DNA of 64,000 bases from Lachnospiraceae bacterium (lineage in GTDB: Bacteria; Bacillota; Clostridia; Lachnospirales; Lachnospiraceae): NCBI GenBank assembly GCA_017557525.1, contig JAFYYN010000043.1, forward strand, positions 81,672-145,671. The letters run 5' to 3'. Below, one piece after another: positions 1-64,000 of the stretch. The first letter of the stretch is position 1. Each line of letters begins with the position of its first letter. Position numbers and translations under genes: made by a program. The notes under the pieces were generated by a model that searched no databases, was not told where the DNA came from, and saw nothing but the letters and a program-made list of their open reading frames with translations.

Positions 1-930
1 ATTAAAGAAACAGGTTTCTGCCGAAAGGTCGTCGGACTTATGATAATATGCCGGCACATCTTCATCCGCTGCCTGCGTTACCTCAGGTTTTTCTTCATAT
101 GTAACATTTGAAACTGTCCCTGCATTTATCTGAGCCAGGAAGCTTTCTGAAGAATGGGCGTACATAATGGAGTTATCCTGGGTTGATGCCATATGGATAC
201 CAACCACTTCACCGTATTCATTAACTATTGGCCCGCCGCTACCACCGGTCGTATCATAGTTTTTGGTTAATTTGAAACTCATTTCTCCGTTCACATCTAA
301 AACGGCAAGGCCTTCATATACGCAATTTTCATTTAGATTATCACCCTTCCAGAGACTTGCAAGAAGATACAGCTTGTCTCCCATTTTTAAAGTATGGGTA
401 GACAGGGGAAGTGTCTTTAAATTCTCAGAATTATAAAGAGTAAATGCCGCAACATCCTTATTAATCTGAGGTACAGCTGCTGCGTCCTCTATCACGATGC
501 AGTTCTTAAGGCTTGCGCCGGTCGTGGTTTTACTTTTAGCCTCAGTGATGGTACCGCCCTGTACAAAGTTAGGGAGATCCTTTCCCTTAAAAGTCCCCTC
601 TTCCCCGTCAGGTACAAGGTAATGGAAAGCGGTAACAAGTATCTTCCCGCCAAACTTATCAGAATCCATAATAAAAGATGTGCCTGCAGAAAAATCGCCC
701 TCTGTTGAAGTATACCAGTGAACATTATAAACATTTTCCGCAGCCAGCTTTTCAATATCACTAAATGAAAGCTTGTTTTCGTCCTGTGTAACTTCTATCG
801 GAGTGGTCGCTGCATCCGTAGTCTTTGGTTCATCGGCAGGCAATTGCTTAGATGATGAACAGGCTGACATGATCAGCGAAAGGGTTATGAATAAGCCTGT
901 TAATAGTTTTTTACATTTGTTATGTCTCAT
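1..930 (-). CDS. Trypsin-like serine protease lipoprotein, C-terminus beyond the window edge
   Basis: The frame opens at the ATG at 930 and stays open to base 1, so about 310 codons are seen and the end of the gene is outside the window. Residues 1-24 are a lipoprotein signal with a basic start, a hydrophobic core and the lipobox-like LIMSAC, which points to a membrane-anchored protein on the outer face. The chymotrypsin-fold triad is visible in the right order: His in VTAFHYL, Asp in NKDVAAF and Ser in GGSGGP, followed by VVGIH. No PDZ domain is seen in the present part. A GGGAGAG ribosome site precedes the ATG at normal spacing. The gene is divergent from the DUF362 gene. The substrate is unknown. 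Confidence 0.8.
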   Translation of the reverse strand, partial: MRHNKCKKLLTGLFITLSLIMSACSSSKQLPADEPKTTDAATTPIEVTQDENKLSFSDIEKLAAENVYNVHWYTSTEGDFSAGTSFIMDSDKFGGKILVTAFHYLVPDGEEGTFKGKDLPNFVQGGTITEAKSKTTTGASLKNCIVIEDAAAVPQINKDVAAFTLYNSENLKTLPLSTHTLKMGDKLYLLASLWKGDNLNENCVYEGLAVLDVNGEMSFKLTKNYDTTGGSGGPIVNEYGEVVGIHMASTQDNSIMYAHSSESFLAQINAGTVSNVTYEEKPEVTQAADEDVPAYYHKSDDLSAETCFFN

Positions 931-1085
931 ATCCTGGTAACTCTCCCGTAAGGAGTTCCTTTCTCATTCTTGATTTTTTATTCAAATCGTTTTTAATAAA
1001 TTCATTTTTAACAAAACCATTTTTAAGGAAATTTACTTGAATAAAAATATGCCATATTTAAAGAAAATTTTCAAGTGGTCAAATT

Positions 1086-1130
1086 GGAATTTTGTGATTT
1101 TTAAGCTTGAAACAGGCGGAATTTTGTGAT
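1086..1130 (+). repeat. Direct repeat pair GGAATTTTGTGAT at the DUF362 promoter
   Basis: Two exact 13-bp copies of GGAATTTTGTGAT begin at 1086 and 1118, 32 bp apart or about three helical turns. The second copy lies inside the spacer of the promoter at 1107-1135. The arrangement resembles a binding site for a regulator; which one is unknown. Confidence 0.5.
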
Positions 1131-1135
1131 ATACA
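1107..1135 (+). promoter_or_regulatory. Sigma-A type promoter for the DUF362 gene
   Basis: TTGAAA at 1107, a 17-nt spacer ending in TGTGA, and TATACA at 1130 form a promoter about 75 nt before the ATG of the downstream gene. Confidence 0.6.
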
Positions 1136-1212
1136 AATTTTAAAGGGTATGCTCTACTTCCTCTTTTGGCACTGATAAACAATGAACCCCATATAGAAAT
1201 CGGAGAAACAGG

Positions 1213-2382
1213 ATGGCAGATAAAAAATCAAAGGTCATAGCAATCCCCTGTGACAGCTATGATGAAGAAAAAGTATATAAATGTATAAAGACCGGCTTAT
1301 CACAGCTTGGCGGTTTTGAAAGCATCGTTGGGGCTGAAGAAAAGATACTCGTTAAGCCCAATCTGCTGTCTGCGTCAGTACCGGATAAAGCTATAGCCAC
1401 ACATCCGTCCGTGCTCAAGGGTGTGCTGAGGCTGCTTAACGAACGGGGATGTACAGATGTAAAAATAGGAGATTCTCCCGGACACGGGAGTTGTGAAGGC
1501 GCGCTTAAAACACTTGGACTCAAGGAAGATGAAATATACGGTGCAAGGTTTACACCTATGTCTGAAAATGTTCATGTAGATTTCCCGGAGGGAGAAACCT
1601 GTAAAGAGTTTGATTTCTGTAAAGAAATAGTTGAGAGTGACGCCATAATAAATGTCTGCAAGATGAAAACCCATGCATTGGAGCGTATTACAGGCGCCGT
1701 GAAAAATGTATACGGCTTTGTTTGCGGATACAGGAAAGCTGCAGGGCATGTCAAATTTCCAAATGATACAGTTTTTGCAAGGATGCTTGCCGATATCCAC
1801 AGATGCACCCATCCGAGGATACATATCATGGATGGTATCATGGCCATGGAGGGAAACGGTCCCGGAGCAGGCACACCTACTCCTATGAATATGATACTGA
1901 TTTCCTTTGACCCTGTGGCGTTAGACACCGTATTCTGCTATTTAGTAAATCTCAACCCTGAGCTTGTACCCACCAATTCTCAAGGGTACCGTATCGGCAT
2001 CGGCACGGATAGGGACGACGAGATAGAGATCATACTCTGCGATGGTTCAGAAGCTAAGATTATAGAAAAGAATGAGCTTTTTGACCGTTATGGGAACGGA
2101 GCTTTTGATGTAGGCAGAGAAAAGCCTAAGAATACTTTCCTTATGAAATACTCCGGCTTTATGACTAAACTTGCCAGAAGACCGGTTATAGATACGGAGA
2201 AGTGTGTAAAATGCGGTATCTGTGTGGACCATTGCCCCGTACCCGGTAAAGCAGTAGATTTTAAAAACGGAAAAACATCTCCACCGGTCTATGACTATAA
2301 GAAATGTATCCGTTGTTACTGCTGTCAGGAAATGTGCCCTCAGAAAGCTATCAGTCCCCAAAAAGGATTGCTACGCAGATAA
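1213..2382 (+). CDS. DUF362 domain protein with C-terminal 2[4Fe-4S] ferredoxin domain
   Basis: A 389-residue cytoplasmic protein. Residues 1 to about 300 match the DUF362 family, with the conserved VKPNLL start, a KMKTHALERITGAVKN segment and a GDSPGHG loop. The C-terminal 70 residues hold two ferredoxin clusters, CVKCGICVDHCPVPGKA and CIRCYCCQEMCPQKA, each with the CxxCxxCxxxC pattern for a 4Fe-4S centre. The family probably transfers electrons, but its partner and substrate are not established. A GGAGAAACAGG ribosome site precedes the ATG. It is monocistronic, with its own promoter and a terminator at 2440. Confidence 0.85.
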   Translation: MADKKSKVIAIPCDSYDEEKVYKCIKTGLSQLGGFESIVGAEEKILVKPNLLSASVPDKAIATHPSVLKGVLRLLNERGCTDVKIGDSPGHGSCEGALKTLGLKEDEIYGARFTPMSENVHVDFPEGETCKEFDFCKEIVESDAIINVCKMKTHALERITGAVKNVYGFVCGYRKAAGHVKFPNDTVFARMLADIHRCTHPRIHIMDGIMAMEGNGPGAGTPTPMNMILISFDPVALDTVFCYLVNLNPELVPTNSQGYRIGIGTDRDDEIEIILCDGSEAKIIEKNELFDRYGNGAFDVGREKPKNTFLMKYSGFMTKLARRPVIDTEKCVKCGICVDHCPVPGKAVDFKNGKTSPPVYDYKKCIRCYCCQEMCPQKAISPQKGLLRR

Positions 2383-2439
2383 ATTTTTATTCAAAACGAT
2401 TTTATAAAAATTATTTGTTACAACATGCGATTAAAAACT

Positions 2440-2478
2440 AAGGAGACAGAGAGAAAATCATCCCTCTGTCTCCTTTTG
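2440..2478. terminator. Bidirectional intrinsic terminator between convergent genes
   Basis: A perfect 12-bp stem AAGGAGACAGAG / CTCTGTCTCCTT closes a 12-nt loop and is followed by T-rich sequence. It sits between the ends of the DUF362 gene (+) and the alcohol dehydrogenase gene (-). Confidence 0.8.
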
Positions 2479-2488
2479 TTTGTGATAT

Positions 2489-3667
2489 TTATTTACTTGC
2501 CCTATATATAGCCAGCATATCTTCTTCATATAACAGCTTTGCCGAACCCATGGATCCACCAACTCCGACCGCACATTTATGTGCCATTTCCTTTAAGTCG
2601 TCTTCTGTTGCATTTACTCCAAGTTCCCTTAAGTTTGTCGGCATTTTGATCTGGCGATAGAAATCCTCAACTGCCTCGATACCCTTTAAAGCAATCTCCT
2701 CATCCGAGCCCTTATTTTCAACGCCCATAACATTTAACGCAAACTTTTTAAATCTCGGCAGACAGTTTTTGTATACATATCTTGCCCAGCTGCCCCAGAT
2801 AGCAGCAAGCCCTGCGCCATGTGCCACGTCATAAAGACCGCCGAGCTCATGCTCAAGCTTATGTGTCATCCAGTCTCCGCCATCATTTCCACAGCCTGTA
2901 AGACCATTGTGAGCGAGGCTGCCTGCCCACATAACCTCAGCTCTCGCATCATAGTTCTTTGGATCCTTAGCAAGTATCAGCGCATTTTCCTTTACAGTCC
3001 TTAACAACCCTTCAGCCAGTGCGTCGGTTATCTCCATGTTTCCGCCGTTTGTAAAATATCTTTCCATGGTATGCATCATGATATCAGTACAGCCGCAGGC
3101 AGTCTGGTAATCCGGTAAAGTCATGGTAAGCTCAGGATTCATAATGGCAAACTTAGGCCTGCAGTAGTCACTGCTGTATCCTCGCTTTATCAAACCTTCT
3201 TCCTTTGTGATAACGGAAGAGTCACTCATTTCGCTTCCGGTAGCGGCTAATGTAAGGATTACTCCGAGAGGCAGGCATGCGGTAGCTTTTCTCTTGTAAT
3301 CATAGAAATCCCATACGTCACCTTCGTTTGTAACTCCGTATCCAATTGCTTTAGCAGAGTCTATTGCGCTGCCTCCACCTACAGCAAGGAGAAAATCAAC
3401 GCCCTCCTTTTTACACAGCTCGATCCCTTCATATACAAGGCTTAAGTGCGGGTTTGGTACTGCTCCGCCTAGAGTAACATATGCTATTCCGGCTTCATCT
3501 AAAAGATCTGTTATTTTCTTTAAAAGTCCCGAGCGGATAACGCTGCCTCCGCCATAATGGATAAGTACCTTCTTTCCACCAAATTCCTTTATAAGTTCAG
3601 CTGTCTGTAATTCGGTATCTTTACCGAAAACTACCTTTGTGGGCGTGTAATACTTGAAATTAAACAT
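2489..3667 (-). CDS. Iron-containing NAD(P)H-dependent alcohol (butanol) dehydrogenase
   Basis: A 392-residue group III iron-dependent alcohol dehydrogenase of the BdhA/YqhD type, expected to reduce aldehydes such as butanal to alcohols in fermentation. It begins NFKYYTPTKVVFGK, has the nucleotide-binding GGGSAIDSAKAIGYG loop, and carries metal-site residues in DIMMHTMERYF and in the DVAHGAGLA segment typical of this family. I chose the ATG at 3667 and not a longer upstream frame because AAAGGAGG lies 8-15 nt before it. The gene is monocistronic, running from the promoter at 3704-3733 to the terminator at 2440. Substrate preference cannot be read from the sequence. Confidence 0.88.
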   Translation of the reverse strand: MFNFKYYTPTKVVFGKDTELQTAELIKEFGGKKVLIHYGGGSVIRSGLLKKITDLLDEAGIAYVTLGGAVPNPHLSLVYEGIELCKKEGVDFLLAVGGGSAIDSAKAIGYGVTNEGDVWDFYDYKRKATACLPLGVILTLAATGSEMSDSSVITKEEGLIKRGYSSDYCRPKFAIMNPELTMTLPDYQTACGCTDIMMHTMERYFTNGGNMEITDALAEGLLRTVKENALILAKDPKNYDARAEVMWAGSLAHNGLTGCGNDGGDWMTHKLEHELGGLYDVAHGAGLAAIWGSWARYVYKNCLPRFKKFALNVMGVENKGSDEEIALKGIEAVEDFYRQIKMPTNLRELGVNATEDDLKEMAHKCAVGVGGSMGSAKLLYEEDMLAIYRASK

Positions 3668-3700
3668 ATGTCTTTGAACCTCCTTTAAATTTTCTTTAAG

Positions 3701-3733
3701 GTTATGATACCATAACTGTTTTTGTATTATCAA
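3701..3733 (-). promoter_or_regulatory. Promoter of the alcohol dehydrogenase gene with palindrome over the -10
   Basis: On the minus strand TTGATA, an 18-nt spacer ending in TATGG and TATCAT form an extended -10 promoter. A perfect inverted repeat GTTATG-N4-CATAAC (3701-3716) spans the -10 and could be an operator. It does not match the Rex redox-repressor consensus. Confidence 0.6.
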
Positions 3734-3778
3734 TATAGGGGCACTGTATTATCTTGCTACCATGAGTTTACAAATATA

Positions 3779-3807
3779 TAGCATTTTCCACCAAAATATG
3801 ATAAAAT
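3779..3807 (+). promoter_or_regulatory. Putative promoter of the alpha/beta hydrolase gene (TAGCAT-N17-TAAAAT)
   Basis: TAGCAT at 3779, a 17-nt spacer ending in TATGA and TAAAAT at 3802. The -35 is unlike TTGACA, but the same TAGCA element at the same distance occurs before the genes at 14585 and 16978, and about 25 bp upstream of the spacer are identical to the 14.5-kb copy. Confidence 0.5.
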
Positions 3808-3831
3808 AAGCATATTGTTGAGGTGGATAAA

Positions 3832-4632
3832 ATGGCTAAGATAGAAAAATGTATTACAGACAGCTTTGAAATGAGTTATTTCAGGTTTGGGGAAGGCCCT
3901 GAAACTCTGGTTATCATCCCCGGGCTGAGTGCCAAAAGCGTGATGGGCGCGGCGGATGCAATAATTGAAGAATACAAGATTATGAAAGATGACTTCACTG
4001 TATACGTAATAGACCGCAGGGAGAGTTTTCCTCCTGCATATCCTATACACGAGATGGCTGAGGATACCGTAACTGTGCTTAATAAATTGGGTCTCAAAAA
4101 TATATGCCTTTTCGGGACATCACAAGGCGGGATGATATCGATGGATATAGCAATTAATCATCCCGGGCTTGTTAAGAAATTGGTGCTCGGTTCTACCTCA
4201 GCTCATGTTACTCCCAAGCAGTTGACACTCATTGATGAATGGATAGATTACGCCAAAAAGGGTGACCGGGAGAATCTGTTCCTGCGTTTTGGAGAAGCTG
4301 TCTATAGCCGTAACGTCTTTGAACAATACAGAGATTATTTTATTGAAACCAGTAAGACCGTCACAAATGAGGAGTTAAAAAAGTTCATCATCGGCGCGGA
4401 AAACATTAGAGATTTTAACCTATCGGACAGGATCAAGGATATACAATGTCCCACTTTTGTTATAGGGGATTATAATGACGATGTCCTTGATGCCGATGCA
4501 ACAATGGAAATAGCTGAAAATCTGGATTACAGACCCGATTTCAAGATGTATATGTATATTGGGTACGGTCACGCGGCATATGATACTGCACCTGATTACA
4601 GAAAGCGTGTCAGGGATTTCCTGGTAGAATGA
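3832..4632 (+). CDS. Alpha/beta hydrolase
   Basis: A 266-residue cytoplasmic alpha/beta-hydrolase-fold protein. The nucleophile elbow is GTSQGG (Ser), the acidic residue is probably Asp in NDDVLDAD, and the His is in GYGHAAYD near the C-terminus. The strand LVIIPGLS supplies the HG-like oxyanion loop position. The ATG at 3832 was chosen over an in-frame GTG at 3823 because the GTG lies inside GAGGTGG, which serves the ATG as ribosome site. The gene stands alone, convergent with the BMP gene. Possible roles include esterase or lactonase; the substrate cannot be predicted. Confidence 0.8.
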   Translation: MAKIEKCITDSFEMSYFRFGEGPETLVIIPGLSAKSVMGAADAIIEEYKIMKDDFTVYVIDRRESFPPAYPIHEMAEDTVTVLNKLGLKNICLFGTSQGGMISMDIAINHPGLVKKLVLGSTSAHVTPKQLTLIDEWIDYAKKGDRENLFLRFGEAVYSRNVFEQYRDYFIETSKTVTNEELKKFIIGAENIRDFNLSDRIKDIQCPTFVIGDYNDDVLDADATMEIAENLDYRPDFKMYMYIGYGHAAYDTAPDYRKRVRDFLVE

Positions 4633-4671
4633 ATTTCACCGTGTACCACATTATTAACTCAATCTCCCGAA

Positions 4672-4706
4672 AAAGCCGGGTACATTTAGTTGCACCCGGC
4701 TTTCGT
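4672..4706. terminator. Bidirectional terminator
   Basis: A 10-bp stem AAAGCCGGGT / ACCCGGCTTT with a 12-nt loop and T-rich flanks lies between the convergent hydrolase (+) and BMP lipoprotein (-) genes. Confidence 0.75.
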
Positions 4707-4707
4707 T

Positions 4708-5901
4708 TTACTCAACCACAGTAATTATCTCTGAAAGCATATAGTTAAACAACGGATAAGATGTATTCTGGTTCTCGATATATCCTTTGCTTAAATCATA
4801 GGTATCAGAGGGATTATCAGGGTTTTCGCCGATGTAATTGCCCTTAAAAACAAAATCAACTTTACCCTTTTTAAACTGCGCTATTGCGCTGTTAATAGCA
4901 TTTTCTGTCCCGGGAGCGGCAACCTGCAGATTAAGATCAACCATCTCTACCCAGCCTTTATCAAAGCCGGCAGACACGTCCGTACCGTGTATATTTCCTT
5001 TTACAACAGACTCTATGCTCTTATCCTTTTTTACTGCCTCAACTGCAGCAAGTACATACGGTTCCCAGCAAACCCTAGATGTAACTAAGGATGCTGCGGG
5101 AGCTACCTCAGACATACTCTGATTGAAACCAACAAAGCATACCTCTTTTTTCTGTGAAGCTTCCTCACATGCAATAGCAGGTCCTATTGTATCAGTATGC
5201 TGTGAAATGATCACACATCCGTCATCAATAAGTTTTTGTGCTGCACTTTTCTCCTGAGCGTAGCTGCTCCAGGTATCTGTATAACAAACCCGCATTGTAG
5301 CCTGCGGAACCACAGACCTGATGCCAAGTATAAAAGCAGTATAACCTGAGATAACCTCGGAAGTAGGAAATGCAGCCACAAAACCAACCAGAGCCTGATC
5401 TTCGGTAATAAGTCCATCGGAGATCATCTGCTTTATCTTCATACCGGCTGCTATACCACTTACATAACGGCCCTGATAAGCCTCACCCTTAAATGTATGA
5501 TAATTTTCAGGTACTGTCTTGCCGTTCATATCCATGTAAGAAGTCTGACAAAACTGGACATCAGGATAGCTTGACGCAAGCTGCATTACCAGTTCACTGT
5601 AACCGTTAAAGAAGATAATATCGCAACCCTTAGAAGCCAGATCACGCAGGGGCTCTTCCATCTCATCGTCAAGTACATTACTGCAGGTCAGGATTTCAAT
5701 GCTTTCACCGTATTTCTTTTCCAGAGCATCTTTTGCCAAAGAGAAGTTATAGGTATATGGAGTACTTTCGTCATTGTCATAAATAAAGCCAACCTTCAGA
5801 TTTTCTTTTCCGCCTGAAAGGTTCAAAAGTTTTAAGCATCCGATAAAAGCAGCCAGCATGACTACACAGGTCAGTACTGTTGTAATATACACTCTCTTCA
5901 C
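4708..5901 (-). CDS. BMP-family (basic membrane protein) substrate-binding lipoprotein
   Basis: A 397-residue periplasmic-binding-fold protein of the BMP/Med family, whose characterised members bind purine nucleosides for ABC uptake. It has an N-terminal hydrophobic segment ending in a lipobox-like FIGC, then LKVGFIYDNDES, the ligand-loop region FNGYSELVMQLASSYPDVQF, and GFVAAFPTSEVISGY as in other BMPs. The ATG overlaps the stop of the upstream 1233-residue sensor by 4 nt (5898-5901), so the two are translationally coupled. No ATPase or permease gene is nearby, which argues for a sensing rather than a transport role (inference). Confidence 0.8.
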   Translation of the reverse strand: MKRVYITTVLTCVVMLAAFIGCLKLLNLSGGKENLKVGFIYDNDESTPYTYNFSLAKDALEKKYGESIEILTCSNVLDDEMEEPLRDLASKGCDIIFFNGYSELVMQLASSYPDVQFCQTSYMDMNGKTVPENYHTFKGEAYQGRYVSGIAAGMKIKQMISDGLITEDQALVGFVAAFPTSEVISGYTAFILGIRSVVPQATMRVCYTDTWSSYAQEKSAAQKLIDDGCVIISQHTDTIGPAIACEEASQKKEVCFVGFNQSMSEVAPAASLVTSRVCWEPYVLAAVEAVKKDKSIESVVKGNIHGTDVSAGFDKGWVEMVDLNLQVAAPGTENAINSAIAQFKKGKVDFVFKGNYIGENPDNPSDTYDLSKGYIENQNTSYPLFNYMLSEIITVVE

Positions 5902-8900
5902 GCTTCTGCTCCTTTCTTATCCGAAGAATCCTTCTTTTCAGTTCCTTTTTCCTCTTCAGATTTACTCTTATCCTCAGTACCTTTTTTCTCTTCTTCCTTC
6001 ATCTGAGCTTCCTGGATCTTTTTGTCTTCCTCGACACGTCTCTTAAGCTCAGCCTGTGCCTCCTGATCAGCCTGCTGGATCTCTATCTGCTTTTGAGCAT
6101 AAAGAGCATCCAGATCGATCACCTTTTTATCTATGAGTCGCATAAATGCATCAACAACCTCAGGATCAAACTGTGTGCCACGACCCTTTTTCATTTCATT
6201 TATGACATAATCGGTATCCATGCAATTACGGTATACACGATTGGAAGTCATTGCATCAAAGGCATCTGCTACACCTATTATACGTCCATAGAGCGGGATC
6301 TGATCACCCTTCAGGCCGTCCGGATAACCACGTCCGTCAAAACGCTCATGATGGAAACGCGTTCCATCCACAACGTGCTCAACCAGAGTAAAGTCCTTTA
6401 ATATCTCTGCTCCGCCCAAAACATGGGATTTCATTTTAACATATTCTTCGTCAGTCAGTCGGCCAACCTTATTAAGGACATTATCAGGGACACCGATTTT
6501 TCCGATATCATGCATCTGTGCAGCTTTTCTAAGATTTTCAATCTCCTTGTTACGCCTCCACCACTTAAAGCAGTTCATTTCCTTGGCTATAAGAGCGGAA
6601 TACTCGGCAACACGGGTTGAATGCTGATGTGTACGGACATCCTTGGCATCGACTGCGTTTGCGATAGCCATAACTGTCTGATTGGCCATATTGATCTTTA
6701 TCTGCTGTTTGTTGAGCTGCCTTTGAACAACAAGCCATGTAAACCAGATCAGGAACAGTGAAAGGATGATGAGCATATATAGGGAGAATCCTGACTGCTC
6801 ATAAAATTCTCCGGCTTTGGATACTTCAAACTTACGTTCCTCGAGTACACGTTCACCGGCACTGTCAAATATCGCCAAATGGAATGTATAAGTCCCTGAA
6901 GGGATATTAACATAAATTATATTGTTAAGGCTGTTCTGCGGAACGATAGTCCACTGTGTATCATAGCCCTCAAGGAAATAACCTACATTAGGCTCCTGTA
7001 TCGTATAATTTAATATCTCCGGTCCAAGCTCAACACGGCTTACACCCTGCCCTATTGTAATAGCTCCTGTCCTGTCAAGAGGCTGTAAGACACCATCCAG
7101 CTTTACAGAAGCCAACTGCATACGGTAGGACCTTACATCACTGTTATATTTCTCAACATCGATCTGATAAACACCCGTATCACAGGGGAGGAACAACTCG
7201 TTATTTCCATTGTAATAATTCCATGAGTTAGCAGTAAGCGAAGTACCAAGACCTCTCCTTGCATCCAAAAGCTCCCATGCAAGCTCGCCTCCTGCAACCA
7301 GCTCGTCTCGCTCTACTACGTAAATTCCCGCGCTGGACATAACAAAGAAAGTGTCCTCGTCCTTAACCCAGATATCATAATTGTTGAAATAGGGGAATTT
7401 ATCAAGTATACGGATGGATCCTTCAGGCTCAAGATAGCAAAGGCTGTTGCTGGTAACTAAGAAAACGCCCTCAGATTTAGGATCCTTTATGGTACGCAGA
7501 ATAACTCCACTGCTAAGCCCGTCATCACGGGTAAGCATCTTCTCTACTTTTCCGTCCTTAAGTACTGCGATACCGTCACCGTCCGTACCTGCAAGGATTG
7601 TTCCGTCACTCTGCTCGGTAATGGTCAGGATCATGGAGTTTATCAGGCCGTCTTCATTTCGGATGGTCCTTTCTACTTTATGGTCCCTGATATAGCTTAT
7701 GCCCGTATCACCTGCTGCCAAAATCGTGCCGTCTGAAAGACCTGTAACTATACGGGCTCTGTTTCCAAAGCTTCCGTTATCAGCATTATATGACCAGCTT
7801 TCCCCTGTGGATGAATATTCCTTAAGTCCGCTTCCATATGTACAAACCCACAGGTGATCATTTCCGTCCACATACATACAGCGAATACGTTTTCCTGCAA
7901 GCTCCTCGGTCAGGTTATTTTCCACCTGGTTATGACAGGCTTTATCCACCACATCCAGTCCTTTATCGGTACCGATATAATAATTTCCCTGCCAGAAAAC
8001 TATCGCATTTACAACACGGCGCTCCATACCGATGGCACCGTATATATCCTTGAAAGGTGATTTAGCCAGGCGGAGCAGACCAAGCCTTGAGGATGTAAAC
8101 CACAGATTGCCCTGGTAGTCATAGAGCATGTTGTCTATAGAGTTGTTGAAATCATTTGTATTTAAGTGATGATAACCATTAGCATCTATATAGGATACAC
8201 CACTGTCGGTTGAAATGAAAAGAGTACCGTCATCTAAGAAATTAATATTGTTGATACTCGTTACATCTTCACAGGTCCTGACTCCGATCTGCCGAAAGCT
8301 GTCGGTTGATACATCAAACTGGTAAATATAATTGGTAGCGGTACCTACCATAAGTGTTCCGTCAGGTGCAAATGCACAGCAGTTAAACACATCATGTCCG
8401 TTATCAAGTTGAAGAGATGCCTTGATCTCACCATTTTTGATCAGGAATAAACGTCCGTCAGAAGCAATAGTTGCCACATGACCAACCTCATCCGCAGTAA
8501 TACTGTCAGCGTAATTGACCTCCGGAAGAGTGCCTGCTGCCTTAAGTCCGTTATTCATCATAATGATCTGCAGACTGCCGGTAGTACCTACATAATAATA
8601 TCCGTCAGAAGCACGGGTGATGCAGCGCACGGAATTTGAAGGAAGACCGCTATTCATATCAAGTACGTTTACTACCTTTTCACGTATAACGATTGAAAGT
8701 CCGTTATCATTGGTACCGATCCACAGACGTCCTTCTTCATCAACATAAAGACAGTTAACGTTCTTTACGGACTCATAATTATCAATCCATCGAAATTCAC
8801 GTCCGTTGTATCGGTAAAGACCTGCATATGTACCAATCCAGAGAACTCCGTCATTGGTCTGCGCTATGTCGTTGGCTTCACCACAGGGGAGTCCGTTATT

Positions 8901-9599
8901 ACTGCTGTAAACAGTTTTTACATAATCATTATAATCCGGTATTTCAGCCGATGTATCAGCCTTAGCATTTACGGGAGCCATCAGTCCGCATAACATGAAA
9001 AGCACGAAAGCCGCACCTGCCACACGGCTCTGCTCCATAGCCTTTTCATTTTTCCTTGCACGTCTCCAGCGCCTGATAAGTATAGTTAAGTATACTGCGG
9101 CAATCGTTAACATCTTGTCAACAAACTCGATAGCCAGCTGACCGAGTATTATGCAAAGGAAACGGGGCCAGCCGCTGCCACCAAGATAATCAATGACACC
9201 ATCACCCCATTTGTTACCGGTATAACCTCCCGCAAGGATCATATTTACAGGAACGGATACGACCAGTGCAGTCAGCATTGTAATGGATGCTACCTTCATA
9301 AAACCATAAAGTCGTTCAAACCAGTGCCGTTGTGCAGCAATACCGACAATTATTCCCAGTGCAACACTGGTAATTGAATATGCTGCAGACATGGAGCTTA
9401 CAACACAATATGCGAGGTTTCCCGTAAGCCCCACCATCGCACCGCAAACAGGCCCCGCCACATAAGCACACAGAACCGTGCCAAAGGAATCCGCCCACAT
9501 AGGCAGTTCAAGCCATACCGATATCAGCTTGCCTACTATGTTAAGGCAGATACATATTGCTATAAACAGAACAATCTTCAAGGTTTTCCAGTTTTTCAT
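5898..9599 (-). CDS. Giant membrane sensor: ECF-S-like domain + two-component propeller + Y_Y_Y + HD-GYP phosphodiesterase
   Basis: A 1233-residue protein. Residues 1-175 hold about five hydrophobic helices resembling the substrate-binding (S) subunit of ECF transporters, with GxxVGLTGNLAY-like loops. A further hydrophobic segment (192-213) leads to an extracytoplasmic region rich in two-component-propeller (Reg_prop) repeats, for example DGVLWIGTYAGLYRY and GRLWIGTNDNGL, followed by a Y_Y_Y domain near 850-910 and a membrane helix near 937-958. Residues 971-1163 are an HD-GYP domain with MHDIGKIG and HHERFDGRGYPDGL, the signature of cyclic-di-GMP phosphodiesterases. The last 70 residues are a charged, Lys/Glu-rich tail. 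Expected role: ligand sensing outside the cell controlling c-di-GMP breakdown inside. The BMP lipoprotein gene overlaps its end. GGGAGG precedes the ATG. Confidence 0.82.
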   Translation of the reverse strand: MKNWKTLKIVLFIAICICLNIVGKLISVWLELPMWADSFGTVLCAYVAGPVCGAMVGLTGNLAYCVVSSMSAAYSITSVALGIIVGIAAQRHWFERLYGFMKVASITMLTALVVSVPVNMILAGGYTGNKWGDGVIDYLGGSGWPRFLCIILGQLAIEFVDKMLTIAAVYLTILIRRWRRARKNEKAMEQSRVAGAAFVLFMLCGLMAPVNAKADTSAEIPDYNDYVKTVYSSNNGLPCGEANDIAQTNDGVLWIGTYAGLYRYNGREFRWIDNYESVKNVNCLYVDEEGRLWIGTNDNGLSIVIREKVVNVLDMNSGLPSNSVRCITRASDGYYYVGTTGSLQIIMMNNGLKAAGTLPEVNYADSITADEVGHVATIASDGRLFLIKNGEIKASLQLDNGHDVFNCCAFAPDGTLMVGTATNYIYQFDVSTDSFRQIGVRTCEDVTSINNINFLDDGTLFISTDSGVSYIDANGYHHLNTNDFNNSIDNMLYDYQGNLWFTSSRLGLLRLAKSPFKDIYGAIGMERRVVNAIVFWQGNYYIGTDKGLDVVDKACHNQVENNLTEELAGKRIRCMYVDGNDHLWVCTYGSGLKEYSSTGESWSYNADNGSFGNRARIVTGLSDGTILAAGDTGISYIRDHKVERTIRNEDGLINSMILTITEQSDGTILAGTDGDGIAVLKDGKVEKMLTRDDGLSSGVILRTIKDPKSEGVFLVTSNSLCYLEPEGSIRILDKFPYFNNYDIWVKDEDTFFVMSSAGIYVVERDELVAGGELAWELLDARRGLGTSLTANSWNYYNGNNELFLPCDTGVYQIDVEKYNSDVRSYRMQLASVKLDGVLQPLDRTGAITIGQGVSRVELGPEILNYTIQEPNVGYFLEGYDTQWTIVPQNSLNNIIYVNIPSGTYTFHLAIFDSAGERVLEERKFEVSKAGEFYEQSGFSLYMLIILSLFLIWFTWLVVQRQLNKQQIKINMANQTVMAIANAVDAKDVRTHQHSTRVAEYSALIAKEMNCFKWWRRNKEIENLRKAAQMHDIGKIGVPDNVLNKVGRLTDEEYVKMKSHVLGGAEILKDFTLVEHVVDGTRFHHERFDGRGYPDGLKGDQIPLYGRIIGVADAFDAMTSNRVYRNCMDTDYVINEMKKGRGTQFDPEVVDAFMRLIDKKVIDLDALYAQKQIEIQQADQEAQAELKRRVEEDKKIQEAQMKEEEKKGTEDKSKSEEEKGTEKKDSSDKKGAEA

Positions 9600-9763
9600 C
9601 CTAATATAGCCTCCCAGTCACTCTAAACTATCAGATCCCGCTTTGCTTATGTTTGGTAATTCTCCAAAAGCTTATTTTTTCAATATATCTTAACATTAAA
9701 TTATATCAAATAAATTTATAGTAGTCAATTGTTTTAACAATCTTGAAAGGGTTTCTGTTGCTG

Positions 9764-11587
9764 TTAAGATACATTTCTGTAGTATTGTGCCTGAGCCTCA
9801 TACATTTCGGCATAAATCCCTGAAGGTTTGTTTACAAGCTCGTCATGGGTACCGTATTCGGCTATCTTACCTCCTGAAAATACTGCTATCCTGTCACAGA
9901 ATCTGCAGCTTGAAAGCCTGTGCGAAATATAGAATGCTGTTTTGTCTCCAACAAGAGTATGAAACTGACGATAAATCTCATACTCCGCAATAGGGTCGAG
10001 CGCAGCAGTGGGTTCGTCAAGGATAACTACCGGTGACTGTTTATAAAGTGCCCTTGCTATAGCGATTTTCTGCTGTTCACCGCCCGAAGGCTCGATACCC
10101 GCTTCGTCAAAGTATTTAAAGATTATCGTCTTCTTTCCCTTCTCGAGCTTTGATATCATATCCGTCAGATTAACCAGTTTAATGATATTGTCAACCTTTT
10201 GGCTGCTTGCAGCATCCGCTGCATCCTCCTCTTCATCCACCAGAGTGATATTCTCTTCAAAGGGAAATGCAAAAAGCTTGAAATCCTGGAATACGGGAGC
10301 AAAAAGCTCCATATACTGCCTGTAATCATACTCCTTGATATTTACGCCGTTTACAAGTATCTCTCCGGAAGCAGGATCATAAAGCCTGCAGAGAAGCTTT
10401 ATAAATGTTGTTTTGCCTGCCCCGTTAAGACCTACGATTGAAAGATGCTCCCCGGCCTTTATCTTAATACTGATATTGTCAAGTATTTTCCTTTCGGTAC
10501 CCGGATACGCAAAGGATACATTCCTAAATTCAATTTCCTTTATCTCTTTATCAACAGGACGGTCACCCTTTTCCATAGCCTCGGGATACTCCATGAACAG
10601 TACAAATTCATATGCATAATTACAGCGCTTTGCAATTTCCTGAGCATTAAATACCAGTCCGCCGAGCTTGTTGTTAAGCTCATCAGCTGCCTGGATCATC
10701 TGTACAAGAACGCTTACCGAAAATACTCCCTCAATCGCAAGGAACCCGGTATACAGATACGAGATTATCATTCTCACTATATTGGCAACATCCCCGATAA
10801 GATAATATTTCATACCGGTTTCTGCCTGCCATTTCCAATGAGCATTGCTTTTCTCGGAATTTCTGTCCCAGCAGTCAACCATCATATTTCGGGCATCGTA
10901 CAGTCTTATATCCTTACCGTATCTAAAGTCCACGATATTCCACCCGAAATAACCGAAAAGCCTGTTGATCTTTGAAAGCTTTTTATAAGCTTCCATTCCT
11001 ATTTTATTGTTCTTTGCGGTGACAAATGCCATAGTGATCACGTAAACAAGTATCAGCAGCAAAAGTAGTGGCGCATGCATACTGATGATCACAACTAGAC
11101 CAAACACATTAAACACATTTGCAACAAATCCGGCTAACTGCTCAGTGATACCGTATACACCGCCTGAATACCAGTCCATACCGGTCTTTGCCTTTTCTAC
11201 CTGATCCAGTGCCTTTTTATCCTCTGTAAGCTGGAAATCCAGCTCCATGGAGTGCTGTCCTGCCAGCATGGTAAAATAGTTATCAAGCCTCTGCTGATAT
11301 TTTTGCAGGATATTGTTGAGCTTTTCCCATATGATGGAAATAAGACATTCTCCGCCTATCAGTATCCCTGCAAGTATGACAAGTGTTTTTATATCCCTGT
11401 CAGTGATCAGCTCTTCTATGATCATAGGTGAAACTATGACCGGAAGCAGTGTGCTTGCTACCATTATAAAAATTTTAAATATCTCGCAAGGAAAAAACCA
11501 CGGATATTTTTTCGCCGTTATAGGAAATAACAGCTTAAATACCGGAATGATCTTATCCTTCGAAGACAATTCCTTCTTCTTTGACAT
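9764..11587 (-). CDS. ABC exporter, fused membrane and ATPase domains (half-transporter B)
   Basis: A 607-residue ABC half-transporter. Residues 1 to about 330 contain six membrane helices. The ATPase has Walker A GLNGAGKT, the signature loop as EPSGGEQQK rather than LSGGQ, Walker B VVILDEPTAALDP and the switch His in YISHRL. The ATG at 11587 was chosen because GAGGAGAG lies just before it. It overlaps the end of the upstream ABC gene by 35 nt and is probably its heterodimer partner, since both have the same GLNGAGKTT and FAPVFQD(F/V) segments. The substrate is unknown; the family exports peptides, lipids or drugs. It is the last gene of the XRE-ABC-ABC operon. Confidence 0.85.
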   Translation of the reverse strand: MSKKKELSSKDKIIPVFKLLFPITAKKYPWFFPCEIFKIFIMVASTLLPVIVSPMIIEELITDRDIKTLVILAGILIGGECLISIIWEKLNNILQKYQQRLDNYFTMLAGQHSMELDFQLTEDKKALDQVEKAKTGMDWYSGGVYGITEQLAGFVANVFNVFGLVVIISMHAPLLLLLILVYVITMAFVTAKNNKIGMEAYKKLSKINRLFGYFGWNIVDFRYGKDIRLYDARNMMVDCWDRNSEKSNAHWKWQAETGMKYYLIGDVANIVRMIISYLYTGFLAIEGVFSVSVLVQMIQAADELNNKLGGLVFNAQEIAKRCNYAYEFVLFMEYPEAMEKGDRPVDKEIKEIEFRNVSFAYPGTERKILDNISIKIKAGEHLSIVGLNGAGKTTFIKLLCRLYDPASGEILVNGVNIKEYDYRQYMELFAPVFQDFKLFAFPFEENITLVDEEEDAADAASSQKVDNIIKLVNLTDMISKLEKGKKTIIFKYFDEAGIEPSGGEQQKIAIARALYKQSPVVILDEPTAALDPIAEYEIYRQFHTLVGDKTAFYISHRLSSCRFCDRIAVFSGGKIAEYGTHDELVNKPSGIYAEMYEAQAQYYRNVS

Positions 11588-13427
11588 CTTTTCTCTCCTC
11601 ATTATAATACTGCGCCTGGATATTGAACATATTTGCATATTCCCCGTTCTTATCCATCAGCTCGTCGAAGCTGCCGTATTCTATCATTTCGCCGTCCTTA
11701 AACATGGCTATGCTGTCACAAAATCTGGTCGAAGCAAGCCTGTGAGAAATGTAGACTGCCGATTTCTTTCCTATCATGCTGTCAAATCTCTCATAGAGCT
11801 GCTGTTCGGCTATAGCATCTAAAGCAGATGTAGGCTCATCAAGCACCACTATGTCAGCACCCTTGTACAAAGCCCTTGCCAATGCCAGTTTCTGCTTTTC
11901 GCCGCCGGATAGGTCTATTCCGTCGTCTTCAACGATATTTGTTATATAGGTATCTATTCCATTCTTTAAGGTTGCAAGCTTTTCACCGAGACCCGCTTCT
12001 TCAAGTGATCTCTTTACTTTTTCCTTATCGGTATCCTTAACCGGTTTCATTGAAACATTTTCAGATATCGGAAATGCAAAGGTTTCAACATCCTGGAATA
12101 CGGGAGCAAATAATCTGTAATAATCCTCGCGTTTGTAGCTTTTAATGTCTACTCCGTTTAATGTAATAACACCCTCCGTTGGGTCATAAAGACGGAGAAG
12201 CAGCTTTATCATTGTTGTTTTGCCTGCTCCGTTAAGGCCTACGACCGCCAGCCTTTCACCTGCGTTTATCTTTAGATTAAGATGCCTTAAAGCATATTTT
12301 TCAGCCTTAAGATATTTGTAGCTTACATCCTTAAACTCGATCACATAGCTGTCAGCTTTTGGCAACGGGATGGTTTCGGTTTTTTCGTACATATCAAGTT
12401 CCATAAAGGAACGAAGATCATCCACTCTTAAGGAACACTTTTTTAAGTCACCGAATCTCTGTAAAAAGTTTAACAGATTCTGTGAGAAGGCCGTTGAAAG
12501 AGCCAGGAACATTGTAAAGTCACCGATTGAAAGATCTTTCTTTATTACTGCATAGAAAAGTACCGCATATATAAGCCCTTTCCCAATCAGAAATATCAGC
12601 TGCACAAATACCGCATGCCCAAACCACATATTGCAGTGCAGATCCATCTTTTCGTTTTTCTCATCATATATTTTTTTCTGCTTGCTTAATAAATATTTGG
12701 ACAGACCAAATAATCGGATATCCTTGGCATATTCGAAATCCTGGGTAACCCTCGACATATACCCGATTTTTCTCCAAACGGATGAAAGTTTGTCCCAGAC
12801 CTCTTCCTTGTCTTTTTTGATTATCCTCTTGTAATATAAAAACTGTAGCACAGTTAATATCACAAGACACAGTATAAGCCTGAAATCCAGGACCGTCACC
12901 GCTACAAGCGTCACTGCAACTGTAAGCAGGTTTTTCCCAAGCTCGGGCAAAACACGGAGAATTCCTTCAAAACCGTTTTGATTGTCATTAGCTGCTTCTA
13001 AGGCACGTTCATGTATATCAAGCACATCCGGTCTTTCAAGTATCTCATAGTTTAGTCCTAAGACTCTGCTGACTCTTTCGCTGATAACACCCATACGTAT
13101 TGCGATGTATTTATACCAGGTAAGAGAATCTCCCACCGTTTTGCTAAGGATAAGTACTGCAGTTATTATTCCGGCTATTATCAGGAATATTATCAGCTCA
13201 TGCTTTTTGGTATCAGCGTCAACATCCTTCTCCATGATATCCAGTACATATTTACCGAATATTCCCCAGAAATACTGGAGTATTGATGCCGAAACCATAC
13301 TGAGAGCCGCATAGAAAATTGCCGAAGGGTAATATTTTTTTGCCTTTCCCAGTACATATCTGGTATTGCTCCATAGCCCAAATTCCTTATGGAGCGGATT
13401 ATCTTTACTCTCTTTATACTCTGCCAT
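11553..13427 (-). CDS. ABC exporter, fused membrane and ATPase domains (half-transporter A)
   Basis: A 624-residue ABC half-transporter with six predicted membrane helices in residues 30-330, then an ATPase with Walker A GLNGAGKT, signature DLSGGEKQK, Walker B IVVLDEPTSALDA and switch YISHRLAS. The ATG at 13427 lies 14 nt inside the end of the XRE regulator gene, so the three genes 14343-9764 form one tightly packed operon. With its downstream neighbour it probably forms a heterodimeric exporter. The adjacent regulator suggests control by a small molecule or stress, but no substrate can be named. Confidence 0.87.
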   Translation of the reverse strand: MAEYKESKDNPLHKEFGLWSNTRYVLGKAKKYYPSAIFYAALSMVSASILQYFWGIFGKYVLDIMEKDVDADTKKHELIIFLIIAGIITAVLILSKTVGDSLTWYKYIAIRMGVISERVSRVLGLNYEILERPDVLDIHERALEAANDNQNGFEGILRVLPELGKNLLTVAVTLVAVTVLDFRLILCLVILTVLQFLYYKRIIKKDKEEVWDKLSSVWRKIGYMSRVTQDFEYAKDIRLFGLSKYLLSKQKKIYDEKNEKMDLHCNMWFGHAVFVQLIFLIGKGLIYAVLFYAVIKKDLSIGDFTMFLALSTAFSQNLLNFLQRFGDLKKCSLRVDDLRSFMELDMYEKTETIPLPKADSYVIEFKDVSYKYLKAEKYALRHLNLKINAGERLAVVGLNGAGKTTMIKLLLRLYDPTEGVITLNGVDIKSYKREDYYRLFAPVFQDVETFAFPISENVSMKPVKDTDKEKVKRSLEEAGLGEKLATLKNGIDTYITNIVEDDGIDLSGGEKQKLALARALYKGADIVVLDEPTSALDAIAEQQLYERFDSMIGKKSAVYISHRLASTRFCDSIAMFKDGEMIEYGSFDELMDKNGEYANMFNIQAQYYNEERKDVKEEGIVFEG

Positions 13428-14343
13428 TTCTAACCTCTTTTATCATCTCGATTACTTTTTCCCTGTCAAACCACGCTTTATCCCTGTTCCCTACCTGCAT
13501 CGTATATCCGTACGGAGGATTCATAAGACTTTCCGTACTTAACAGCAGAGTGATAAAAGGGACTATACCGCTGGGTTCTATAGAGTACGCCTTCTCTACG
13601 CCATCTGTCTTTACAACCTTGACGCACTGTATTACCCTGCCTCCCTTGTCACCTGCTGTCATACGGTCCATTATCAGCTGTACTTTATCGACATCCATTC
13701 CTGTGATCTCTGATAAGGTTGAAACTGACACTGCTTCAAACGTCTGCATGCTCAAAAGGAAGAAGAGGATTTCCAGCACTCCGGGCTCTCCGAGTCCTCT
13801 GAAAAAGCCCCTCAAGCCTTCCGACAGCTTAAGATGACTTGAGAAACCGTCTTCAGGTTCCCTTACAAGTGCATAGTACTGTTTTTCAAGATTAAGGTTA
13901 AAATACCCGAACCCTGCATCGTCCGATACAACCGAAGCGGTACGAACTCCTTCTTCGGGAATCCCTCTTTTGTAATAGTACTTGTTATTTTTCCAGCAGG
14001 CTATCTGACCTGACCAGGCAATATCAAGCAGTTTATCAAAATATTCTTTATGCAAGCTTCCGCTTTTCTCATTCTCTTTCTCATGAATCGTATACAATTC
14101 ATCGAGAACCGTCTGCTCAAAACTCTTTTTCTCCGTCTCCTGCCCATAAAGATAAGATATGGAGACCTCGAAATATTCCGATATCTTAGGGAGAAGGTCG
14201 CCTTCCGGATAGCTTCCGTTCTCCCACTTTGATACCGCCTGGGGACTGACTCCCAGATATAAAGCCAGCTGCTCCTGGGTAACTCCCTTTTTCTTTCTTA
14301 GTGCCTGTAAATTAGTTGAAAAAACATTTGTTATCTTTGCCAT
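13414..14343 (-). CDS. XRE-family transcriptional regulator of the ABC exporter operon
   Basis: A 309-residue protein with an N-terminal Cro/C1 helix-turn-helix (residues 8-62: LQALRKKKGVTQEQLALYL, SPQAVSKWENG). The remaining 240 residues are an effector or dimer domain I do not recognise, ending in a segment with Trp and basic residues. GGAGG lies at normal spacing before the ATG. It is the first gene of the operon with the two ABC half-transporters and overlaps the next gene by 14 nt. A 31-bp imperfect palindrome over its own promoter (14406-14436) suggests autoregulation. Confidence 0.83.
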   Translation of the reverse strand: MAKITNVFSTNLQALRKKKGVTQEQLALYLGVSPQAVSKWENGSYPEGDLLPKISEYFEVSISYLYGQETEKKSFEQTVLDELYTIHEKENEKSGSLHKEYFDKLLDIAWSGQIACWKNNKYYYKRGIPEEGVRTASVVSDDAGFGYFNLNLEKQYYALVREPEDGFSSHLKLSEGLRGFFRGLGEPGVLEILFFLLSMQTFEAVSVSTLSEITGMDVDKVQLIMDRMTAGDKGGRVIQCVKVVKTDGVEKAYSIEPSGIVPFITLLLSTESLMNPPYGYTMQVGNRDKAWFDREKVIEMIKEVRNGRV

Positions 14344-14404
14344 GATATATACCTCCTGTCGGTTGTTTTAAAAATTGAATTCAACTTTTCTTTGATTTGA
14401 CCAC

Positions 14405-14436
14405 AGTATAACACAATCTTTAGTTGTGTGCTATAC
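14405..14436 (-). promoter_or_regulatory. XRE-ABC operon promoter with overlapping palindromic operator
   Basis: TAGCAC, a 17-nt spacer and TATACT (minus strand) make the promoter. An inverted repeat GTATAACACA-N11-TGTGCTATAC with one mismatch between its 10-bp arms covers both promoter hexamers. Its position fits a repressor site for the adjacent XRE protein (inference). Confidence 0.6.
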
Positions 14437-14521
14437 CCGAAATCAACTATAATTTTATTTTTAATGGAATTTTCTGCATTTTTCTACTTTAAATAGAATT
14501 ATGGTACTGTTTACAAATATA

Positions 14522-14550
14522 TAGCATTTTCCATCGGAATATGTTAAAAT
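14522..14550 (+). promoter_or_regulatory. Putative promoter of the ybaK-like gene (TAGCAT-N17-TAAAAT)
   Basis: TAGCAT at 14522, a 17-nt spacer ending in TATGT, and TAAAAT at 14545. About 25 bp here and upstream are identical to the element before the hydrolase at 3832, although the genes are unrelated. Confidence 0.5.
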
Positions 14551-14584
14551 GGGGCATATCGTATTAAAAGTTAGGACTAAAACA

Positions 14585-15064
14585 ATGAAAAAAGAAGAAA
14601 AGACGAATGTAATGAGAGTTCTTGAGGGGAAAAAGATCCCTTACGAGAGCCATTCCTATGAGCCCGACCCTACCATGACCGGTGAAGAGATCGCAGGGAT
14701 CCTGGGCGAGGAGCCTTCAAATGTATTTAAGACCCTGGTAACTCAGGGTAAGAGCAACGCTTATTATGTTTTTGTGGTACCTGTCAAGGAAGAGCTTGAT
14801 CTAAAGAAAGCCGCCAAAGCATCAGGTGAAAAGGCAATAAGCATGATAAAGCAGAAGGAGCTTTTGCCACTCACCGGCTATGTGCACGGGGGCTGCTCTC
14901 CCATAGGCATGAAAAAGCAGTTCCCTACATTTCTGCATGAAACTGCTAAAGATCTTGATAAAATATTTGTCAGCGCCGGCAAGGTCGGTTTCCAGATAGA
15001 GCTTGACCCGAAGGATCTGATAGAAGTTACAAGGTGTAAGCTGGCGGATATTATTTCGGAATAA
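14585..15064 (+). CDS. ybaK: YbaK/EbsC-type aminoacyl-tRNA deacylase
   Basis: A 159-residue protein of the YbaK family, which hydrolyses mischarged Cys-tRNA(Pro) and related aminoacyl-tRNAs in the cytoplasm. Typical segments are SNVFKTLVTQG, the catalytic Lys region of this strand, KAISMIKQKELLPLTGYVHGG and GCSPIGMKKQFPT. I used the ATG at 14585 because the more upstream in-frame ATG at 14549 overlaps the predicted -10. A TTAGGA-like ribosome site precedes it. The gene converges on the ABC exporter gene with only 12 nt between stops and no visible terminator. Confidence 0.88.
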   Translation: MKKEEKTNVMRVLEGKKIPYESHSYEPDPTMTGEEIAGILGEEPSNVFKTLVTQGKSNAYYVFVVPVKEELDLKKAAKASGEKAISMIKQKELLPLTGYVHGGCSPIGMKKQFPTFLHETAKDLDKIFVSAGKVGFQIELDPKDLIEVTRCKLADIISE

Positions 15065-15076
15065 CCATGTTCCTAT

Positions 15077-16792
15077 TTACGCCTGCATTTTATAATAGAA
15101 TCCCTTTTTAGCCATAAGCTCTGTATGTGTACCCTCTTCCACGATCTTTCCTTCGTGGATAACGAGGATCTTGTCTGCGTTCATTATGGTTGAAAGTCTG
15201 TGTGCTATTGCAATGATGGTACATTTTCCGGTAAGTTCTGCAATGGCCGACTGTATCTGACGTTCGGTCTGCACATCAACCGATGCTGTTGCCTCATCAA
15301 GTATTATGATGGGGCTTTTTCTTAATATGGCACGGGCAATGGCCACTCTCTGTTTCTGGCCTCCCGAGAGCCTGAGTCCTCTTTCTCCTACCTGAGTCTC
15401 ATATCCATCAGGCATAAGCAGGATATCTTCATGGATATTTGCTGCTTTTGCAGCGGCTTCTATTTCTTCTCTTGTTGATTCCGGACGGGCATAGCCTATA
15501 TTCTCAGCGATTGACCCGTTAAACAGGAATGTATCCTGCAACACAGGGGATATGTTATGCCTTAAGGATTCTAAGGTTATATCCCTTACATCCTTTCCAT
15601 CCACAAGTATCCTTCCGTCTGTTACATCGTAGAATCTTGAAATCAACTGCGCCGTAGTAGTTTTTCCAACACCGGTGGGGCCGACCAGCGCTACCATCAT
15701 GCCCGGTTCACACGAAAAGCTGATGTCCTTGAGCACCGGGATCTTGTTTTCATAATTAAAGGATACATTTTCAAATTTGATGGCACCTTTAACATCTTTA
15801 AGCGGCTGAGCATTTTCAGAATCCTGTATGGCTGAAGGCGTGTCAAGGATAAGCGTAACTCTTTCTGCTCCGGCAAGTGACTGCTGCAGATTTTCAAGCA
15901 GATTGGCCAGACCGGATACAGGTGCATAAAACAGCGAAAGATAAAGGACAAACGCTACTATATCCGCAATCGATATCTGCTTCTGATATGCGAGATATCC
16001 TCCAAAGAATACAACAAGCACTGTTCCTGCTGAAGAAAGCAGCTCTACGCAGGGATGAAAAATAGCGCTTGCTCTTAATGCCCTTAACATTGCAACTACC
16101 TGCTCAAAGCTCTTTTTGCGTACTCTTTCCCCCTCGTATTTTTCCTGCCCAAATGCCTGTATCTCGTGAAGTCCCGAAAGGCTGTCCTGCAGCTGTGCAT
16201 TAAGATCACCCATTACCTTCTGTGAGGCTTTAAAATACGGGCGTACCTTTTTAGCGAATATCACGCCTGAGATAAGTATCAGCGGGATAGGAGCACATGT
16301 GATAAGTGCCAGTTTAACATTAATAGTCAACAGTATAATGAGTACCCCGATAAATGTAACGAAATTGGTGATAAGATCAGGGATCATATGAGCATAAAGC
16401 AGCTCGAAATCTCTGGTATCATTAACAACTCGGCTCATAAGATCACCGGTCTGTTTGTCATGGAAAAAGCCAAGATCGAGGCTCTGAAGCTTGTTATACA
16501 GGCGGCTTCTTAAATCTCCAACCAGGTACCAGGCAGCTCTGTGTGCAAGATAATTACTCAAGAATCGGAACAATACACGGAGCAGATAAAGTCCGAGCAG
16601 TACAAGCGCTAGATTCCTTACCGAGCTTAAACCCTCGTCATCCATGCCCTTTTCCACTATGCCCGTCATGGCTGAAAGCACTTTGGGTGCAGACAGATTC
16701 ACCACTGTCAGTCCAAAGGTTGACAGGATCGCTATAACATATAAGCCCTTATATCGGGCAGCTTCTTTTGTGAGTTTCCAAAGAGTGTTCAT
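15077..16792 (-). CDS. ABC exporter, MsbA/BmrA-like multidrug type
   Basis: A 571-residue homodimer-type ABC exporter: six membrane helices in residues 15-310, including the family segment SLDLGFFHDKQTGDLMSRVVNDT. The ATPase has Walker A GPTGVGKT, Q-loop, signature RLSGGQKQR, Walker B IIILDEATASVD and AIAHRLST. The MsbA-like Glu-Ala after Walker B indicates a full catalytic site. The start at 16792 was chosen because AGGAAAGG lies before it; a longer frame upstream has no ribosome site. The gene is monocistronic and divergent from the histidine kinase. The substrate may be a drug or lipid. Confidence 0.88.
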   Translation of the reverse strand: MNTLWKLTKEAARYKGLYVIAILSTFGLTVVNLSAPKVLSAMTGIVEKGMDDEGLSSVRNLALVLLGLYLLRVLFRFLSNYLAHRAAWYLVGDLRSRLYNKLQSLDLGFFHDKQTGDLMSRVVNDTRDFELLYAHMIPDLITNFVTFIGVLIILLTINVKLALITCAPIPLILISGVIFAKKVRPYFKASQKVMGDLNAQLQDSLSGLHEIQAFGQEKYEGERVRKKSFEQVVAMLRALRASAIFHPCVELLSSAGTVLVVFFGGYLAYQKQISIADIVAFVLYLSLFYAPVSGLANLLENLQQSLAGAERVTLILDTPSAIQDSENAQPLKDVKGAIKFENVSFNYENKIPVLKDISFSCEPGMMVALVGPTGVGKTTTAQLISRFYDVTDGRILVDGKDVRDITLESLRHNISPVLQDTFLFNGSIAENIGYARPESTREEIEAAAKAANIHEDILLMPDGYETQVGERGLRLSGGQKQRVAIARAILRKSPIIILDEATASVDVQTERQIQSAIAELTGKCTIIAIAHRLSTIMNADKILVIHEGKIVEEGTHTELMAKKGFYYKMQA

Positions 16793-16905
16793 ATGTGCTT
16801 TCCTTTCCTGATTATAGTATAATGATACAAATTTCAGGATATATTTACAACAAAGAATCTTATATTTATAATGTAGTTTTTTGCGAGTTTGGCCACACAA
16901 AATTA

Positions 16906-16934
16906 TAGCATTTTTATCAAAGGTATGATACAAT
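16906..16934 (+). promoter_or_regulatory. Putative promoter of the hybrid kinase gene (TAGCAT-N17-TACAAT)
   Basis: TAGCAT at 16906, a 17-nt spacer ending in TATGA, and TACAAT at 16929. It is the third copy in this window of the TATAGCATTTT element at fixed distance from an extended -10. Confidence 0.5.
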
Positions 16935-16977
16935 GAAAAACAACTTTTAAACATTACCTGATTAAGGAATATTTCTT

Positions 16978-19347
16978 GTGAAAAAATCAAATCTTTCAAC
17001 TAAAATAATATTAATGGTAGAGGCCATCCTGCTTATATCGAGTATTCTTTTCTGTACAGTTTCTATATACAGGGAACGCACCGCAATAAGAAAGGCTATT
17101 CATCAGAGAATGCTGGATATCGCTAACTGTGCTTCAGGTTCGGTCAACGGAGATATCCTTGGCGCATTAGAGAAAGAGGATAAAGGAAGTGATGCCTACA
17201 ACACGATATATAACATACTCGCAGTTTTCCGTGATAATGTAGAAAGTGAGTATGTATACGGTATCCGTGAAGAAGGCGAGGGTCAATTTGTATTTACTGT
17301 TGATACCGATATCGAGAACCCCGGTGAATTCGGAGAAAGCGTTAAGTATACCGATGCCTTGGCAACAGCTGCAAAGGGAACTGCTGCCGTGGATGAGGTG
17401 CCCTATTCTGATGCATGGGGTGAGTTTTACAGTGCATACAGCCCCGTTTTTGATTCAAAAGGAAAGGTTGCAGGTATCATAGCTGTAGACTTTTCGGCAG
17501 AGTGGTTTGAGGAACAGCTTTCTGCACAGATGAGGTCGACAGTTTTAAGCTATCTTGTAATACTCCTTGTAACTTTGCTAGTGGCTTTCCTGCTTGCTTT
17601 TAGTACTGTAAGACCATTTGTTAAAATGCAGGGAGAGCTGCTCGAGGAAAAGGTAAGAGCTGAAAGTGCAAATCTTGCAAAGAGCGATTTTTTAGCTAAC
17701 ATGTCTCATGAGATCAGGACTCCTATAAATGCAGTTCTGGGCATGAATGAAATGATCCTTCGCGAGGGACGTAAAACGCAGGAGCTTAAAGACGGCTGTT
17801 CACAGGCTGTTAAGGAATCCATAAAGAATATCGTTATCTATGCGGGCGATGTTGAAAATGCAGGTCATAATCTGCTTGCTATTGTAAATGATATATTAGA
17901 TTTCTCAAAAATCGAAGCCGGGAAAATGGACCTCGTCAATGCTCCATACCAGTTAAGCTCTGTACTTGGTGACCTCAGCAATATGTTCCTCCTGAAAGCT
18001 CAGGATAAAAAACTGGATTTTGTCATAGATGTTGACCGTTCCCTACCTGATGAGCTTTCGGGAGATGAGGTAAGAGTAAGGCAGATCCTCACGAATATCC
18101 TTAATAATGCGGTAAAATACACTGAGCATGGCAGGGTCAGCCTGACCCTTCGCGGAGATAAAAAGGGGGACGGCACGATCGTCCTGATGGCAAAGATCTC
18201 GGATACAGGCATAGGTATCAAACAGGAGGATGTCGATAAGCTGTTTACGAAATTCGAGCGACTTGAGATGGAACGCAACAGTACCGTTGAGGGTACAGGA
18301 CTTGGGCTTACTATCACCCAGCGTTTGCTTGAGATGATGGGCGGAAGTATAAATGTTGAAAGTGAGTACGGAAAGGGTTCCACATTTACTATCGGAATTC
18401 CTCAAAGAATACTTTCCGAGGCTCCGATGGGTGACTTCCAGGCACGCTTTGAGGCAAATGTGCTGAATACAACAGCATATCATGAGTCCTTCCGTGCGCC
18501 GAAAGCACATATCCTTATAGTTGATGATACAAGGATCAATCTGACAGTTGTAACCAATCTGCTTAAAAGCACATGCATGCAGATTGATACTGTTACAAGC
18601 GGTGCAGAGTCCGTTGAAATGGCCAGGGATAATTACTACGACCTTATACTTATGGATCAGCGTATGCCGCAGATGGACGGAACCGAGGCACTGCACCGTA
18701 TCCGCGCGACAGAAAATGGGAAGAGCAGTCAGGTACCCATTATATGCCTTACGGCAGATGCGGTTATAGGAGCAAGGGATAGATATCTTGCAGAGGGCTT
18801 TTCAGATTATCTTACCAAGCCTGTTGACAGCTTTGCATTAGAAAAAATGCTAATGAAATATCTTCCCGACGATAAGCTTGAAAGGATACGTGAAGAGAAA
18901 AAAGAAGATGTTTCAAAGGATACAGATAAAACAGGATCAAAGGATTTTGAGATACTTCGTGCCGGAGGTATAGATACAGAAACAGGACTTAAATACAGTC
19001 AGAATGACGAGGAGTTTTACAGATCTCTTCTTGCCGAATATGCTTCCGGAGAAAAAGAAAAGATTGATATACTTACGAAATGTTATGAAACCTCTGACTG
19101 GCAAAACTATATGATACATGTACACTCGTTAAAGAGCAGTTCCAAGACTATAGGAGTTATGGATCTTTTCGAGCAGGCTGCGAGATTAGAAGCCGCAGCC
19201 AATGCCACAGATGCTGCTACTATTCATAATGAACATGCTGCCATGATAGAGCGTTACAAAGCTGTAAATCAGACCATCAGGTCAGTGATCTCAGGAACTG
19301 ATATGTCTAACGATGACAGCGAAATACTGGAGTTCTGGCCTGAGTGA
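16978..19347 (+). CDS. Hybrid sensor histidine kinase with receiver and Hpt domains
   Basis: A 789-residue membrane phosphorelay protein. Membrane helices near 9-30 and 187-210 flank an extracellular Cache-like sensor region (31-186). The HisKA box is SHEIRTP with His244; the ATPase has N-box LTNILNNAVKYT, DTGIGI and GTGLGL. The receiver domain (about 508-630) has VDD and phospho-acceptor Asp560 in LILMDQRMP, with the Lys in LTKP. A C-terminal Hpt domain has His716 in VHSLKSSSKT. Start codon is GTG at 16978 with AAGGAAT 8 nt upstream. The signal sensed is unknown and no DNA-binding response regulator is adjacent; a 97-residue protein follows in the same operon. Confidence 0.88.
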   Translation: MKKSNLSTKIILMVEAILLISSILFCTVSIYRERTAIRKAIHQRMLDIANCASGSVNGDILGALEKEDKGSDAYNTIYNILAVFRDNVESEYVYGIREEGEGQFVFTVDTDIENPGEFGESVKYTDALATAAKGTAAVDEVPYSDAWGEFYSAYSPVFDSKGKVAGIIAVDFSAEWFEEQLSAQMRSTVLSYLVILLVTLLVAFLLAFSTVRPFVKMQGELLEEKVRAESANLAKSDFLANMSHEIRTPINAVLGMNEMILREGRKTQELKDGCSQAVKESIKNIVIYAGDVENAGHNLLAIVNDILDFSKIEAGKMDLVNAPYQLSSVLGDLSNMFLLKAQDKKLDFVIDVDRSLPDELSGDEVRVRQILTNILNNAVKYTEHGRVSLTLRGDKKGDGTIVLMAKISDTGIGIKQEDVDKLFTKFERLEMERNSTVEGTGLGLTITQRLLEMMGGSINVESEYGKGSTFTIGIPQRILSEAPMGDFQARFEANVLNTTAYHESFRAPKAHILIVDDTRINLTVVTNLLKSTCMQIDTVTSGAESVEMARDNYYDLILMDQRMPQMDGTEALHRIRATENGKSSQVPIICLTADAVIGARDRYLAEGFSDYLTKPVDSFALEKMLMKYLPDDKLERIREEKKEDVSKDTDKTGSKDFEILRAGGIDTETGLKYSQNDEEFYRSLLAEYASGEKEKIDILTKCYETSDWQNYMIHVHSLKSSSKTIGVMDLFEQAARLEAAANATDAATIHNEHAAMIERYKAVNQTIRSVISGTDMSNDDSEILEFWPE

Positions 19348-19378
19348 TGGTATGATACCCGGAAAGTAAGGAGGTAAA

Positions 19379-19672
19379 ATGACAGAATGGTCTTGGTCTA
19401 AGGACAATCTGCTTAGTGAACTTAAAAATCTTGGTTTCCCGGAAGAACTAGGAAATGAAATAGCCAAAAACCTCGGCAGCCCAAAGGCCATGGACAGGAT
19501 GGCAGCATACCTTAGGTATGTAAAACCAAGGAGTGTAGAGCTTGTGGTTGATGAGATGCTTGCTATCCGCAGTGAGATAGAAAACTGGCACCGCAAAAAA
19601 GAAAGCCAGGAGGCAAATGAAAAATATAACGAAATGTTATATAACGGTTTTGATGATGAAGATGATGTGTGA
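19379..19672 (+). CDS. Small conserved-looking protein of unknown function
   Basis: A 97-residue soluble protein with no signal or membrane segment. The first 35 residues could form a UBA-like three-helix fold around LKNLGFPEELGNEIAKNLGSP. The C-terminus is acidic (GFDDEDDV). A strong AGGAGG stands before the ATG. It starts 31 nt after the histidine kinase stop and ends at the terminator at 19676, so it is co-transcribed with the kinase and may act with it, but I do not recognise the family. Confidence 0.65.
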   Translation: MTEWSWSKDNLLSELKNLGFPEELGNEIAKNLGSPKAMDRMAAYLRYVKPRSVELVVDEMLAIRSEIENWHRKKESQEANEKYNEMLYNGFDDEDDV

Positions 19673-19675
19673 TAT

Positions 19676-19708
19676 AACTCCTGCCGCGATGGCAGGAGTT
19701 TTTTATTT
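19676..19708 (+). terminator. Intrinsic terminator of the kinase operon
   Basis: A perfect 10-bp stem AACTCCTGCC / GGCAGGAGTT with a GCGAT loop is followed by TTTTATTTT. Confidence 0.9.
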
Positions 19709-19781
19709 TCGAAGACTTTGACACAAAAAGGAGCAGTTTCCTGCTCCCCTCTGCCAATCATATATCCAAAGAGTTTTCGAG

Positions 19782-20714
19782 TTAGTCTGTGAATAATGCT
19801 GTTGAATAATATCTGTCGCCGCTGTCGGGAAGAAGTGCAACTATAACCTTGCCCTTGTTCTCGGGTCTCTTTGCAAGCTCTAAAGCTCCATGAAGAGCTG
19901 CGCCTGAAGAAATACCTACCGAAATACCTTCCTTCTTTGCAAGTAACTTAGCTGCTGCGAATGCATCAGCGCCTTCAGCCTTGAAGATCTCATCATAAAT
20001 TTTTGTGTTAAGGACATCAGGTACAAAGCCGGCGCCAATACCCTGGATCTTATGAGGGCCTGCCTTGCCTTCTGAAAGGACGGGTGAATCTGAAGGCTCA
20101 AGTGCTACTATCTTAACGTTGGGATTCTGTGACTTTAAGTACTCGCCTGTTCCGGTAAGTGTTCCGCCGGTACCAACGCCCGCGATAAAGATGTCAACCT
20201 TTCCGTCTGTATCTCTCCAGATCTCAGGACCTGTGGTTGCCTTATGTACTGCAGGGTTAGCGGGATTTACGAACTGTCCGGGGATAAAGCTGTTAGGGAT
20301 ATCCTTAGCAAGCTCTTCTGCCTTGGCAATGGCACCCTTCATGCCCTTTGCGCCCTCGGTAAGAACGATCTCAGCACCGTATGCCTTTAAGATGTTTCTT
20401 CTCTCAACGCTCATGGTCTCAGGCATGGTAAGGATGATCCTGTAGCCCTTTGCTGCTGCTATTGAAGCAAGACCGATACCGGTATTTCCACTTGTAGGCT
20501 CAATAATTACCGAACCTTCCTTAAGCTGACCCTTTGCCTCTGCATCCTCGATCATGGCCTTTGCGATACGATCCTTAACGCTTCCTGCGGGATTGAAATA
20601 CTCAAGCTTAACAAGTACTGTTGCCTCTAATCCCAGTTCCTTTTCAATATTTGTAACCTCTACAAGAGGAGTATTTCCTATAAGACCTAAAGTTCCTTTA
20701 TAAATGTTTGACAT
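19782..20714 (-). CDS. cysK: Cysteine synthase A (O-acetylserine sulfhydrylase)
   Basis: A 310-residue PLP enzyme that makes cysteine from O-acetylserine and sulfide. It has the PLP-lysine motif NPAGSVKDR, the substrate loop PTSGNTGIG, the phosphate loop [10 protein letters not shown] and a C-terminal [12 protein letters not shown], all in their usual places, and normal length. An AGAAGG ribosome site precedes the ATG. It follows metY by 34 nt on the minus strand, so both are expressed from the promoter at 22469-22497 and controlled by the leader ORF and terminator between 22122 and 22308. Confidence 0.95.
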
Positions 20715-20748
20715 AACAGTTTACCTTCTTTCTATATATTTTTTTAAT

Positions 20749-22029
20749 TTATACTGCAGCGAATCCATTCTCTAAATCAGCGATAATATCGTCGATATGC
20801 TCTGTACCAATTGAAAGTCTGATCGTGCTCTGGTTGATGCCCTGATCTAAAAGCTCTTCCTCTGAAAGCTGCGAATGAGTGGTTGTGGCAGGGTGGATAA
20901 CCAGGCTCTTAACATCTGCAACATTAGCGAGCAGAGAGAAAATCTTAAGGTTATCAATAAACTTCCAAGCCTCTTCCTTGCCACCCTTGATATCAAATGT
21001 GAAGATTGAACCGCCGCCGTTAGGGAAGTATTTCTTGTAAAGCTCATGATCGGGATGATCAGGAAGTGAAGGGTGATTAACCTTTGCTACCTTAGGATGG
21101 TTCTTTAAGAACTCAACTACCTTCTTTGTGTTCTCTGCATGTCTGTCAAGTCTTAAGGACAATGTCTCAATGCCCTGAAGAAGAAGGAATGCATTGAAAG
21201 GAGAGATTGTAGCACCGGTATCACGAAGAAGTATTGCTCTGATGAATGTAACAAATGCAGCAGGTCCAACTACATCGTAGAAGGATACTCCATGATAGCT
21301 GGGGTTAGGAGCTGCAATGTTCGGATACTTTCCGCTTGCCTTCCAGTTAAACTTACCCGACTCAACGATTATACCACCAAGTGTGGTGCCATGTCCACCA
21401 ATAAATTTTGTAGCTGAATGAACTACGATGTCAGCACCGTGCTCGAAGGCTCTGAAAAGATAAGGTGTACCAAATGTATTGTCTACTACTACCGGAAGTC
21501 CGTACTTGTGAGCGATCTCTGCAATAGCATCTACATTGGGGATATCACTGTTGGGATTTCCTAAAGTCTCAAGATAGATGGCTCTGGTGTTATCTTTAAT
21601 TGCTCCCTCAACCTCTGCAAGGTTATGTGCATCAACGAAGGTTGTCTCGATACCGTACTGGGGAAGTGTATGTGCAAGCAGGTTGTAGCTGCCGCCGTAA
21701 ATCGTCTTCTGTGCTACTATATGTCCACCGTTAGCTGCTAAAGCCTCAATTGTATAGGTGATTGCTGCTGCACCTGATGCAAGTGCCAAAGCAGCGCTGC
21801 CGCCCTCAAGAGCCGCTATTCTCTTTTCCAAAACATCCTGAGTGGTGTTTGTAAGTCTTCCGTAAATGTTGCCTGCATCTGCAAGTCCAAATCTGTCTGC
21901 TGCATGCTTGCTGTTATGGAATACATAAGAAGTTGTCTGGTAAATCGGAACCGCCCTTGAATCTGTAGCGGGATCTGCCTGTTCCTGTCCAACGTGTAAC
22001 TGTAATGTCTCAAATTTATAATTGCTCAT
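20749..22029 (-). CDS. metY: O-acetylhomoserine sulfhydrylase (homocysteine synthase)
   Basis: A 426-residue Cys/Met-metabolism PLP enzyme that makes homocysteine from O-acetylhomoserine and sulfide, possibly also acting with O-acetylserine. The family signatures are QTTSYVF, GRLTNTTQDVLEKRIAALEGG, DNTFGTPYL and the PLP-lysine region HSATKFIGGHGT; the C-terminal RLSIGTEHIDDIIADL is typical. I placed the start at the ATG at 22029, with AAGGAG just upstream. It is the first structural gene of metY-cysK and sits downstream of a long leader with a Cys-codon ORF, a terminator and a repeated hairpin. Confidence 0.93.
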   Translation of the reverse strand: MSNYKFETLQLHVGQEQADPATDSRAVPIYQTTSYVFHNSKHAADRFGLADAGNIYGRLTNTTQDVLEKRIAALEGGSAALALASGAAAITYTIEALAANGGHIVAQKTIYGGSYNLLAHTLPQYGIETTFVDAHNLAEVEGAIKDNTRAIYLETLGNPNSDIPNVDAIAEIAHKYGLPVVVDNTFGTPYLFRAFEHGADIVVHSATKFIGGHGTTLGGIIVESGKFNWKASGKYPNIAAPNPSYHGVSFYDVVGPAAFVTFIRAILLRDTGATISPFNAFLLLQGIETLSLRLDRHAENTKKVVEFLKNHPKVAKVNHPSLPDHPDHELYKKYFPNGGGSIFTFDIKGGKEEAWKFIDNLKIFSLLANVADVKSLVIHPATTTHSQLSEEELLDQGINQSTIRLSIGTEHIDDIIADLENGFAAV

Positions 22030-22082
22030 AATCTTTTTCTCCTTGGATATATTATTATTGTAAGTTTTTAGGTTTTGACTTT

Positions 22083-22109
22083 GTGACAGAAGAACCGTCC
22101 CCCTGTCAC
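22083..22109 (-). repeat. Recurrent hairpin with GGGACGGTTCT loop, copy 1
   Basis: A perfect 7-bp stem GTGACAG / CTGTCAC encloses GGGGACGGTTCTT (minus strand). It lies between the attenuator terminator and metY. The loop core GGGACGGTT recurs at 56552-56579 with a different stem, as expected of a dispersed hairpin family. Confidence 0.65.
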
Positions 22110-22121
22110 ATTTTTCGGGAC

Positions 22122-22156
22122 AATTAAAAATGCCCGAGGCACGACTGCTCCCGGGC
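22122..22156 (-). terminator. Attenuator terminator in the metY-cysK leader
   Basis: On the minus strand GCCCGGG pairs with CTCGGGC (one G-U) and is followed by ATTTTTAATT. Its 5' arm GCCCGGGAG is the exact complement of CTCCCGGGC inside the upstream leader ORF (22247-22255), giving a mutually exclusive antiterminator. Confidence 0.75.
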
Positions 22157-22185
22157 AAAATGGCTTGAAGAATGTATTTTATAGT

Positions 22186-22308
22186 TCAACATCGTTCAGT
22201 TATGAGGCGCATGAAATACTCATCGAACGCCCCAGCCATATTACGTGCCCGGGAGTTTTGCATTCGACAACAACACATGACGTAAGTTTTCTTATATGTC
22301 TTTGTCAT
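22186..22308 (-). CDS. Cysteine-codon leader peptide upstream of metY-cysK
   Basis: A 40-codon ORF from ATG at 22308 to TGA at 22186 with a strong GGAAAGGAGCG ribosome site 8 nt upstream. The peptide begins MTKTYKKTYVMCCCRMQN; codons 12-14 are TGT TGT TGT (22267-22275) and the last sense codon is also TGT. Eleven nucleotides after the Cys run comes CTCCCGGGC, which can pair perfectly over 9 bp with the 5' arm of the terminator at 22122-22156. The downstream genes make cysteine and homocysteine. This is the layout of ribosome-mediated attenuation: stalling at Cys codons when Cys-tRNA is short should favour antitermination (inference). No SAM-riboswitch core or T-box was seen in the leader. Confidence 0.72.
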   Translation of the reverse strand: MTKTYKKTYVMCCCRMQNSRARNMAGAFDEYFMRLITERC

Positions 22309-22468
22309 ATATTCCACGCTCCTTTCCTGAAATTTATAAAACTTTTTCTTTCTTAATTGTTATGTACCCTATAACCTTTGATCTTAGCGGTACATGACTA
22401 TTTGTTTATCGGAAGTCTCCTGTTTAGATCTGCTCTGTGCGATCGGTCTTGTTTCATCCGATGTGTAT

Positions 22469-22502
22469 GTTATATCATAATTAACCTACTATGTCAATAG
22501 GT
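22469..22502 (-). promoter_or_regulatory. metY-cysK promoter with Rrf2-type operator
   Basis: TTGACA (22492-22497), a 17-nt spacer ending in TATGA, and TATAAC (22469-22474) form a strong promoter. A 19-bp partly palindromic site ACCTATTGACATAGTAGGT (22484-22502) covers the -35. It matches a site at the rrf2 gene promoter at 13 of 19 positions. Confidence 0.75.
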
Positions 22503-22517
22503 TTTTGAAAAATTTTT

Positions 22518-22919
22518 TTATTTTTTTATCAGATCCGATAATTTCTTATTATCAAAGAAGTCATGTACGAGCTTGTCAAACTCTTCCCACATAGGTAAAG
22601 TCTGGCATCCGTCCTTTCTCGGACATATGATATCTTTCCCCGCAACACAGGCTACAGGGGACATTGTACCCTCCATAAGCTCGAGAATCTCTCCTACCGA
22701 ATACTCCTCCGGCTTTCTGCACAGCTTATATCCGCCGCCTTTTCCGCTGGCACCTACTACCAGCCCTCCGGCAACCATATCCTTTACTATTATCTCAAGA
22801 TATTTCTTTGAAATCTGCTGCCTCTCGGCTATATCTTTTAATGGGATATAATTCCCGTCATGATTTTCTGCTAGGTCTATCATTACACGTATGGCATATC
22901 TGCCTCTGGTTGAAATCAT
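22518..22919 (-). CDS. Rrf2-family transcriptional regulator (IscR/CymR-like)
   Basis: A 133-residue winged-helix regulator of the Rrf2 family: ISTRGRYAIRVMIDLAE start, recognition helix region ISKKYLEIIVKDMVAGGLV and the wing GKGGGYKLCRKP. Three cysteines at the C-terminal side (C-x7-C-x5-C in ACVAGKDIICPRKDGC) are arranged much like the Fe-S ligands of IscR, although the first spacing is longer, so an Fe-S or thiol sensor is plausible. I used the ATG at 22919, with GGAGG before it. It ends just downstream of the metY promoter and runs in the same direction, but metY has its own promoter. A role in cysteine metabolism is inferred from position and a shared operator. Confidence 0.85.
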   Translation of the reverse strand: MISTRGRYAIRVMIDLAENHDGNYIPLKDIAERQQISKKYLEIIVKDMVAGGLVVGASGKGGGYKLCRKPEEYSVGEILELMEGTMSPVACVAGKDIICPRKDGCQTLPMWEEFDKLVHDFFDNKKLSDLIKK

Positions 22920-22943
22920 ATCTTTTGTCCTCCAAAAGTTTTT

Positions 22944-22976
22944 ACCTATTATACCATAGGGTAAGTAGGTTTTCAA
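22944..22976 (-). promoter_or_regulatory. Promoter and putative autoregulatory site of the Rrf2 gene
   Basis: TTGAAA (22971-22976), 17-nt spacer ending in TATGG, and TATAAT (22948-22953). ACCCTATGGTATAATAGGT (22944-22962) overlaps the -10 and resembles the site at the metY promoter. Confidence 0.7.
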
Positions 22977-23010
22977 GCTATAAAATAAAAAAGATGTGTC
23001 CTGATATGTT

Positions 23011-23484
23011 TCAGATTATCGTCTCCATACATACTTTCAAAGGTTTTAGCCCCATTTTCTCATAAAATTTCATGGCTCCGGAATTGCAGTTCCAGACATT
23101 TAAGGTGATATTGTAAAAGCCATGTTCTTTAGCATATTCTAATACGTAATTATACAGTGCCTCTCCGACTCCCTGCCTTCTGTAATTCTCATCGACACAG
23201 ATATCATCTATATATAATGTCTTAATATCCGTAAGCACTCTGTCATCTTTTTCCTGCTTGTAAATACAGAAAGCATGCCCGGTTACTTTTCCTTCATCAT
23301 TTACACATACAAAAACCGGTGCTTCCTTATTTAAAAGTATTTCCTCAAGCTGTTCGGCATTGTATTTTGTGGTCGGCCCTTTAAAAATATCGGGGCGGCC
23401 GTTATGGTGCACCATATCCACCTGTACAAGAAGTTTTAAGATTTCCGGAATGTCTTCGGATTTTGCAGTTCTTACTTTAAACAT
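23011..23484 (-). CDS. GNAT-family N-acetyltransferase
   Basis: A 157-residue single-domain GNAT protein. The acetyl-CoA loop is YRRQGVGEALY and the C-terminal motif B is NCNSGAMKFYEKMGL, both typical of GNATs acting on small molecules or protein N-termini. AAAGGAA precedes the ATG. It lies between the Rrf2 gene and the kinase-GNAT fusion on the same strand and shares no obvious pathway with them. The substrate is unknown. Confidence 0.88.
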   Translation of the reverse strand: MFKVRTAKSEDIPEILKLLVQVDMVHHNGRPDIFKGPTTKYNAEQLEEILLNKEAPVFVCVNDEGKVTGHAFCIYKQEKDDRVLTDIKTLYIDDICVDENYRRQGVGEALYNYVLEYAKEHGFYNITLNVWNCNSGAMKFYEKMGLKPLKVCMETII

Positions 23485-23522
23485 TGTTAAAATTCCTTTC
23501 TTGAGACTTTAGTACCACAGTA

Positions 23523-24575
23523 TTACAGCTTTAACTCATAATCAATAATTGTCATTTTATCATTTATCACAGTTTCCTCGCCGACACGCACAAATCCGCA
23601 TTTTTCATACAGATGGCAGTTTGCGGGTTCCTGAAGTATGGTATCAAGCTTCCAGGTGGTTACTTCGGGCAAAAGTTCAAACGCCTTCTGTATTGCAACA
23701 TACCCTATTCCTCTGTTCTGGAACTCAGGCAGGATAAATATCGGGCTGATGTACGCCACATTTTTCTCATTTGGATCTTTAGAGCCTATATTTATTGCGC
23801 CTACACGTGCGCCATCCTTCATGATAAAATAATATGTTCTGCCTTCTGCTGCAAATCTTCTCTCTACCCGCTCTAAGGACTCTATGGCAGGAGAACCCTC
23901 GTCATGATATTTCTCATACAAGGGCATAAAGCTTTTAACCTGCATTTCGTGCAGTTCAGGGATTTCCTCTTCAGTAACTTCCTTTAGCTTTATCCTTCTC
24001 ATAAGCTCTCTTTTGCTGCGGTCAGGGAGATTGAAATGTTCTTTGATCATGCCTGCAACAGCATCAGGCTGCAGATTAGTATTATCTATCTTTATATAAT
24101 TTTTGAAAGGAATCTCACCGTCATTGCTTACTAAGCGGTAGTGTGCATCTTCATATTTGAGCCTTTCGTCAGATATCTCAAGATCCCGTTTTGATGCCTT
24201 ATTAGTCAAGCGGTTTTCAGTTTTATTTCTCTTAAGCCTTTCTGTCTGATCAGCCACCAGCTCCACATAGTATACAGTGCCTCCTGTTGCCTCAAACTTA
24301 TCAGAAAGACTTTTTATGTATTCCCATTCCGACGGCCAGTCAAACGCCATCATATATGTGAAGATCATCCCCTGATAATCTGTTTTCAAAAATTCTTCAA
24401 AAATATCCTCACGGAGCTTTGATACGAGATTTCCCTGAAAACCTCCGAAAATCTCAATAACAGGCTCTATCATCATATGATTATGAAAAAGCCTGAAATC
24501 TGTAATCTTCATCAGTTCCTGTCCTACTGTCATTTTCCCTACGGCACCGCTGCCGAGTATTAGTATGAGATCCAT
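23523..24575 (-). CDS. P-loop small-molecule kinase fused to GNAT acetyltransferase
   Basis: A 350-residue bifunctional protein. Residues 1 to about 180 are a shikimate-kinase-like P-loop domain with Walker A GSGAVGKMT, the substrate-side HNHMMIEP and a basic lid segment around KASKRDLE. Residues 190-350 are a GNAT domain with acetyl-CoA loop PEFQNRGIGYVAIQ and the C-terminal LYEKCGF. The ATG at 24575 has GGAGG upstream. The gene lies behind a 35-codon ORF and an intrinsic terminator (24594-24764), a layout used to induce antibiotic-resistance genes by ribosome stalling. A role in drug modification is therefore possible but is inference only. Confidence 0.82.
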   Translation of the reverse strand: MDLILILGSGAVGKMTVGQELMKITDFRLFHNHMMIEPVIEIFGGFQGNLVSKLREDIFEEFLKTDYQGMIFTYMMAFDWPSEWEYIKSLSDKFEATGGTVYYVELVADQTERLKRNKTENRLTNKASKRDLEISDERLKYEDAHYRLVSNDGEIPFKNYIKIDNTNLQPDAVAGMIKEHFNLPDRSKRELMRRIKLKEVTEEEIPELHEMQVKSFMPLYEKYHDEGSPAIESLERVERRFAAEGRTYYFIMKDGARVGAINIGSKDPNEKNVAYISPIFILPEFQNRGIGYVAIQKAFELLPEVTTWKLDTILQEPANCHLYEKCGFVRVGEETVINDKMTIIDYELKL

Positions 24576-24593
24576 TCCGTCCTCCTTTTTTCT

Positions 24594-24628
24594 ATAAAAA
24601 AACCACCTATCCGGAAAAGATAGGTGGT
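24594..24628 (-). terminator. Leader terminator upstream of the kinase-GNAT gene
   Basis: A perfect 11-bp stem AACCACCTATC / GATAGGTGGTT with a 7-nt loop is followed on the minus strand by seven Ts. It lies between the leader ORF and the kinase-GNAT ATG, so transcription of that gene needs read-through. Confidence 0.88.
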
Positions 24629-24656
24629 TAGTATACATTAATACTATACACTTATT

Positions 24657-24764
24657 TTATACTTCTCCGCGATCATGTCCAAAACATACGCATCTAATGC
24701 TATACACGTCATAATGCATAGCTTCAAGATTTTCGTATGAAGGATTGATCACGAATCTGCTCAT
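24657..24764 (-). CDS. Short leader ORF upstream of the kinase-GNAT gene
   Basis: A 35-codon ORF, ATG at 24764 and TAA at 24657, with AGAAAGGA placed 8 nt upstream. The peptide starts MSRFVINPSYENLEAMHYD and has a Cys-Val-Cys near its end. It lies between the promoter at 24813-24841 and the terminator at 24594. It could be a regulatory leader peptide or a very small protein; no codon run points to a particular amino acid. Confidence 0.6.
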   Translation of the reverse strand: MSRFVINPSYENLEAMHYDVYSIRCVCFGHDRGEV

Positions 24765-24812
24765 ATAGTATGTCCTTTCTGTAAATTTGCCTGTTTCAAA
24801 AATATTGGGTAT

Positions 24813-24841
24813 AGGATACTACTTCTGTTTTTAATTGTCAA
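24813..24841 (-). promoter_or_regulatory. Promoter of the leader ORF / kinase-GNAT unit
   Basis: TTGACA (24836-24841), 17-nt spacer, TATCCT (24813-24818) on the minus strand. Confidence 0.65.
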
Positions 24842-24974
24842 CCACTTTTTTAAAAATCATCCCACATCTTTTTAAAGTGTTCCGATTCGAATATTTTAAA
24901 AACCGGGTTATACATTTCTTCCCAGGTAGATAAGAATTCAACTCTATAAAACTACAAAAATACAAGATAATATA

Positions 24975-25004
24975 TTGCATTAATATAGGCTTGTAAAGTA
25001 TAAT
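24975..25004 (+). promoter_or_regulatory. Promoter of the GH27-rlmD unit
   Basis: TTGCAT (24975), 18-nt spacer, TATAAT (24999). It lies 40 nt before the GH27 ATG. The rest of 24842-24974 shows AT-rich sequence with no gene. Confidence 0.65.
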
Positions 25005-25043
25005 CATATAGGAAACAAAATTTTTTAGAGAAAGGGTCCAAAA

Positions 25044-26300
25044 ATGGAGAAATGGTTAAACAAGCCACCGATGGGGTGGAACAGCTATGATTACTACAAC
25101 ACATCAGTTACAGAAGCTGATATAAAGGCTAATGCCGACTTTATGGCGAAGCATCTTAAGGGCTTTGGATGGGAATATATAGTGGTGGATATCGCCTGGT
25201 ATTATGATGAGGAAGATGAGCGCAGGGATATGTTCCAGTACATACCTTTTGCAAAGGTAGCAATGGATGAATATTCAAGACTTTATCCCGATCCTAAGAA
25301 ATTCCCTTCATCAAAGGGTGGAAAAGGCTTTGGTCCGCTTGCAGAATATGTGCATAACTTAGGACTTAAGTTTGGTATCCACATCATGAGAGGAATACCC
25401 AGACGCTCCGCATATATGCGTACAAAGATCAAGGGAACAAATGTAACTGCAAACAGAATAGCTAATCCGAATTCAATCTGTTTCTGGAACCCTGATATGT
25501 ACGGTGTAAACCCTAAGGCAGAGGGAGCACAGGAATACTATGACTCACTCATGGAGCTCTATGCTTCTTGGGGCATTGATTTTATTAAATGTGATGATAT
25601 CTGCCGTATGGATGCCGGTTCTTCGAAGGACGAGATCAGAATGCTCCATAACGCAATAGAAAAATGTGGCAGGAAGATAGTGCTTAGTCTTTCGCCCGGA
25701 CCTGCAATCCTTGACGAGCAGGAGTTCTACCATGAAAATGCAAATATGTGGCGTATCACCGACGATTTCTGGGATAAATGGAATTTGCTCCTTGATATGT
25801 TTGACAGATGCAGAAAGTGGCAGCCTTATGTGAAGGAAGGCGGATACCCTGACTGTGATATGCTTCCCATGGGAAAACTCGGGAAAGGCTTTGGCACGGA
25901 AAGAGATACTAACTTTACCATTGACGAGCAGAAAACAATGCTCACGCTTTGGTGTATCTTCCGTTCACCGCTTATGATAGGTGCCGAACTTACAAGACTT
26001 GACGCGCCAACAATGGAGTTGCTCACAAAAGAGCCTCTTTACAGGATGATGAATGAGATAACCGGATCCTCTGAAATCTATAAGGATGATGACTTTATTA
26101 TCTGGGAAGCAGAGTCACCTTCAAAGAAGTATGCCGCAATCTTTAATATCACAGATGAAGAAAAGGCTGCACCTCTTGACAAGATAGATAAAACCTATGA
26201 CGGAGCTCTTGAAATCTGGTCCTGGAAGACTGTAAAGAAGGATGAGGGTATTGCTATTCCGGCGCACGGAGCAATACTGCTCAGCAAAGACGTTGAATAA
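25044..26300 (+). CDS. Glycoside hydrolase family 27 (alpha-galactosidase-type), cytoplasmic
   Basis: A 418-residue GH27-type enzyme without signal peptide, so it acts on imported sugars. It starts with the family motif KPPMGWNSYDYY, has VDIAWY, the nucleophile strand IDFIKCDDIC (first Asp by family) and the acid/base region MWRITDDFWDKW. Members release alpha-galactose (or in some clades beta-L-arabinopyranose or isomalto-linked glucose) from plant oligosaccharides. Insertions such as the Arg-rich RGIPRRSAYMR differ from classic alpha-galactosidases, so the exact sugar is uncertain. GAGAAAGGG precedes the ATG. RlmD follows by 12 nt. Confidence 0.85.
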   Translation: MEKWLNKPPMGWNSYDYYNTSVTEADIKANADFMAKHLKGFGWEYIVVDIAWYYDEEDERRDMFQYIPFAKVAMDEYSRLYPDPKKFPSSKGGKGFGPLAEYVHNLGLKFGIHIMRGIPRRSAYMRTKIKGTNVTANRIANPNSICFWNPDMYGVNPKAEGAQEYYDSLMELYASWGIDFIKCDDICRMDAGSSKDEIRMLHNAIEKCGRKIVLSLSPGPAILDEQEFYHENANMWRITDDFWDKWNLLLDMFDRCRKWQPYVKEGGYPDCDMLPMGKLGKGFGTERDTNFTIDEQKTMLTLWCIFRSPLMIGAELTRLDAPTMELLTKEPLYRMMNEITGSSEIYKDDDFIIWEAESPSKKYAAIFNITDEEKAAPLDKIDKTYDGALEIWSWKTVKKDEGIAIPAHGAILLSKDVE

Positions 26301-26312
26301 AAAGAAATAACT

Positions 26313-27803
26313 ATGAAAAAGAACGACGAATTTGAGATAGACATTACCGATATCGGGAATGAAGGCGAAGGGATCGGAAAGCATGAAGGGATGACCTTAT
26401 TTGTAAAAGGAGGCCTTCCCGGAGACAGAATCCTGGCCGGAGCTACTAAGTTAAAGAAAACATATGGATACGCGAGACTGGTGAAGGTGCTTACACCTTC
26501 GCCTTTTCGTGTTACGCCCTTATGTCCTATATCTGAAAAATGCGGAGGCTGCCAGATACAAAGCCTTTCCTACGAAAAGCAGCTTGAGCTTAAGGAGCGG
26601 AAAATAACAGAAAACCTGATCCGTATAGGCGGCTTTTCTCCCGAATTCGTTAAAGAGCACATGGATCCGATAGTTGGCATGGAGATACCGTTTCATTACA
26701 GAAACAAGGCCCAGTATCCGATAGGGACTGACAAAAACGGGCAACCCATAGCAGGCTTTTATGCCGGCAGAACCCACAGTATTATCCCTAATACACGCTG
26801 TTACCTTGGAGCGGAAGAGAATGAAGAGATCCTTAATGCTGTTCTTTCCTATATGAAAGAAAACAATATTCCGGCATACGATGAGACAACAGGGAAAGGT
26901 CTTATAAGGCATGTACTTATAAGGAAAGGATTCACTACTGGAGAGCTTATGGTGTGCCTGGTAATAAACCATAAAGGCTATAATGTAAAATCAAATACGG
27001 ACGTGGAAATAAGGAAAAGCAAACAAAAATGGCTCCCTGACCAGAAAAAGCTGATAGAAGGTCTTGAGAAGATTGGTGGTATGAAAAGTATATCCGTTAA
27101 CATTAATACGGAGAATACTAATGTTATACTTGGAAAAGACACTTACACAATTTGGGGAGAACCAGCCATATCGGATATCATCCATGTACGTGATATGCAG
27201 AGGGACGGATACCCTTTTACGGGAGATGCACTTACATTTAATATTTCCCCGCTCTCATTTTATCAGGTAAACCCCTTGCAGACGGAAAAATTATACAGCC
27301 TTGCGCTTGAGTATGCAGGGCTTATGGGAAAAGAAAGTGTTTGGGACCTTTACTGTGGGATAGGGACCATCTCTCTATTTATGGCCCGTAAGGCTAAACA
27401 GGTTTACGGAGTAGAAATCGTACCACAGGCCATAGATGATGCAAGGGAGAACGCCAAAAGAAACGGGATCACAAATGCGGAGTTTTTCGTAGGAAAGGCA
27501 GAAGAAGTACTTCCTGAATTTTATGAGAAAACTAATTCAGCTTCAGATATGCTCCACCCTGATGTCATAGTAGTGGATCCGCCCCGAAAGGGCTGCGATG
27601 AAGCCTGCCTTTCCACGATGTTAAAAATGCAGCCTGACCGCATAGTATATGTAAGCTGTGACAGCGCAACACTGGCCCGTGATCTTAAAACCTTGTGTGA
27701 AGGTGGTTATCAGATAAAAAAGATACGCGGAGTGGATCAGTTTGGACATACAGTACATGTCGAGACGGTATGTCTACTGTCCAAACTCTCTGTAAGGTTA
27801 TAA
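26313..27803 (+). CDS. rlmD: 23S rRNA (uracil-C5)-methyltransferase RlmD/TrmA family
   Basis: A 496-residue RNA m5U methyltransferase. Residues 1-60 are a TRAM RNA-binding domain; Cys71, Cys77 and Cys80 in CPISEKCGGC, with a later Cys, match the 4Fe-4S site. The SAM pocket is VWDLYCGIGTISLF, followed by VDPPRKGCD and the catalytic Cys in YVSCDSATLARDL. Firmicute paralogues can modify U747 and U1939 together (RlmCD), so the exact target is open. It is 12 nt downstream of GH27 and shares its promoter, with only a weak ribosome site. Confidence 0.92.
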   Translation: MKKNDEFEIDITDIGNEGEGIGKHEGMTLFVKGGLPGDRILAGATKLKKTYGYARLVKVLTPSPFRVTPLCPISEKCGGCQIQSLSYEKQLELKERKITENLIRIGGFSPEFVKEHMDPIVGMEIPFHYRNKAQYPIGTDKNGQPIAGFYAGRTHSIIPNTRCYLGAEENEEILNAVLSYMKENNIPAYDETTGKGLIRHVLIRKGFTTGELMVCLVINHKGYNVKSNTDVEIRKSKQKWLPDQKKLIEGLEKIGGMKSISVNINTENTNVILGKDTYTIWGEPAISDIIHVRDMQRDGYPFTGDALTFNISPLSFYQVNPLQTEKLYSLALEYAGLMGKESVWDLYCGIGTISLFMARKAKQVYGVEIVPQAIDDARENAKRNGITNAEFFVGKAEEVLPEFYEKTNSASDMLHPDVIVVDPPRKGCDEACLSTMLKMQPDRIVYVSCDSATLARDLKTLCEGGYQIKKIRGVDQFGHTVHVETVCLLSKLSVRL

Positions 27804-27849
27804 GCTTTACACATACATTTTCATCACTCCGGGATCACCCAAGTATAAG

Positions 27850-27884
27850 AAAAGCCCTGAAACCACACGGTTTCAAGGCTTTTA
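27850..27884. terminator. Bidirectional terminator between rlmD and rplL
   Basis: AAAGCC-TGAAACC and GGTTTCA-GGCTTT pair around an ACAC loop with one offset C/A; A- and T-runs on both sides serve both strands. Confidence 0.8.
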
Positions 27885-27908
27885 ATGTCATATTTGATTT
27901 TAGGAAAA

Positions 27909-28271
27909 TTATTTAAGGGTAACCTTTGCGCCAACTTCTTCAAGCTGCTTCTTAGCTGCCTCAGCCTCTTCCTTAGAAACGCCTTCCTTAAGTACCTTGG
28001 GAGCTGACTCAACAGCTTCCTTAGCTTCCTTAAGACCAAGACCTGTCATTTCACGAACAACCTTGATAACCTTGATCTTGTCAGCGCCTACTTCGGTAAG
28101 CTCTACGTTAAACTCTGTCTTCTCCTCAGCTGCTGCTGCGGGACCTGCTGCTACTACTGCTACGCCTGCTGCTGCAGATACGCCAAACTCTTCCTCGCAA
28201 GCCTTTACTAAATCGTTAAGCTCTAAAACGGTCATGCCCTTGATAGCATCGATAAATTCCTGTGTTGTCAT
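27909..28271 (-). CDS. rplL: Ribosomal protein L7/L12
   Basis: A 120-residue stalk protein of the 50S subunit that binds elongation factors. It has the N-terminal dimer domain ([15 protein letters not shown]), an Ala/Gly-rich hinge and the C-terminal domain [21 protein letters not shown] to VTLK. The ATG at 28271 follows GGAGG. It lies 119 nt after rplJ and ends before a terminator, so in this genome rplJ-rplL is not followed by rpoB. Confidence 0.97.
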
Positions 28272-28390
28272 TTTAATTTCCTCCATATTTAATTATGTGT
28301 TGTTTACAATCTCATCTGCTATTCATTTAGCAGACTACCACAAATCTTACGCCGTATGTTTGAGGCGTAAAAAACCTTTTGTTACTGTAA

Positions 28391-28882
28391 TTATGCCTCT
28401 GCGTTCTTCTCTGCAATCTGCTTGAGTACACGAGCAAGATTTGAGATAGGGGACTTGATGCTGCCAAGCAGCTTGGAGATGAGTACCTCTCTTGAAGGGA
28501 TGGTAGCGATAACCTTGCATCCGGCTTCATCATAGTAGGTGCCATCGATAACGCCTGCCTTGAATGTAAGTGCAGGAACGTCCTTCATTACCTCGGCCAG
28601 GATTCTTGCAGGTGCGGTAGCATCGTCACTGCTGAAAGCAACTGCGGTAGGTCCGTCAAGAACCTGATCAAGCTGAGCAAAATCACTTCCTTCAAATGCT
28701 CTCTTTAAGAAGGTGTTCTTGTATACCTTGTATACTACGCCTGCTTCTCTGAGCTTCTTACGAAGTGCTGTATCCTGCTCAACAGTGATACCACAGTAAT
28801 TAACAATAACGGCAGCCTTTGCATCTGACACATGACCCTTAATCTCTTCGATAATGGGGGCCTTAAGTTCAACCTTTGCCAT
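28391..28882 (-). CDS. rplJ: Ribosomal protein L10
   Basis: A 163-residue L10 that anchors L7/L12 dimers to 23S rRNA. It shows VNYCGITVEQDTALRKKLREAG, the YKNTFLKRA segment and the Ala/Ile-rich C-terminal helix. A GGAGGAAAAACAAA ribosome site precedes the ATG. The long upstream leader (28895-29050) resembles the L10 autoregulatory leader. No rplK-rplA genes lie upstream. Confidence 0.97.
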   Translation of the reverse strand: MAKVELKAPIIEEIKGHVSDAKAAVIVNYCGITVEQDTALRKKLREAGVVYKVYKNTFLKRAFEGSDFAQLDQVLDGPTAVAFSSDDATAPARILAEVMKDVPALTFKAGVIDGTYYDEAGCKVIATIPSREVLISKLLGSIKSPISNLARVLKQIAEKNAEA

Positions 28883-28894
28883 TTTGTTTTTCCT

Positions 28895-29050
28895 CCTTTT
28901 CCTAAAATCTGAAAGGAAGCTATCAAAAAAGCTTCCCCGACCAAAATCAGGAAAGCTGTAAATATCATTATTACATCAATCCCTCGGCAGGCGTCTGTAT
29001 CAGAACTTACACTATAAGTACCTGCTGTCTTCGGTCATGCTGTTTTCACA
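28895..29050 (-). promoter_or_regulatory. L10 ribosomal-protein leader RNA
   Basis: The minus strand upstream of rplJ contains ACCGAAGACAGCAGGTAC and, 45 nt on, CCTGCCGAGG, which pair and match the known L10 leader to which L10(L12)4 binds for feedback control. A second hairpin GGAAGCT / AGCTTCC (28915-28936) lies just before the ribosome site. Confidence 0.8.
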
Positions 29051-29059
29051 ACAAATGGT

Positions 29060-29088
29060 ATAATATCATATAAGTATTTGGTTGTCAA
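29060..29088 (-). promoter_or_regulatory. rplJL promoter
   Basis: TTGACA (29083-29088), 17-nt spacer ending in TATGA, and TATTAT (29060-29065) on the minus strand, directly before the L10 leader. Confidence 0.75.
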
Positions 29089-29109
29089 CTATTTTTTTTG
29101 GAGAATGTT

Positions 29110-29259
29110 AAAGATACTGTTCACGGCTGTGTTAAATCACTCATAGCCCTTCCGGCTTCGCCGTAAGACGCCACTTACGTGGCTTTGGCTACTCGTGCAT
29201 TTAGCCCAGCCTTTATGGCAAATCGGCATATATGCCGATTTGCCGTGAATAGTATCTTT
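29110..29259. repeat. 150-bp palindromic element
   Basis: 18-bp ends AAAGATACTGTTCACGGC and its complement (17 of 18 match) enclose about 115 bp that contain smaller hairpins, such as AATCGGCATA / TATGCCGATT beside the right arm and CGTAAG / CTTACG. It has no coding frame. The form is that of a MITE-like or REP-like dispersed element. It lies between the rplJL promoter and small RNA copy 1. Confidence 0.65.
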
Positions 29260-29264
29260 TTAGG

Positions 29265-29380
29265 AAAAAAAAGAATGACCTTGGGGTGGTCACTCTTTTA
29301 CGGAGAAGGTATTTTTGCTTAAGTGCCAATTGCACTTTTTGGGGTGTAGCAAAAACTATAAATGTATTGGGGTTTACGAT
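29265..29380 (-). ncRNA. Small RNA copy 1 with C-rich loops
   Basis: An extended -10 TGCTATAAT (29386-29394) precedes a transcript of about 115 nt ending in the terminator GAGTGACC-ACCCCAA-GGTCATTC plus eight Ts. A central hairpin has outer stem TTTTTGCT / AGCAAAAA and inner stem AAGTGC / GCACTT. Three single-stranded ACCCC stretches and one CCTTCTCC are exposed, the latter complementary to ribosome-binding sequences. Copy 2 at 30070-30187 is nearly identical, and its terminator stem differs by base changes that keep pairing. No coding frame or start codon with ribosome site. Trans-acting C-rich RNAs of Gram-positives behave this way, but the targets are unknown. Confidence 0.72.
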
Positions 29381-29454
29381 TATGTATTATAGCACGCTTT
29401 CAAAATAAGTGTGCACAAACATTAAGTTTTTTTACACCCTTTTTTGAACATTTT

Positions 29455-29937
29455 TTACAATATATTAGGGTCCACGCCAACCATAATGTCTAATACCAGG
29501 TCCTTAGGATCCTCGGGATCGTTTTGGGGGATATTATAACCGGTAGTGATCGGACGAAGGTTTCTTACCTGTATATACTTATATAATTCCTTGATACTGT
29601 TCTCTAATGAAGCTTCGTTTCCAACATGATGAAGCCTTACTGCATTTGCAAGCAGGAATAAAGGCTTAAATCTGTATCCGGGAAGCTTTGCCATTGCAAG
29701 CTCATGGGAAATGTCCCTGTCAAGAGGAACTAAGATCTCCATATCCATTACCGGTCCATTTGCGGTCTTTTCAACACCGAAAGTAGTTGTAACAGCCGGA
29801 TGAATGGCATGAACGCCAAGCTTTTTCATAATGTCGTCTATTTCTTTTCTCTTTTCCATAAGTGAGTTCTGATCAAATTTTCCTCTTACGGAAAGAACAT
29901 TTTTCATTTGCAGGTTCTGTTCTGTGGTTATTTCCAT
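29455..29937 (-). CDS. GyrI-like effector-binding-domain protein (putative)
   Basis: A 160-residue soluble protein. The pattern of a strand-rich start (LQMKNVLSVRGKFDQ), a central MDMEILVPLD strand and a later HHVGNEASLENSIKELYKYI helix fits the SRPBCC/GyrI-like small-molecule-binding fold, but identity is weak. It has no DNA-binding domain. GAGGGAGAA precedes the ATG. The gene is framed by two copies of the small RNA, whose duplication may have included or spared it. Function unknown. Confidence 0.6.
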   Translation of the reverse strand: MEITTEQNLQMKNVLSVRGKFDQNSLMEKRKEIDDIMKKLGVHAIHPAVTTTFGVEKTANGPVMDMEILVPLDRDISHELAMAKLPGYRFKPLFLLANAVRLHHVGNEASLENSIKELYKYIQVRNLRPITTGYNIPQNDPEDPKDLVLDIMVGVDPNIL

Positions 29938-30069
29938 GGTTATTCTCCCTCATAATTTATTATCCCCCCCTATATTACCGGCGGGTTGCCGGACAAAGCT
30001 TATGGGATCAAGCATTCCCAACGCAGTCCACCCATCGATTATCTCATTTTTTGGTGAATCTGTCAACAA

Positions 30070-30187
30070 TAAAAAAGGACAACCTGGGGTGGTCATCCTT
30101 TTTACGGAGAAGGTATTTTTGCTAAAAGTGCCAATTGCACTTTTTATGGGGTGTAGCAAAAACTATAAATGTATTGGGGTTTACGAT
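30070..30187 (-). ncRNA. Small RNA copy 2 with C-rich loops
   Basis: The second copy has the same TGCTATAAT (30193-30201), upstream TTTGTGCACAC region, C-rich loops (near 30086, 30148 and 30176) and CCTTCTCC segment as copy 1. The terminator stem is GGATGACC-ACCCCA-GGTTGTCC with six Ts. Differences from copy 1 in this stem are compensated, which supports an RNA rather than a chance repeat. It ends 130 nt before the 160-residue gene. The remaining 30261-30440 shows no gene or clear structure. Confidence 0.72.
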
Positions 30188-30440
30188 TATGTATTATAGC
30201 ATGGTTTCAAAATAAGTGTGCACAAACATTAAACTTTTTTATAATTCTTTTTGAGCATTTTTACTTATCCTAATATGCATCTTCTACAATTTTACTAAAT
30301 TCCCCACGTTTTTAGTGGCTTTTTTATATCTATTAACTAAACTCCCGGGTCATATTTTCTGTTCCTCACAAAGATTTAGGTCAACTCCTCACGGACGATC
30401 TTCATAAACATCGGGAAACCCTCGCGAAGTTTCATTAACC

Positions 30441-30495
30441 ATAAAAAACCACATAGAATCGGTCATTTCTTACAGAAACAGCTATCCTATGTGGT
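30441..30495 (-). terminator. Terminator of the rqcP-divIC-tilS-ftsH operon
   Basis: On the minus strand ACCACATAG pairs with CTATGTGGT across about 30 nt and is followed by TTTTTTAT, just after the ftsH stop. Confidence 0.75.
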
Positions 30496-30504
30496 AATCT
30501 TCTT

Positions 30505-32331
30505 TTATGCAGTTACGGTTCTTCCCTCAAAAAGAGCCTCAAATTCGTCCCTGGTGATCCTTTCCTTTTCAATAAGAAGGGAAGCACACTTATGAAGGAC
30601 ATCCAGATGCTGGTTAATGATCTCCTTGGCATCTGCATAGCACATCTCAATGATGTTGTGAACCTCTTCATCTATCTTGTTGGCTACATTCTCACTGTAG
30701 CTTCTGGTGTGGGCCAGGTCTCTTCCGATGAATACCTCATCCTCATCATTTTCGTAGTTTACCATACCGACCGACTCTGAGAAGCCGTACTTTGTAACCA
30801 TTTTTCTTGCAAGATTAGTTGCAGTCTTTATATCCTGCGAAGCTCCGGTCGTGATATCGTCAAATATGATCTCTTCAGCGATCCTGCCGCCTAAGTCAAC
30901 CATGATATCCTGAAGCATATGACCCTTTGTATAGAACATCTCATCCTTTTCAGGGAGGGGCATTGTATAACCAGCTGCACCCATACCTGTGGGAATGATG
31001 GATACGGTATATACAGGGCCTACATCGGGCAGCACATGGAACAGTATCGCATGTCCGGACTCGTGATAAGCAGTGATCTTCTTTTCTTCATCAGAAACCA
31101 CCCTGCTCTTTCGCTCCGTACCTATACCAACCTTAATAAAGGATTTCTTTATGTCTTCCTCATTTATAAATCTGCGGTTATCCTTGGCTGCGGCAATGGC
31201 TGCCTCATTCATAAGATTTTCAAGATCAGCACCGGTGAACCCCGCTGTTGTACGCGCGATATCCTCGAGCTTAACCTCATCCGATAAGGGCTTATTCCTT
31301 ACATGTACCTTAAGGATATCCTCCCTGCCCTTGATATCGGGACGGCCTACAACTATCTTTCTGTCGAAACGTCCGGGTCTCATGATCGCAGGGTCAAGTA
31401 TGTCAACACGGTTAGTTGCCGCAAGTACTATGATACCCTCATTTACTCCGAAACCATCCATCTCAACGAGCATCTGGTTAAGGGTCTGCTCTCTTTCATC
31501 ATGTCCGCCACCCATACCGGTTCCACGTCTTCTGGCTACGGCATCTATCTCATCGATGAATATGATACAGGGGGCATTTCTTTTTGCATCGGCAAAGAGC
31601 TCTCTTACTCGGGAAGCTCCGACACCTACGAACATTTCTACGAAATCGGAACCTGAGATTGAGAAGAAAGGAACTCCTGCTTCTCCGGCTACTGCTTTGG
31701 CAAGCAGTGTTTTTCCTGTTCCGGGAGAACCCTCTAATAAAATACCCTTAGGGATCCTGGCACCGACTGCGGTATATTTTGCGGGGTTTCTTAAGAAATC
31801 AACGATTTCCTCAAGATCCTCTTTTTCTTCCTTTAAGCCTGCTACATCCTTAAAGGTTATCTTATTGTCCTTGCCGGTTGTCATGCTGGCCCTGGATTTT
31901 CCAAAATTCATCACCTTGGAACCGCTTGTTGATGAACCCTGTCCGGTCATCATGAACATAAATACAAGTAATACTATACCTATTAATATATAAGGCAAAA
32001 CGCTTGTTAAAAACCAGCCGGGCTTTTCAACCTCTTCCATCGTATACCGTATGTTGGCATCTCTTAAAAGCTGCTCTATTTCAGTAACATCCGAACAGTA
32101 AAACTTTGCCTTAGTGTCCTTATCTAAAACAAGTCTTACCAAACCTGTAGGAACATCCTCCGAAGGGATCAGTACCACCGAGCTGACTCTGCCGCCTTTT
32201 AAGGCACTTACAAAATCCTGATAATTAATATTCGCATAATTCGACTCGGAAATACTCTTTGATAAATAAACCACAAAGATCATAACGATTATCAACGCAA
32301 AGTATATCCCGAAACCTTTTGAACTTTTCAT
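30505..32331 (-). CDS. ftsH: ATP-dependent zinc metalloprotease FtsH
   Basis: A 608-residue membrane AAA+ protease that degrades misfolded membrane and regulatory proteins. Membrane helices at about 9-23 and 111-128 flank a short extracellular domain. The AAA domain has Walker A GSPGTGKT (201-208; usual GPPGTGKT, so Pro to Ser), Walker [13 protein letters not shown] region RPGRFDRK, and the zinc site HESGH (423-427). AAAAGGTGAAGT precedes the ATG. It starts 4 nt after tilS, an order known from Firmicutes, and is the last gene before the terminator. Confidence 0.96.
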
Positions 32332-32335
32332 TACT

Positions 32336-33799
32336 TCACCTTTTCTGATTATTATTCTTTACAATAAGCACCCGTTCCGTGGTATCGGTTACCAGACAGC
32401 TTTCATCCTGCCTGTATCCCACAACCCAGAGTACATGGCTGCCGACAACCAGCAGTGGTATCCTTTCCCTCTCGTGCAACGGGATCTTATTATCTATCAT
32501 AAAACGGGAAAGGCTTTTTCTGTGTTTTTCTCTGCCGATGAGCATGTAGTCACCCTCACGGCAGGTCCGAACCATCAGTCCGTCCCCGATTTTTTCATGA
32601 TCAAACCATTTTATATCCTGACATTTTGGTATTTCTAATGGAAGCTCCGATCTGTTGCGGATTTCCCAGGTTATTCCGTATATACCGCTCTCACAGCCTC
32701 CCTTTTCTCCTGTTATATCCAGTAGCTCTCCCTTGAAAAAGAAGTTTTTTTCTACAAAAAAACCTGTATTTCCGGATTTTGTCAGGATAATCCTGTCATA
32801 CTCCCTAAAGGCGGTCACGTCATAAGGCAGCGACAGCCTTTTTCCGCTTTGCCTGAGCCTTAAAGCATCGATAGCTTCTATATGGGTCTCTTCCACATCT
32901 TTAAGCTTACCGGATACCATTTCAAAAGCGCGGCGCAACAGGTTCTGTCTTATAGCCTGATGCAGTTTTTCCAAAACAGAAATATTTAAGCTTACTCCGG
33001 TTTTATTGCCCTGTTCATCAAATATCCGGCTTATACATGAGGAGCTTTTCTCTGTTTCCTGTTCTATATAATCATACACCAGAGCCGCCTGCCTGCTCAA
33101 ATTTCCGATGTGCCCGTAAACATTTGAATTAATGCTGTCCCTTGCCATCGGCAGGATAATATTCCGCAGTCTGTTTCTGGCATAAGTATCTTCATTGTTA
33201 GTTCTGTCGATACAGAAATCCTGACCTGCTTCCTTTAAGCCTTCCTCAATCTCTGCCCTTGACAGAGAAAGCACCGGACGAATCAGCGTGTATTTCTTTC
33301 CGTCTGTGCCGGAAATACTTCTTATAGGAAGAATCCCTTTAAGTCCCCCTAATCCGCTGCCTCTGAAAATATTAAAAAGCACGGTCTCGGCGTTATCATC
33401 GCTGTTATGCGCTACCGCAATCTTTTTCGCATTATACTTAGAAGCAAGCTCACAGAAATAACTATACCTGAAATTTCTCCCTGCCTCCTCAGCAGTAGTC
33501 CCGGTTTCAGCAGCAAGCTTAGGGATATCGGCATTTACAAGCTCAAATGTTAAACCCTTATCTGCACAAAAATCCCTTACAAAATCCGCATCCCGTTCAG
33601 CTTCCTCACCACGTATCCCGTGATTTACATGGGCTACTATAATATCAAGATCAAACTCCTGCTTTAGGCCTAAGAGCGTCATCAGCATGCACATGGAATC
33701 AGCTCCCCCTGAAACTCCGGCAATAACACAATCGTCTGTTTCCAAAAGTTTCAGTTTCTTTATATTATCTGCGGCCTTTTTGAAAGTCTTGATTTCCAT
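32336..33799 (-). CDS. tilS: tRNA(Ile)-lysidine synthetase
   Basis: A 487-residue enzyme that modifies the CAU anticodon of tRNA(Ile2) with lysine using ATP. The PP-loop motif is GVSGGADSMCML; the family HVNHGIRGEEAERD and the NNEDTYARNRLRN segment are present, and the C-terminal domain has the usual TilS-C region before the end. It lies 8 nt after divIC and 4 nt before ftsH in the same operon. Confidence 0.94.
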   Translation of the reverse strand: MEIKTFKKAADNIKKLKLLETDDCVIAGVSGGADSMCMLMTLLGLKQEFDLDIIVAHVNHGIRGEEAERDADFVRDFCADKGLTFELVNADIPKLAAETGTTAEEAGRNFRYSYFCELASKYNAKKIAVAHNSDDNAETVLFNIFRGSGLGGLKGILPIRSISGTDGKKYTLIRPVLSLSRAEIEEGLKEAGQDFCIDRTNNEDTYARNRLRNIILPMARDSINSNVYGHIGNLSRQAALVYDYIEQETEKSSSCISRIFDEQGNKTGVSLNISVLEKLHQAIRQNLLRRAFEMVSGKLKDVEETHIEAIDALRLRQSGKRLSLPYDVTAFREYDRIILTKSGNTGFFVEKNFFFKGELLDITGEKGGCESGIYGITWEIRNRSELPLEIPKCQDIKWFDHEKIGDGLMVRTCREGDYMLIGREKHRKSLSRFMIDNKIPLHERERIPLLVVGSHVLWVVGYRQDESCLVTDTTERVLIVKNNNQKR

Positions 33800-33807
33800 A
33801 TTCTTAA

Positions 33808-34113
33808 TTATTCATCCGGTTTACCGGGTTTAAATATTGTCTCATCTTCATCACGAAGACCAAACGTGTCCCTTGCCTGATCTTCTATGTAATCATCAGT
33901 CTGACGGTATTTTATTTCGTTTGTTATAGCCTGATTCTGGCGATTTTCATAATCAATCTGGTCCTGGATCTGAGCGAGCTGATTGTCAAGCTCAGCCTTG
34001 TCTTTTTCCAGTTCCCGCGTCCTCCAGAAAACAAACCCGCAGATAAGCATAACGGCTATCAAAATAACCGCCAGGCCCACTCTGCTCCGTTTCTTTAATT
34101 TTATTGCTGCCAT
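33808..34113 (-). CDS. divIC: Septum formation initiator, FtsB/DivIC family
   Basis: A 101-residue single-pass membrane protein with a helix at about 11-29 and a coiled coil at 32-70 (KDKAELDNQLAQIQDQID), ending in the family segment RDTFGLRDEDETIF. It takes part in the divisome with FtsL and DivIB. The ATG at 34113 with AAAGGCAG upstream is preferred over an in-frame TTG six codons earlier. It lies between rqcP and tilS. Confidence 0.88.
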   Translation of the reverse strand: MAAIKLKKRSRVGLAVILIAVMLICGFVFWRTRELEKDKAELDNQLAQIQDQIDYENRQNQAITNEIKYRQTDDYIEDQARDTFGLRDEDETIFKPGKPDE

Positions 34114-34143
34114 AGATTCACTGCCTTTCAAAAATGCCTACAA

Positions 34144-34383
34144 TCAGATGTATTTGAAAAGTTCTTTGGCTTCCTCTTTACGGCTGGTATCGGCGATAGC
34201 CAGCACCTCTACCTTGACTGTTTTGTTTCCGAATCCTATTTCAATAATGTCTCCGACCTTTACATTGGCAGAAGGCTTTGCTTCCTTTCCGTTAAGGAGC
34301 ACTCTCCCCGCATCGGCGGCCTCATTTGCCACAGTCCTTCTTTTGATCAGTCTCGAAACTTTTAAGTATTTATCAAGTCTCAA
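34144..34383 (-). CDS. rqcP: S4-domain RNA-binding protein RqcP
   Basis: A 79-residue protein made of an S4 domain: MRLDKYLKVSRLIKRRTVANEAADAGRVLLNG. The RqcP family binds 50S subunits and helps RqcH add alanine tails in ribosome quality control. Its place before divIC matches that of B. subtilis yabO. It is the first gene of the operon down to ftsH and lies just after the hup terminator. Confidence 0.88.
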   Translation of the reverse strand: MRLDKYLKVSRLIKRRTVANEAADAGRVLLNGKEAKPSANVKVGDIIEIGFGNKTVKVEVLAIADTSRKEEAKELFKYI

Positions 34384-34404
34384 AATAATACCTCTTCTGT
34401 TTTA

Positions 34405-34437
34405 AAAAACCCCACGATTGACACCGCGGGGTTTTTA
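34405..34437. terminator. Terminator of hup
   Basis: CCCCGCG / CGTGGGG-type stem with A- and T-runs on both sides; read on the minus strand it ends in GGGGTTTTTT before rqcP. Confidence 0.75.
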
Positions 34438-34457
34438 GCTTTTCTACCTAAATGCAA

Positions 34458-34742
34458 TCATTTCTTCTTTGAATTAACAGCATCCTTTAAAGCCTTACCA
34501 GCCTTGAACTTAGGTGCATTAGAAGCCTTGATGGTGATTTCCTTCTTTGTAAGAGGATTTCTGCCCTTTCTAGCTGCACGCTTGCTAACCTCAAATGTAC
34601 CAAAACCGATGAGCTGAACCTTCTTGCCAGCCTTAAGCTCTGCAGTAACTGTCTCGATGAAGGCCTTAACAGCCTTCTCTGAATCCTTCTTTGATAACTC
34701 AGCCTTTGCAGCAATAGCTGCTACTAACTCTGTCTTATTCAT
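34458..34742 (-). CDS. hup: HU-family DNA-binding protein
   Basis: A 94-residue HU protein, starting [19 protein letters not shown] and containing [18 protein letters not shown] and the [12 protein letters not shown] end. It bends and compacts DNA in the nucleoid. AGGAGG precedes the ATG and it has its own promoter and terminator, consistent with strong expression. Confidence 0.95.
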
Positions 34743-34812
34743 TGTGATTTCCTCCTATATTTTTGCCCTTTAAGCTTAGGTTTTTTATGGGCAAATTTAT
34801 TCCACATCTCTA

Positions 34813-34841
34813 TTTATAATATTATTGCTTTGATTTGTCAA
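34813..34841 (-). promoter_or_regulatory. hup promoter
   Basis: TTGACA (34836-34841), 17-nt spacer and TATAAA (34813-34818) on the minus strand. Confidence 0.75.
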
Positions 34842-34912
34842 GCACAAATCCTTGATTTTACGATGTTTTTTAGGGTTTTTTAATGTTTTTGGGGCATTTT
34901 TTCATCATTTTT

Positions 34913-35713
34913 CTACTCTAACGCCCACTTCATACCCTCTTCCAGGTACTTTCTCCAGAAATTAAAATCATGGATGCCGGGGCCGGTCACGAACTCGACC
35001 GGAACGTCATTTTCCTTTAAATATGCCACAAATGCCCTGTTAGGCTCTATGAGGAAATCTTCTGTACCGCAGGCCATATAAATGTCCGGGAACTCTCCGC
35101 CTTCAGCCTTTAATTTCTTTACCAGATACTCAGGATTGTTCTCGGAAGTCTCAAAATCCACATTATCCTTGATGCCAAAGGTCCATGCGTAATAATCATA
35201 ATTTGCCATGGGATTGTCCGGCATATCGGGAGACAGCTTCTTGATCATGCCCTGAATAAGTGCTGATGAAAGAGCTATAACCTTCGAGAAGGTCTTGTTG
35301 AACATAAGACCTGTATGAAGTGCTCCGAAACCTCCCATCGAAAGGCCGCCTACAAAGGTATCCTCTTTCTTTTCAGAAAGATTAAAGGTTTTTCTGGTAT
35401 ACTCAACAAATTCCTCGCCAACGTAAGAAGCATACTTATATCCCGTAGCCTTGTTATCAAGATAAAAACTGTTATCACCATTGGGCATGAAGAAATTTAC
35501 GTTGTACTTATTTGCGAGATCCCCCAAAGCTACATTTGCAGGCCAATCGGTATCGCATCCGCTGTATCCGTGAAACAGATAAATATTCTTTGTGGGTCGC
35601 TTGAAATTCGGGTTGTTTTCCGAACCAAACGCAATGTCATTTGAAAGCACTGCCACAAAGTGGACAGGGCGGGATAATGTCTTGGAGAAGAAAACTCCGT
35701 CTAATCTTGCCAT
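34913..35713 (-). CDS. Esterase D / tributyrin-esterase-like serine hydrolase
   Basis: A 266-residue alpha/beta hydrolase of the esterase D family, without signal peptide. The catalytic Ser is in GGLSMGGFG, Asp in CGTEDFLI and His in GIHDFNFW. Lachnospiraceae relatives cleave acetyl or short acyl esters, some from plant cell-wall sugars. The start at 35713 is a plain ATG with GAAAGG upstream. It is monocistronic. Whether it acts on xylan side groups cannot be judged. Confidence 0.85.
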   Translation of the reverse strand: MARLDGVFFSKTLSRPVHFVAVLSNDIAFGSENNPNFKRPTKNIYLFHGYSGCDTDWPANVALGDLANKYNVNFFMPNGDNSFYLDNKATGYKYASYVGEEFVEYTRKTFNLSEKKEDTFVGGLSMGGFGALHTGLMFNKTFSKVIALSSALIQGMIKKLSPDMPDNPMANYDYYAWTFGIKDNVDFETSENNPEYLVKKLKAEGGEFPDIYMACGTEDFLIEPNRAFVAYLKENDVPVEFVTGPGIHDFNFWRKYLEEGMKWALE

Positions 35714-35752
35714 AATAAATTCCTTTCATTATTATCAATTTTTTACTATAAA

Positions 35753-35768
35753 CCTCATCAGTCAGCTT
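35753..35768. repeat. Fragment of dispersed CCTCATCAGTCAGCTT repeat
   Basis: The 16-mer CCTCATCAGTCAGCTT recurs in related form at 40114-40130 and 41535-41548. It resembles the end of a short intergenic repeat common in Clostridia (from memory). Confidence 0.4.
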
Positions 35769-35807
35769 TGCCTCAAGGAGAAACCTAAGTTTGACCCTGG
35801 CCACGCC

Positions 35808-37601
35808 TTACTTTATGGGTTCAAAATCTGACGCCGGATGCTTGCACAGAGGACAGATAAAGTCATCGGGAAGCTCATCGCCTTCGTAAATATATCCGCA
35901 GATCTTACATACCCAGCCCTTCTTGCCTTCGGTCTGGGGCTTCGGCTTAACCTTATCCTGATAGTAGGTGTAGGTCATGGTCTCCTTGTCGGACATAACC
36001 CTGGCCTCGGTCACCTCACAAATGAACATTCCGTGAGTATCAAGGTCCACATACTGCTCAACCTTCAGTGACATAAATGCGTTTATATATCTGTTAAGGA
36101 ATGCCAGACCGTTATCTGAGCGTAAAACTTCGGTACCTTCGAATTTATCAACATTTCTTCCGCTTCTAAATCCAAAGGACTCAAATACTGAGAACGGAGC
36201 CTCAACTGACAGGCAGTTTACATTCATGATACCTGTCTGCTTTATTACATGATGTGAATAATTCTGCTTGTTGATACATACTGCCACCCTGTTAGGAGTG
36301 CTGGTAACCTGGGAAACGGTATTAACTATACAGCCGTTATCCTTGCTGCCGTCATTTGAAGTAACAACATAGAGACCATAGCCGATCTTAAACAGAGCGG
36401 TAAGATCGTTCTTATTTGCTGTATCGGGAGCTGCTGCCATATAGTCCATACAGAGTTCATCAGCCAGTTTTTCAATCTGATCCTTACTTACGTCATTAAG
36501 AGCTGATGTAATCTTAACGGTTGTATCGGTAAAGGTAAGATTCTTACAGCCTTCAAGCATTCCCTTCATGGTCTTGGCAGCCATAGGAGCCCAAGAACCG
36601 TTCTCGATAAGACCGATAGTCTTGTTCTTGAAACCACGCTCTGTCAAATGATCTATAAACTGTCTCATGAACGGGAAGATATCTGCATTATAAGTAGTAG
36701 TTGCGAGTACGATCCTTCCGTATCTGAAGGCATCCTCAACAACCTCTGCCATATCGGAACGGGCAAGGTCATTAACCACTACCTTAGGACATCCCTTAGC
36801 CTTTAACCTGTCTGCCAAAAGCTCAACGGCCTTTTTGGTATTTCCGTAAACAGAGGTATAGGCTATCATGATACCATCCGACTCAACACCATAGCTTGAC
36901 CAGGTATCATAGAGTCCGATATAGTATCCCAGATTATCAGTAAGCACAGGGCCGTGAAGGGGACAGATTTTCTGTATATCAAGCCCTGCTGCCTTCTTTA
37001 AAACTGCCTGTACCTGTGCACCGTACTTACCAACGATACCGAAATAGTATCTTCTTGCTTCGCATGCCCAGTCATCGTCTTCTGTGTCTAATGCTCCGAA
37101 CTTTCCGAAACCGTCAGCAGAAAACAGTACCTTGTCAAATGTATCATAGGTCATTATAACCTCAGGCCAGTGAACCATGGGAGCTGCAATAAACTTTAAA
37201 ACATGCTTTCCTAAAGGAAGCTCATCACCTTCACCCACGATAAGACGTCTGTCCTCAAACTCCTGCCCGAAGAAGTTCTTCATCATGCCGAAAGCCTTCT
37301 GTGAAGAAACTATCGTAGCTTCGGGGTAATTCTTCATGAAATTTACGATATTTGCCGAGTGATCCGGCTCCATGTGCTGAACCACAAGGTAATCCGGTTT
37401 TTTCCCGCCAAGAGCCTTTGCTACATTGTCCAGCCACTCATGTGTAAAATTCTTATCCACCGTATCCATAACGGCAATCTTATAATCCTTAACCACATAC
37501 GAATTATAAGCCATACCTTCCGGTACAACATACTGACCTTCAAACAGATCGATCTGATGGTCATTCACCCCAACATAGATAATATCATCTGTAACCCGCA
37601 T
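35808..37601 (-). CDS. Four-domain flavodiiron protein (oxygen/NO reductase)
   Basis: A 597-residue soluble electron-transfer enzyme. Residues 1-245 are a metallo-beta-lactamase-like diiron domain with H76-x-E78-x-D80-H81. Residues 250-395 are a flavodoxin domain (AYTSVYGNTKKA). Residues about 405-540 resemble a flavin-reductase FMN domain, and 547-597 are a rubredoxin (CKICGY and CPLCKHP). Such fusions can take electrons from NAD(P)H to reduce O2 to water, protecting anaerobes. GGAGGAATAAG stands before the ATG. The gene is monocistronic with promoter at 37664. Confidence 0.93.
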   Translation of the reverse strand: MRVTDDIIYVGVNDHQIDLFEGQYVVPEGMAYNSYVVKDYKIAVMDTVDKNFTHEWLDNVAKALGGKKPDYLVVQHMEPDHSANIVNFMKNYPEATIVSSQKAFGMMKNFFGQEFEDRRLIVGEGDELPLGKHVLKFIAAPMVHWPEVIMTYDTFDKVLFSADGFGKFGALDTEDDDWACEARRYYFGIVGKYGAQVQAVLKKAAGLDIQKICPLHGPVLTDNLGYYIGLYDTWSSYGVESDGIMIAYTSVYGNTKKAVELLADRLKAKGCPKVVVNDLARSDMAEVVEDAFRYGRIVLATTTYNADIFPFMRQFIDHLTERGFKNKTIGLIENGSWAPMAAKTMKGMLEGCKNLTFTDTTVKITSALNDVSKDQIEKLADELCMDYMAAAPDTANKNDLTALFKIGYGLYVVTSNDGSKDNGCIVNTVSQVTSTPNRVAVCINKQNYSHHVIKQTGIMNVNCLSVEAPFSVFESFGFRSGRNVDKFEGTEVLRSDNGLAFLNRYINAFMSLKVEQYVDLDTHGMFICEVTEARVMSDKETMTYTYYQDKVKPKPQTEGKKGWVCKICGYIYEGDELPDDFICPLCKHPASDFEPIK

Positions 37602-37663
37602 CTCTTATTCCTCCGTTCTCCGTTTTTCATTATTTCACTTCTATAATCAGTGAATATAAGGGT

Positions 37664-37692
37664 ATGATACCATATTTGACATATTAATACAA
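37664..37692 (-). promoter_or_regulatory. Promoter of the flavodiiron gene
   Basis: TTGTAT (37687-37692), 17-nt spacer ending in TATGG, TATCAT (37664-37669). The -10 area TATGGTATCATA is shared with the alcohol dehydrogenase promoter at 3704. Confidence 0.65.
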
Positions 37693-37757
37693 GTGAAGAA
37701 TTCTGCGTTATTTTCAGGCATTAAAATAGGAAAACACGAAATAAAATACGACCGGGC

Positions 37758-37812
37758 CCTCGCAAAATCCGCTTTTAGCATACGGAGAAATGCGATGGCT
37801 CCCGGCCGTCAA
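37758..37812 (-). terminator. Long terminator hairpin after the sodium symporter gene
   Basis: GGCCGGGAG-CATCGCA and TGCGAGGG-CCCGGTC pair in a 55-nt hairpin with an inner TCCG / CGGA; on the minus strand it is followed by TATTTTATTT. Confidence 0.6.
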
Positions 37813-37835
37813 ATATACTATATACTAACTATTTA

Positions 37836-39374
37836 TCAGTCACTTGATAACTGTCTGGACTTCTTAACAGTGATATTTACATTGTAACACTCAAAGATAT
37901 TTTCAACACGATTCTTATCCTTCTGTGAATTACTTGTTATAGCAGAAACAATAGGAACAACGATAAGTCCTGCAATCATAGCGCCTGCACCGGCAACGAT
38001 GGGTGACAGGGAATCAATGAAAAGACTTCCGACAGTGATACCTACACCGCATAAGAAGCTAACCCATACTGCAGGCCTTGTAACCTTTTTCCAGTATAAA
38101 CCGTAAAGGAAAGGTGCGAGGAATGAACCTGCGAGTGCGCCCCACGAAATACCCATAAGCTGTGCAATGGCTGTAGGAGGATCAAGTGCGATAACAACTG
38201 ATACAACAACGAAGAACACGATCATTATCCTCATAACAAGGAGCTGCTTCTTCTGATCCATATTCTTTATTACATTGTCCTTTAACAGATCCAGTGTAAG
38301 GGTTGAGCTTGATGTGAGCACCAGTGCCGAAAGAGTTGACATTGAAGCTGAAAGTACAAGCACAACAACCACACCGATAAGGATATCACTTAATGAATTC
38401 TGAAGCATTGCAGGAACGATACCGTCATATGCAACTGCACCGGTCTCAGCATTGATAAAGCTTGCACCCTCGCCGCCGAACAGTCTTCCGAAACCGCCCA
38501 TGAAATATGAGCCGCCACCGATGATGATCGCAAAGAATGTAGAAACGATAGTACCTGTCTTGATGGACCTTTCATCCTTAATAGCATAGAACTTCTGAAC
38601 CATCTGAGGAAGTCCCCATGTACCAAGAGATGTAAGAACAACTACGCTTAAGAGTCCGAAAGGATCGGGACCAAAGAACGAAGCAAATACGCCGGGCTGT
38701 TCAACAGTCTCTGCTGCCTGGACATTCGCGAGAGATTTTATAGCCTCTGTAAATCCGCCCTGTCCTGCAAGGACGCTTGCAATAACTGCGATGATACCAA
38801 CAAGCATTATCATACCCTGTATGAAATCGTTCATACTTGAAGCCATGTATCCGCCGAGGATTACATAAACTCCTGTAAGTACCGCCATACCGATAACTAC
38901 TGCTGCATAAGGGATATCAAAAGCAAGTGCGAAAAGCTTTGAAAGTCCGTTATAAACAGATGCTGTATAAGGGATAAGGAAAACGAATGCAATTGCTGAA
39001 GCTGCAATCTTTAACGCCTTGCTGTCATATCTCTTTCCGAAGAAATCAGGCATTGTTGAAGATTTGAGATGGTTTGTCATAACCCTTGTCCTTCTGCCAA
39101 GGATTACCCATGCGAGCATGGAACCGATAAGAGCATTTCCTATACCTATCCAGGTTGATGCTATACCGAATTTCCAACCAAACTGTCCTGCATATCCTAC
39201 GAAAATAACTGCCGAGAAATAAGATGTACCGAAAGAAAATGCAGCCATCCAGGGACCGATCTTTCTTCCGCCAAGTACGAAATCATCTACTCCGGTTACC
39301 TTTTTCTTCGCATTCACGCCTACCAGGATCATGACTAAAAAGAAAATAACAAGAATCAGTATTTTTACTACCAT
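37836..39374 (-). CDS. Sodium:solute symporter (SSS family)
   Basis: A 512-residue integral membrane protein with about 13 helices, of the SSS family (PutP/PanF/SglT fold). The first helix is followed by GVDDFVLGGRKIGPWM, and GTSYFSAVIFVGYAGQFGWKFG and ASMSTLSALVLTSSS correspond to the sodium- and substrate-binding unwound helices. The substrate (sugar, proline, pantothenate or other) cannot be told. It has its own promoter at 39461 and a paired direct repeat between promoter and gene. Confidence 0.87.
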   Translation of the reverse strand: MVVKILILVIFFLVMILVGVNAKKKVTGVDDFVLGGRKIGPWMAAFSFGTSYFSAVIFVGYAGQFGWKFGIASTWIGIGNALIGSMLAWVILGRRTRVMTNHLKSSTMPDFFGKRYDSKALKIAASAIAFVFLIPYTASVYNGLSKLFALAFDIPYAAVVIGMAVLTGVYVILGGYMASSMNDFIQGMIMLVGIIAVIASVLAGQGGFTEAIKSLANVQAAETVEQPGVFASFFGPDPFGLLSVVVLTSLGTWGLPQMVQKFYAIKDERSIKTGTIVSTFFAIIIGGGSYFMGGFGRLFGGEGASFINAETGAVAYDGIVPAMLQNSLSDILIGVVVVLVLSASMSTLSALVLTSSSTLTLDLLKDNVIKNMDQKKQLLVMRIMIVFFVVVSVVIALDPPTAIAQLMGISWGALAGSFLAPFLYGLYWKKVTRPAVWVSFLCGVGITVGSLFIDSLSPIVAGAGAMIAGLIVVPIVSAITSNSQKDKNRVENIFECYNVNITVKKSRQLSSD

Positions 39375-39428
39375 AATGCATTCCTGCTGTCTGCCAGCAG
39401 CCTCCTTGTAAAATGATTGCTTTAATGG

Positions 39429-39454
39429 TTTAAAGCGTTGTGCTTTAAAGCGTT
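39429..39454 (-). repeat. Tandem TTTAAAGCGTT repeats between symporter promoter and gene
   Basis: TTTAAAGCGTT occurs at 39429 and 39444, 15 bp apart, just downstream of the -10 of the symporter promoter, a position suited to a repressor. Confidence 0.5.
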
Positions 39455-39460
39455 AAAGTG

Positions 39461-39489
39461 ATGATAGCACCTTTTAAGAGCTTTGTCAA
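39461..39489 (-). promoter_or_regulatory. Symporter promoter
   Basis: TTGACA (39484-39489), 17-nt spacer, TATCAT (39461-39466) on the minus strand. Confidence 0.75.
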
Positions 39490-39508
39490 CTGTTTTTTAG
39501 TTGAATCC

Positions 39509-39537
39509 TTGACTTTTTTATTTGACTGATAGATAAT
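39509..39537 (+). promoter_or_regulatory. Promoter of the LURP-one-like gene
   Basis: TTGACT (39509), 17-nt spacer, GATAAT (39532), divergent from the symporter promoter. Confidence 0.5.
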
Positions 39538-39626
39538 ATAGGATATGAAACGTGCTTTTTATGTATATATATGTGATATTAGCGATAATCTAAGCATTTT
39601 TGTCAGTTAAACGGATTGGAGGAAAC

Positions 39627-40094
39627 ATGGCAGAATTACTAATGAAACAGAAAGCACTCTCGATCAGGGAGAGTTATGAAGTATATAATGGAAATGAATT
39701 AAAATATATCATACAGAGAAGGAAGCTTTTAGCCAAGAAGCCGGTATACGATATCTTTGTAGAAAGCGGCGTTGTAGCTACTGCAGAGGTAACAAATACT
39801 GCAGCTCCCGTGATCTATAAGCTTACCCTTAATGAGAAGGACGCAGGTGAAGTACGTTTTGATGAAAAACCCGGTGTCAACAAGCTGGTGTATGCCGATA
39901 AGTGTATCGAGGTTGACGGCAACAGTATCCTGTCCGAATTTTCCATAAAGGATAAGGACAAAAAAATCATAGGCACCATCAAAAAGAAGCTTGTCTCCAT
40001 GAAGGATACCTATGATATAAAGTTTGATAATGAAGATGACGAGCTGCTTGTTGTGATGCTCGCACTGCTCGTAGATGAAACTTTCCACGGGTGA
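39627..40094 (+). CDS. LURP-one-related (Tubby-like fold) protein
   Basis: A 155-residue soluble protein whose strand pattern fits the LURP-one/Tubby C-terminal barrel: MKQKALSIRESYEVYNGNEL, then YIIQRRKLLAKKPVYDI and a final KLVSMKDTYDIKFDNEDDELLVVMLALLVDE. Bacterial members have no firm function; phospholipid binding is suggested for the fold. The ATG at 39627 follows GGAGG; an upstream TTG in frame lacks one. Confidence 0.75.
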   Translation: MAELLMKQKALSIRESYEVYNGNELKYIIQRRKLLAKKPVYDIFVESGVVATAEVTNTAAPVIYKLTLNEKDAGEVRFDEKPGVNKLVYADKCIEVDGNSILSEFSIKDKDKKIIGTIKKKLVSMKDTYDIKFDNEDDELLVVMLALLVDETFHG

Positions 40095-40130
40095 GGTGTT
40101 CGCCCATAGCATACCCCTCATCAGTCAGCT
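40092..40130. repeat. Repeat element left of the transglutaminase gene
   Basis: TGAGGTGTT, 11 nt, then TACCCCTCATCAGTCA. The same arrangement occurs at 41513-41548. TGAGG and CCTCA can pair. The stop codon of the LURP-one-like gene is inside this copy. Confidence 0.5.
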
Positions 40131-40162
40131 GCGTAGGTCACAAGGTTCCGTCACCTTCGGTG

Positions 40163-40196
40163 ACACCTTATGACATATGACACCTTATGACATATG
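40163..40196. repeat. 17-bp tandem duplication
   Basis: ACACCTTATGACATATG occurs twice in tandem. A GTCACC-TTC-GGTGAC hairpin lies just before it (40150-40164). Confidence 0.6.
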
Positions 40197-40211
40197 ACAG
40201 CTTGTCTTCCC

Positions 40212-41483
40212 TTAACTAATGACAGGAGGATGGTTCTCTACCGGTCTTGAATAATCGCCGAGTTTGTAGTTTCCGCTTTCCAGCAGTGCCTTAGCCTTAA
40301 GCAGCGCATCACCCAGCACACGTGCATTACTGCCGCGGCATACGGTGAGTACAAAATTCAGTTCGTCAAAAAATACTGCAGGTGCTACTTCAAATCTTTC
40401 GTGTTTCTTTTCAGCATCATTGTCTATCAGATGGATATATGTACCGTTTTCAACGATCCATGTATCCTTTTTTGATGGAGATGTACATACCTTTCTTATT
40501 ACTTCAAAGTTAAAAGCATTCTCCTCAGGCATAAGGAAGGACCAGTCCCCTACCTGCATAGCCTTTCCTTCGGCTATGGGTGCTTCTTTCTTCTTTTTCT
40601 TATACAGATAAATAGCAAGGATCGCAACAGGTATAACAAATATAAGGATCAGGATCACATCGTCTATCAGGTTGTAATTGGGTACCATGGAATAATATTC
40701 CCTGGCACTTTTCCCGGTAGGTGTTATTGAAGTTTCGGCATCGGATCCACCGTGATGATGGCCTCCCCAGTCCTTGTCACATTTCATAAAGTAGGCATAG
40801 GAAATCTCATCTACCCCGTTATCATCCCAGGTTACATCTATGTTATACCACTTGCCCTCATACTGCACGCGGTTCCATGCATGTGCCCCACCAGTTTCTA
40901 TGGTAACCGGTATCCCCAGTTCACGCATTATGGCATAGAAACTGAATGCGTAGCCGCTGCAGGACGATCTGCCTTTACAGAGGGCACTGTAAGCACCGCC
41001 CTCAAATGCTACATAGCGGTTGAGTAATACAAGATAGTCATGTACTCCCTTTATCTTTTCGTAATCACTTAAGTCCTCAAATTTGGAGGCAATCTTTTTT
41101 ACCCTGCGCTCTGCCATAAAGCTCGCATACATTGAAGGCTCGCTTAAGTGAACATGCACATCATATCCGTTTTTCGAATAAGTATATTCATATCTTAAAG
41201 CATAAAGCTCACAGCCGTCATAGCTGCCATCCATTGTATTTCTGCGGAGAATATCATCAAAATCAAGGAAATTAGGAGCTATAGCCGATTCAAAATATAT
41301 CTCTCCCTTGCCTTTTCCGATTGCGGTATCGATGAGGTTATTGATTTCTTGTACCGAGGTCGCCACCTTGTCATATTTGTAGGTGTCGCTGAATATTACA
41401 AACCTTACAAATACCGCTGCTAAGATCAGGACAAGTACCACGATCCTGATTATTTTCTTTTTTGCGCTACCACTGCTTTCCAT
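40212..41483 (-). CDS. Membrane-anchored transglutaminase-like protein
   Basis: A 423-residue protein. A membrane helix at about 11-31 is followed by an outside region with the transglutaminase/cysteine-protease core: Cys in GRSSCSGYA, His in GGAHAWNRV and Asp in YNIDVTWDD. A second helix at about 270-293 leads to a basic stretch (YKKKKKE) and a 110-residue intracellular domain I do not recognise. Such proteins may cleave or cross-link wall-linked substrates. The gene is flanked by two copies of a short repeat (40092, 41513). Confidence 0.78.
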   Translation of the reverse strand: MESSGSAKKKIIRIVVLVLILAAVFVRFVIFSDTYKYDKVATSVQEINNLIDTAIGKGKGEIYFESAIAPNFLDFDDILRRNTMDGSYDGCELYALRYEYTYSKNGYDVHVHLSEPSMYASFMAERRVKKIASKFEDLSDYEKIKGVHDYLVLLNRYVAFEGGAYSALCKGRSSCSGYAFSFYAIMRELGIPVTIETGGAHAWNRVQYEGKWYNIDVTWDDNGVDEISYAYFMKCDKDWGGHHHGGSDAETSITPTGKSAREYYSMVPNYNLIDDVILILIFVIPVAILAIYLYKKKKKEAPIAEGKAMQVGDWSFLMPEENAFNFEVIRKVCTSPSKKDTWIVENGTYIHLIDNDAEKKHERFEVAPAVFFDELNFVLTVCRGSNARVLGDALLKAKALLESGNYKLGDYSRPVENHPPVIS

Positions 41484-41512
41484 TTTCCTTTTTCTCTCCT
41501 TTTTGTACTCTA

Positions 41513-41548
41513 TGAGGTGTTATCAGAAGTCTACCCCCTCATCAGTCA
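41513..41548. repeat. Repeat element right of the transglutaminase gene
   Basis: TGAGGTGTT, 10 nt, TACCCCCTCATCAGTCA: second copy of the element at 40092-40130. Confidence 0.5.
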
Positions 41549-41558
41549 AAATACATTT

Positions 41559-42719
41559 TTAATGTAATTGAATTTTAGTCATTTCCTGGTTTTCGGCGTC
41601 ATTCAGCATCTTCCCGATAACTCCGGAGCTGAGCCTTGCCTCAAGTACCGTATCATCCATCGCCTTATCGTATTCTATCTTTAAAAGCTTGATCGTCTTG
41701 TCCAGGTTTTCAGAAATTATCTGCATGCACTCTCTGGTATTCTGCGTATCTATGCCGTCTTCAGAAAGCTTTTTCTGCAACTCAAGAGTTTTCTGTGTCT
41801 CAGGCAGATAAAAGAATTTAACCTTAGCCATGGCCGTCCTGTTTTCAGTTTTAATAATAGCCTCAATCAGCTTGTTTATCTCGTCAATCTTTGCGGTGAC
41901 TGCTTCATCGCTGATATCCCCTGCAGATAAGGAATACTCCGAGCCGTTTTTTTCTGATGAACCTTTCTGAGAATACGTTAACCCATAAACTGAAACCTCT
42001 GAATCCTTGACCTTAATTTCCGGCGACTGTTTCTTCACCATTTTTTCCCTGTATTTCTTTTTGGTGTTTCGTATGCCTTCCTTTATCTTTGATACATTAT
42101 ACTTTCCAAGGATAAATGACATCGCAACCACAACAAGCGCAAACATCGAGATAGAAATCGGGCTAAAGGACAGTGTACAGATAACTCCGGCGGCAGCCGC
42201 TAAGAAAATGCAGATCACATTAGCAAGAAAGCTGTATGAAAACTCGCTCTCACTGACATCTGCTTCATCGATATCCGTATTTGAATCTGCTGCCTTAGGT
42301 GGATTAAAAGCCTCTTCAGCAGATCTTCTTTTCATATACTGATGCAAAACATACTTAAGATATGAATCGTTGAAATCAGTCCCGTTATCGTCAAACTTTA
42401 CCTCTTCAACACACCTGTCGCATACAAGTACATCCTCCGAGATGGCGGTCCACTCAAGCCCATACAGGAAAACCTGCTGCCCTTCAGAAAAGACAGCATT
42501 CCTTTCTTCATCTTTATCAAATTCTATGACGGGACGAAGCCACAGCGATGTGTCAGAGCAGTACGCCCCCTTTTTGTCCAGAACTCCCTCATCATTTACA
42601 AAGCCGCACTTCTTAATCCCCAGTTCGGATTCGCTTTCTATCCAGAAACGTCTGCCGGGATTGGGAAGTATGTATTTATTTTTCTCGTATTCGGATTCTC
42701 TAAGTATTCTGTACTGCAT
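41559..42719 (-). CDS. DUF6273-like domain joined to an XpaC-like C-terminal region
   Basis: A 386-residue protein. The first 75 residues have the pattern of DUF6273 lectin-like domains (FWIESESE, GFVNDEGVLDKKGAYC, LWLRPVIEF). Two adjacent hydrophobic helices lie near 165-205. The last 110 residues resemble the XpaC/TelA-related 5-bromo-4-chloroindolyl-phosphate hydrolysis family, with FFYLPETQKTLELQKKL and a helical end. The function of neither half is firmly known; tellurite or envelope stress has been linked to XpaC/TelA. The N-terminal half carries a CDRC pair. Alone on its strand between transglutaminase and NeuD-like genes. Confidence 0.55.
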   Translation of the reverse strand: MQYRILRESEYEKNKYILPNPGRRFWIESESELGIKKCGFVNDEGVLDKKGAYCSDTSLWLRPVIEFDKDEERNAVFSEGQQVFLYGLEWTAISEDVLVCDRCVEEVKFDDNGTDFNDSYLKYVLHQYMKRRSAEEAFNPPKAADSNTDIDEADVSESEFSYSFLANVICIFLAAAAGVICTLSFSPISISMFALVVVAMSFILGKYNVSKIKEGIRNTKKKYREKMVKKQSPEIKVKDSEVSVYGLTYSQKGSSEKNGSEYSLSAGDISDEAVTAKIDEINKLIEAIIKTENRTAMAKVKFFYLPETQKTLELQKKLSEDGIDTQNTRECMQIISENLDKTIKLLKIEYDKAMDDTVLEARLSSGVIGKMLNDAENQEMTKIQLH

Positions 42720-42868
42720 TTTTCATACCTTGCCGCAGGCACAGTCGGATATCGGTAACAGCCTGCCTTTGTCACCGAAGAAAGTCTGACGGTTCACCTT
42801 CAAACTTCCACCTTATAATACAATTATAAGCACTCTTGTAACTAAATAAACCTTAATATAAGCAAAAT

Positions 42869-42895
42869 GACGCAGTCTATTTCGCAGACTGCGTC
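42869..42895 (-). terminator. Terminator-like perfect hairpin after the NeuD-like gene
   Basis: A perfect 10-bp stem GACGCAGTCT / AGACTGCGTC with a 7-nt loop; on the minus strand it is followed by ATTTTG, so T-run is short. The rest of 42720-42937 shows no gene. Confidence 0.6.
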
Positions 42896-42937
42896 TTCAT
42901 ATTTCATAACGGTCTTGCGCCGTCCTGTTTAATTTTA

Positions 42938-43564
42938 TTATGTTAATGTCAGATGTGTGTACTCCACAATCTTTTCCCCGGAGTGGACCACAACATCAGG
43001 ATCTATAATGCAGAAATTTCCTATCTCGGCGCCCTCTTCTACTACTGCTCCGGGAAGTACTATCGAACCTTCCCCTATCTTAGTACCCCGTGCCACCTTA
43101 GCCCCGGGAGAAATGATCTTGGGAAGGATAAAGTTTTTCTCCCATAAAAATTCCGCATAGCGCTTTCGTATCTTATTATTTCCAATCGCTATAAATGCAC
43201 AGGGATACTCATTTAAGAAATCTACAGCTTCGTAGCATCTTCCGATTATCCTGTCGCTCGTAACGGAATCATCGAGCAGGCTTACCTTTTGAAACGTACC
43301 CAGCTCTTCCGCAATATCCATAACCTGCCTGCCATGCGAGCCTGCACCGAGTATCAGCAGGTTCAGCTGTTTGTGGTTAATGCCCGCCAGTCTTTCTCCC
43401 AAAGTAGGCTTTGCTGTTATTGCAGCCCTTTTCGCCTCCGCTTCATCACGGGTCCGACCGTAAACTGAGGCATAAACAGCTTTCCCGTCAGATGATATAC
43501 CCTTTCTGTATCGGGCTTCAAAGCGCCCATCCTTTCGTTCATAAATACCGGCACCTATTCTCAT
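42938..43564 (-). CDS. NeuD-type sugar O-acyltransferase with an integrase-like N-terminal domain
   Basis: A 208-residue protein. Residues 62-208 match NeuD/PglD acetyltransferases: a small nucleotide-like GAGSHGRQVMDIA domain followed by left-handed beta-helix hexapeptides (KVARGTKIGEGSIVLPGAVVEEGAEIG). Residues 1-50 (GIYERKDGRFEARYRKG, ASVYGRTRDEAEAKRAAI) look like the AP2-like/arm DNA-binding domain at the N-terminus of tyrosine recombinases. The usual catalytic His of NeuD is not evident after the last rungs, and the helix is short. The ATG at 43564 has AGAGGATACT upstream. An unusual fusion; it may be a repurposed sugar-modifying enzyme. Confidence 0.7.
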   Translation of the reverse strand: MRIGAGIYERKDGRFEARYRKGISSDGKAVYASVYGRTRDEAEAKRAAITAKPTLGERLAGINHKQLNLLILGAGSHGRQVMDIAEELGTFQKVSLLDDSVTSDRIIGRCYEAVDFLNEYPCAFIAIGNNKIRKRYAEFLWEKNFILPKIISPGAKVARGTKIGEGSIVLPGAVVEEGAEIGNFCIIDPDVVVHSGEKIVEYTHLTLT

Positions 43565-43644
43565 AGTATCCTCTTTTCCTGTTGCCAATATCAAATACTA
43601 TCAATACCCAGACGCAAGATAATGCACAAAACTTTTGCTTTCTA

Positions 43645-44442
43645 TTACAGACCGAAAATCCGGTACAGGATATACCCGGCGATGAGCACAAGGATAAGTA
43701 CTATGGCCAAAGGAAGAACCTTTTTCCAGGTATTGGGCTTCTCCTTAGGAGCAGTATCAAACGAACCTTTTGAATAGGGAGTAGCGTATGTCTGCTGTAC
43801 GTATGAGCTTTCCTGATTTGACCTGTACTGCTCATAATGATTGTTTACCGTGTTGCTGAACATCTTGGTCTTTTGCACATCATCCGAAAGACTCTGTTCC
43901 CTCTTTTCCTTAACAGCCTTTGCATCAAGACCATACCTCGTGGGAACTATGGTCTGATCAGGCGCCGGTTCGGGTCTCTTTTCTGACATGACCGGAGAGG
44001 TTTTTTCAGATTCATCCTCAAATTTGTATTTTCTTTCTTTATTATATAGCCCGCTGTTAAGAGGAATCTCATCAATCCTTTTTGTAGCCTGTTCCACGCC
44101 ATTAGGATCATCAGCCTTCGCAGCAATCTCCTCGATAACCGTTTCTTTTTCCTGACTTTCAGTATCTGATTTTTCTCCTGCATCCAGAGAATTCTTAAAT
44201 TCCTTCAGAGCGGCATTGGGATCAAAATCGTTCATGCTTACGGGCTTTTTCTCTTCTTCAGTGGAATCATCCTTATAAAACTGGATCTTTTTAACAGGTG
44301 TATTCTTTTTTATTTCCTCTGCCTCAGAATAACTCATGCCGCAGGCCGGGCATACCAGGGCACTAAATATCTTCATCGCCCCGCAGTTAGGACACTTGTC
44401 ACTTTCTGCCTGATAACTGTTTATCGAATTCTGCCCACTCAT
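43645..44442 (-). CDS. Zinc-ribbon protein with C-terminal membrane anchor
   Basis: A 265-residue protein with an N-terminal zinc ribbon (CPNCGA ... CPACGMS), a long charged, low-complexity middle (about 45-235) rich in Glu, Lys and Gln, and a single C-terminal helix (about 243-262) that would anchor it tail-in. No catalytic motif is seen. Such architectures occur in Firmicute membrane-associated regulators of unknown role. Confidence 0.7.
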   Translation of the reverse strand: MSGQNSINSYQAESDKCPNCGAMKIFSALVCPACGMSYSEAEEIKKNTPVKKIQFYKDDSTEEEKKPVSMNDFDPNAALKEFKNSLDAGEKSDTESQEKETVIEEIAAKADDPNGVEQATKRIDEIPLNSGLYNKERKYKFEDESEKTSPVMSEKRPEPAPDQTIVPTRYGLDAKAVKEKREQSLSDDVQKTKMFSNTVNNHYEQYRSNQESSYVQQTYATPYSKGSFDTAPKEKPNTWKKVLPLAIVLILVLIAGYILYRIFGL

Positions 44443-44544
44443 TTTTAGTCCCCTTTCTCCGCAATACTATCTGATCACAAAACATATAACGATTTATCAA
44501 GTATAATTATCTAAAATTTTTCGATATCTGTCAAGTATTTCCGC

Positions 44545-44593
44545 AAAAAAAGGAAGTGCTAAAATCACGCATAACGCGGACCTTAACACTCCC
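44545..44593 (-). terminator. Terminator after hsp20
   Basis: On the minus strand GGGAGTGTTAA pairs with TTAGCACTTCC (11 bp with two G-U) and is followed by seven Ts. A second hairpin GTTAAGCAT / ATGCTTAAC (44612-44630) lies closer to the stop codon. Confidence 0.7.
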
Positions 44594-44642
44594 TCTATTC
44601 GTCACTTATCTGTTAAGCATAATGCTTAACGAATCAGGGATA

Positions 44643-45098
44643 TTATCCTTCGATCATTATGGTTTTCTTCTCAGGTACCTTAGGAGCATCCTTCTTAGGT
44701 ATTTCAAGTTTAAGAACACCGTCCTCAAACTTAGCCTTGATATCTTCCTCGGTTACACCCTTACCTACATAGAAGCTTCTCTGCATAGAGCCTGAATAAC
44801 GCTCCTGACGGATAAGTTTACCCTTCTTATCCTTCTCTTCCTTGTCAACGCCCTTAGCTGCGGCTATTGAAAGGTAACCGTTCTGGAGCTCAAGCTGGAT
44901 CTCATCCTTCTTGAAGCCGGGCAGGTCGATGTCTACTTCGAATTTATCATCATGTTCCTTGACATCTGTCTTCATTACATGAGGAGCATGCTTTCCGTAA
45001 AGCTTCTTGTCGACGTCCCCAAACTCTCCGAATGCCGGGAAATCAAAATCCATAAAATCATCAAATAAGTTTTTGTTAAAAATACTAGGATACAACAT
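44643..45098 (-). CDS. Small heat-shock protein Hsp20
   Basis: A 151-residue alpha-crystallin-domain chaperone. The N-terminal MLYPSIFNKNLFDDFMDF matches Firmicute Hsp20s. The core has KFEVDIDLPGFKKDEI, LSIAAAKG and RSFYVGKGV, and the C-terminal GVLKLEIPKK is the usual edge strand. It holds unfolded proteins for refolding. The CIRCE operator and promoter upstream show HrcA-type heat-shock control. Confidence 0.93.
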   Translation of the reverse strand: MLYPSIFNKNLFDDFMDFDFPAFGEFGDVDKKLYGKHAPHVMKTDVKEHDDKFEVDIDLPGFKKDEIQLELQNGYLSIAAAKGVDKEEKDKKGKLIRQERYSGSMQRSFYVGKGVTEEDIKAKFEDGVLKLEIPKKDAPKVPEKKTIMIEG

Positions 45099-45227
45099 AG
45101 GTCATTCCTCCTTTACTCTAAAACATTAATGTTGATATGTTATTGAGCAAAGCATTCAAGATCAGATCCCGGGACCCCCATTTCCAGTCCCTCAGGAATT
45201 TCTGCTCTCTTTCTTTGTTCTGACTGC

Positions 45228-45256
45228 ATTGTACCACTAATTGTTAGCACTGTCAA
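45228..45256 (-). promoter_or_regulatory. hsp20 promoter
   Basis: TTGACA (45251-45256), 17-nt spacer, TACAAT (45228-45233) on the minus strand. Confidence 0.85.
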
Positions 45257-45270
45257 GAGGTGAGTGCTAA
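45244..45270 (-). promoter_or_regulatory. CIRCE element (HrcA operator)
   Basis: TTAGCACTG-N9-GAGTGCTAA matches the CIRCE consensus TTAGCACTC-N9-GAGTGCTAA with one change. It overlaps the -35 of the hsp20 promoter. Confidence 0.92.
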
Positions 45271-45380
45271 CTATTTCATTATTCAATTATAAATTTATTG
45301 TTAAGATATTCTTAAACCAGATGCATTTGTAATTAATTTCTGACATTTTTAGTAAAACGCATCAATTATCTGTCTAATTA

Positions 45381-46619
45381 TCACCCTGCCATACCGGGCT
45401 CTGAGACATATACCTCTCCATCAGGTGTTGTCCATACAGACTTTATCCAATTTCCGAGCTCATCATATGTAACTTCAGATGTGGAAACTCCTCCATAAAA
45501 ATCTGTGTTGATGGTCTTTACGCAGTTGCCGTATTTATCGTATTCATATGTGCTTAATGCATAGTTGTCATACTGTGTGCTGGTATATTTTTCTGAAACC
45601 ACATAACCCTTATCATTATATTCGTATTCGGTTACGCTGCTTTCATTCTGATCCTCATACAGGATCTTTTGTAGTCTACCCTTAGAATCATAGGTATACT
45701 CCCTTATGCTTTCTCCGCCATTGTTATCCTCTCCAGCCTCGCGGATCAATCTGCCCTTGCCATCATAATAAAATGAAGTATAAGTTACAATTAGTGAGTA
45801 CCTTCCCTGTTCCGATGCAGTCTTTACCCTGTTCTTTTTGTCGTAAGTATAAATATTTACCTCTGCCTCATTAGGCTCATCGCTATCCTCATAGTATACA
45901 TAGCCTCTTGCCTCTAAGAGATTTCCGTTCTTATCATACTTATAAGTAAACTTAACGTCATTTTCATAATCAAAATCTTCAGTTCTGTTCAGTATCCTGC
46001 CGGATTTGTCAAAGGTCATAACTACATCAGCAGGCTCGCCCCACTCAAATGCCTCATCATGGTAGGATAATGTCCTTGTTGACTTATTAAGCGCAACTGT
46101 TCCGTCTGTTTCACTTTTAACAACAATATTCTTTATCTTTGCACCCTTACGGATAGTACAGAACATATTGCACTCTTCAAATCCTGTGTATCCGGTAAGT
46201 ACGAGCTTTTTTATGCTCTTTTTCTTAGCAAGCTCTAATTTATATAAATAATATGTAGGTATTTCAATGGTATTTCCCGAAACAGCCTCTGTGAAATGTG
46301 AAGCGCCCTCAATTGAGATGGATTTAAACTTTGCTTTATTTGTTATTACGCTGCAATTGGCATCAACTATCAGTTTCTTGGATTTAGCATTCTTATTGGA
46401 AGGAATGGTTATAGGATCCTGGGTTTCGGTCCTTAAAACAATGGTGCCAACAGATGAATTGTTGATCGCATCAATAAGCTCCTGCTGTGTGGTAACTCTG
46501 ACCGTCTTTTTTCCTGCTGCATGCACTGTAACTGATGCCGTAATGATAATGGTTAATGCCAGCATAAACAGACAGATCAGTGGTTTGATTGAAAATTTGC
46601 TACTACTTCTTTTTTTCAT
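45381..46619 (-). CDS. Secreted protein with YD (RHS-like) repeats
   Basis: A 412-residue exported protein: a signal peptide at 1-33 (cleavage after VHAAG), a beta-helix-like region at 40-170 (RVTTQQELIDAINN ... IVLRTETQDP), then about six YD repeats such as YKYDKNGNLLEARGY and YTYDSKGRLQKILY. No toxin domain or RHS core end follows, so it is more likely a surface or adhesion protein than a polymorphic toxin. The start at 46619 follows AAGGGAAG. No partner gene is recognised. Confidence 0.75.
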   Translation of the reverse strand: MKKRSSSKFSIKPLICLFMLALTIIITASVTVHAAGKKTVRVTTQQELIDAINNSSVGTIVLRTETQDPITIPSNKNAKSKKLIVDANCSVITNKAKFKSISIEGASHFTEAVSGNTIEIPTYYLYKLELAKKKSIKKLVLTGYTGFEECNMFCTIRKGAKIKNIVVKSETDGTVALNKSTRTLSYHDEAFEWGEPADVVMTFDKSGRILNRTEDFDYENDVKFTYKYDKNGNLLEARGYVYYEDSDEPNEAEVNIYTYDKKNRVKTASEQGRYSLIVTYTSFYYDGKGRLIREAGEDNNGGESIREYTYDSKGRLQKILYEDQNESSVTEYEYNDKGYVVSEKYTSTQYDNYALSTYEYDKYGNCVKTINTDFYGGVSTSEVTYDELGNWIKSVWTTPDGEVYVSEPGMAG

Positions 46620-46826
46620 GTTTCTTCCCTTCTTGCAGGCATTATGCACATCGATAACCGTACCTGCCACAGTACCGATGAAAGTCTGAAACGCAAGTCA
46701 GACTTTAAGCTATTAAGTTGCAAATATGGCTAAACTACAGGTATTATAAGCCAAAAAGGGCATTTTTTCAACTATAAATCTATTAAAAGCTCTAATCTAT
46801 GGGAAAAATTTGGTTATTTTTTAGGA

Positions 46827-46855
46827 TTGAAATAAATCAGCCCGCATAGTATAAT
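46827..46855 (+). promoter_or_regulatory. Promoter of the MATE gene
   Basis: TTGAAA (46827), 17-nt spacer, TATAAT (46850). Confidence 0.75.
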
Positions 46856-46870
46856 GCATAGTGTTAAATT

Positions 46871-46905
46871 TGCGGAGGAAACTGTCGCAGGCATTAAAAC
46901 CTGCG
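46871..46905 (+). promoter_or_regulatory. Competing hairpins in the MATE leader
   Basis: TGCG (46871-46874) can pair with CGCA (46886-46889), putting GGAGG in the loop, or CGCAGG (46886-46891) can pair with CCTGCG (46900-46905). Both cannot form. The GGAGG lies 40 nt before the MATE ATG, too far for direct use unless the second hairpin shortens the distance. This may be a small switch. Confidence 0.4.
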
Positions 46906-46918
46906 TAATGATATTTAT

Positions 46919-48283
46919 ATGAAAGATCAGGTAAATTTTACTGAAGGAAAAATCATCGGACCGCTTATGCGTTTTGCGATGCCCGTAATGTTTGCACTTT
47001 TTCTTCAGGCCATGTACGGAGCAGTAGACCTGTTTGTAGTCGGGAAATTTGCAACTCCCGAGGATGTTTCTGCAGTCACCACCGGTTCACAGATAATGAT
47101 GACCCTGGGAAATCTCATGACCAGCCTTGCCATGGGTACCACGATATACTTTGGGCAGCAGATAGGTATGGGCAATTTAAAAAAGGGTGGATCCATCATA
47201 GGTTCAAGTATAGCACTCTTTGCCACACTCGGACTCATAATGTCTGTCTTTATACCCATATTTGCAAGTAATATAGCTGATATAATGCATGCTCCCGAAG
47301 AGGCATTTTCCCGGACAGTAGACTATATAACCATCTGCGGAGCAGGAATGATCGCCATCGTATTTTACAATCTGATAGGCGCGATATTTAGGAGCATGGG
47401 AGATTCGAAAACACCCCTCATGACAGTTGCTATAGCCTGTGTCTTTAATATCGGCGGCGATATGTTCCTGATCGCGGGTCTCGGACTCGGAGCAAAGGGA
47501 GCTGCAATAGCCACTGTGAGCGCACAGCTCTTAAGTGTTATTTTCTCACTTATTATAATAAGAAGAAAAGGACTGTCTTTTGAGTTTGAAAGAAAAATGA
47601 TCCGTTTTAACGGTGAGATCATAGGGCATGTTGTAAAGCTCGGACTCCCCATAGCACTTCAGGACTTTCTGGTAGGCTTTTCGTTCCTCGTTATCCAGGC
47701 TATAGTAAATGACCTGGGCGTCACAGCATCCGCCGGAGTCGGAGTATCACAGAAGGTCTGCGGTTTTATCATGCTTGTGCCTCTGGCATTTATGCAGTCC
47801 ATTTCAGCCTTTATAGCCCAGAATGTAGGTGCCGGCAAGATGGACAGATGCTACAAAGCTCTAAAGAGTACCATAGCAGTTTCGTTTTTCTTTGGCGTTG
47901 CCATGTTTGCCCTGTCATTTTTCAAGGGCGATATGCTTACGAATATATTTGCAAAGGATGAGGACGTAATCCTTGCCGGTGCGGAATACCTGCGTGCATA
48001 TGCAATTGACTGCCTGTTTACCTGTTTCCTGTTCTGCTTTATAGGCTTTTATAACGGCAGGGGAAATACAACTTTTGTAATGATACAGGGCCTGATCGGT
48101 GCCTTTGCAATACGTATACCGGTGAGCCTGATAATGAGTAACTGGGAGCCGGTGTCCCTTTTCCATATCGGTCTGGCTACCCCCTGTTCGACACTGGTAC
48201 AGATATTACTCTGTTTCGGTTTCCTATTTATTACACGAAAGAAAGCAGTTCCAAATAGACCACTCCTCCCGATGGATAACTAA
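46919..48283 (+). CDS. MATE-family multidrug efflux transporter
   Basis: A 454-residue integral membrane protein with 12 predicted helices and the duplicated MATE fold (PLMRFAMPVMFALFLQAMYGAVDLFVVGKFA in the first half; PIALQDFLVGFSFLVIQAIVNDLGVTASAGVG in the second). It exports cationic drugs or metabolites using an ion gradient. The ATG lies 40 nt after the only good GGAGG, so translation may depend on leader folding. LeuA follows by 24 nt. Confidence 0.9.
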   Translation: MKDQVNFTEGKIIGPLMRFAMPVMFALFLQAMYGAVDLFVVGKFATPEDVSAVTTGSQIMMTLGNLMTSLAMGTTIYFGQQIGMGNLKKGGSIIGSSIALFATLGLIMSVFIPIFASNIADIMHAPEEAFSRTVDYITICGAGMIAIVFYNLIGAIFRSMGDSKTPLMTVAIACVFNIGGDMFLIAGLGLGAKGAAIATVSAQLLSVIFSLIIIRRKGLSFEFERKMIRFNGEIIGHVVKLGLPIALQDFLVGFSFLVIQAIVNDLGVTASAGVGVSQKVCGFIMLVPLAFMQSISAFIAQNVGAGKMDRCYKALKSTIAVSFFFGVAMFALSFFKGDMLTNIFAKDEDVILAGAEYLRAYAIDCLFTCFLFCFIGFYNGRGNTTFVMIQGLIGAFAIRIPVSLIMSNWEPVSLFHIGLATPCSTLVQILLCFGFLFITRKKAVPNRPLLPMDN

Positions 48284-48307
48284 CAGAAAGGCGTCAGGGT
48301 ACATTTA

Positions 48308-49993
48308 ATGGATGCATCAAAATACGGAATAGGCTACTATCCGGTTGATAAAAAATACAATAAATGGACTACCAAGGATCATATTGAAAAAGCTCCCATC
48401 TGGTGCAGCGTCGATATGCGTGACGGCAACCAGAGCCTTGTTGTCCCTATGAGCTTAAAGGAAAAGCTGGAATTTTATAAGGTTCTCCTCAAAGTCGGAT
48501 TTAAGGAAATCGAGGTCGGTTTTCCAGCTGCAAGTGAGACCGAATATGATTTCTTAAGGACTCTTATCGACAGGAAATTGATCCCTGAAGATGTTACCAT
48601 CCAGGTACTTACCCAGTGCCGTGAGCACATCATAAGAAAAACCTTTGAGGCCTGCAAGGGAATTTCCAACGCCATAATACATTTCTACAATCCTTTGAGC
48701 GTGGTACAGCGCGAGCAGGTATTCGAAAAATCAAAGGAAGAAATAAAGGAAATTGCGGTCGAGGGAGCAAAGCTGGTAAAAAAGCTGGCTAAGGAAAGCG
48801 ACACACACTTCAGATTTGAATATTCACCGGAATCATTTACCGGTACAGAGCCGGAATATGCCCTTGAGGTATGTAACGCAGTACTCGACATATTAAAGCC
48901 CTCTCAGGACAATAATGTTATCATCAATCTGCCGGCAACTGTGGAAATGAGCCTGCCCCATGTCTATGCATCTCAGATCGAATACATGAGCGAAAACCTG
49001 AAATACCGTGAGTTTGTAACCCTGTCAGTACACACACATAATGACCGCGGGACAGGCATAGCCGATACGGAGCTCGGACTGCTTGCAGGCGCTGACAGAG
49101 TTGAAGGCACTCTTTTCGGAAACGGTGAACGTACGGGAAATGCAGATATAGTAACACTGGCTCTTAACATGTACACACACGGAGTCGATCCGAAACTCGA
49201 TCTGTCTGATATTTTAAAGATCCGGTATGAGTTTGAAAAATGTACCAGAATGCATATCAACGAAAGAATGCCCTACTCAGGAGACCTGGTATTTGCAGCG
49301 TTTTCAGGGAGCCATCAGGATGCGATCGCCAAAGGCATGCATTACCGTGTGCGCTACAATTATCATCCCTGGAATGTCCCCTATATCCCTATTGACCCTT
49401 CAGATATAGGACGTTCCTACGAGGCAGATGTAATAAGAGTGAACTCCCAATCCGGCAAGGGCGGCATCGGTTATATACTGGAAAAGAATTTCGGCTACTC
49501 TCTCCCGGCAGATATGCGTGAGACCTTCTCATTCCTTTGCAAGAATATTTCCGACAGGGAACACAGGGAGCTCGGCTCGCATGAGATACTTTCCATCTTT
49601 ACCGAAAACTATCTGGATCTTAAGGGTGATATAAGCATCGCGGACTATGAGTTTATGCAGCACGGAAAGGATGTTAAGATATATATCACCTTTGTTAAGG
49701 ACGGCGTGGAAACCGCGATCCAGGCGGACGGCAACGGACACTTGAGTGCGATCAGTAACGCTCTTAAAAAGTATACCGGCAAGTCATATATCCTGCAGGT
49801 ATTCACCCAGCACAGCTTGCAGGGACAGGGCTCACAGAGTGTGGCTGCATCTTATATCGGCTTAGAGAGTGAATCCGGCGAAATGTTCTGGGGCGCCGGC
49901 ACCGACACCGACGTCATAAAAGCAAGTGCAAACGCGCTTATGAGCGCATTTTATAATATGACAACAGCCAAGCAAAAAAGGAGTGGGATATGA
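48308..49993 (+). CDS. leuA: 2-isopropylmalate synthase (long form)
   Basis: A 561-residue enzyme that joins acetyl-CoA and 2-oxoisovalerate in the first step of leucine synthesis. The TIM-barrel motif is SVDMRDGNQSL, with SVHTHNDRGTGIA and TLFGNGERTGNADI, and a C-terminal LeuA dimer/regulatory domain of about 130 residues. The length and sequence fit the LeuA2 (yeast/actinobacterial-like) class rather than the 510-residue type. A CAGGG ribosome site precedes the ATG. It overlaps the HAD gene by 4 nt. No other leu genes are present. Confidence 0.93.
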   Translation: MDASKYGIGYYPVDKKYNKWTTKDHIEKAPIWCSVDMRDGNQSLVVPMSLKEKLEFYKVLLKVGFKEIEVGFPAASETEYDFLRTLIDRKLIPEDVTIQVLTQCREHIIRKTFEACKGISNAIIHFYNPLSVVQREQVFEKSKEEIKEIAVEGAKLVKKLAKESDTHFRFEYSPESFTGTEPEYALEVCNAVLDILKPSQDNNVIINLPATVEMSLPHVYASQIEYMSENLKYREFVTLSVHTHNDRGTGIADTELGLLAGADRVEGTLFGNGERTGNADIVTLALNMYTHGVDPKLDLSDILKIRYEFEKCTRMHINERMPYSGDLVFAAFSGSHQDAIAKGMHYRVRYNYHPWNVPYIPIDPSDIGRSYEADVIRVNSQSGKGGIGYILEKNFGYSLPADMRETFSFLCKNISDREHRELGSHEILSIFTENYLDLKGDISIADYEFMQHGKDVKIYITFVKDGVETAIQADGNGHLSAISNALKKYTGKSYILQVFTQHSLQGQGSQSVAASYIGLESESGEMFWGAGTDTDVIKASANALMSAFYNMTTAKQKRSGI

Positions 49994-50790
49994 TCAAAAA
50001 AATCTTCTTCTCCGATCTGGACGATACTTTGCTCACTACAAAAAAAGAGGTATCTCCAAAAACCTATGAGGCGTTAAAAGCATTTACAGAAAGAGGAAAT
50101 ATCTTCGTGATATGCACAGGCAGAGGTCTCGACAGCGCCTTAAAGGTCCAGAAGAAATACGGCCTCACATTTCCTAACAGCTTTATAGCTGCCTATAACG
50201 GCTGCCAGATATATGACTGTGATAAAGAAGAAACAATATTTAAGGTCGGTCTTGAACTGCCCATCGTAAAGGAAATCTTTAATATGGCTGAGGAGTACGG
50301 CGTGTATGTCCACACCTACAGTGATGAATATATTTTGACATCAAAGGATGATGTGGAAATCCAGGACTACCGCTCCAAAGTATCTACTCCCGTACTTTTC
50401 TGCCCTGACCCGACAGAGCATCTGGACGGACCTCCCTGCAAGATAATCTGCATCGAGCTCCATAACCACGAAAAACAGGAAATTTTTAGGCAGGCTGTAA
50501 ATGAAAAATACGGTGAAATACTGGATACCATGTATTCGTCACCATATTATCTTGAACTTATACCCAAAGGATTTGGTAAGGGCACTGCCGTCAGGGAACT
50601 GGCTAAACTCCTTGATATCCCGATAGAAAATACCATTGCGGCAGGGGATGCCGAAAACGACAACAGCATGCTGATAGCTGCAGGCTTAGGTATCGCAATG
50701 CTCAATGCCCAGGAAGCAACCAAGGTCTGCGCAGATGTCATCACTACGGCAGACTGCGACCATGACGGGCTGGTACCGTTCTTAATTTAG
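49990..50790 (+). CDS. HAD-family (Cof-type) sugar phosphatase
   Basis: A 266-residue HAD hydrolase of the Cof subfamily. Motif I is FSDLDDTLL, motif II the Thr in ICTGRG, motif III the Lys in PKGFGKG and motif IV GDAENDNSML; the C2 cap lies in between. Such enzymes dephosphorylate sugar phosphates or nucleotides. The ATG overlaps the leuA stop (ATGA), so the two are co-translated, although no shared pathway is clear. Confidence 0.9.
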   Translation: MIKKIFFSDLDDTLLTTKKEVSPKTYEALKAFTERGNIFVICTGRGLDSALKVQKKYGLTFPNSFIAAYNGCQIYDCDKEETIFKVGLELPIVKEIFNMAEEYGVYVHTYSDEYILTSKDDVEIQDYRSKVSTPVLFCPDPTEHLDGPPCKIICIELHNHEKQEIFRQAVNEKYGEILDTMYSSPYYLELIPKGFGKGTAVRELAKLLDIPIENTIAAGDAENDNSMLIAAGLGIAMLNAQEATKVCADVITTADCDHDGLVPFLI

Positions 50791-50792
50791 GC

Positions 50793-50822
50793 TGGACATT
50801 TGGGTTTCAGTGGTGGTACAAT
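50793..50822 (+). promoter_or_regulatory. Putative promoter of the NusG-II/Gx pair
   Basis: TGGACA (50793), 18-nt spacer, TACAAT (50817), right after the HAD gene. Confidence 0.45.
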
Positions 50823-50901
50823 ATGACAAGACTTAGGCTATGTTGTATCAGATGTGTCTTAAGAGTATCACTAAGACAAAATCCGGGATTGGGTAAATTA
50901 T

Positions 50902-51402
50902 ATGGATAAAGTACGATTATTCCATAAAAACGATATAATAATAGTTATAGTCCTGTTACTGCTTGCAGTTGCAGGACTTTTTGTGTTTAAGGTTTTTAAC
51001 TCAGGTGAAGGAAAGACAGTCAGAGTTACGATAGATGGGGAGTTTTTTGGAGAGTATCCGTTGTATTCCGGAGATGGTCTTGAGAACACTGACGGAAATG
51101 ATCAGGAATTTGATGCAGTTGTTGGTGGGGAAGGCTATACGTACAATAAGCAAGAATCAAGCAGTAGTGCTATTAATACAAACGAAATATCAGAGAAAAG
51201 TACACAACAGGGAAAGAACGACCAGGTAGTAAATATCCCGGGCTTTGTTGGAAACTGCATCCTGGTGATAAAGGATGGTAAGGCTTATATGCTGGAAGCT
51301 GACTGTCCAAATCAGATCTGTGTGCATCACTCGGCAATTTCTCATAAAGGAGAGACTATAGTCTGTCTTCCTAACCGTATCATCATTGAGATTACGGATT
51401 GA
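50902..51402 (+). CDS. NusG domain II-containing membrane-anchored protein
   Basis: A 166-residue protein with a membrane helix at about 12-31 and an outside domain of the NusG-II (DUF1312) type, carrying the family motif ADCPNQICVHHSAIS. The family occurs next to Gx transporter and FMN-binding proteins in Firmicutes and is thought to be part of an envelope redox or flavin system. A low-complexity Ser/Asn/Gln stretch interrupts the domain near 80-110. GGGTAAATT is the ribosome site. Gx follows after 112 nt. Confidence 0.83.
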   Translation: MDKVRLFHKNDIIIVIVLLLLAVAGLFVFKVFNSGEGKTVRVTIDGEFFGEYPLYSGDGLENTDGNDQEFDAVVGGEGYTYNKQESSSSAINTNEISEKSTQQGKNDQVVNIPGFVGNCILVIKDGKAYMLEADCPNQICVHHSAISHKGETIVCLPNRIIIEITD

Positions 51403-51514
51403 TAAAAAAGCCTTAAAACACTTTATCATTTATGTATACATAAAGCCTTGGTTCAAGGATAAATATTTGAAAAATATAACGAAACAATAAATATCATGAA
51501 AAGGAGGTCCACAA

Positions 51515-52036
51515 GTGAATAAAGGAAAAATCCACCGCCTGGCGTTAGCGGGTATGTTCACAGCGGTGATGTTTATAATCGGATATGTGGAAAGCCTCCT
51601 GCCGCCTATTTTCTCGGTACCGGGAATTAAGCCCGGGTTTGCAAATATACCGGTAATGATAGCCATTTACATATTAGACTGGAAACTGGCAGCGGCCATG
51701 TCATTTACCAGGATCATTTTATCGGGCTTTACATTTACAGGGCTTTTTGCCTGTATATACAGTTTAGCGGGTGCAGTACTTTCTATTACCGTCATGGTCA
51801 TACTAAAACGTACCGGGAAATTTTCGGTCACCGGTGTCAGTATAGCAGGCGGTGTAGCACATAATCTTGGACAGGTTATCGTGGCGAGCATAGTCGTTGG
51901 TAAGGCCATATGGTATTATTTCCCGGTGCTGGTTATTGCCGGTCTTGTTGCAGGCGCGCTGACCGGAGTGGTTACAGGGTGCATCCTGAAAATCAATCAG
52001 AGGGACGGTTCTGTGATTGAAAAGTCCAAAAAATAA
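51515..52036 (+). CDS. Gx transporter family protein
   Basis: A 173-residue membrane protein with five helices, of the Gx/heptaprenyl-diphosphate-synthase component I family (IHRLALAGMFTAVMFIIGYVESLLPP; PGIKPGFANIPVMIAIY). It resembles ECF substrate-binding subunits. Despite the database name it is not expected to make prenyl chains. AAGGAGG precedes the start and its place after the NusG-II protein is conserved in this group. Confidence 0.83.
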   Translation: MNKGKIHRLALAGMFTAVMFIIGYVESLLPPIFSVPGIKPGFANIPVMIAIYILDWKLAAAMSFTRIILSGFTFTGLFACIYSLAGAVLSITVMVILKRTGKFSVTGVSIAGGVAHNLGQVIVASIVVGKAIWYYFPVLVIAGLVAGALTGVVTGCILKINQRDGSVIEKSKK

Positions 52037-52051
52037 TAATCTTAAAAAGGC

Positions 52052-52080
52052 TTGAATCAAGGGTAAAAATGCTTTATAAT
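52052..52080 (+). promoter_or_regulatory. Promoter of the PNPOx-like gene
   Basis: TTGAAT (52052), 17-nt spacer, TATAAT (52075), followed by AAAGGAGG. Confidence 0.8.
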
Positions 52081-52104
52081 AGTCTCTAAAGGAGGTATAA
52101 AACA

Positions 52105-52503
52105 ATGCAAGAGGTTTATGATTTTTTAAAGAAATGCGGCACATATTATCTGGCAACGGTTGATGGGGATCAGCCGAGAGTTCGTCCTTTCGGGACAGTC
52201 GACATATTCGAGGGCAAGCTCTATATCCAGACCGGTAAAGTAAAAGAATGCTCAAAGCAGCTCCATAAAAATCCTAAGGCTGAAATATGTGCCTTTGACG
52301 GTCCTACCGGGACATGGATCCGTGTTTCAGGAAAGCTTATATCAGATGACAGACGTGAAGCAAAAAAGCATATGCTTGACAGTTATCCCAACCTTAGAGG
52401 CATGTATTCAGAGGATGATGACAACTCAGAAGTGCTTTATTTTGAAGATGCTGAAGCAGTATTTGCATCATTTGGCGGAGCACCCAGGACAGTTAAGTTC
52501 TGA
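52105..52503 (+). CDS. Pyridoxamine-5'-phosphate-oxidase-fold flavin protein (NimC/NimA-like)
   Basis: A 132-residue split-barrel protein that probably binds FMN or F420. The start YDFLKKCGTYYLATVDGDQPRVRPFG and the later IQTGKVKECSKQLHKNPKAEIC are typical of the NimC/NimA-like group, some members of which reduce nitro compounds. GGAGG precedes the ATG, and a terminator follows at 52530. It is a single-gene unit. Confidence 0.85.
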   Translation: MQEVYDFLKKCGTYYLATVDGDQPRVRPFGTVDIFEGKLYIQTGKVKECSKQLHKNPKAEICAFDGPTGTWIRVSGKLISDDRREAKKHMLDSYPNLRGMYSEDDDNSEVLYFEDAEAVFASFGGAPRTVKF

Positions 52504-52529
52504 TAACAGGTCACATTTTTACGAGCAAA

Positions 52530-52557
52530 AGGCAGGGATCAGTTCCCTGCTTTTTTT
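52530..52557 (+). terminator. Terminator after the PNPOx-like gene
   Basis: GCAGGGA / TCCCTGC stem with a 5-nt loop followed by seven Ts. It leaves only about 12 nt before the next start codon. Confidence 0.88.
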
Positions 52558-52569
52558 GGGGAGAAAATT

Positions 52570-53406
52570 TTGAACGAGGAATTATTACTTTATGAATTAA
52601 AAAACAAGACGAAACTGGCTATCCAGGATATCGTCATGTACGCTCTGTCAAAAACAGGCTTTTTTCATAATGCTGCCCTACATGGTGAAAAAGCAAGAAG
52701 AATACATTATAAAATAGACGGTTTTTCCGGGCATTTAGAGTTTTCACTGATCAAACCCAACTCAAATTTCCGTATAGAAACTATACTACCGGCTATACAA
52801 AAGGAATTGGCATCCTGCGGATTAAACGTCTCATCAGAGATAAAGGAAAAATCGGGAAATCCCAACATAAAATCGATAGTGCTTAAAGGCAGTACCAAAG
52901 AACTGTTCTTGCAATTATTTAATGATTCAGACATGTCAGATAAAATCCCGGACCCTGATATGACGGATCTCCGCTTTGAGTTAAACATTACTCCTCCATT
53001 ATATGCCAATATCTGTCACGAGAAATATCAGTCGCCTGCACCATTTGAGATCAGCATGTATGATAAACCTTCTCTCTTTGCTGAAAAGATCAATAATACA
53101 ATAGTCCGTGCATGGAAAAGCCGAACAAGGGGCTGCGATCTGTACGATTATGACTTTTATCTGGCTAACAATGTACCGGCAAACTTCCGGCATCTTGTAG
53201 CAAGACTGCTCGACTCTAAGTATGTGGAAGCAAAAGAGGATATGACCTTGGATGAGGTTAAGACAAATCTGTGTAATAGATTTAGGGAAATAAATTATGA
53301 ACAAACTAAGATCGATCTTTTGCCGTTCATAACCGATCCGGAATCCCTTAAAATCTGGAGCGCCGAGTATTTCTGTGGCATTACGCAGAATCTGACGGTG
53401 GAGTAA
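52570..53406 (+). CDS. AbiEii-like nucleotidyltransferase with degenerate catalytic motif
   Basis: A 278-residue protein of the AbiEii toxin/DUF1814 family in outline: the C-terminal half has the typical MYDKPSLFAEKINNTIVRAWKSRTRG and DLYDYDFYLANNVPANFRHL. The N-terminal active site, normally GGT..R..YG..RFSEDLDFSL, reads LHGEKARRIHYKIDGFSGHLEFSL: the Gly-Gly-Thr and the Asp-x-Asp are lost. It is probably inactive as a nucleotidyltransferase or acts differently. The start is a TTG at 52570 behind GGGGAGAAAA. No AbiEi antitoxin gene is adjacent; transcription must come by read-through of the terminator or a hidden promoter. Confidence 0.7.
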   Translation: MNEELLLYELKNKTKLAIQDIVMYALSKTGFFHNAALHGEKARRIHYKIDGFSGHLEFSLIKPNSNFRIETILPAIQKELASCGLNVSSEIKEKSGNPNIKSIVLKGSTKELFLQLFNDSDMSDKIPDPDMTDLRFELNITPPLYANICHEKYQSPAPFEISMYDKPSLFAEKINNTIVRAWKSRTRGCDLYDYDFYLANNVPANFRHLVARLLDSKYVEAKEDMTLDEVKTNLCNRFREINYEQTKIDLLPFITDPESLKIWSAEYFCGITQNLTVE

Positions 53407-53415
53407 AGCCTACAT

Positions 53416-53446
53416 ATTGCGAAACGCCAATCAAAAATTGCGAAAC
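53416..53446 (+). repeat. Direct repeat ATTGCGAAAC upstream of the xylanase gene
   Basis: Two exact copies of ATTGCGAAAC start at 53416 and 53437, 21 bp apart (two helical turns), a form typical of AraC-type or similar activator sites. They lie about 100 bp before the xylanase promoter region. Confidence 0.5.
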
Positions 53447-53530
53447 AATGAGCAATTATTATCACATTATTAAACAATGTTTACATAATTATTAATAAAT
53501 GTTCTCACATTAGTAACCCATTTAACACTT

Positions 53531-53567
53531 CTTTCGATTCATTATGTGCTATTATGAAAATCGAAAG
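53531..53567 (+). promoter_or_regulatory. Inverted repeat in the xylanase 5' region
   Basis: CTTTCGATT and AATCGAAAG (9-bp perfect arms, 19-nt interval) end directly at the AAAGGAGG ribosome site of the xylanase gene. As RNA it would partly cover that site; as DNA it could be an operator. Confidence 0.5.
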
Positions 53568-53580
53568 GAGGGTATTTGCT

Positions 53581-55236
53581 ATGAGAAAAAGCAAAAAGAT
53601 TATTGCTGTAGTATTGTCACTGCTTTTGTGCCTGAACTTCCCATTCCTGGGTAATAATGCGGTAAAAGCTGCGACAGTGCTGTACAACAATGCCGAAGGC
53701 AATGATGGGGCTTACACTTATGTGCTTTGGAAGGATTATGGCGATACCAGCATGACCGTTAATGGGAACGGCCAGTTTGAGTGCTGGTGGCAGAACATCG
53801 GAAATGCTCTGTTCCGTGAAGGCGTCAAATTCGATTGCACTAAGAAGTATCAGCAGATCGGCAACATTTCCATTAATTTCGGTGTAGACTATCAGCCGAA
53901 CGGTAATTCGTACCTTTGCGTATATGGCTGGACGAGAAATCCGTTGGTAGAGTATTACATCGTAGAGAGCTGGGGAAGCTGGCGTCCACCCGGAGCAAGT
54001 TCAAAGGGTACTATTTATGTGGATGGAGGTTCTTATGATGTTTATGAGACCACCCGTGTAAATCAGCCTTCAATCGATGGCAACACCACATTTAAGCAGT
54101 ACTGGAGTGTTCGTACTTCGAAACGTACAAGCGGAACCATTTCTGTAACTGAGCATTTTAAGGCTTGGGAGCAGATGGGAATGCAGATGGGTAACCTTTA
54201 TGAAGCATCTCTCAATATCGAGGGTTATCAGAGCAGCGGCTGGGCTAATGTATATTCCAACACTGTTACGGTAGGTGGAAATGGTGGTGGAAATTATAGT
54301 AGCAACAACGGCAATAATTACAATGGTAATTCCGGAAACAATAATTCCGGTTCAAGTAACAGCAGTGCGCCCGGCACCAACCAGGGCACAGTTATTGAAT
54401 GCGAGTCCATGACCAAGAGCGGCCAGTATACAGGAAATATCAGCTCACCTTTTAACGGGGTAGCTCTGTATGCAAATAATGATGCAGTTTCAACCAATGT
54501 TAATTTCTCTTCCGGGACAAATGATTTTACACTCCGCGGAGCATCAAACGGATCGAACATGGCAAGAGTTGACCTTGTGATAGGCAACCAGACCAAAGGA
54601 ACGTTCTATTTCGGTGATGCAAATACTGCTGAGTACACGATCAAAAATGTTTCCCACGGAACAGGAAATCAGACGGTTAAGCTTGTTGTTACGGCTGATG
54701 ATGGGACATGGGATGGCTTCTGCGATGCCCTGATTATCGGTGGCAGCGGTGTTTCAACCGGAAACAGCAACGGAGGAAACTCCGGCAATAACGGTGGAAA
54801 CAACGGCGGTAATTCCGGAAATAGCGGAAACACAGGAAATAACAGTGGCAACAATGGTGGAAATACCGGAAGCTCTGCAGTTACAAAACAGTGTGAAGAC
54901 ATGACCAAGAGCGGTCAGTATACAGGAAATATCAATAATCCGTTCGGCGGTGTTGCTCTTTATGCTAACAACGATGCAGTTTCCTATACACAGTATTTCG
55001 GATCTGCAAACCATACCTTTACCTTGAGAGCATGTTCAAATAACTCAAACATGGCAAGGGTAGATCTTGTGATCGACAATCAGACCAAGGGTACATTCTA
55101 TTATGGAGATCAGTATCCTGCTGAATATAAGATCCAGAATGTTTATACAGGTACAGGCAACCATACTGTTAAGCTGGTAGTTACAGCTGATGACGGCAAC
55201 TGGGATGCATATCTGGATTATCTGAAGATTGATTAA
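53581..55236 (+). CDS. Secreted GH11 endo-1,4-beta-xylanase with two CBM36-like modules
   Basis: A 551-residue exported enzyme that cuts xylan backbones. Residues 1-30 are a signal peptide. The GH11 domain (about 32-225) has nucleophile Glu in the [10 protein letters not shown] strand and the acid/base Glu in [10 protein letters not shown]. Two repeats of about 115 residues (about 270-385 and 431-551), each starting CE(S/D)[11 protein letters not shown] and ending VTADDG-W(D), match calcium-dependent CBM36. Asn/Gly/Ser linkers separate them. The ATG at 53581 follows AAAGGAGG with 9-nt spacing and is preferred over a start nine codons upstream. The enzyme fits a plant-fibre-degrading gut or rumen organism. 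It ends at its own terminator. Confidence 0.95.
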
Positions 55237-55262
55237 CGAATTGTGAACAAATGACAAAAAAT

Positions 55263-55302
55263 AGACCGGCTTTAGTCCCAGAGACTATGGTCGGTCTGTT
55301 TT
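55263..55302 (+). terminator. Terminator after the xylanase gene
   Basis: AGACCG / CGGTCT outer stem with an inner AGTC / GACT, followed by GTTTTAATG. Confidence 0.65.
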
Positions 55303-55346
55303 AATGTTTAAAAATACCGTTTCCATTAGCAAATTCTGGAAAACAC

Positions 55347-55374
55347 TTGCATTTTTCATAATCTATGCTATTAT
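55347..55374 (+). promoter_or_regulatory. Putative promoter of the Rpn-like gene
   Basis: TTGCAT (55347), 16-nt spacer, TATTAT (55369). It leaves a leader of about 320 nt before the gene at 55705. Confidence 0.5.
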
Positions 55375-55530
55375 ATAATCAAGCACGTGATAAAACATCG
55401 GACTTTTTATATTTTCCGTAAGACAGCTTAATCCTTAAAGTTCATATTATTCGATTAGACTTTATTATTTGACACTTGACTTTATACATTAGCGAACTTT
55501 GAGGAACAGCTGCATCTGTTATACTCGGAC

Positions 55531-55674
55531 ATCGGTTTTTATTCCCTGCTTAAAACAGAATATAGGCAGGGCAAGAAGACAAACCGATCATAAGCATAAT
55601 TGTCTTCTAATATTTTAGTTCCTACCTATAAATAATGTGCCTGTATCATATGAAAAACGACCTTCATATGATAC
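55531..55674 (+). promoter_or_regulatory. Structured leader of the Rpn-like gene
   Basis: The leader holds three inverted repeats: ATCGGTTT (55531) with AAACCGAT (55581); AGAAGACAA (55574) with TTGTCTTCT (55600), which overlaps the former; and a perfect 12-bp GTATCATATGAA / TTCATATGATAC (55643-55674) with an 8-nt loop, 20 nt before the AAAGGAGG ribosome site. No leader ORF was found. Confidence 0.5.
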
Positions 55675-55704
55675 ATATGGACATAAAATCAAAGGAGGAA
55701 CTTA

Positions 55705-56379
55705 ATGGAAAAAGACAAGAAACCAAGGCGCAGTTTTTATCATCCCCCATTCGTAAGTGCGATGCATATCGAGTTGCGTGAAAACAAAGATAACCTCTTA
55801 TATGAGGATGAGCACCGGTTAAATACTGACCCTCTCCTAATTGACTTGCTGATAATCAAAAAAGATAGCGATGTTAACATAACAAGCGGGTTAGGTAGAA
55901 TATTCCGGAAGATTAACATTTGGGAATACAAATCCCCTGAAGCCAGCCTTGGCTATAAGGAGTTTCATAAAGGTCTAACCTATGCTCACCTTTATGTAGC
56001 GTCCTCTCCTGAAAACATATCATACAGAGACATCTCTGTATCATTTCTTAGGCATGCAAAACCTGTAAAACTAATGAAGATGTTATTATCCGAAGGATAT
56101 ACCATTTCCGAATATGAACCGGGTATATACCACGTTAGCAAATCCAATACTAACAAGGAGGATACGAAAATGGGAATATATGCTGACTACTTTAACAACC
56201 TGGAAGAGCTAGAAAACGCTAATAAAGAAATCAAAAATCAAGATGAACAGATAAAAAATCAAGATAAAACGATCAAAACTTTACAGAAGGAACTCAAAAA
56301 GACTAATAAAGAGAACTCTGAACTTAAGAAAAAGCTATTGGCTATTGAAAAGAAACTTTCAAATATTGCTGTATTATAA
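55705..56379 (+). CDS. Rpn/PD-(D/E)XK-nuclease-like protein with C-terminal coiled coil
   Basis: A 224-residue soluble protein. Residues 15-130 resemble the Rpn/transposase-derived PD-(D/E)XK group common in Lachnospiraceae: HIELRENKDNLLYEDEHRLN, IDLLIIKK (candidate Asp), GRIFRKINIWEYKSPEAS (Glu-x-Lys). Residues 165-220 are a Lys/Glu/Asn-rich coiled coil. The nuclease activity is predicted, not shown. AAAGGAGG precedes the ATG. It follows a long structured leader and stands alone. Confidence 0.65.
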   Translation: MEKDKKPRRSFYHPPFVSAMHIELRENKDNLLYEDEHRLNTDPLLIDLLIIKKDSDVNITSGLGRIFRKINIWEYKSPEASLGYKEFHKGLTYAHLYVASSPENISYRDISVSFLRHAKPVKLMKMLLSEGYTISEYEPGIYHVSKSNTNKEDTKMGIYADYFNNLEELENANKEIKNQDEQIKNQDKTIKTLQKELKKTNKENSELKKKLLAIEKKLSNIAVL

Positions 56380-56418
56380 ATTACTTGAAAAATACCCCTT
56401 TACTCTAGTAAAACCATT

Positions 56419-56438
56419 GGGCTGCCGTTAGGCAGCCC
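56419..56438. terminator. Perfect hairpin between the Rpn-like gene and the ABC operon
   Basis: GGGCTGCC-GTTA-GGCAGCCC, a perfect 8-bp stem, without a T-run on the plus strand. Further small hairpins follow (GTTAGT / AACTAAC near 56455). Confidence 0.45.
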
Positions 56439-56551
56439 TACGTAACTCTATGTAGTTAGTCTAAACTAACCAGCACTCAAAACCAAGGCCGCCGAGAGCA
56501 GCTTGCATCCAAAACCGGTGCGCAGCCCCACTCCCAGCGGCCTCAAAAACT

Positions 56552-56579
56552 TCAATCACAAAACCGTCCCTCTGATTGA
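56552..56579 (-). repeat. Recurrent hairpin with GGGACGGTTTT loop, copy 2 (also terminator-like)
   Basis: TCAATCA / TGATTGA encloses GAGGGACGGTTTTG and is followed on the minus strand by AGTTTTT, just past the FtsX-like gene. The loop core GGGACGGTT equals that at 22083-22109. Confidence 0.65.
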
Positions 56580-56584
56580 TTTAG

Positions 56585-57928
56585 TTATTCGTTTTTCATA
56601 GCTTCAATTGCTGATATTCTTGTGGCTCTGAGTGCCGGGAAGAAACCGGATACGAGTCCGACGAGTATTCCGAAACCTGCTGCAAAGAAGGGCAGCCAGA
56701 ACGGGATTACTGACATGGCAGTCTGTGCTGTCTGCTCACCATAGTACATGCCGCCGCCCATTAATCCGGAGAAAATGTCGCCTCCGTATTTGTTCATGAG
56801 CCACGAGACTATAAAGCTTAAGCCAACACCTATTGAGCCTCCGATAAAACCTATTAATCCGGCCTCAAACAGGAAAAGTTTCTTAACATCTCCTACCTTA
56901 CAGCCTAAAACCTTCATGATACCGATCTCTCTGGTCCTCTCGTAGATGGACATGATCATGGTATTTGCTATATTGATAGCAGATACAAGCATTGCTACGC
57001 CGCCGATAGCACCCAGGATGATCTCAAGCATCTTAGCGGTCTCCTGCATGGGCTTTATATACTGCATCTGGCTTTCAGATTTGTATCCCAGCTCCTCCAG
57101 CTTGTCCTGAACATCGGTAACATTATTCATGTTATCCACGTTGATGTAGATATTCTCGTATTTGTTTAAGGACTCCAGTGCCTTCTTTCTGTCTGAAAGC
57201 TTAAGGGTATTGGCATATTTCTCATATATCTTCTTATACATGTCAATATCCATAAATGCGTAGTAATCAGCCATGGAATAGCCCGACTCGGACTGAGCTA
57301 TCTTAACCATATTCTCTACATTATAGGTATACTGCTTCTTTTTCGGGTTCGGTTCATAGTTCATGAACTGGAGCTCTATCTTATCTTTATTAAGATCGAT
57401 GTCCTTGTTCACATACCTTGAGCCGTTGAAATAACCGAAATCCATATACATCTGGGAACCATAGTATATCCTGTCCTGAGAATTTGCTTTGTTGGGATAA
57501 GTGCCGTCTTCAAGAGCCGGATATCCAAAATCCTCATAGCAGTCCATATCCATAACCATAAGATTTAAGTAACTGGTATACTTTTTCTTGGCTACCAGCT
57601 GGGCATTTCCATACATCATCGGAGTTATGCTTTTTACATGCTCTATCTCACTGATCTGCTTTATGGTCTTCTCGTTTAGCTCCTGTTTCTTTTCGCTCCA
57701 ACCGCCGTCTTTGTCTTCGTACCAGGAGTTCGCGTATATCTCGATAACGGTCATGCTGCCGTTTTCCATGACAGAGGCTTCGAAGCTCTCGTTCATACCG
57801 ATACCGATGGAGATCATGACCACGATGGAGATCGTACCAATGATCACACCGATGACGGTAAGCAGGGTTCGAGCCTTACGTCTTAAGAGGTTGCGGGCCC
57901 CTAATTTTATAAGATCTATAAATCTCAT
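56585..57928 (-). CDS. MacB/FtsX-type ABC transporter permease
   Basis: A 447-residue permease with the MacB plan: a first membrane helix (about 24-44) after GARNLLRRKARTLLTVIGVIIG, a large outside domain (45-310), and three C-terminal helices, with AINIANTMIMSIYERTREIGIMKVLG marking the FtsX domain. With the ATPase at 60627 and the exported protein at 57947 it probably forms a MacAB/Lol-like machine that moves substrates out of or within the envelope. It starts 18 nt after the preceding gene. Confidence 0.9.
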   Translation of the reverse strand: MRFIDLIKLGARNLLRRKARTLLTVIGVIIGTISIVVMISIGIGMNESFEASVMENGSMTVIEIYANSWYEDKDGGWSEKKQELNEKTIKQISEIEHVKSITPMMYGNAQLVAKKKYTSYLNLMVMDMDCYEDFGYPALEDGTYPNKANSQDRIYYGSQMYMDFGYFNGSRYVNKDIDLNKDKIELQFMNYEPNPKKKQYTYNVENMVKIAQSESGYSMADYYAFMDIDMYKKIYEKYANTLKLSDRKKALESLNKYENIYINVDNMNNVTDVQDKLEELGYKSESQMQYIKPMQETAKMLEIILGAIGGVAMLVSAINIANTMIMSIYERTREIGIMKVLGCKVGDVKKLFLFEAGLIGFIGGSIGVGLSFIVSWLMNKYGGDIFSGLMGGGMYYGEQTAQTAMSVIPFWLPFFAAGFGILVGLVSGFFPALRATRISAIEAMKNE

Positions 57929-57946
57929 TCTTTGTTCCTCAAATCT

Positions 57947-60598
57947 TTATTCGTCATCTTCCTCAAGCTGTCTCTTATGCTTCTTCTTAACTACTACAAC
58001 AATGATTATCACTACTATGATCACTGCAACACTTGCGCAGATCACGATGAACAGCCATAAAGGAAGGCCTAAGATCTTTGTTCCCTCTTCGCCATTCTCT
58101 CCCATATCATCAGGATTATACTCCCCATAATCTCCAAAATCAGGATTGTAGAAGTTTCCGCTCATGTTGCCCCAGTCGATATCGCCAAAATCGCCGTAGT
58201 CTCCAAAGTCATCCCCACCCATTACATAGGTAGAAAACTCTGCAGTCTTGATCTGCTCATCACCGTTGCTGTCTTCAAAATGTACTACTACAGTACCATA
58301 AGCTTCGCCTGCAACAAGAGGTACAATCTGAGGATTAACATATTCCTGACCATAGCCTGCTACTGCGCCGACATAGGTCTTTGAGCTGTTATTTGCAAGC
58401 TCAAAGTCACCCTCGATGGTAACATAAACGTTTCCGAGTGTTGATTTGCCCATGTTGTAAAACTCGAATGAAAGATCCACGGGCTGTCCCACATAACATC
58501 CGTCATATGCCTCGATGTAAATGTTTTCAATTTCAGGTCTGTAATTTTCCACTGCATGCAGCTTTATGGTATTTTCATCTGTAACGCCGCCGTGCTCGAT
58601 ATCAACAACGCTCATGTCATCATATTCATATTCAACCTTGACTGAAACTGGATAATCGCCTGTTGCCACGTCGCTTCTGGTCTTTAAGATAACTTCCTGC
58701 TCAGCAGTCTCGCCTGCGGGTATCTGATCAACATAGAAAATGTTTGACCCCTGAGTGGGTGAGAATACTCCTTCAGCCTGCTCCAATGTGATCTTTATGT
58801 TCTTTGCAGTCTTAGTAGGATGTGTATTCTTTAAGGTGTATTTGAATGTAAAGAGTCTTCCGGCTTTAAGCTCACGCATAAGCTTATCGGGATCCTCTGC
58901 TTCCTCTAACTCGTAATCCTCAACGATGGGCTCTGCCGAATACTGGGTGATGATGAGCTTAGGTCTGCTGTTTTTCTGATCATCGTTAGTTTCTTTTTTC
59001 TCATTTATGATATTTAATACATAAAGTCCTGCTGATTCGGTAGAAGTCAAGCCTGATTCATCAGTGTATTCGCAGGTAACGTTCAGAGTATTAAAGCCCT
59101 CCGAGATATCCTTTCCTACCTTAAATGTCATAGACACTCTGCTCTTTGATCCTGCCTTTATGGTACCCACCTTTTTGTAAGGCTCTGAGCTTACGGGCTC
59201 AAAGCTTGATGATGAAAGCCCGGTACCTGCAACTTTTACATTTGTAATATCTGTTGTTCCGTCATTAATAATATCAAAGCTTACTGTAACCTTTTCACCG
59301 GCCTTGGGGTTCTCAGGTGACTGTGATACATTTCCGATGCTGACAGCGGTCTTTTTCTCCGGATCAATAGTATTTGCTCCCTTTACATACATGGTCATGT
59401 TTGAAGAAGTCTTTTCGTTTTCCTTCTCATCCTTGTATGCTGCTGCCATCTGGATCTCATAGAGACCTGAGCCAAAGCTCTTTGCTACCCTGATAGGTAC
59501 TTCTACTTCCTTTGACTCACCTGCTTTGATGTTTCCTACTGCGATGGAGTCGGTGGTAAATGCCTTTGTAAGACCGATTGATGTATCAAGTCCGCTTACT
59601 ACTGAAAGCTTTACGTCATATGCGTCTGCTTTTCCTTCATTCTTAACTATAACATTTAATGTATCCTCGCTGTCAGGCTGGAGGATTATGTAGTTATCCG
59701 TTGTTGAAAGTGAGATAACAGGTGACTCTGTCTTTACCTGCTCCTCGTTTGCTTTGTTGACGGTGATGTACATTGTCTGAGTAAATGTATTCTCAGTACC
59801 TTCTTTGTCCTTACAACTGATATTCGCATTAATACCATAAAAACCAGGCTCTGAAGTCTTCAAAACCTTTACGGGTACATCAATAGTCTTAGTAGCACCT
59901 GCTTCTATAAGCCCTACATCTATCTGATCAACTTTATAATCCGGAACTATACCGCTGGCACCAAAACTCATACTTAAAAATGTATTTATAGCTGCTCTCT
60001 CACCAACATTTTTAAGTTTGAGCTTCATAGTAAAACTCTTCCCAGGAAAAACATCTTCCTCTTCATAAATTGCTTTATCAACTACAATTTCAATAGGCTT
60101 TAGTTCCTTTGAAGTGTATGTAGTTAATTGTATCATTGATTGGTTATATGTAAACTCATTATTATTCCTAATAAATACATTTCCATAAATAGTTATAGTA
60201 TTATAACCGATTCTTAATCCATCCGAAGCTGCTACATCGAATTCAAGATTATAATCCCCACCCATTGAATCTATTGTAACTATCGCATTCTCATCAAAAT
60301 CATCTGCATATTCTCCATGTTTCAAATCTGTAAGTTTTACATTTGAAACTTTAATAAATGAATTACTTGAATCAGCACTAAGAGAATTAATTTGTGCTAA
60401 AGCTCCCGAAGCCTTTATCGGAATAACATAATGCCTAACTTCACCAGGCTCAATTGTCAAATCGTATACTCCCGTTGGATTCAATAGCTTAATATAACTT
60501 GTATCTGCCTTGGCACTTGTTGTTCCAAATGCTAAGTTAAGTACTGTCATCAACACCAAAAATACTATTACTTTTGACGCCTTCATCGATGTCTTCAT
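57947..60598 (-). CDS. Large exported CARDB-domain protein with C-terminal membrane anchor
   Basis: An 883-residue surface protein. A signal peptide at 1-30 is followed by at least four Ig-like CARDB/COG1361 domains, with repeats of PEPGEVRHYVIPI, KNVGERAA and KNEGKADAYDVK type. An acidic Gly/Asp/Tyr-rich stretch (DDFGDYGDFGDIDW) precedes a single C-terminal helix and a Lys-rich tail, so most of the protein faces outside. It lies between the ATPase and permease of one operon and probably is the partner (adaptor or substrate-binding) of the pump. The start at 60598 follows GGGAAGAGAA. Confidence 0.8.
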   Translation of the reverse strand: MKTSMKASKVIVFLVLMTVLNLAFGTTSAKADTSYIKLLNPTGVYDLTIEPGEVRHYVIPIKASGALAQINSLSADSSNSFIKVSNVKLTDLKHGEYADDFDENAIVTIDSMGGDYNLEFDVAASDGLRIGYNTITIYGNVFIRNNNEFTYNQSMIQLTTYTSKELKPIEIVVDKAIYEEEDVFPGKSFTMKLKLKNVGERAAINTFLSMSFGASGIVPDYKVDQIDVGLIEAGATKTIDVPVKVLKTSEPGFYGINANISCKDKEGTENTFTQTMYITVNKANEEQVKTESPVISLSTTDNYIILQPDSEDTLNVIVKNEGKADAYDVKLSVVSGLDTSIGLTKAFTTDSIAVGNIKAGESKEVEVPIRVAKSFGSGLYEIQMAAAYKDEKENEKTSSNMTMYVKGANTIDPEKKTAVSIGNVSQSPENPKAGEKVTVSFDIINDGTTDITNVKVAGTGLSSSSFEPVSSEPYKKVGTIKAGSKSRVSMTFKVGKDISEGFNTLNVTCEYTDESGLTSTESAGLYVLNIINEKKETNDDQKNSRPKLIITQYSAEPIVEDYELEEAEDPDKLMRELKAGRLFTFKYTLKNTHPTKTAKNIKITLEQAEGVFSPTQGSNIFYVDQIPAGETAEQEVILKTRSDVATGDYPVSVKVEYEYDDMSVVDIEHGGVTDENTIKLHAVENYRPEIENIYIEAYDGCYVGQPVDLSFEFYNMGKSTLGNVYVTIEGDFELANNSSKTYVGAVAGYGQEYVNPQIVPLVAGEAYGTVVVHFEDSNGDEQIKTAEFSTYVMGGDDFGDYGDFGDIDWGNMSGNFYNPDFGDYGEYNPDDMGENGEEGTKILGLPLWLFIVICASVAVIIVVIIIVVVVKKKHKRQLEEDDE

Positions 60599-60626
60599 TT
60601 CTCTTCCCTTTCTTTTCCCTTGTATA

Positions 60627-61664
60627 TTATTTATCTGATTTGAGTTCATCCAAAATCTTCTGTGCCGCTTCGTCCAGTTTCTTTGCCGCGGGATCCTTTC
60701 CTATCTTTTCAAAGTAATCCGTGTTTTCACCGGCATCTTCAATCACCGGGACGGTTCTCTGATTGAAATCATTCTCATCATTTTCAGCCATCACTACTGT
60801 AACAGCTCTGCCCAAACCTTCCGAAACATCTTCTGAGATCACTCCCGCCAATTTCTCTTCTTCATTATCTAAACCTTCGGTGCCCAGGTTTGCAGGGGTT
60901 TCTTCATCAAAATCGCTCCCTTTATTATTGGGTTCTTCATCTAAAAACTTACCCTCTTTGGAATGCTCCTGGATTTCTATGTTTTCTATCTTGCCATCCA
61001 GGATGCTGATTATCTTGTCGGCATATTCCGTAAGCTTTCTGTCGTGGGTAACCATTACCACCGTCTGGTTGTTCTTGCGGGCCATGGCTTTCAGCATGTC
61101 CATAACCTCTATTGTCGTTTTGGAATCAAGGTTTCCTGTTGGCTCATCCGCAAATACTATTGCCGGTCTGGCTACAAAGGCTCTGGCGATGCCTACACGC
61201 TGCTGCTGACCACCGGACATCTCTTTCGGCTTATGCCGCATTCTGCCCTTAAGTCCTACTTTTTTCAGCATATCCACCGCCATTTTCCGGCGCTTGCTCA
61301 AAGGTACCCTCTTAAAAACCAGCGGGAATTCAACATTTTCCAGTGCTGTCATAGAACCTATCAGGTTGTAGCTCTGGAATACGAAGCCCAGATTTTCCTG
61401 CCGGAATTTTGCCAGCTTATTTTCGCTCATCTTGCCTATTGACTGGCCTTTTATCAGGATTTCTCCCTTCGTGAGCTTCTCAATGCCCGCCATCAGGTTT
61501 AACAATGTCGATTTTCCTGATCCGGATGTACCAAGCAAGCAGCAGAACTCGCCTTCTTCAACGGTAAAGCTTACTCCGTTGACGGCTCGTATCTTTTCCT
61601 GACCCATCCGGTATATCTTTTTGGCATCCCTTACCTCTATTACCGTCTTTCCCTTTCCTTCCAT
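60627..61664 (-). CDS. ABC transporter ATPase (MacB/LolD-like) with acidic C-terminal extension
   Basis: A 345-residue ATP-binding protein. The first 230 residues are a complete ATPase: Walker A GTSGSGKST, Q-loop FVFQSYNLI, signature MSGGQQQR, Walker B IVFADEPTGNLD and switch His in VTHD. The remaining 110 residues are an acidic, low-complexity extension (EEEKLAGVISEDVSEG) not found in typical LolD proteins. It is the first gene of the three-gene export operon, behind a promoter with paired direct repeats at 61762. Confidence 0.9.
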   Translation of the reverse strand: MEGKGKTVIEVRDAKKIYRMGQEKIRAVNGVSFTVEEGEFCCLLGTSGSGKSTLLNLMAGIEKLTKGEILIKGQSIGKMSENKLAKFRQENLGFVFQSYNLIGSMTALENVEFPLVFKRVPLSKRRKMAVDMLKKVGLKGRMRHKPKEMSGGQQQRVGIARAFVARPAIVFADEPTGNLDSKTTIEVMDMLKAMARKNNQTVVMVTHDRKLTEYADKIISILDGKIENIEIQEHSKEGKFLDEEPNNKGSDFDEETPANLGTEGLDNEEEKLAGVISEDVSEGLGRAVTVVMAENDENDFNQRTVPVIEDAGENTDYFEKIGKDPAAKKLDEAAQKILDELKSDK

Positions 61665-61749
61665 TTCTCTTACCTTTCAATCTTGGAGCATGTATTTAAC
61701 ATGCTGTATGTTGATAGTTTTTGTATATCGTTTTTCCACTGCTAATTAC

Positions 61750-61780
61750 ATTATAATATCAAAGTGACACTTAAGTGACA
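61750..61780 (-). promoter_or_regulatory. Export operon promoter with 11-bp-spaced direct repeats
   Basis: TATAAT on the minus strand (61750-61755) with AAGTGACA-N3-AAGTGACA (61762-61780, plus strand) covering the -35 region. Eight-base repeats at 11-bp period fit an OmpR/PhoB-type response regulator; CACTTAAGTG within is also palindromic. Confidence 0.5.
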
Positions 61781-61886
61781 AACTGAAATAATTTTTAAAA
61801 TTTTTTTGGTCCTCTTTTTTTTGCGAAAGTCCTTACGTTAGACGATATAAATATGTCCCCAGTTCCAAAAACTGTAAAGTATGGGC

Positions 61887-61914
61887 AAAAAAAATGGGCT
61901 CCGAATCGGAACCC
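61887..61914 (-). terminator. Terminator after the cytidylate-kinase-like gene
   Basis: GGGTTCCG / CGGAGCCC stem (one G-U) with an ATT loop followed on the minus strand by eight Ts. Confidence 0.88.
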
Positions 61915-61928
61915 AAAATATATAAGCT

Positions 61929-62543
61929 TTACTTTACTGCCTCCACATATTCCTTAATACATTTCACTGCGTTTTCAATGCCTACATGTGAACTGTTTAT
62001 GCACAGGGAATAATTCTCTGCCTTACCCCATTTTTCACCTGTATGGAAATTATAATAGTTGTACCTGCGTTTATCCATTTTACGGATATTTTCTTCGATT
62101 TTCTCAGAGGGCATGCCGTCTATGCGCTGAGCCCTCTCGATACGGAAAGGCATATCGGCCATAACAAAAATGTTTACCAGGTTTTCTTTCTTCCTTAATA
62201 TATAGTCGGCGCAACGTCCTACTATAACACATGGTCCCTCGTTCGCAACCTTGTTTATGATCTCTGCCTGAGCCATATACAGGCGGTCGTCAAGCGAAAG
62301 GTTGTTGAAAGTGGTATGTATATTCCCGGAAGTAACCATGCCTCTTGCTATAGAATAAAGCAGACTGCTGGTTGCCCTGCTCTCTGCAGATTCAAAGGCC
62401 TCAACCGCATAACCGCTTTCCTTGGCTGCCTTAGTTATCAGTTCATTGTCATAAAAGGGCACTCCCCAGATTTCAGATAACTTTTTTCCAATCTCACGTC
62501 CGCCGCTCGAATACTGTCTGCTGATAGTAAGCACTTTATTCAT
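61929..62543 (-). CDS. Cytidylate-kinase-like family protein
   Basis: A 204-residue P-loop protein of the cytidylate-kinase-like (AAA26) family: the start MNKVLTISRQYSSGGREIGKKL replaces the classic Walker A, with PCVIVGRCADYIL and a lid KMDKRRYNYYNFHT. True CMP kinase activity is uncertain; the family is common in Lachnospiraceae beside unrelated genes. The ATG is followed by no partner; the gene stands alone between two terminators. Confidence 0.85.
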   Translation of the reverse strand: MNKVLTISRQYSSGGREIGKKLSEIWGVPFYDNELITKAAKESGYAVEAFESAESRATSSLLYSIARGMVTSGNIHTTFNNLSLDDRLYMAQAEIINKVANEGPCVIVGRCADYILRKKENLVNIFVMADMPFRIERAQRIDGMPSEKIEENIRKMDKRRYNYYNFHTGEKWGKAENYSLCINSSHVGIENAVKCIKEYVEAVK

Positions 62544-62609
62544 ACTGCACCCCCTATAGGTAAAGCCCCAAAATAAAATATGCTACAACTAATATACTAC
62601 CATAAATAA

Positions 62610-62632
62610 GAGCCTTCGTCAATCGAAGGCTC
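62610..62632 (-). terminator. Terminator after the Ig-like lipoprotein gene
   Basis: Perfect 9-bp stem GAGCCTTCG / CGAAGGCTC with a 5-nt loop, followed on the minus strand by TTATTTAT. Confidence 0.75.
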
Positions 62633-62642
62633 CAGTAAAATT

Positions 62643-63737
62643 TTATTTAATTGTAAACTTAACTGTGGTCTTGTTACCGGCCTTGTCGGTTACCTTTAAG
62701 GTATATGTTCCGGCCTTTGTTACCTTAGCGCCATTCTTAATCTTTTTCTTGCCAAGCTTTGCCGATTTGATACCTGAAGTCTCATCTGAGAAATTAATGG
62801 TTACAGCACCTTCATAGGTCTTTCCGTTTTCAACGCCTGTTACTACGGGCTTAGTTCCATCCTTAACGAAGCTGATAGTTTCTTCTGCATTCTTTGTCTT
62901 TACGGTTACAGTGTACTTTCCATCTTCCTTAAGGCTGATCTTCTTTCCGGAAACCTTCTTTCCATTAACTGTTATAGAGCTGATCTTGTCTACGCTGCTG
63001 ATCTTGATGCTCTTTTTCTTTGTTACTGCACCATCTTCGATACCGAAATTAACAAGATTCTTTGATGCCTTTGTATATGCATAATACTTCTGATTGCTGG
63101 TAGCAAGGTTGATATTAAAGAATACTGATTTCTTGTCTGCAGAAAGCTCACCGTTTGTATAGGTGATCTCTTCGGGCATTTCTACAGTTAAAAGGAAATT
63201 AGTGGTTGCGAGCATTGCCTGTATAGACTCTGCTTCTTCCGCAGTTACATTGGCGTTACCCATGAGGCTTGAATATGTATCAAGCATACCTTCGGTAGTA
63301 AACTCAAATGTGTCGGGAGTAATGGTGAATCCCTGATCTCCTATTGTAGCCACATATTCTGCGGGATATGTGTCCTTTTCTTTTTCATTGGGGGAACCAA
63401 GGTAAGATACACCATTGATCTCTCTTACTATGATCTCATCCATTGCTGTACCGGTCTCATCAGTAGCCTTAATAAATTCTACTAACTCGTCCATGTTCTG
63501 GATGTTATTCACAGCATCAATTTTAGCCTGTGTCTCTGCATCAATCTCTGCTCCGGATGATGTCATCCACTGCATTTCTACGGCAAGCAGCTGCTTCATA
63601 TCGTCTAGGCTGTACCAGGGCATAGCCTCTATGTCTACGCTTCCGTCCTCGTGGATTGTGTAGGTAGCCTCATACGTACATGCTGATAATCCAAGTACGC
63701 ATACTACCGCTAACAGTAACATAAATAGTTTCTTCAT
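62643..63737 (-). CDS. Lipoprotein with C-terminal Ig-like/Big repeat
   Basis: A 364-residue surface lipoprotein with lipobox LSAC at residues 17-20. The middle (25-240) is a helix-rich region I do not recognise; the last 120 residues show repeated Ig-like strands (ITVNGKKVSGKKISLKEDG; KPVVTGVENGKTYEGAVTINFSD), typical of Firmicute surface proteins. The substrate or binding partner is unknown. The promoter at 63833 and a GGGAAAGG ribosome site precede it. Confidence 0.78.
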   Translation of the reverse strand: MKKLFMLLLAVVCVLGLSACTYEATYTIHEDGSVDIEAMPWYSLDDMKQLLAVEMQWMTSSGAEIDAETQAKIDAVNNIQNMDELVEFIKATDETGTAMDEIIVREINGVSYLGSPNEKEKDTYPAEYVATIGDQGFTITPDTFEFTTEGMLDTYSSLMGNANVTAEEAESIQAMLATTNFLLTVEMPEEITYTNGELSADKKSVFFNINLATSNQKYYAYTKASKNLVNFGIEDGAVTKKKSIKISSVDKISSITVNGKKVSGKKISLKEDGKYTVTVKTKNAEETISFVKDGTKPVVTGVENGKTYEGAVTINFSDETSGIKSAKLGKKKIKNGAKVTKAGTYTLKVTDKAGNKTTVKFTIK

Positions 63738-63832
63738 AGTGGTCTTTTCCTTTCCCTATATAATTTATGCATCTGAACGAAAACTCTGTGTTTATTTTTC
63801 GAAAAATACAAAGATTCCCTTCACATGCCATC

Positions 63833-63861
63833 ATAATATCATAAAACGATTTATAATACAA
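63833..63861 (-). promoter_or_regulatory. Promoter of the Ig-like lipoprotein gene
   Basis: TTGTAT (63856-63861), 17-nt spacer ending in TATGA, TATTAT (63833-63838). The last 140 bases of the window hold only a short GTCGC / GCGAC hairpin near 63873 and no gene. Confidence 0.65.
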
Positions 63862-64000
63862 TTGAACTAAGTCGCTGCGCGACGGCCTGCCAAGGTCATT
63901 GAGCTAGCGGCTTACTTTTATAAATGGCAGTAGTAAATGAATTCAAGATGGTGTATAGTTTAAGTTACCACACAAAAACTTATCACTCTCGAAAGTCAAA

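Follow-up and report, generated by a model that had tools for sequence, protein, structure and literature searches.

A predicted cysteine-codon attenuator ahead of metY-cysK in a Lachnospiraceae genome and its counterparts before sulfur genes of Bacillota

The window, by which we mean the whole 64,000-nucleotide stretch of Lachnospiraceae DNA analysed here, carries on its minus strand a metY-cysK pair preceded by a leader, with a gene of the Rrf2 family directly upstream of that leader (Table 1). The interval 22122–22308 singled out by the original prediction spans the leader ORF through the terminator, and every part it listed can be found on the minus strand: an ORF of 40 codons preceded by a good ribosome site, a TGT TGT TGT run and, past an 11-nt gap (CGAATGCAAAA), the arm CTCCCGGGC (region 2), an exact 9-bp complement of the terminator 5' arm GCCCGGGAG. 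The latter strand is shared, serving both as terminator 5' arm and as antiterminator 3' arm (region 3), so that the two states are mutually exclusive. An ORF with a ribosome site, a run of Cys codons and alternative antiterminator and terminator structures, the features by which a leader-peptide attenuator is recognized, are thus predicted on a single RNA. The terminator has a folding energy of −18.9 kcal/mol and the 256-nt leader a fold z of −3.69; across 11 genes of this genome, Cys accounts for 50 of 4981 codons (1.0%). The promoter-like elements were missing from the output of a consensus scan, which demands a T at the last −10 position.

Table 1. Features of the metY-cysK locus and its leader, in window coordinates.
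Feature	Position	Strand	Basis
cysK, cysteine synthase A	19782..20714	-	TIGR01139 450.9 bits, cut-off 350.95
metY, O-acetylhomoserine/O-acetylserine sulfhydrylase, ATG 22029	20749..22029	-	TIGR01326 625 bits, cut-off 495.1
Predicted intrinsic terminator: 5' arm GCCCGGGAG 22156-22148, 3' arm CTCGGGC 22138-22132, U-tract 22130-22126	22126..22157	-	sequence, folding
Inner antiterminator 3' strand AGCCAT	22160..22165	-	pairing and covariation in both alignments
Leader ORF: ATG 22308, 40 codons, peptide MTKTYKKTYVMCCCRMQNSRARNMAGAFDEYFMRLITERC, TGA 22188-22186	22186..22308	-	sequence; counterparts in relatives
Second Cys site: CGA TGT abutting the stop codon	22189..22194	-	sequence
Hairpin inside antiterminator: GGGGCG 22233-22228 with CGCCTC 22209-22204	22204..22233	-	pairing and covariation
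Inner antiterminator 5' strand ATGGCT	22234..22239	-	pairs with AGCCAT 22165-22160
Antiterminator 5' arm (region 2) CTCCCGGGC	22247..22255	-	pairs with 22156-22148
CGA ATG: rare Arg codon and Met, abutting the Cys run	22261..22266	-	CGAATG in 69/76 held-out leaders
Putative control codons TGT TGT TGT (Cys12-14)	22267..22275	-	sequence
Leader-ORF Shine-Dalgarno AAGGAG	22319..22324	-	sequence
Promoter-like TTGACA 22497-22492, 17-nt spacer, TATAAC 22474-22469	22469..22497	-	read by eye
Candidate Rrf2 operator: palindrome ACCTATTGACATAGTAGGT over -35 box	22484..22502	-	sequence
Rrf2-family regulator, directly upstream of leader	22518..22919	-	TIGR00738 111.1 bits, cut-off 73.3

Alignment of metY leaders from relatives, the check proposed along with the original prediction, bears out this arrangement. 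Of 61 related genomes 57 gave a metY match, from which the 30 best loci were made; to these were added, from named records, the best 80 among 559 relatives, the record titles being mostly Lachnospiraceae or other Clostridia, many of them ruminant-derived. Once L002, which has no DNA upstream, and five duplicates were set aside, 104 upstream regions remained, two of them shorter than 300 nt. A Cys ORF, region 2 or an equivalent arm complementary to the terminator, and the terminator itself occur together in 43 of the 104; the element is absent from 59 of the 102 regions of at least 300 nt, a few of which hold short Cys leaders of a different kind. The 43-row set was delimited by hand, excluding L019, L021, L030, L058 and L065, whose Cys leader lacks the terminator pattern, and L027, L047, L063, L068, L075 and L078, judged to be chance occurrences of CGAATG. 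Within it 89.9% of antiterminator cells are paired (88.7% for the inner hairpin GGGGCG/CGCCTC) and 13 pairs show double changes, the observed value being reached by none of 500 shuffles on any of five measures. The arms themselves change in concert, as in L100 (CTCTCAGAC with GTCTGGGAG) and L110 (CTCCCGGAC with GTCCGGGAG). An RNAalifold consensus of the alignment contains the terminator hairpin only, as expected since the two states exclude each other.

A second, short class of leader precedes metY in L019, L021, L030, L073 and L090, with a GRM core, Cys codons near the stop and no recognized intrinsic terminator, possibly representing another mode of attenuation. Two of these loci, L090 (Treponema zioleckii) and L073 (in a record titled Treponema), combine a short Cys leader with a metY 88–89% identical to that of the window, a likeness that reflects either transfer between rumen phyla or, for the metagenome-assembled genome, mis-binning.

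A broader comparison made use of a covariance model built from 33 leaders, whose start was placed after the Cys codons. Counting the window's own genome in every draw, the model matched 47 of 397 genomes of the family Lachnospiraceae (62 places) and, in wider draws that yielded some matches in other families, orders and classes, 19 of 295 genomes from the order, 12 of 391 from the class and 15 of 398 from the phylum. The phylum draw includes ten matches at E 3.9e-5 to 9.4e-4 that have no Cys leader and were taken as chance, and in the leaders of three strong matches outside the class (L247–L249) there is at least one Cys. Of the family places 57 were fetched (all but the site in the window, that of L015 and three weak ones), and at 55 of these the predicted peptide contains at least two Cys at any position, L166 and L194 being picked in the wrong frame there. 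The predicted peptides of L198 (MKNNKMNFHMTPGMDF) and L199 (MKKLDMIVSMAPGIFI) contain no Cys; these are weak model matches, Cys-free leaders with a terminator-like end, and perhaps belong to another leader-peptide family or arose by chance.

When all 100 fetched matches not identical to the first set are sorted by E, at least one Cys codon stands before region 2 in 77 of the 78 below 1e-5, and at least two in 66. By band, two or more are found in 53 of 63 below 1e-9 (at least one in 62, the exception being L234), in 8 of 10 between 1e-9 and 1e-6, in all five between 1e-6 and 1e-5, and in 9 of 22 between 1e-5 and 1e-3. Since the remaining 13 of those 22 have fewer than two, the weak matches of the model are a mixture. 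A held-out set of 76 was obtained by leaving aside four matches identical to the first set and 24 loci picked as weak by hand; no strict E rule was applied, L190, L191 and L243 being kept and L192 and L193, of similar E, dropped. Thirteen of the loci labelled weak make no fair control, because they were chosen after the absence of a Cys leader was visible. Aligned with the window (77 rows), the held-out leaders have 86.0% of antiterminator cells paired and double changes at 14 pairs and in 71 cells, against shuffled means of 8.9 and 22.8, and none of 500 shuffles reached the observed value on any of the five measures. The outer helix CTCCCGGGC/GCCCGGGAG is 96.5% paired, with double changes at five of nine pairs, and the inner helix ATGGCT/AGCCAT, for which four pairs were counted, is 88.0% paired with double changes in each. 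The inner hairpin is the weakest helix at 68.3%, with double changes at five of six pairs.

The reading frames of the held-out leaders, chosen by a procedure blind to Cys, have one or more Cys codons ahead of region 2 in 75 of 76 cases and two or more in 64 (a single one in 11, none in one), as compared with 138 and 32 of 574 random ORF positions at the same loci. A Shine-Dalgarno score of at least 4 is found in 68 of the 76. The last such Cys codon most commonly lies 10 nt from the model start (48 of the 75 leaders having one), roughly the downstream reach of a ribosome. In all 76 the stop codon falls past region 2, 8–76 nt (median 29) before region 3, the ORF of L234 being unconvincing. Cys is encoded in these ORFs by TGT 240 times and by TGC 72 times, and is the last codon of 21 leaders, preceded by CGA in 16. 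An early reading-frame test was set aside as weak, since Cys codons are common in two frames.

CGA is the rarest Arg codon, used for 2 of 208 arginines in 11 genes of the window's genome and for 31 of 963 in 74 downstream genes of the compared loci, and it constitutes 88 of the 98 Arg codons adjoining Cys in the held-out leaders, the set employed for these counts because the first set had been anchored on CGAATG. Among the remaining Arg codons of these leaders, region 2 excluded, CGA makes up 30 of 143 (Fisher p 8e-28, a value that overstates independence, the rows being related sequences). The CGAATG motif is missing from seven of the 76 leaders, five of which retain the ATG. Pairing in a protector helix was considered as a sufficient cause of its near-invariance and rejected, its two A positions being paired in 22 and 24 of 43 rows without covariation. 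A role as a slow codon is plausible, since CGA placed in the Salmonella his leader causes strong de-attenuation (PMC4046918). We tentatively propose, as a possibility rather less likely than its converse, that the switch reads a Cys-Arg(CGA) codon pair rather than Cys codons alone, at an early site (TGT-CGA-ATG) and, where present, at a stop-proximal one (CGA-TGT-stop), where CGA would either be an inherent delay, fixing the basal timing and making the response sharper, or provide a second input, and that this two-site design rules a multi-class cysteine regulon of Bacillota including an encapsulin sulfur compartment. CGA next to control codons offers a testable point on codon choice in attenuators.

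The genes behind the leaders connect them to sulfur. Within the first three downstream ORFs, 48 of the 57 family places have a Cys/Met PLP enzyme, a cysK-like gene or a component of an amino-acid-type ABC importer, these groups overlapping (28 with a metY- or cystathionine-lyase-type enzyme, 20 with a cysK-like gene, 24 with an importer component); gene clusters were named from scanned representatives, the remainder by eye. Two of the other places have only nitrogenase-like genes and seven no named cluster, L157 and L179 having no downstream ORF on cut contigs. Family matches place two of these nine, L170 and L191, among sulfur loci, the former carrying a (2S)-3-sulfopropanediol dehydratase (1397.7 bits, cut-off 1000). 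The latter (L191/L202; L202 1074–10400, G000:C37) has a second leader, MIANNTFYQNTVMCCRMYRFGHIMCPEHSALYCCVPV, in the window's own genome, with a model E of 2.0e-6. The same-strand row behind it starts with a desampylase-like protein (61.7 bits, under the cut-off of 130) and a MoeB/ThiF-type protein, continues with the shell protein of a family 2A encapsulin (493.7 bits, cut-off 380), the cysteine desulfurase that is its cargo (788.9, just below 800), a second MoeB/ThiF-type protein and a small protein that is JAMM-like by eye and has no NCBIfam match, and ends with an enzyme similar to OAH sulfhydrylases (416.3 bits, cut-off 495.1) and a gene similar to cysE (160.7, cut-off 210.65). This row may well form one operon, and its position suggests that encapsulin expression is under cysteine attenuation; in a cyanobacterium, a family 2A encapsulin shell and its cargo are described as rising upon sulfur starvation (PMC8049743).

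Taken across loci, the element marks a predicted sulfur regulon of several operons in many genomes of the family and in some other Bacillota. Its presence before importers, the sulfopropanediol dehydratase, nitrogenase-like genes and the encapsulin row may give clues to the function of poorly annotated genes. At L197 and L200 a Cys leader is found before nitrogenase-like genes (best match at L197 nifE, 169.9 bits, cut-off 505.1), which we take to be perhaps those of a methylthio-alkane reductase. At L167, L180 and L201 it precedes a protein resembling a glutathionyl-hydroquinone reductase, for which L167 gives no NCBIfam match.

In the his and trp attenuators of enterobacteria, stalling of the ribosome at codons for the operon's own amino acid decides between antiterminator and terminator. 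We regard it as highly probable (about 0.88) that the leader described here is likewise a ribosome-mediated transcription attenuator, gauging charged tRNA-Cys ahead of metY-cysK. When cysteine is short, a ribosome started at 22308 would stall on the TGT run with its footprint ending just before CTCCCGGGC, leaving this arm free to pair with the emerging GCCCGGGAG, and such pairing would block the terminator so that RNA polymerase could proceed into metY-cysK. With ample cysteine, the ribosome would cross region 2 towards the stop codon inside the antiterminator loop, some 30 nt before region 3, disrupting the antiterminator and allowing the terminator to form. Control by cysteinyl-tRNA supply, as originally proposed, is supported by the observed anatomy, its conservation, the covariation of the antiterminator and the sulfur-gene link, all established by comparison of sequences, from which we infer a response to cysteine; stalling from a shortage of Cys-tRNA, the direction of the response and its kinetic control would follow from the model.

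Folding calculations bear on the last of these points. In 39 of the 43 leaders examined as naked full-length RNA at equilibrium, the antiterminator wins in 30 and the terminator in nine, and masking a stalled ribosome shifts the balance little (31 and eight). Equilibrium folding thus does not switch between the states, and the choice would need to be made kinetically. As long as the terminator 3' arm has yet to be transcribed, all 39 form the antiterminator, masked or not, and in RNA that still lacks region 3 stalling lowers the pairing of region 2 only from 0.62 to 0.42. Since naked RNA favours the antiterminator, termination at ample cysteine must be brought about either by ribosome occupancy or by a protector hairpin (TCGAATG/CGTTCGA with TCCCGG/CYGGGG) with only partial conservation, 78% of its cells being paired without covariation in the 43 leaders. 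Occupancy would fit, the ORF spanning the antiterminator arm and ending in its loop.

Sulfur control in Bacillota is usually ascribed to T-boxes, S-boxes and CymR (PMC2940859). The original prediction saw none of these, and for the RNA this holds: the T-box model RF00230 has no match in the window at gathering score or in the leader at E up to 10, and the SAM/S-box RF00162 matches neither window nor leader. At the promoter, absence of CymR-type control is doubtful, given the Rrf2 gene and the palindrome over the −35 box. The Rrf2 protein scores 93.2 bits against IscR (TIGR02010, cut-off 207.55) and 87.8 against CymR (NF047409, cut-off 195), and since both fall under their cut-offs it is certified as neither; it can be called CymR/IscR-like, and ACCTATTGACATAGTAGGT, a DNA site outside the RNA, is its candidate operator. 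That metY-cysK is governed mainly by this repressor, with a minor or constitutive attenuator, appears unlikely, if worth serious attention. The gene adjoins the metY leader, and a loose regular expression finds a box related to ACCTATTGACATAGTAGGT in 34 of the 43 metY upstream regions that carry the leader, against 22 of 59 others; the same expression fails to find it in nine of the 43, and the leader is conserved and covarying and therefore under selection. Repressor and attenuator can also coexist as two layers of control.

A ligand-binding riboswitch or a tRNA-binding element, be it S-box, T-box or an unknown kind, with the ORF incidental, would equally place a covarying structure before sulfur genes, and we consider it very improbable. 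No Rfam family is matched at gathering score by the window leader or ten other loci, nor does a search of the window leader at E up to 10 return anything better than E 6. The conserved structure consists, instead, of antiterminator and terminator, and the ORF with its Shine-Dalgarno sequence and Cys codons is retained even though the residues ahead of the Cys run are highly variable. Elsewhere the window's genome has one SAM riboswitch and nine T-box matches, four above cut-off, the eight best preceding tyrS, metG, valS, thrS, serS, serC, a TrpB-like gene and ileS, none a cysteine gene. A functional Cys-rich small protein (a metal or redox peptide) followed by an ordinary terminator is scarcely credible in spite of the recurrent core CCRMxxSRA, as SRA is mostly written TCC CGG GCN, the strand pairing with region 3, the N-terminal part differs among leaders, the C-terminus varies in length and sequence, and four of the peptides, when scanned, matched nothing in NCBIfam and had a single Pfam match, at E 0.077.

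On comparative evidence, then, the element is a real and widespread predicted cysteine-codon attenuator, of which the window copy is a typical member. To our knowledge, few cases of leader-peptide attenuation are known in Bacillota. Polycysteine ORFs of mycobacteria are reportedly leaderless, going by the title of Canestrari 2020, and are said in a paper citing it to act by translation attenuation. Their occurrence as short ORFs of cys operons had been predicted earlier (PMC1262725, PMC4633059). They share with the present leaders a Cys-codon ORF upstream of cysteine genes and, presumably, cysteine-responsive attenuation, but differ in that they are leaderless, have their Cys codons near the stop and reportedly come with no conserved terminator hairpin, whereas the leader here has a Shine-Dalgarno sequence, places its main Cys codons ahead of the antiterminator arm and includes an intrinsic terminator together with a covarying antiterminator. 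The uORFC-8-2 motif, for which ribosome-mediated attenuation was proposed, is reported only upstream of cysS in Rhodobacterales (PMC8632094). It resembles our leader in its tandem Cys codons (two, usually at positions 14–15) and terminator, yet its first stem, as described there, contains the Cys codons, unlike here; the window leader is matched by no Rfam family. Histidine leader peptides of hisS/hisZ in bacilli (PMC2965389), like the his/trp attenuators, share stalling at codons of the pathway's amino acid, with a different amino acid and different genes. In Clostridium perfringens, cysteine T-boxes set premature termination before cysK and transporters according to tRNA-Cys charging (PMC2940859); such a T-box binds the tRNA directly, whereas a translated ORF would be used here. 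The same source allows that clostridia without the T-box may have other mechanisms. Among the open PubMed Central full texts searched, no description of the element in Bacillota was found; the kind is known from Actinobacteria and Rhodobacterales, and what is new, as far as these searches reach, is its regulon in Bacillota, the pairing of CGA with the Cys codons and the link to an encapsulin.

Two further features of the window deserve mention. Between terminator and metY, at 22083–22109, lies a palindromic repeat, GTGACAGGGGGACGGTTCTTCTGTCAC, of which the genome holds 26 copies at no more than two mismatches, several as inverted neighbours, and a ribosomal protein L10 leader (RF00557) is located at 28916–29052.
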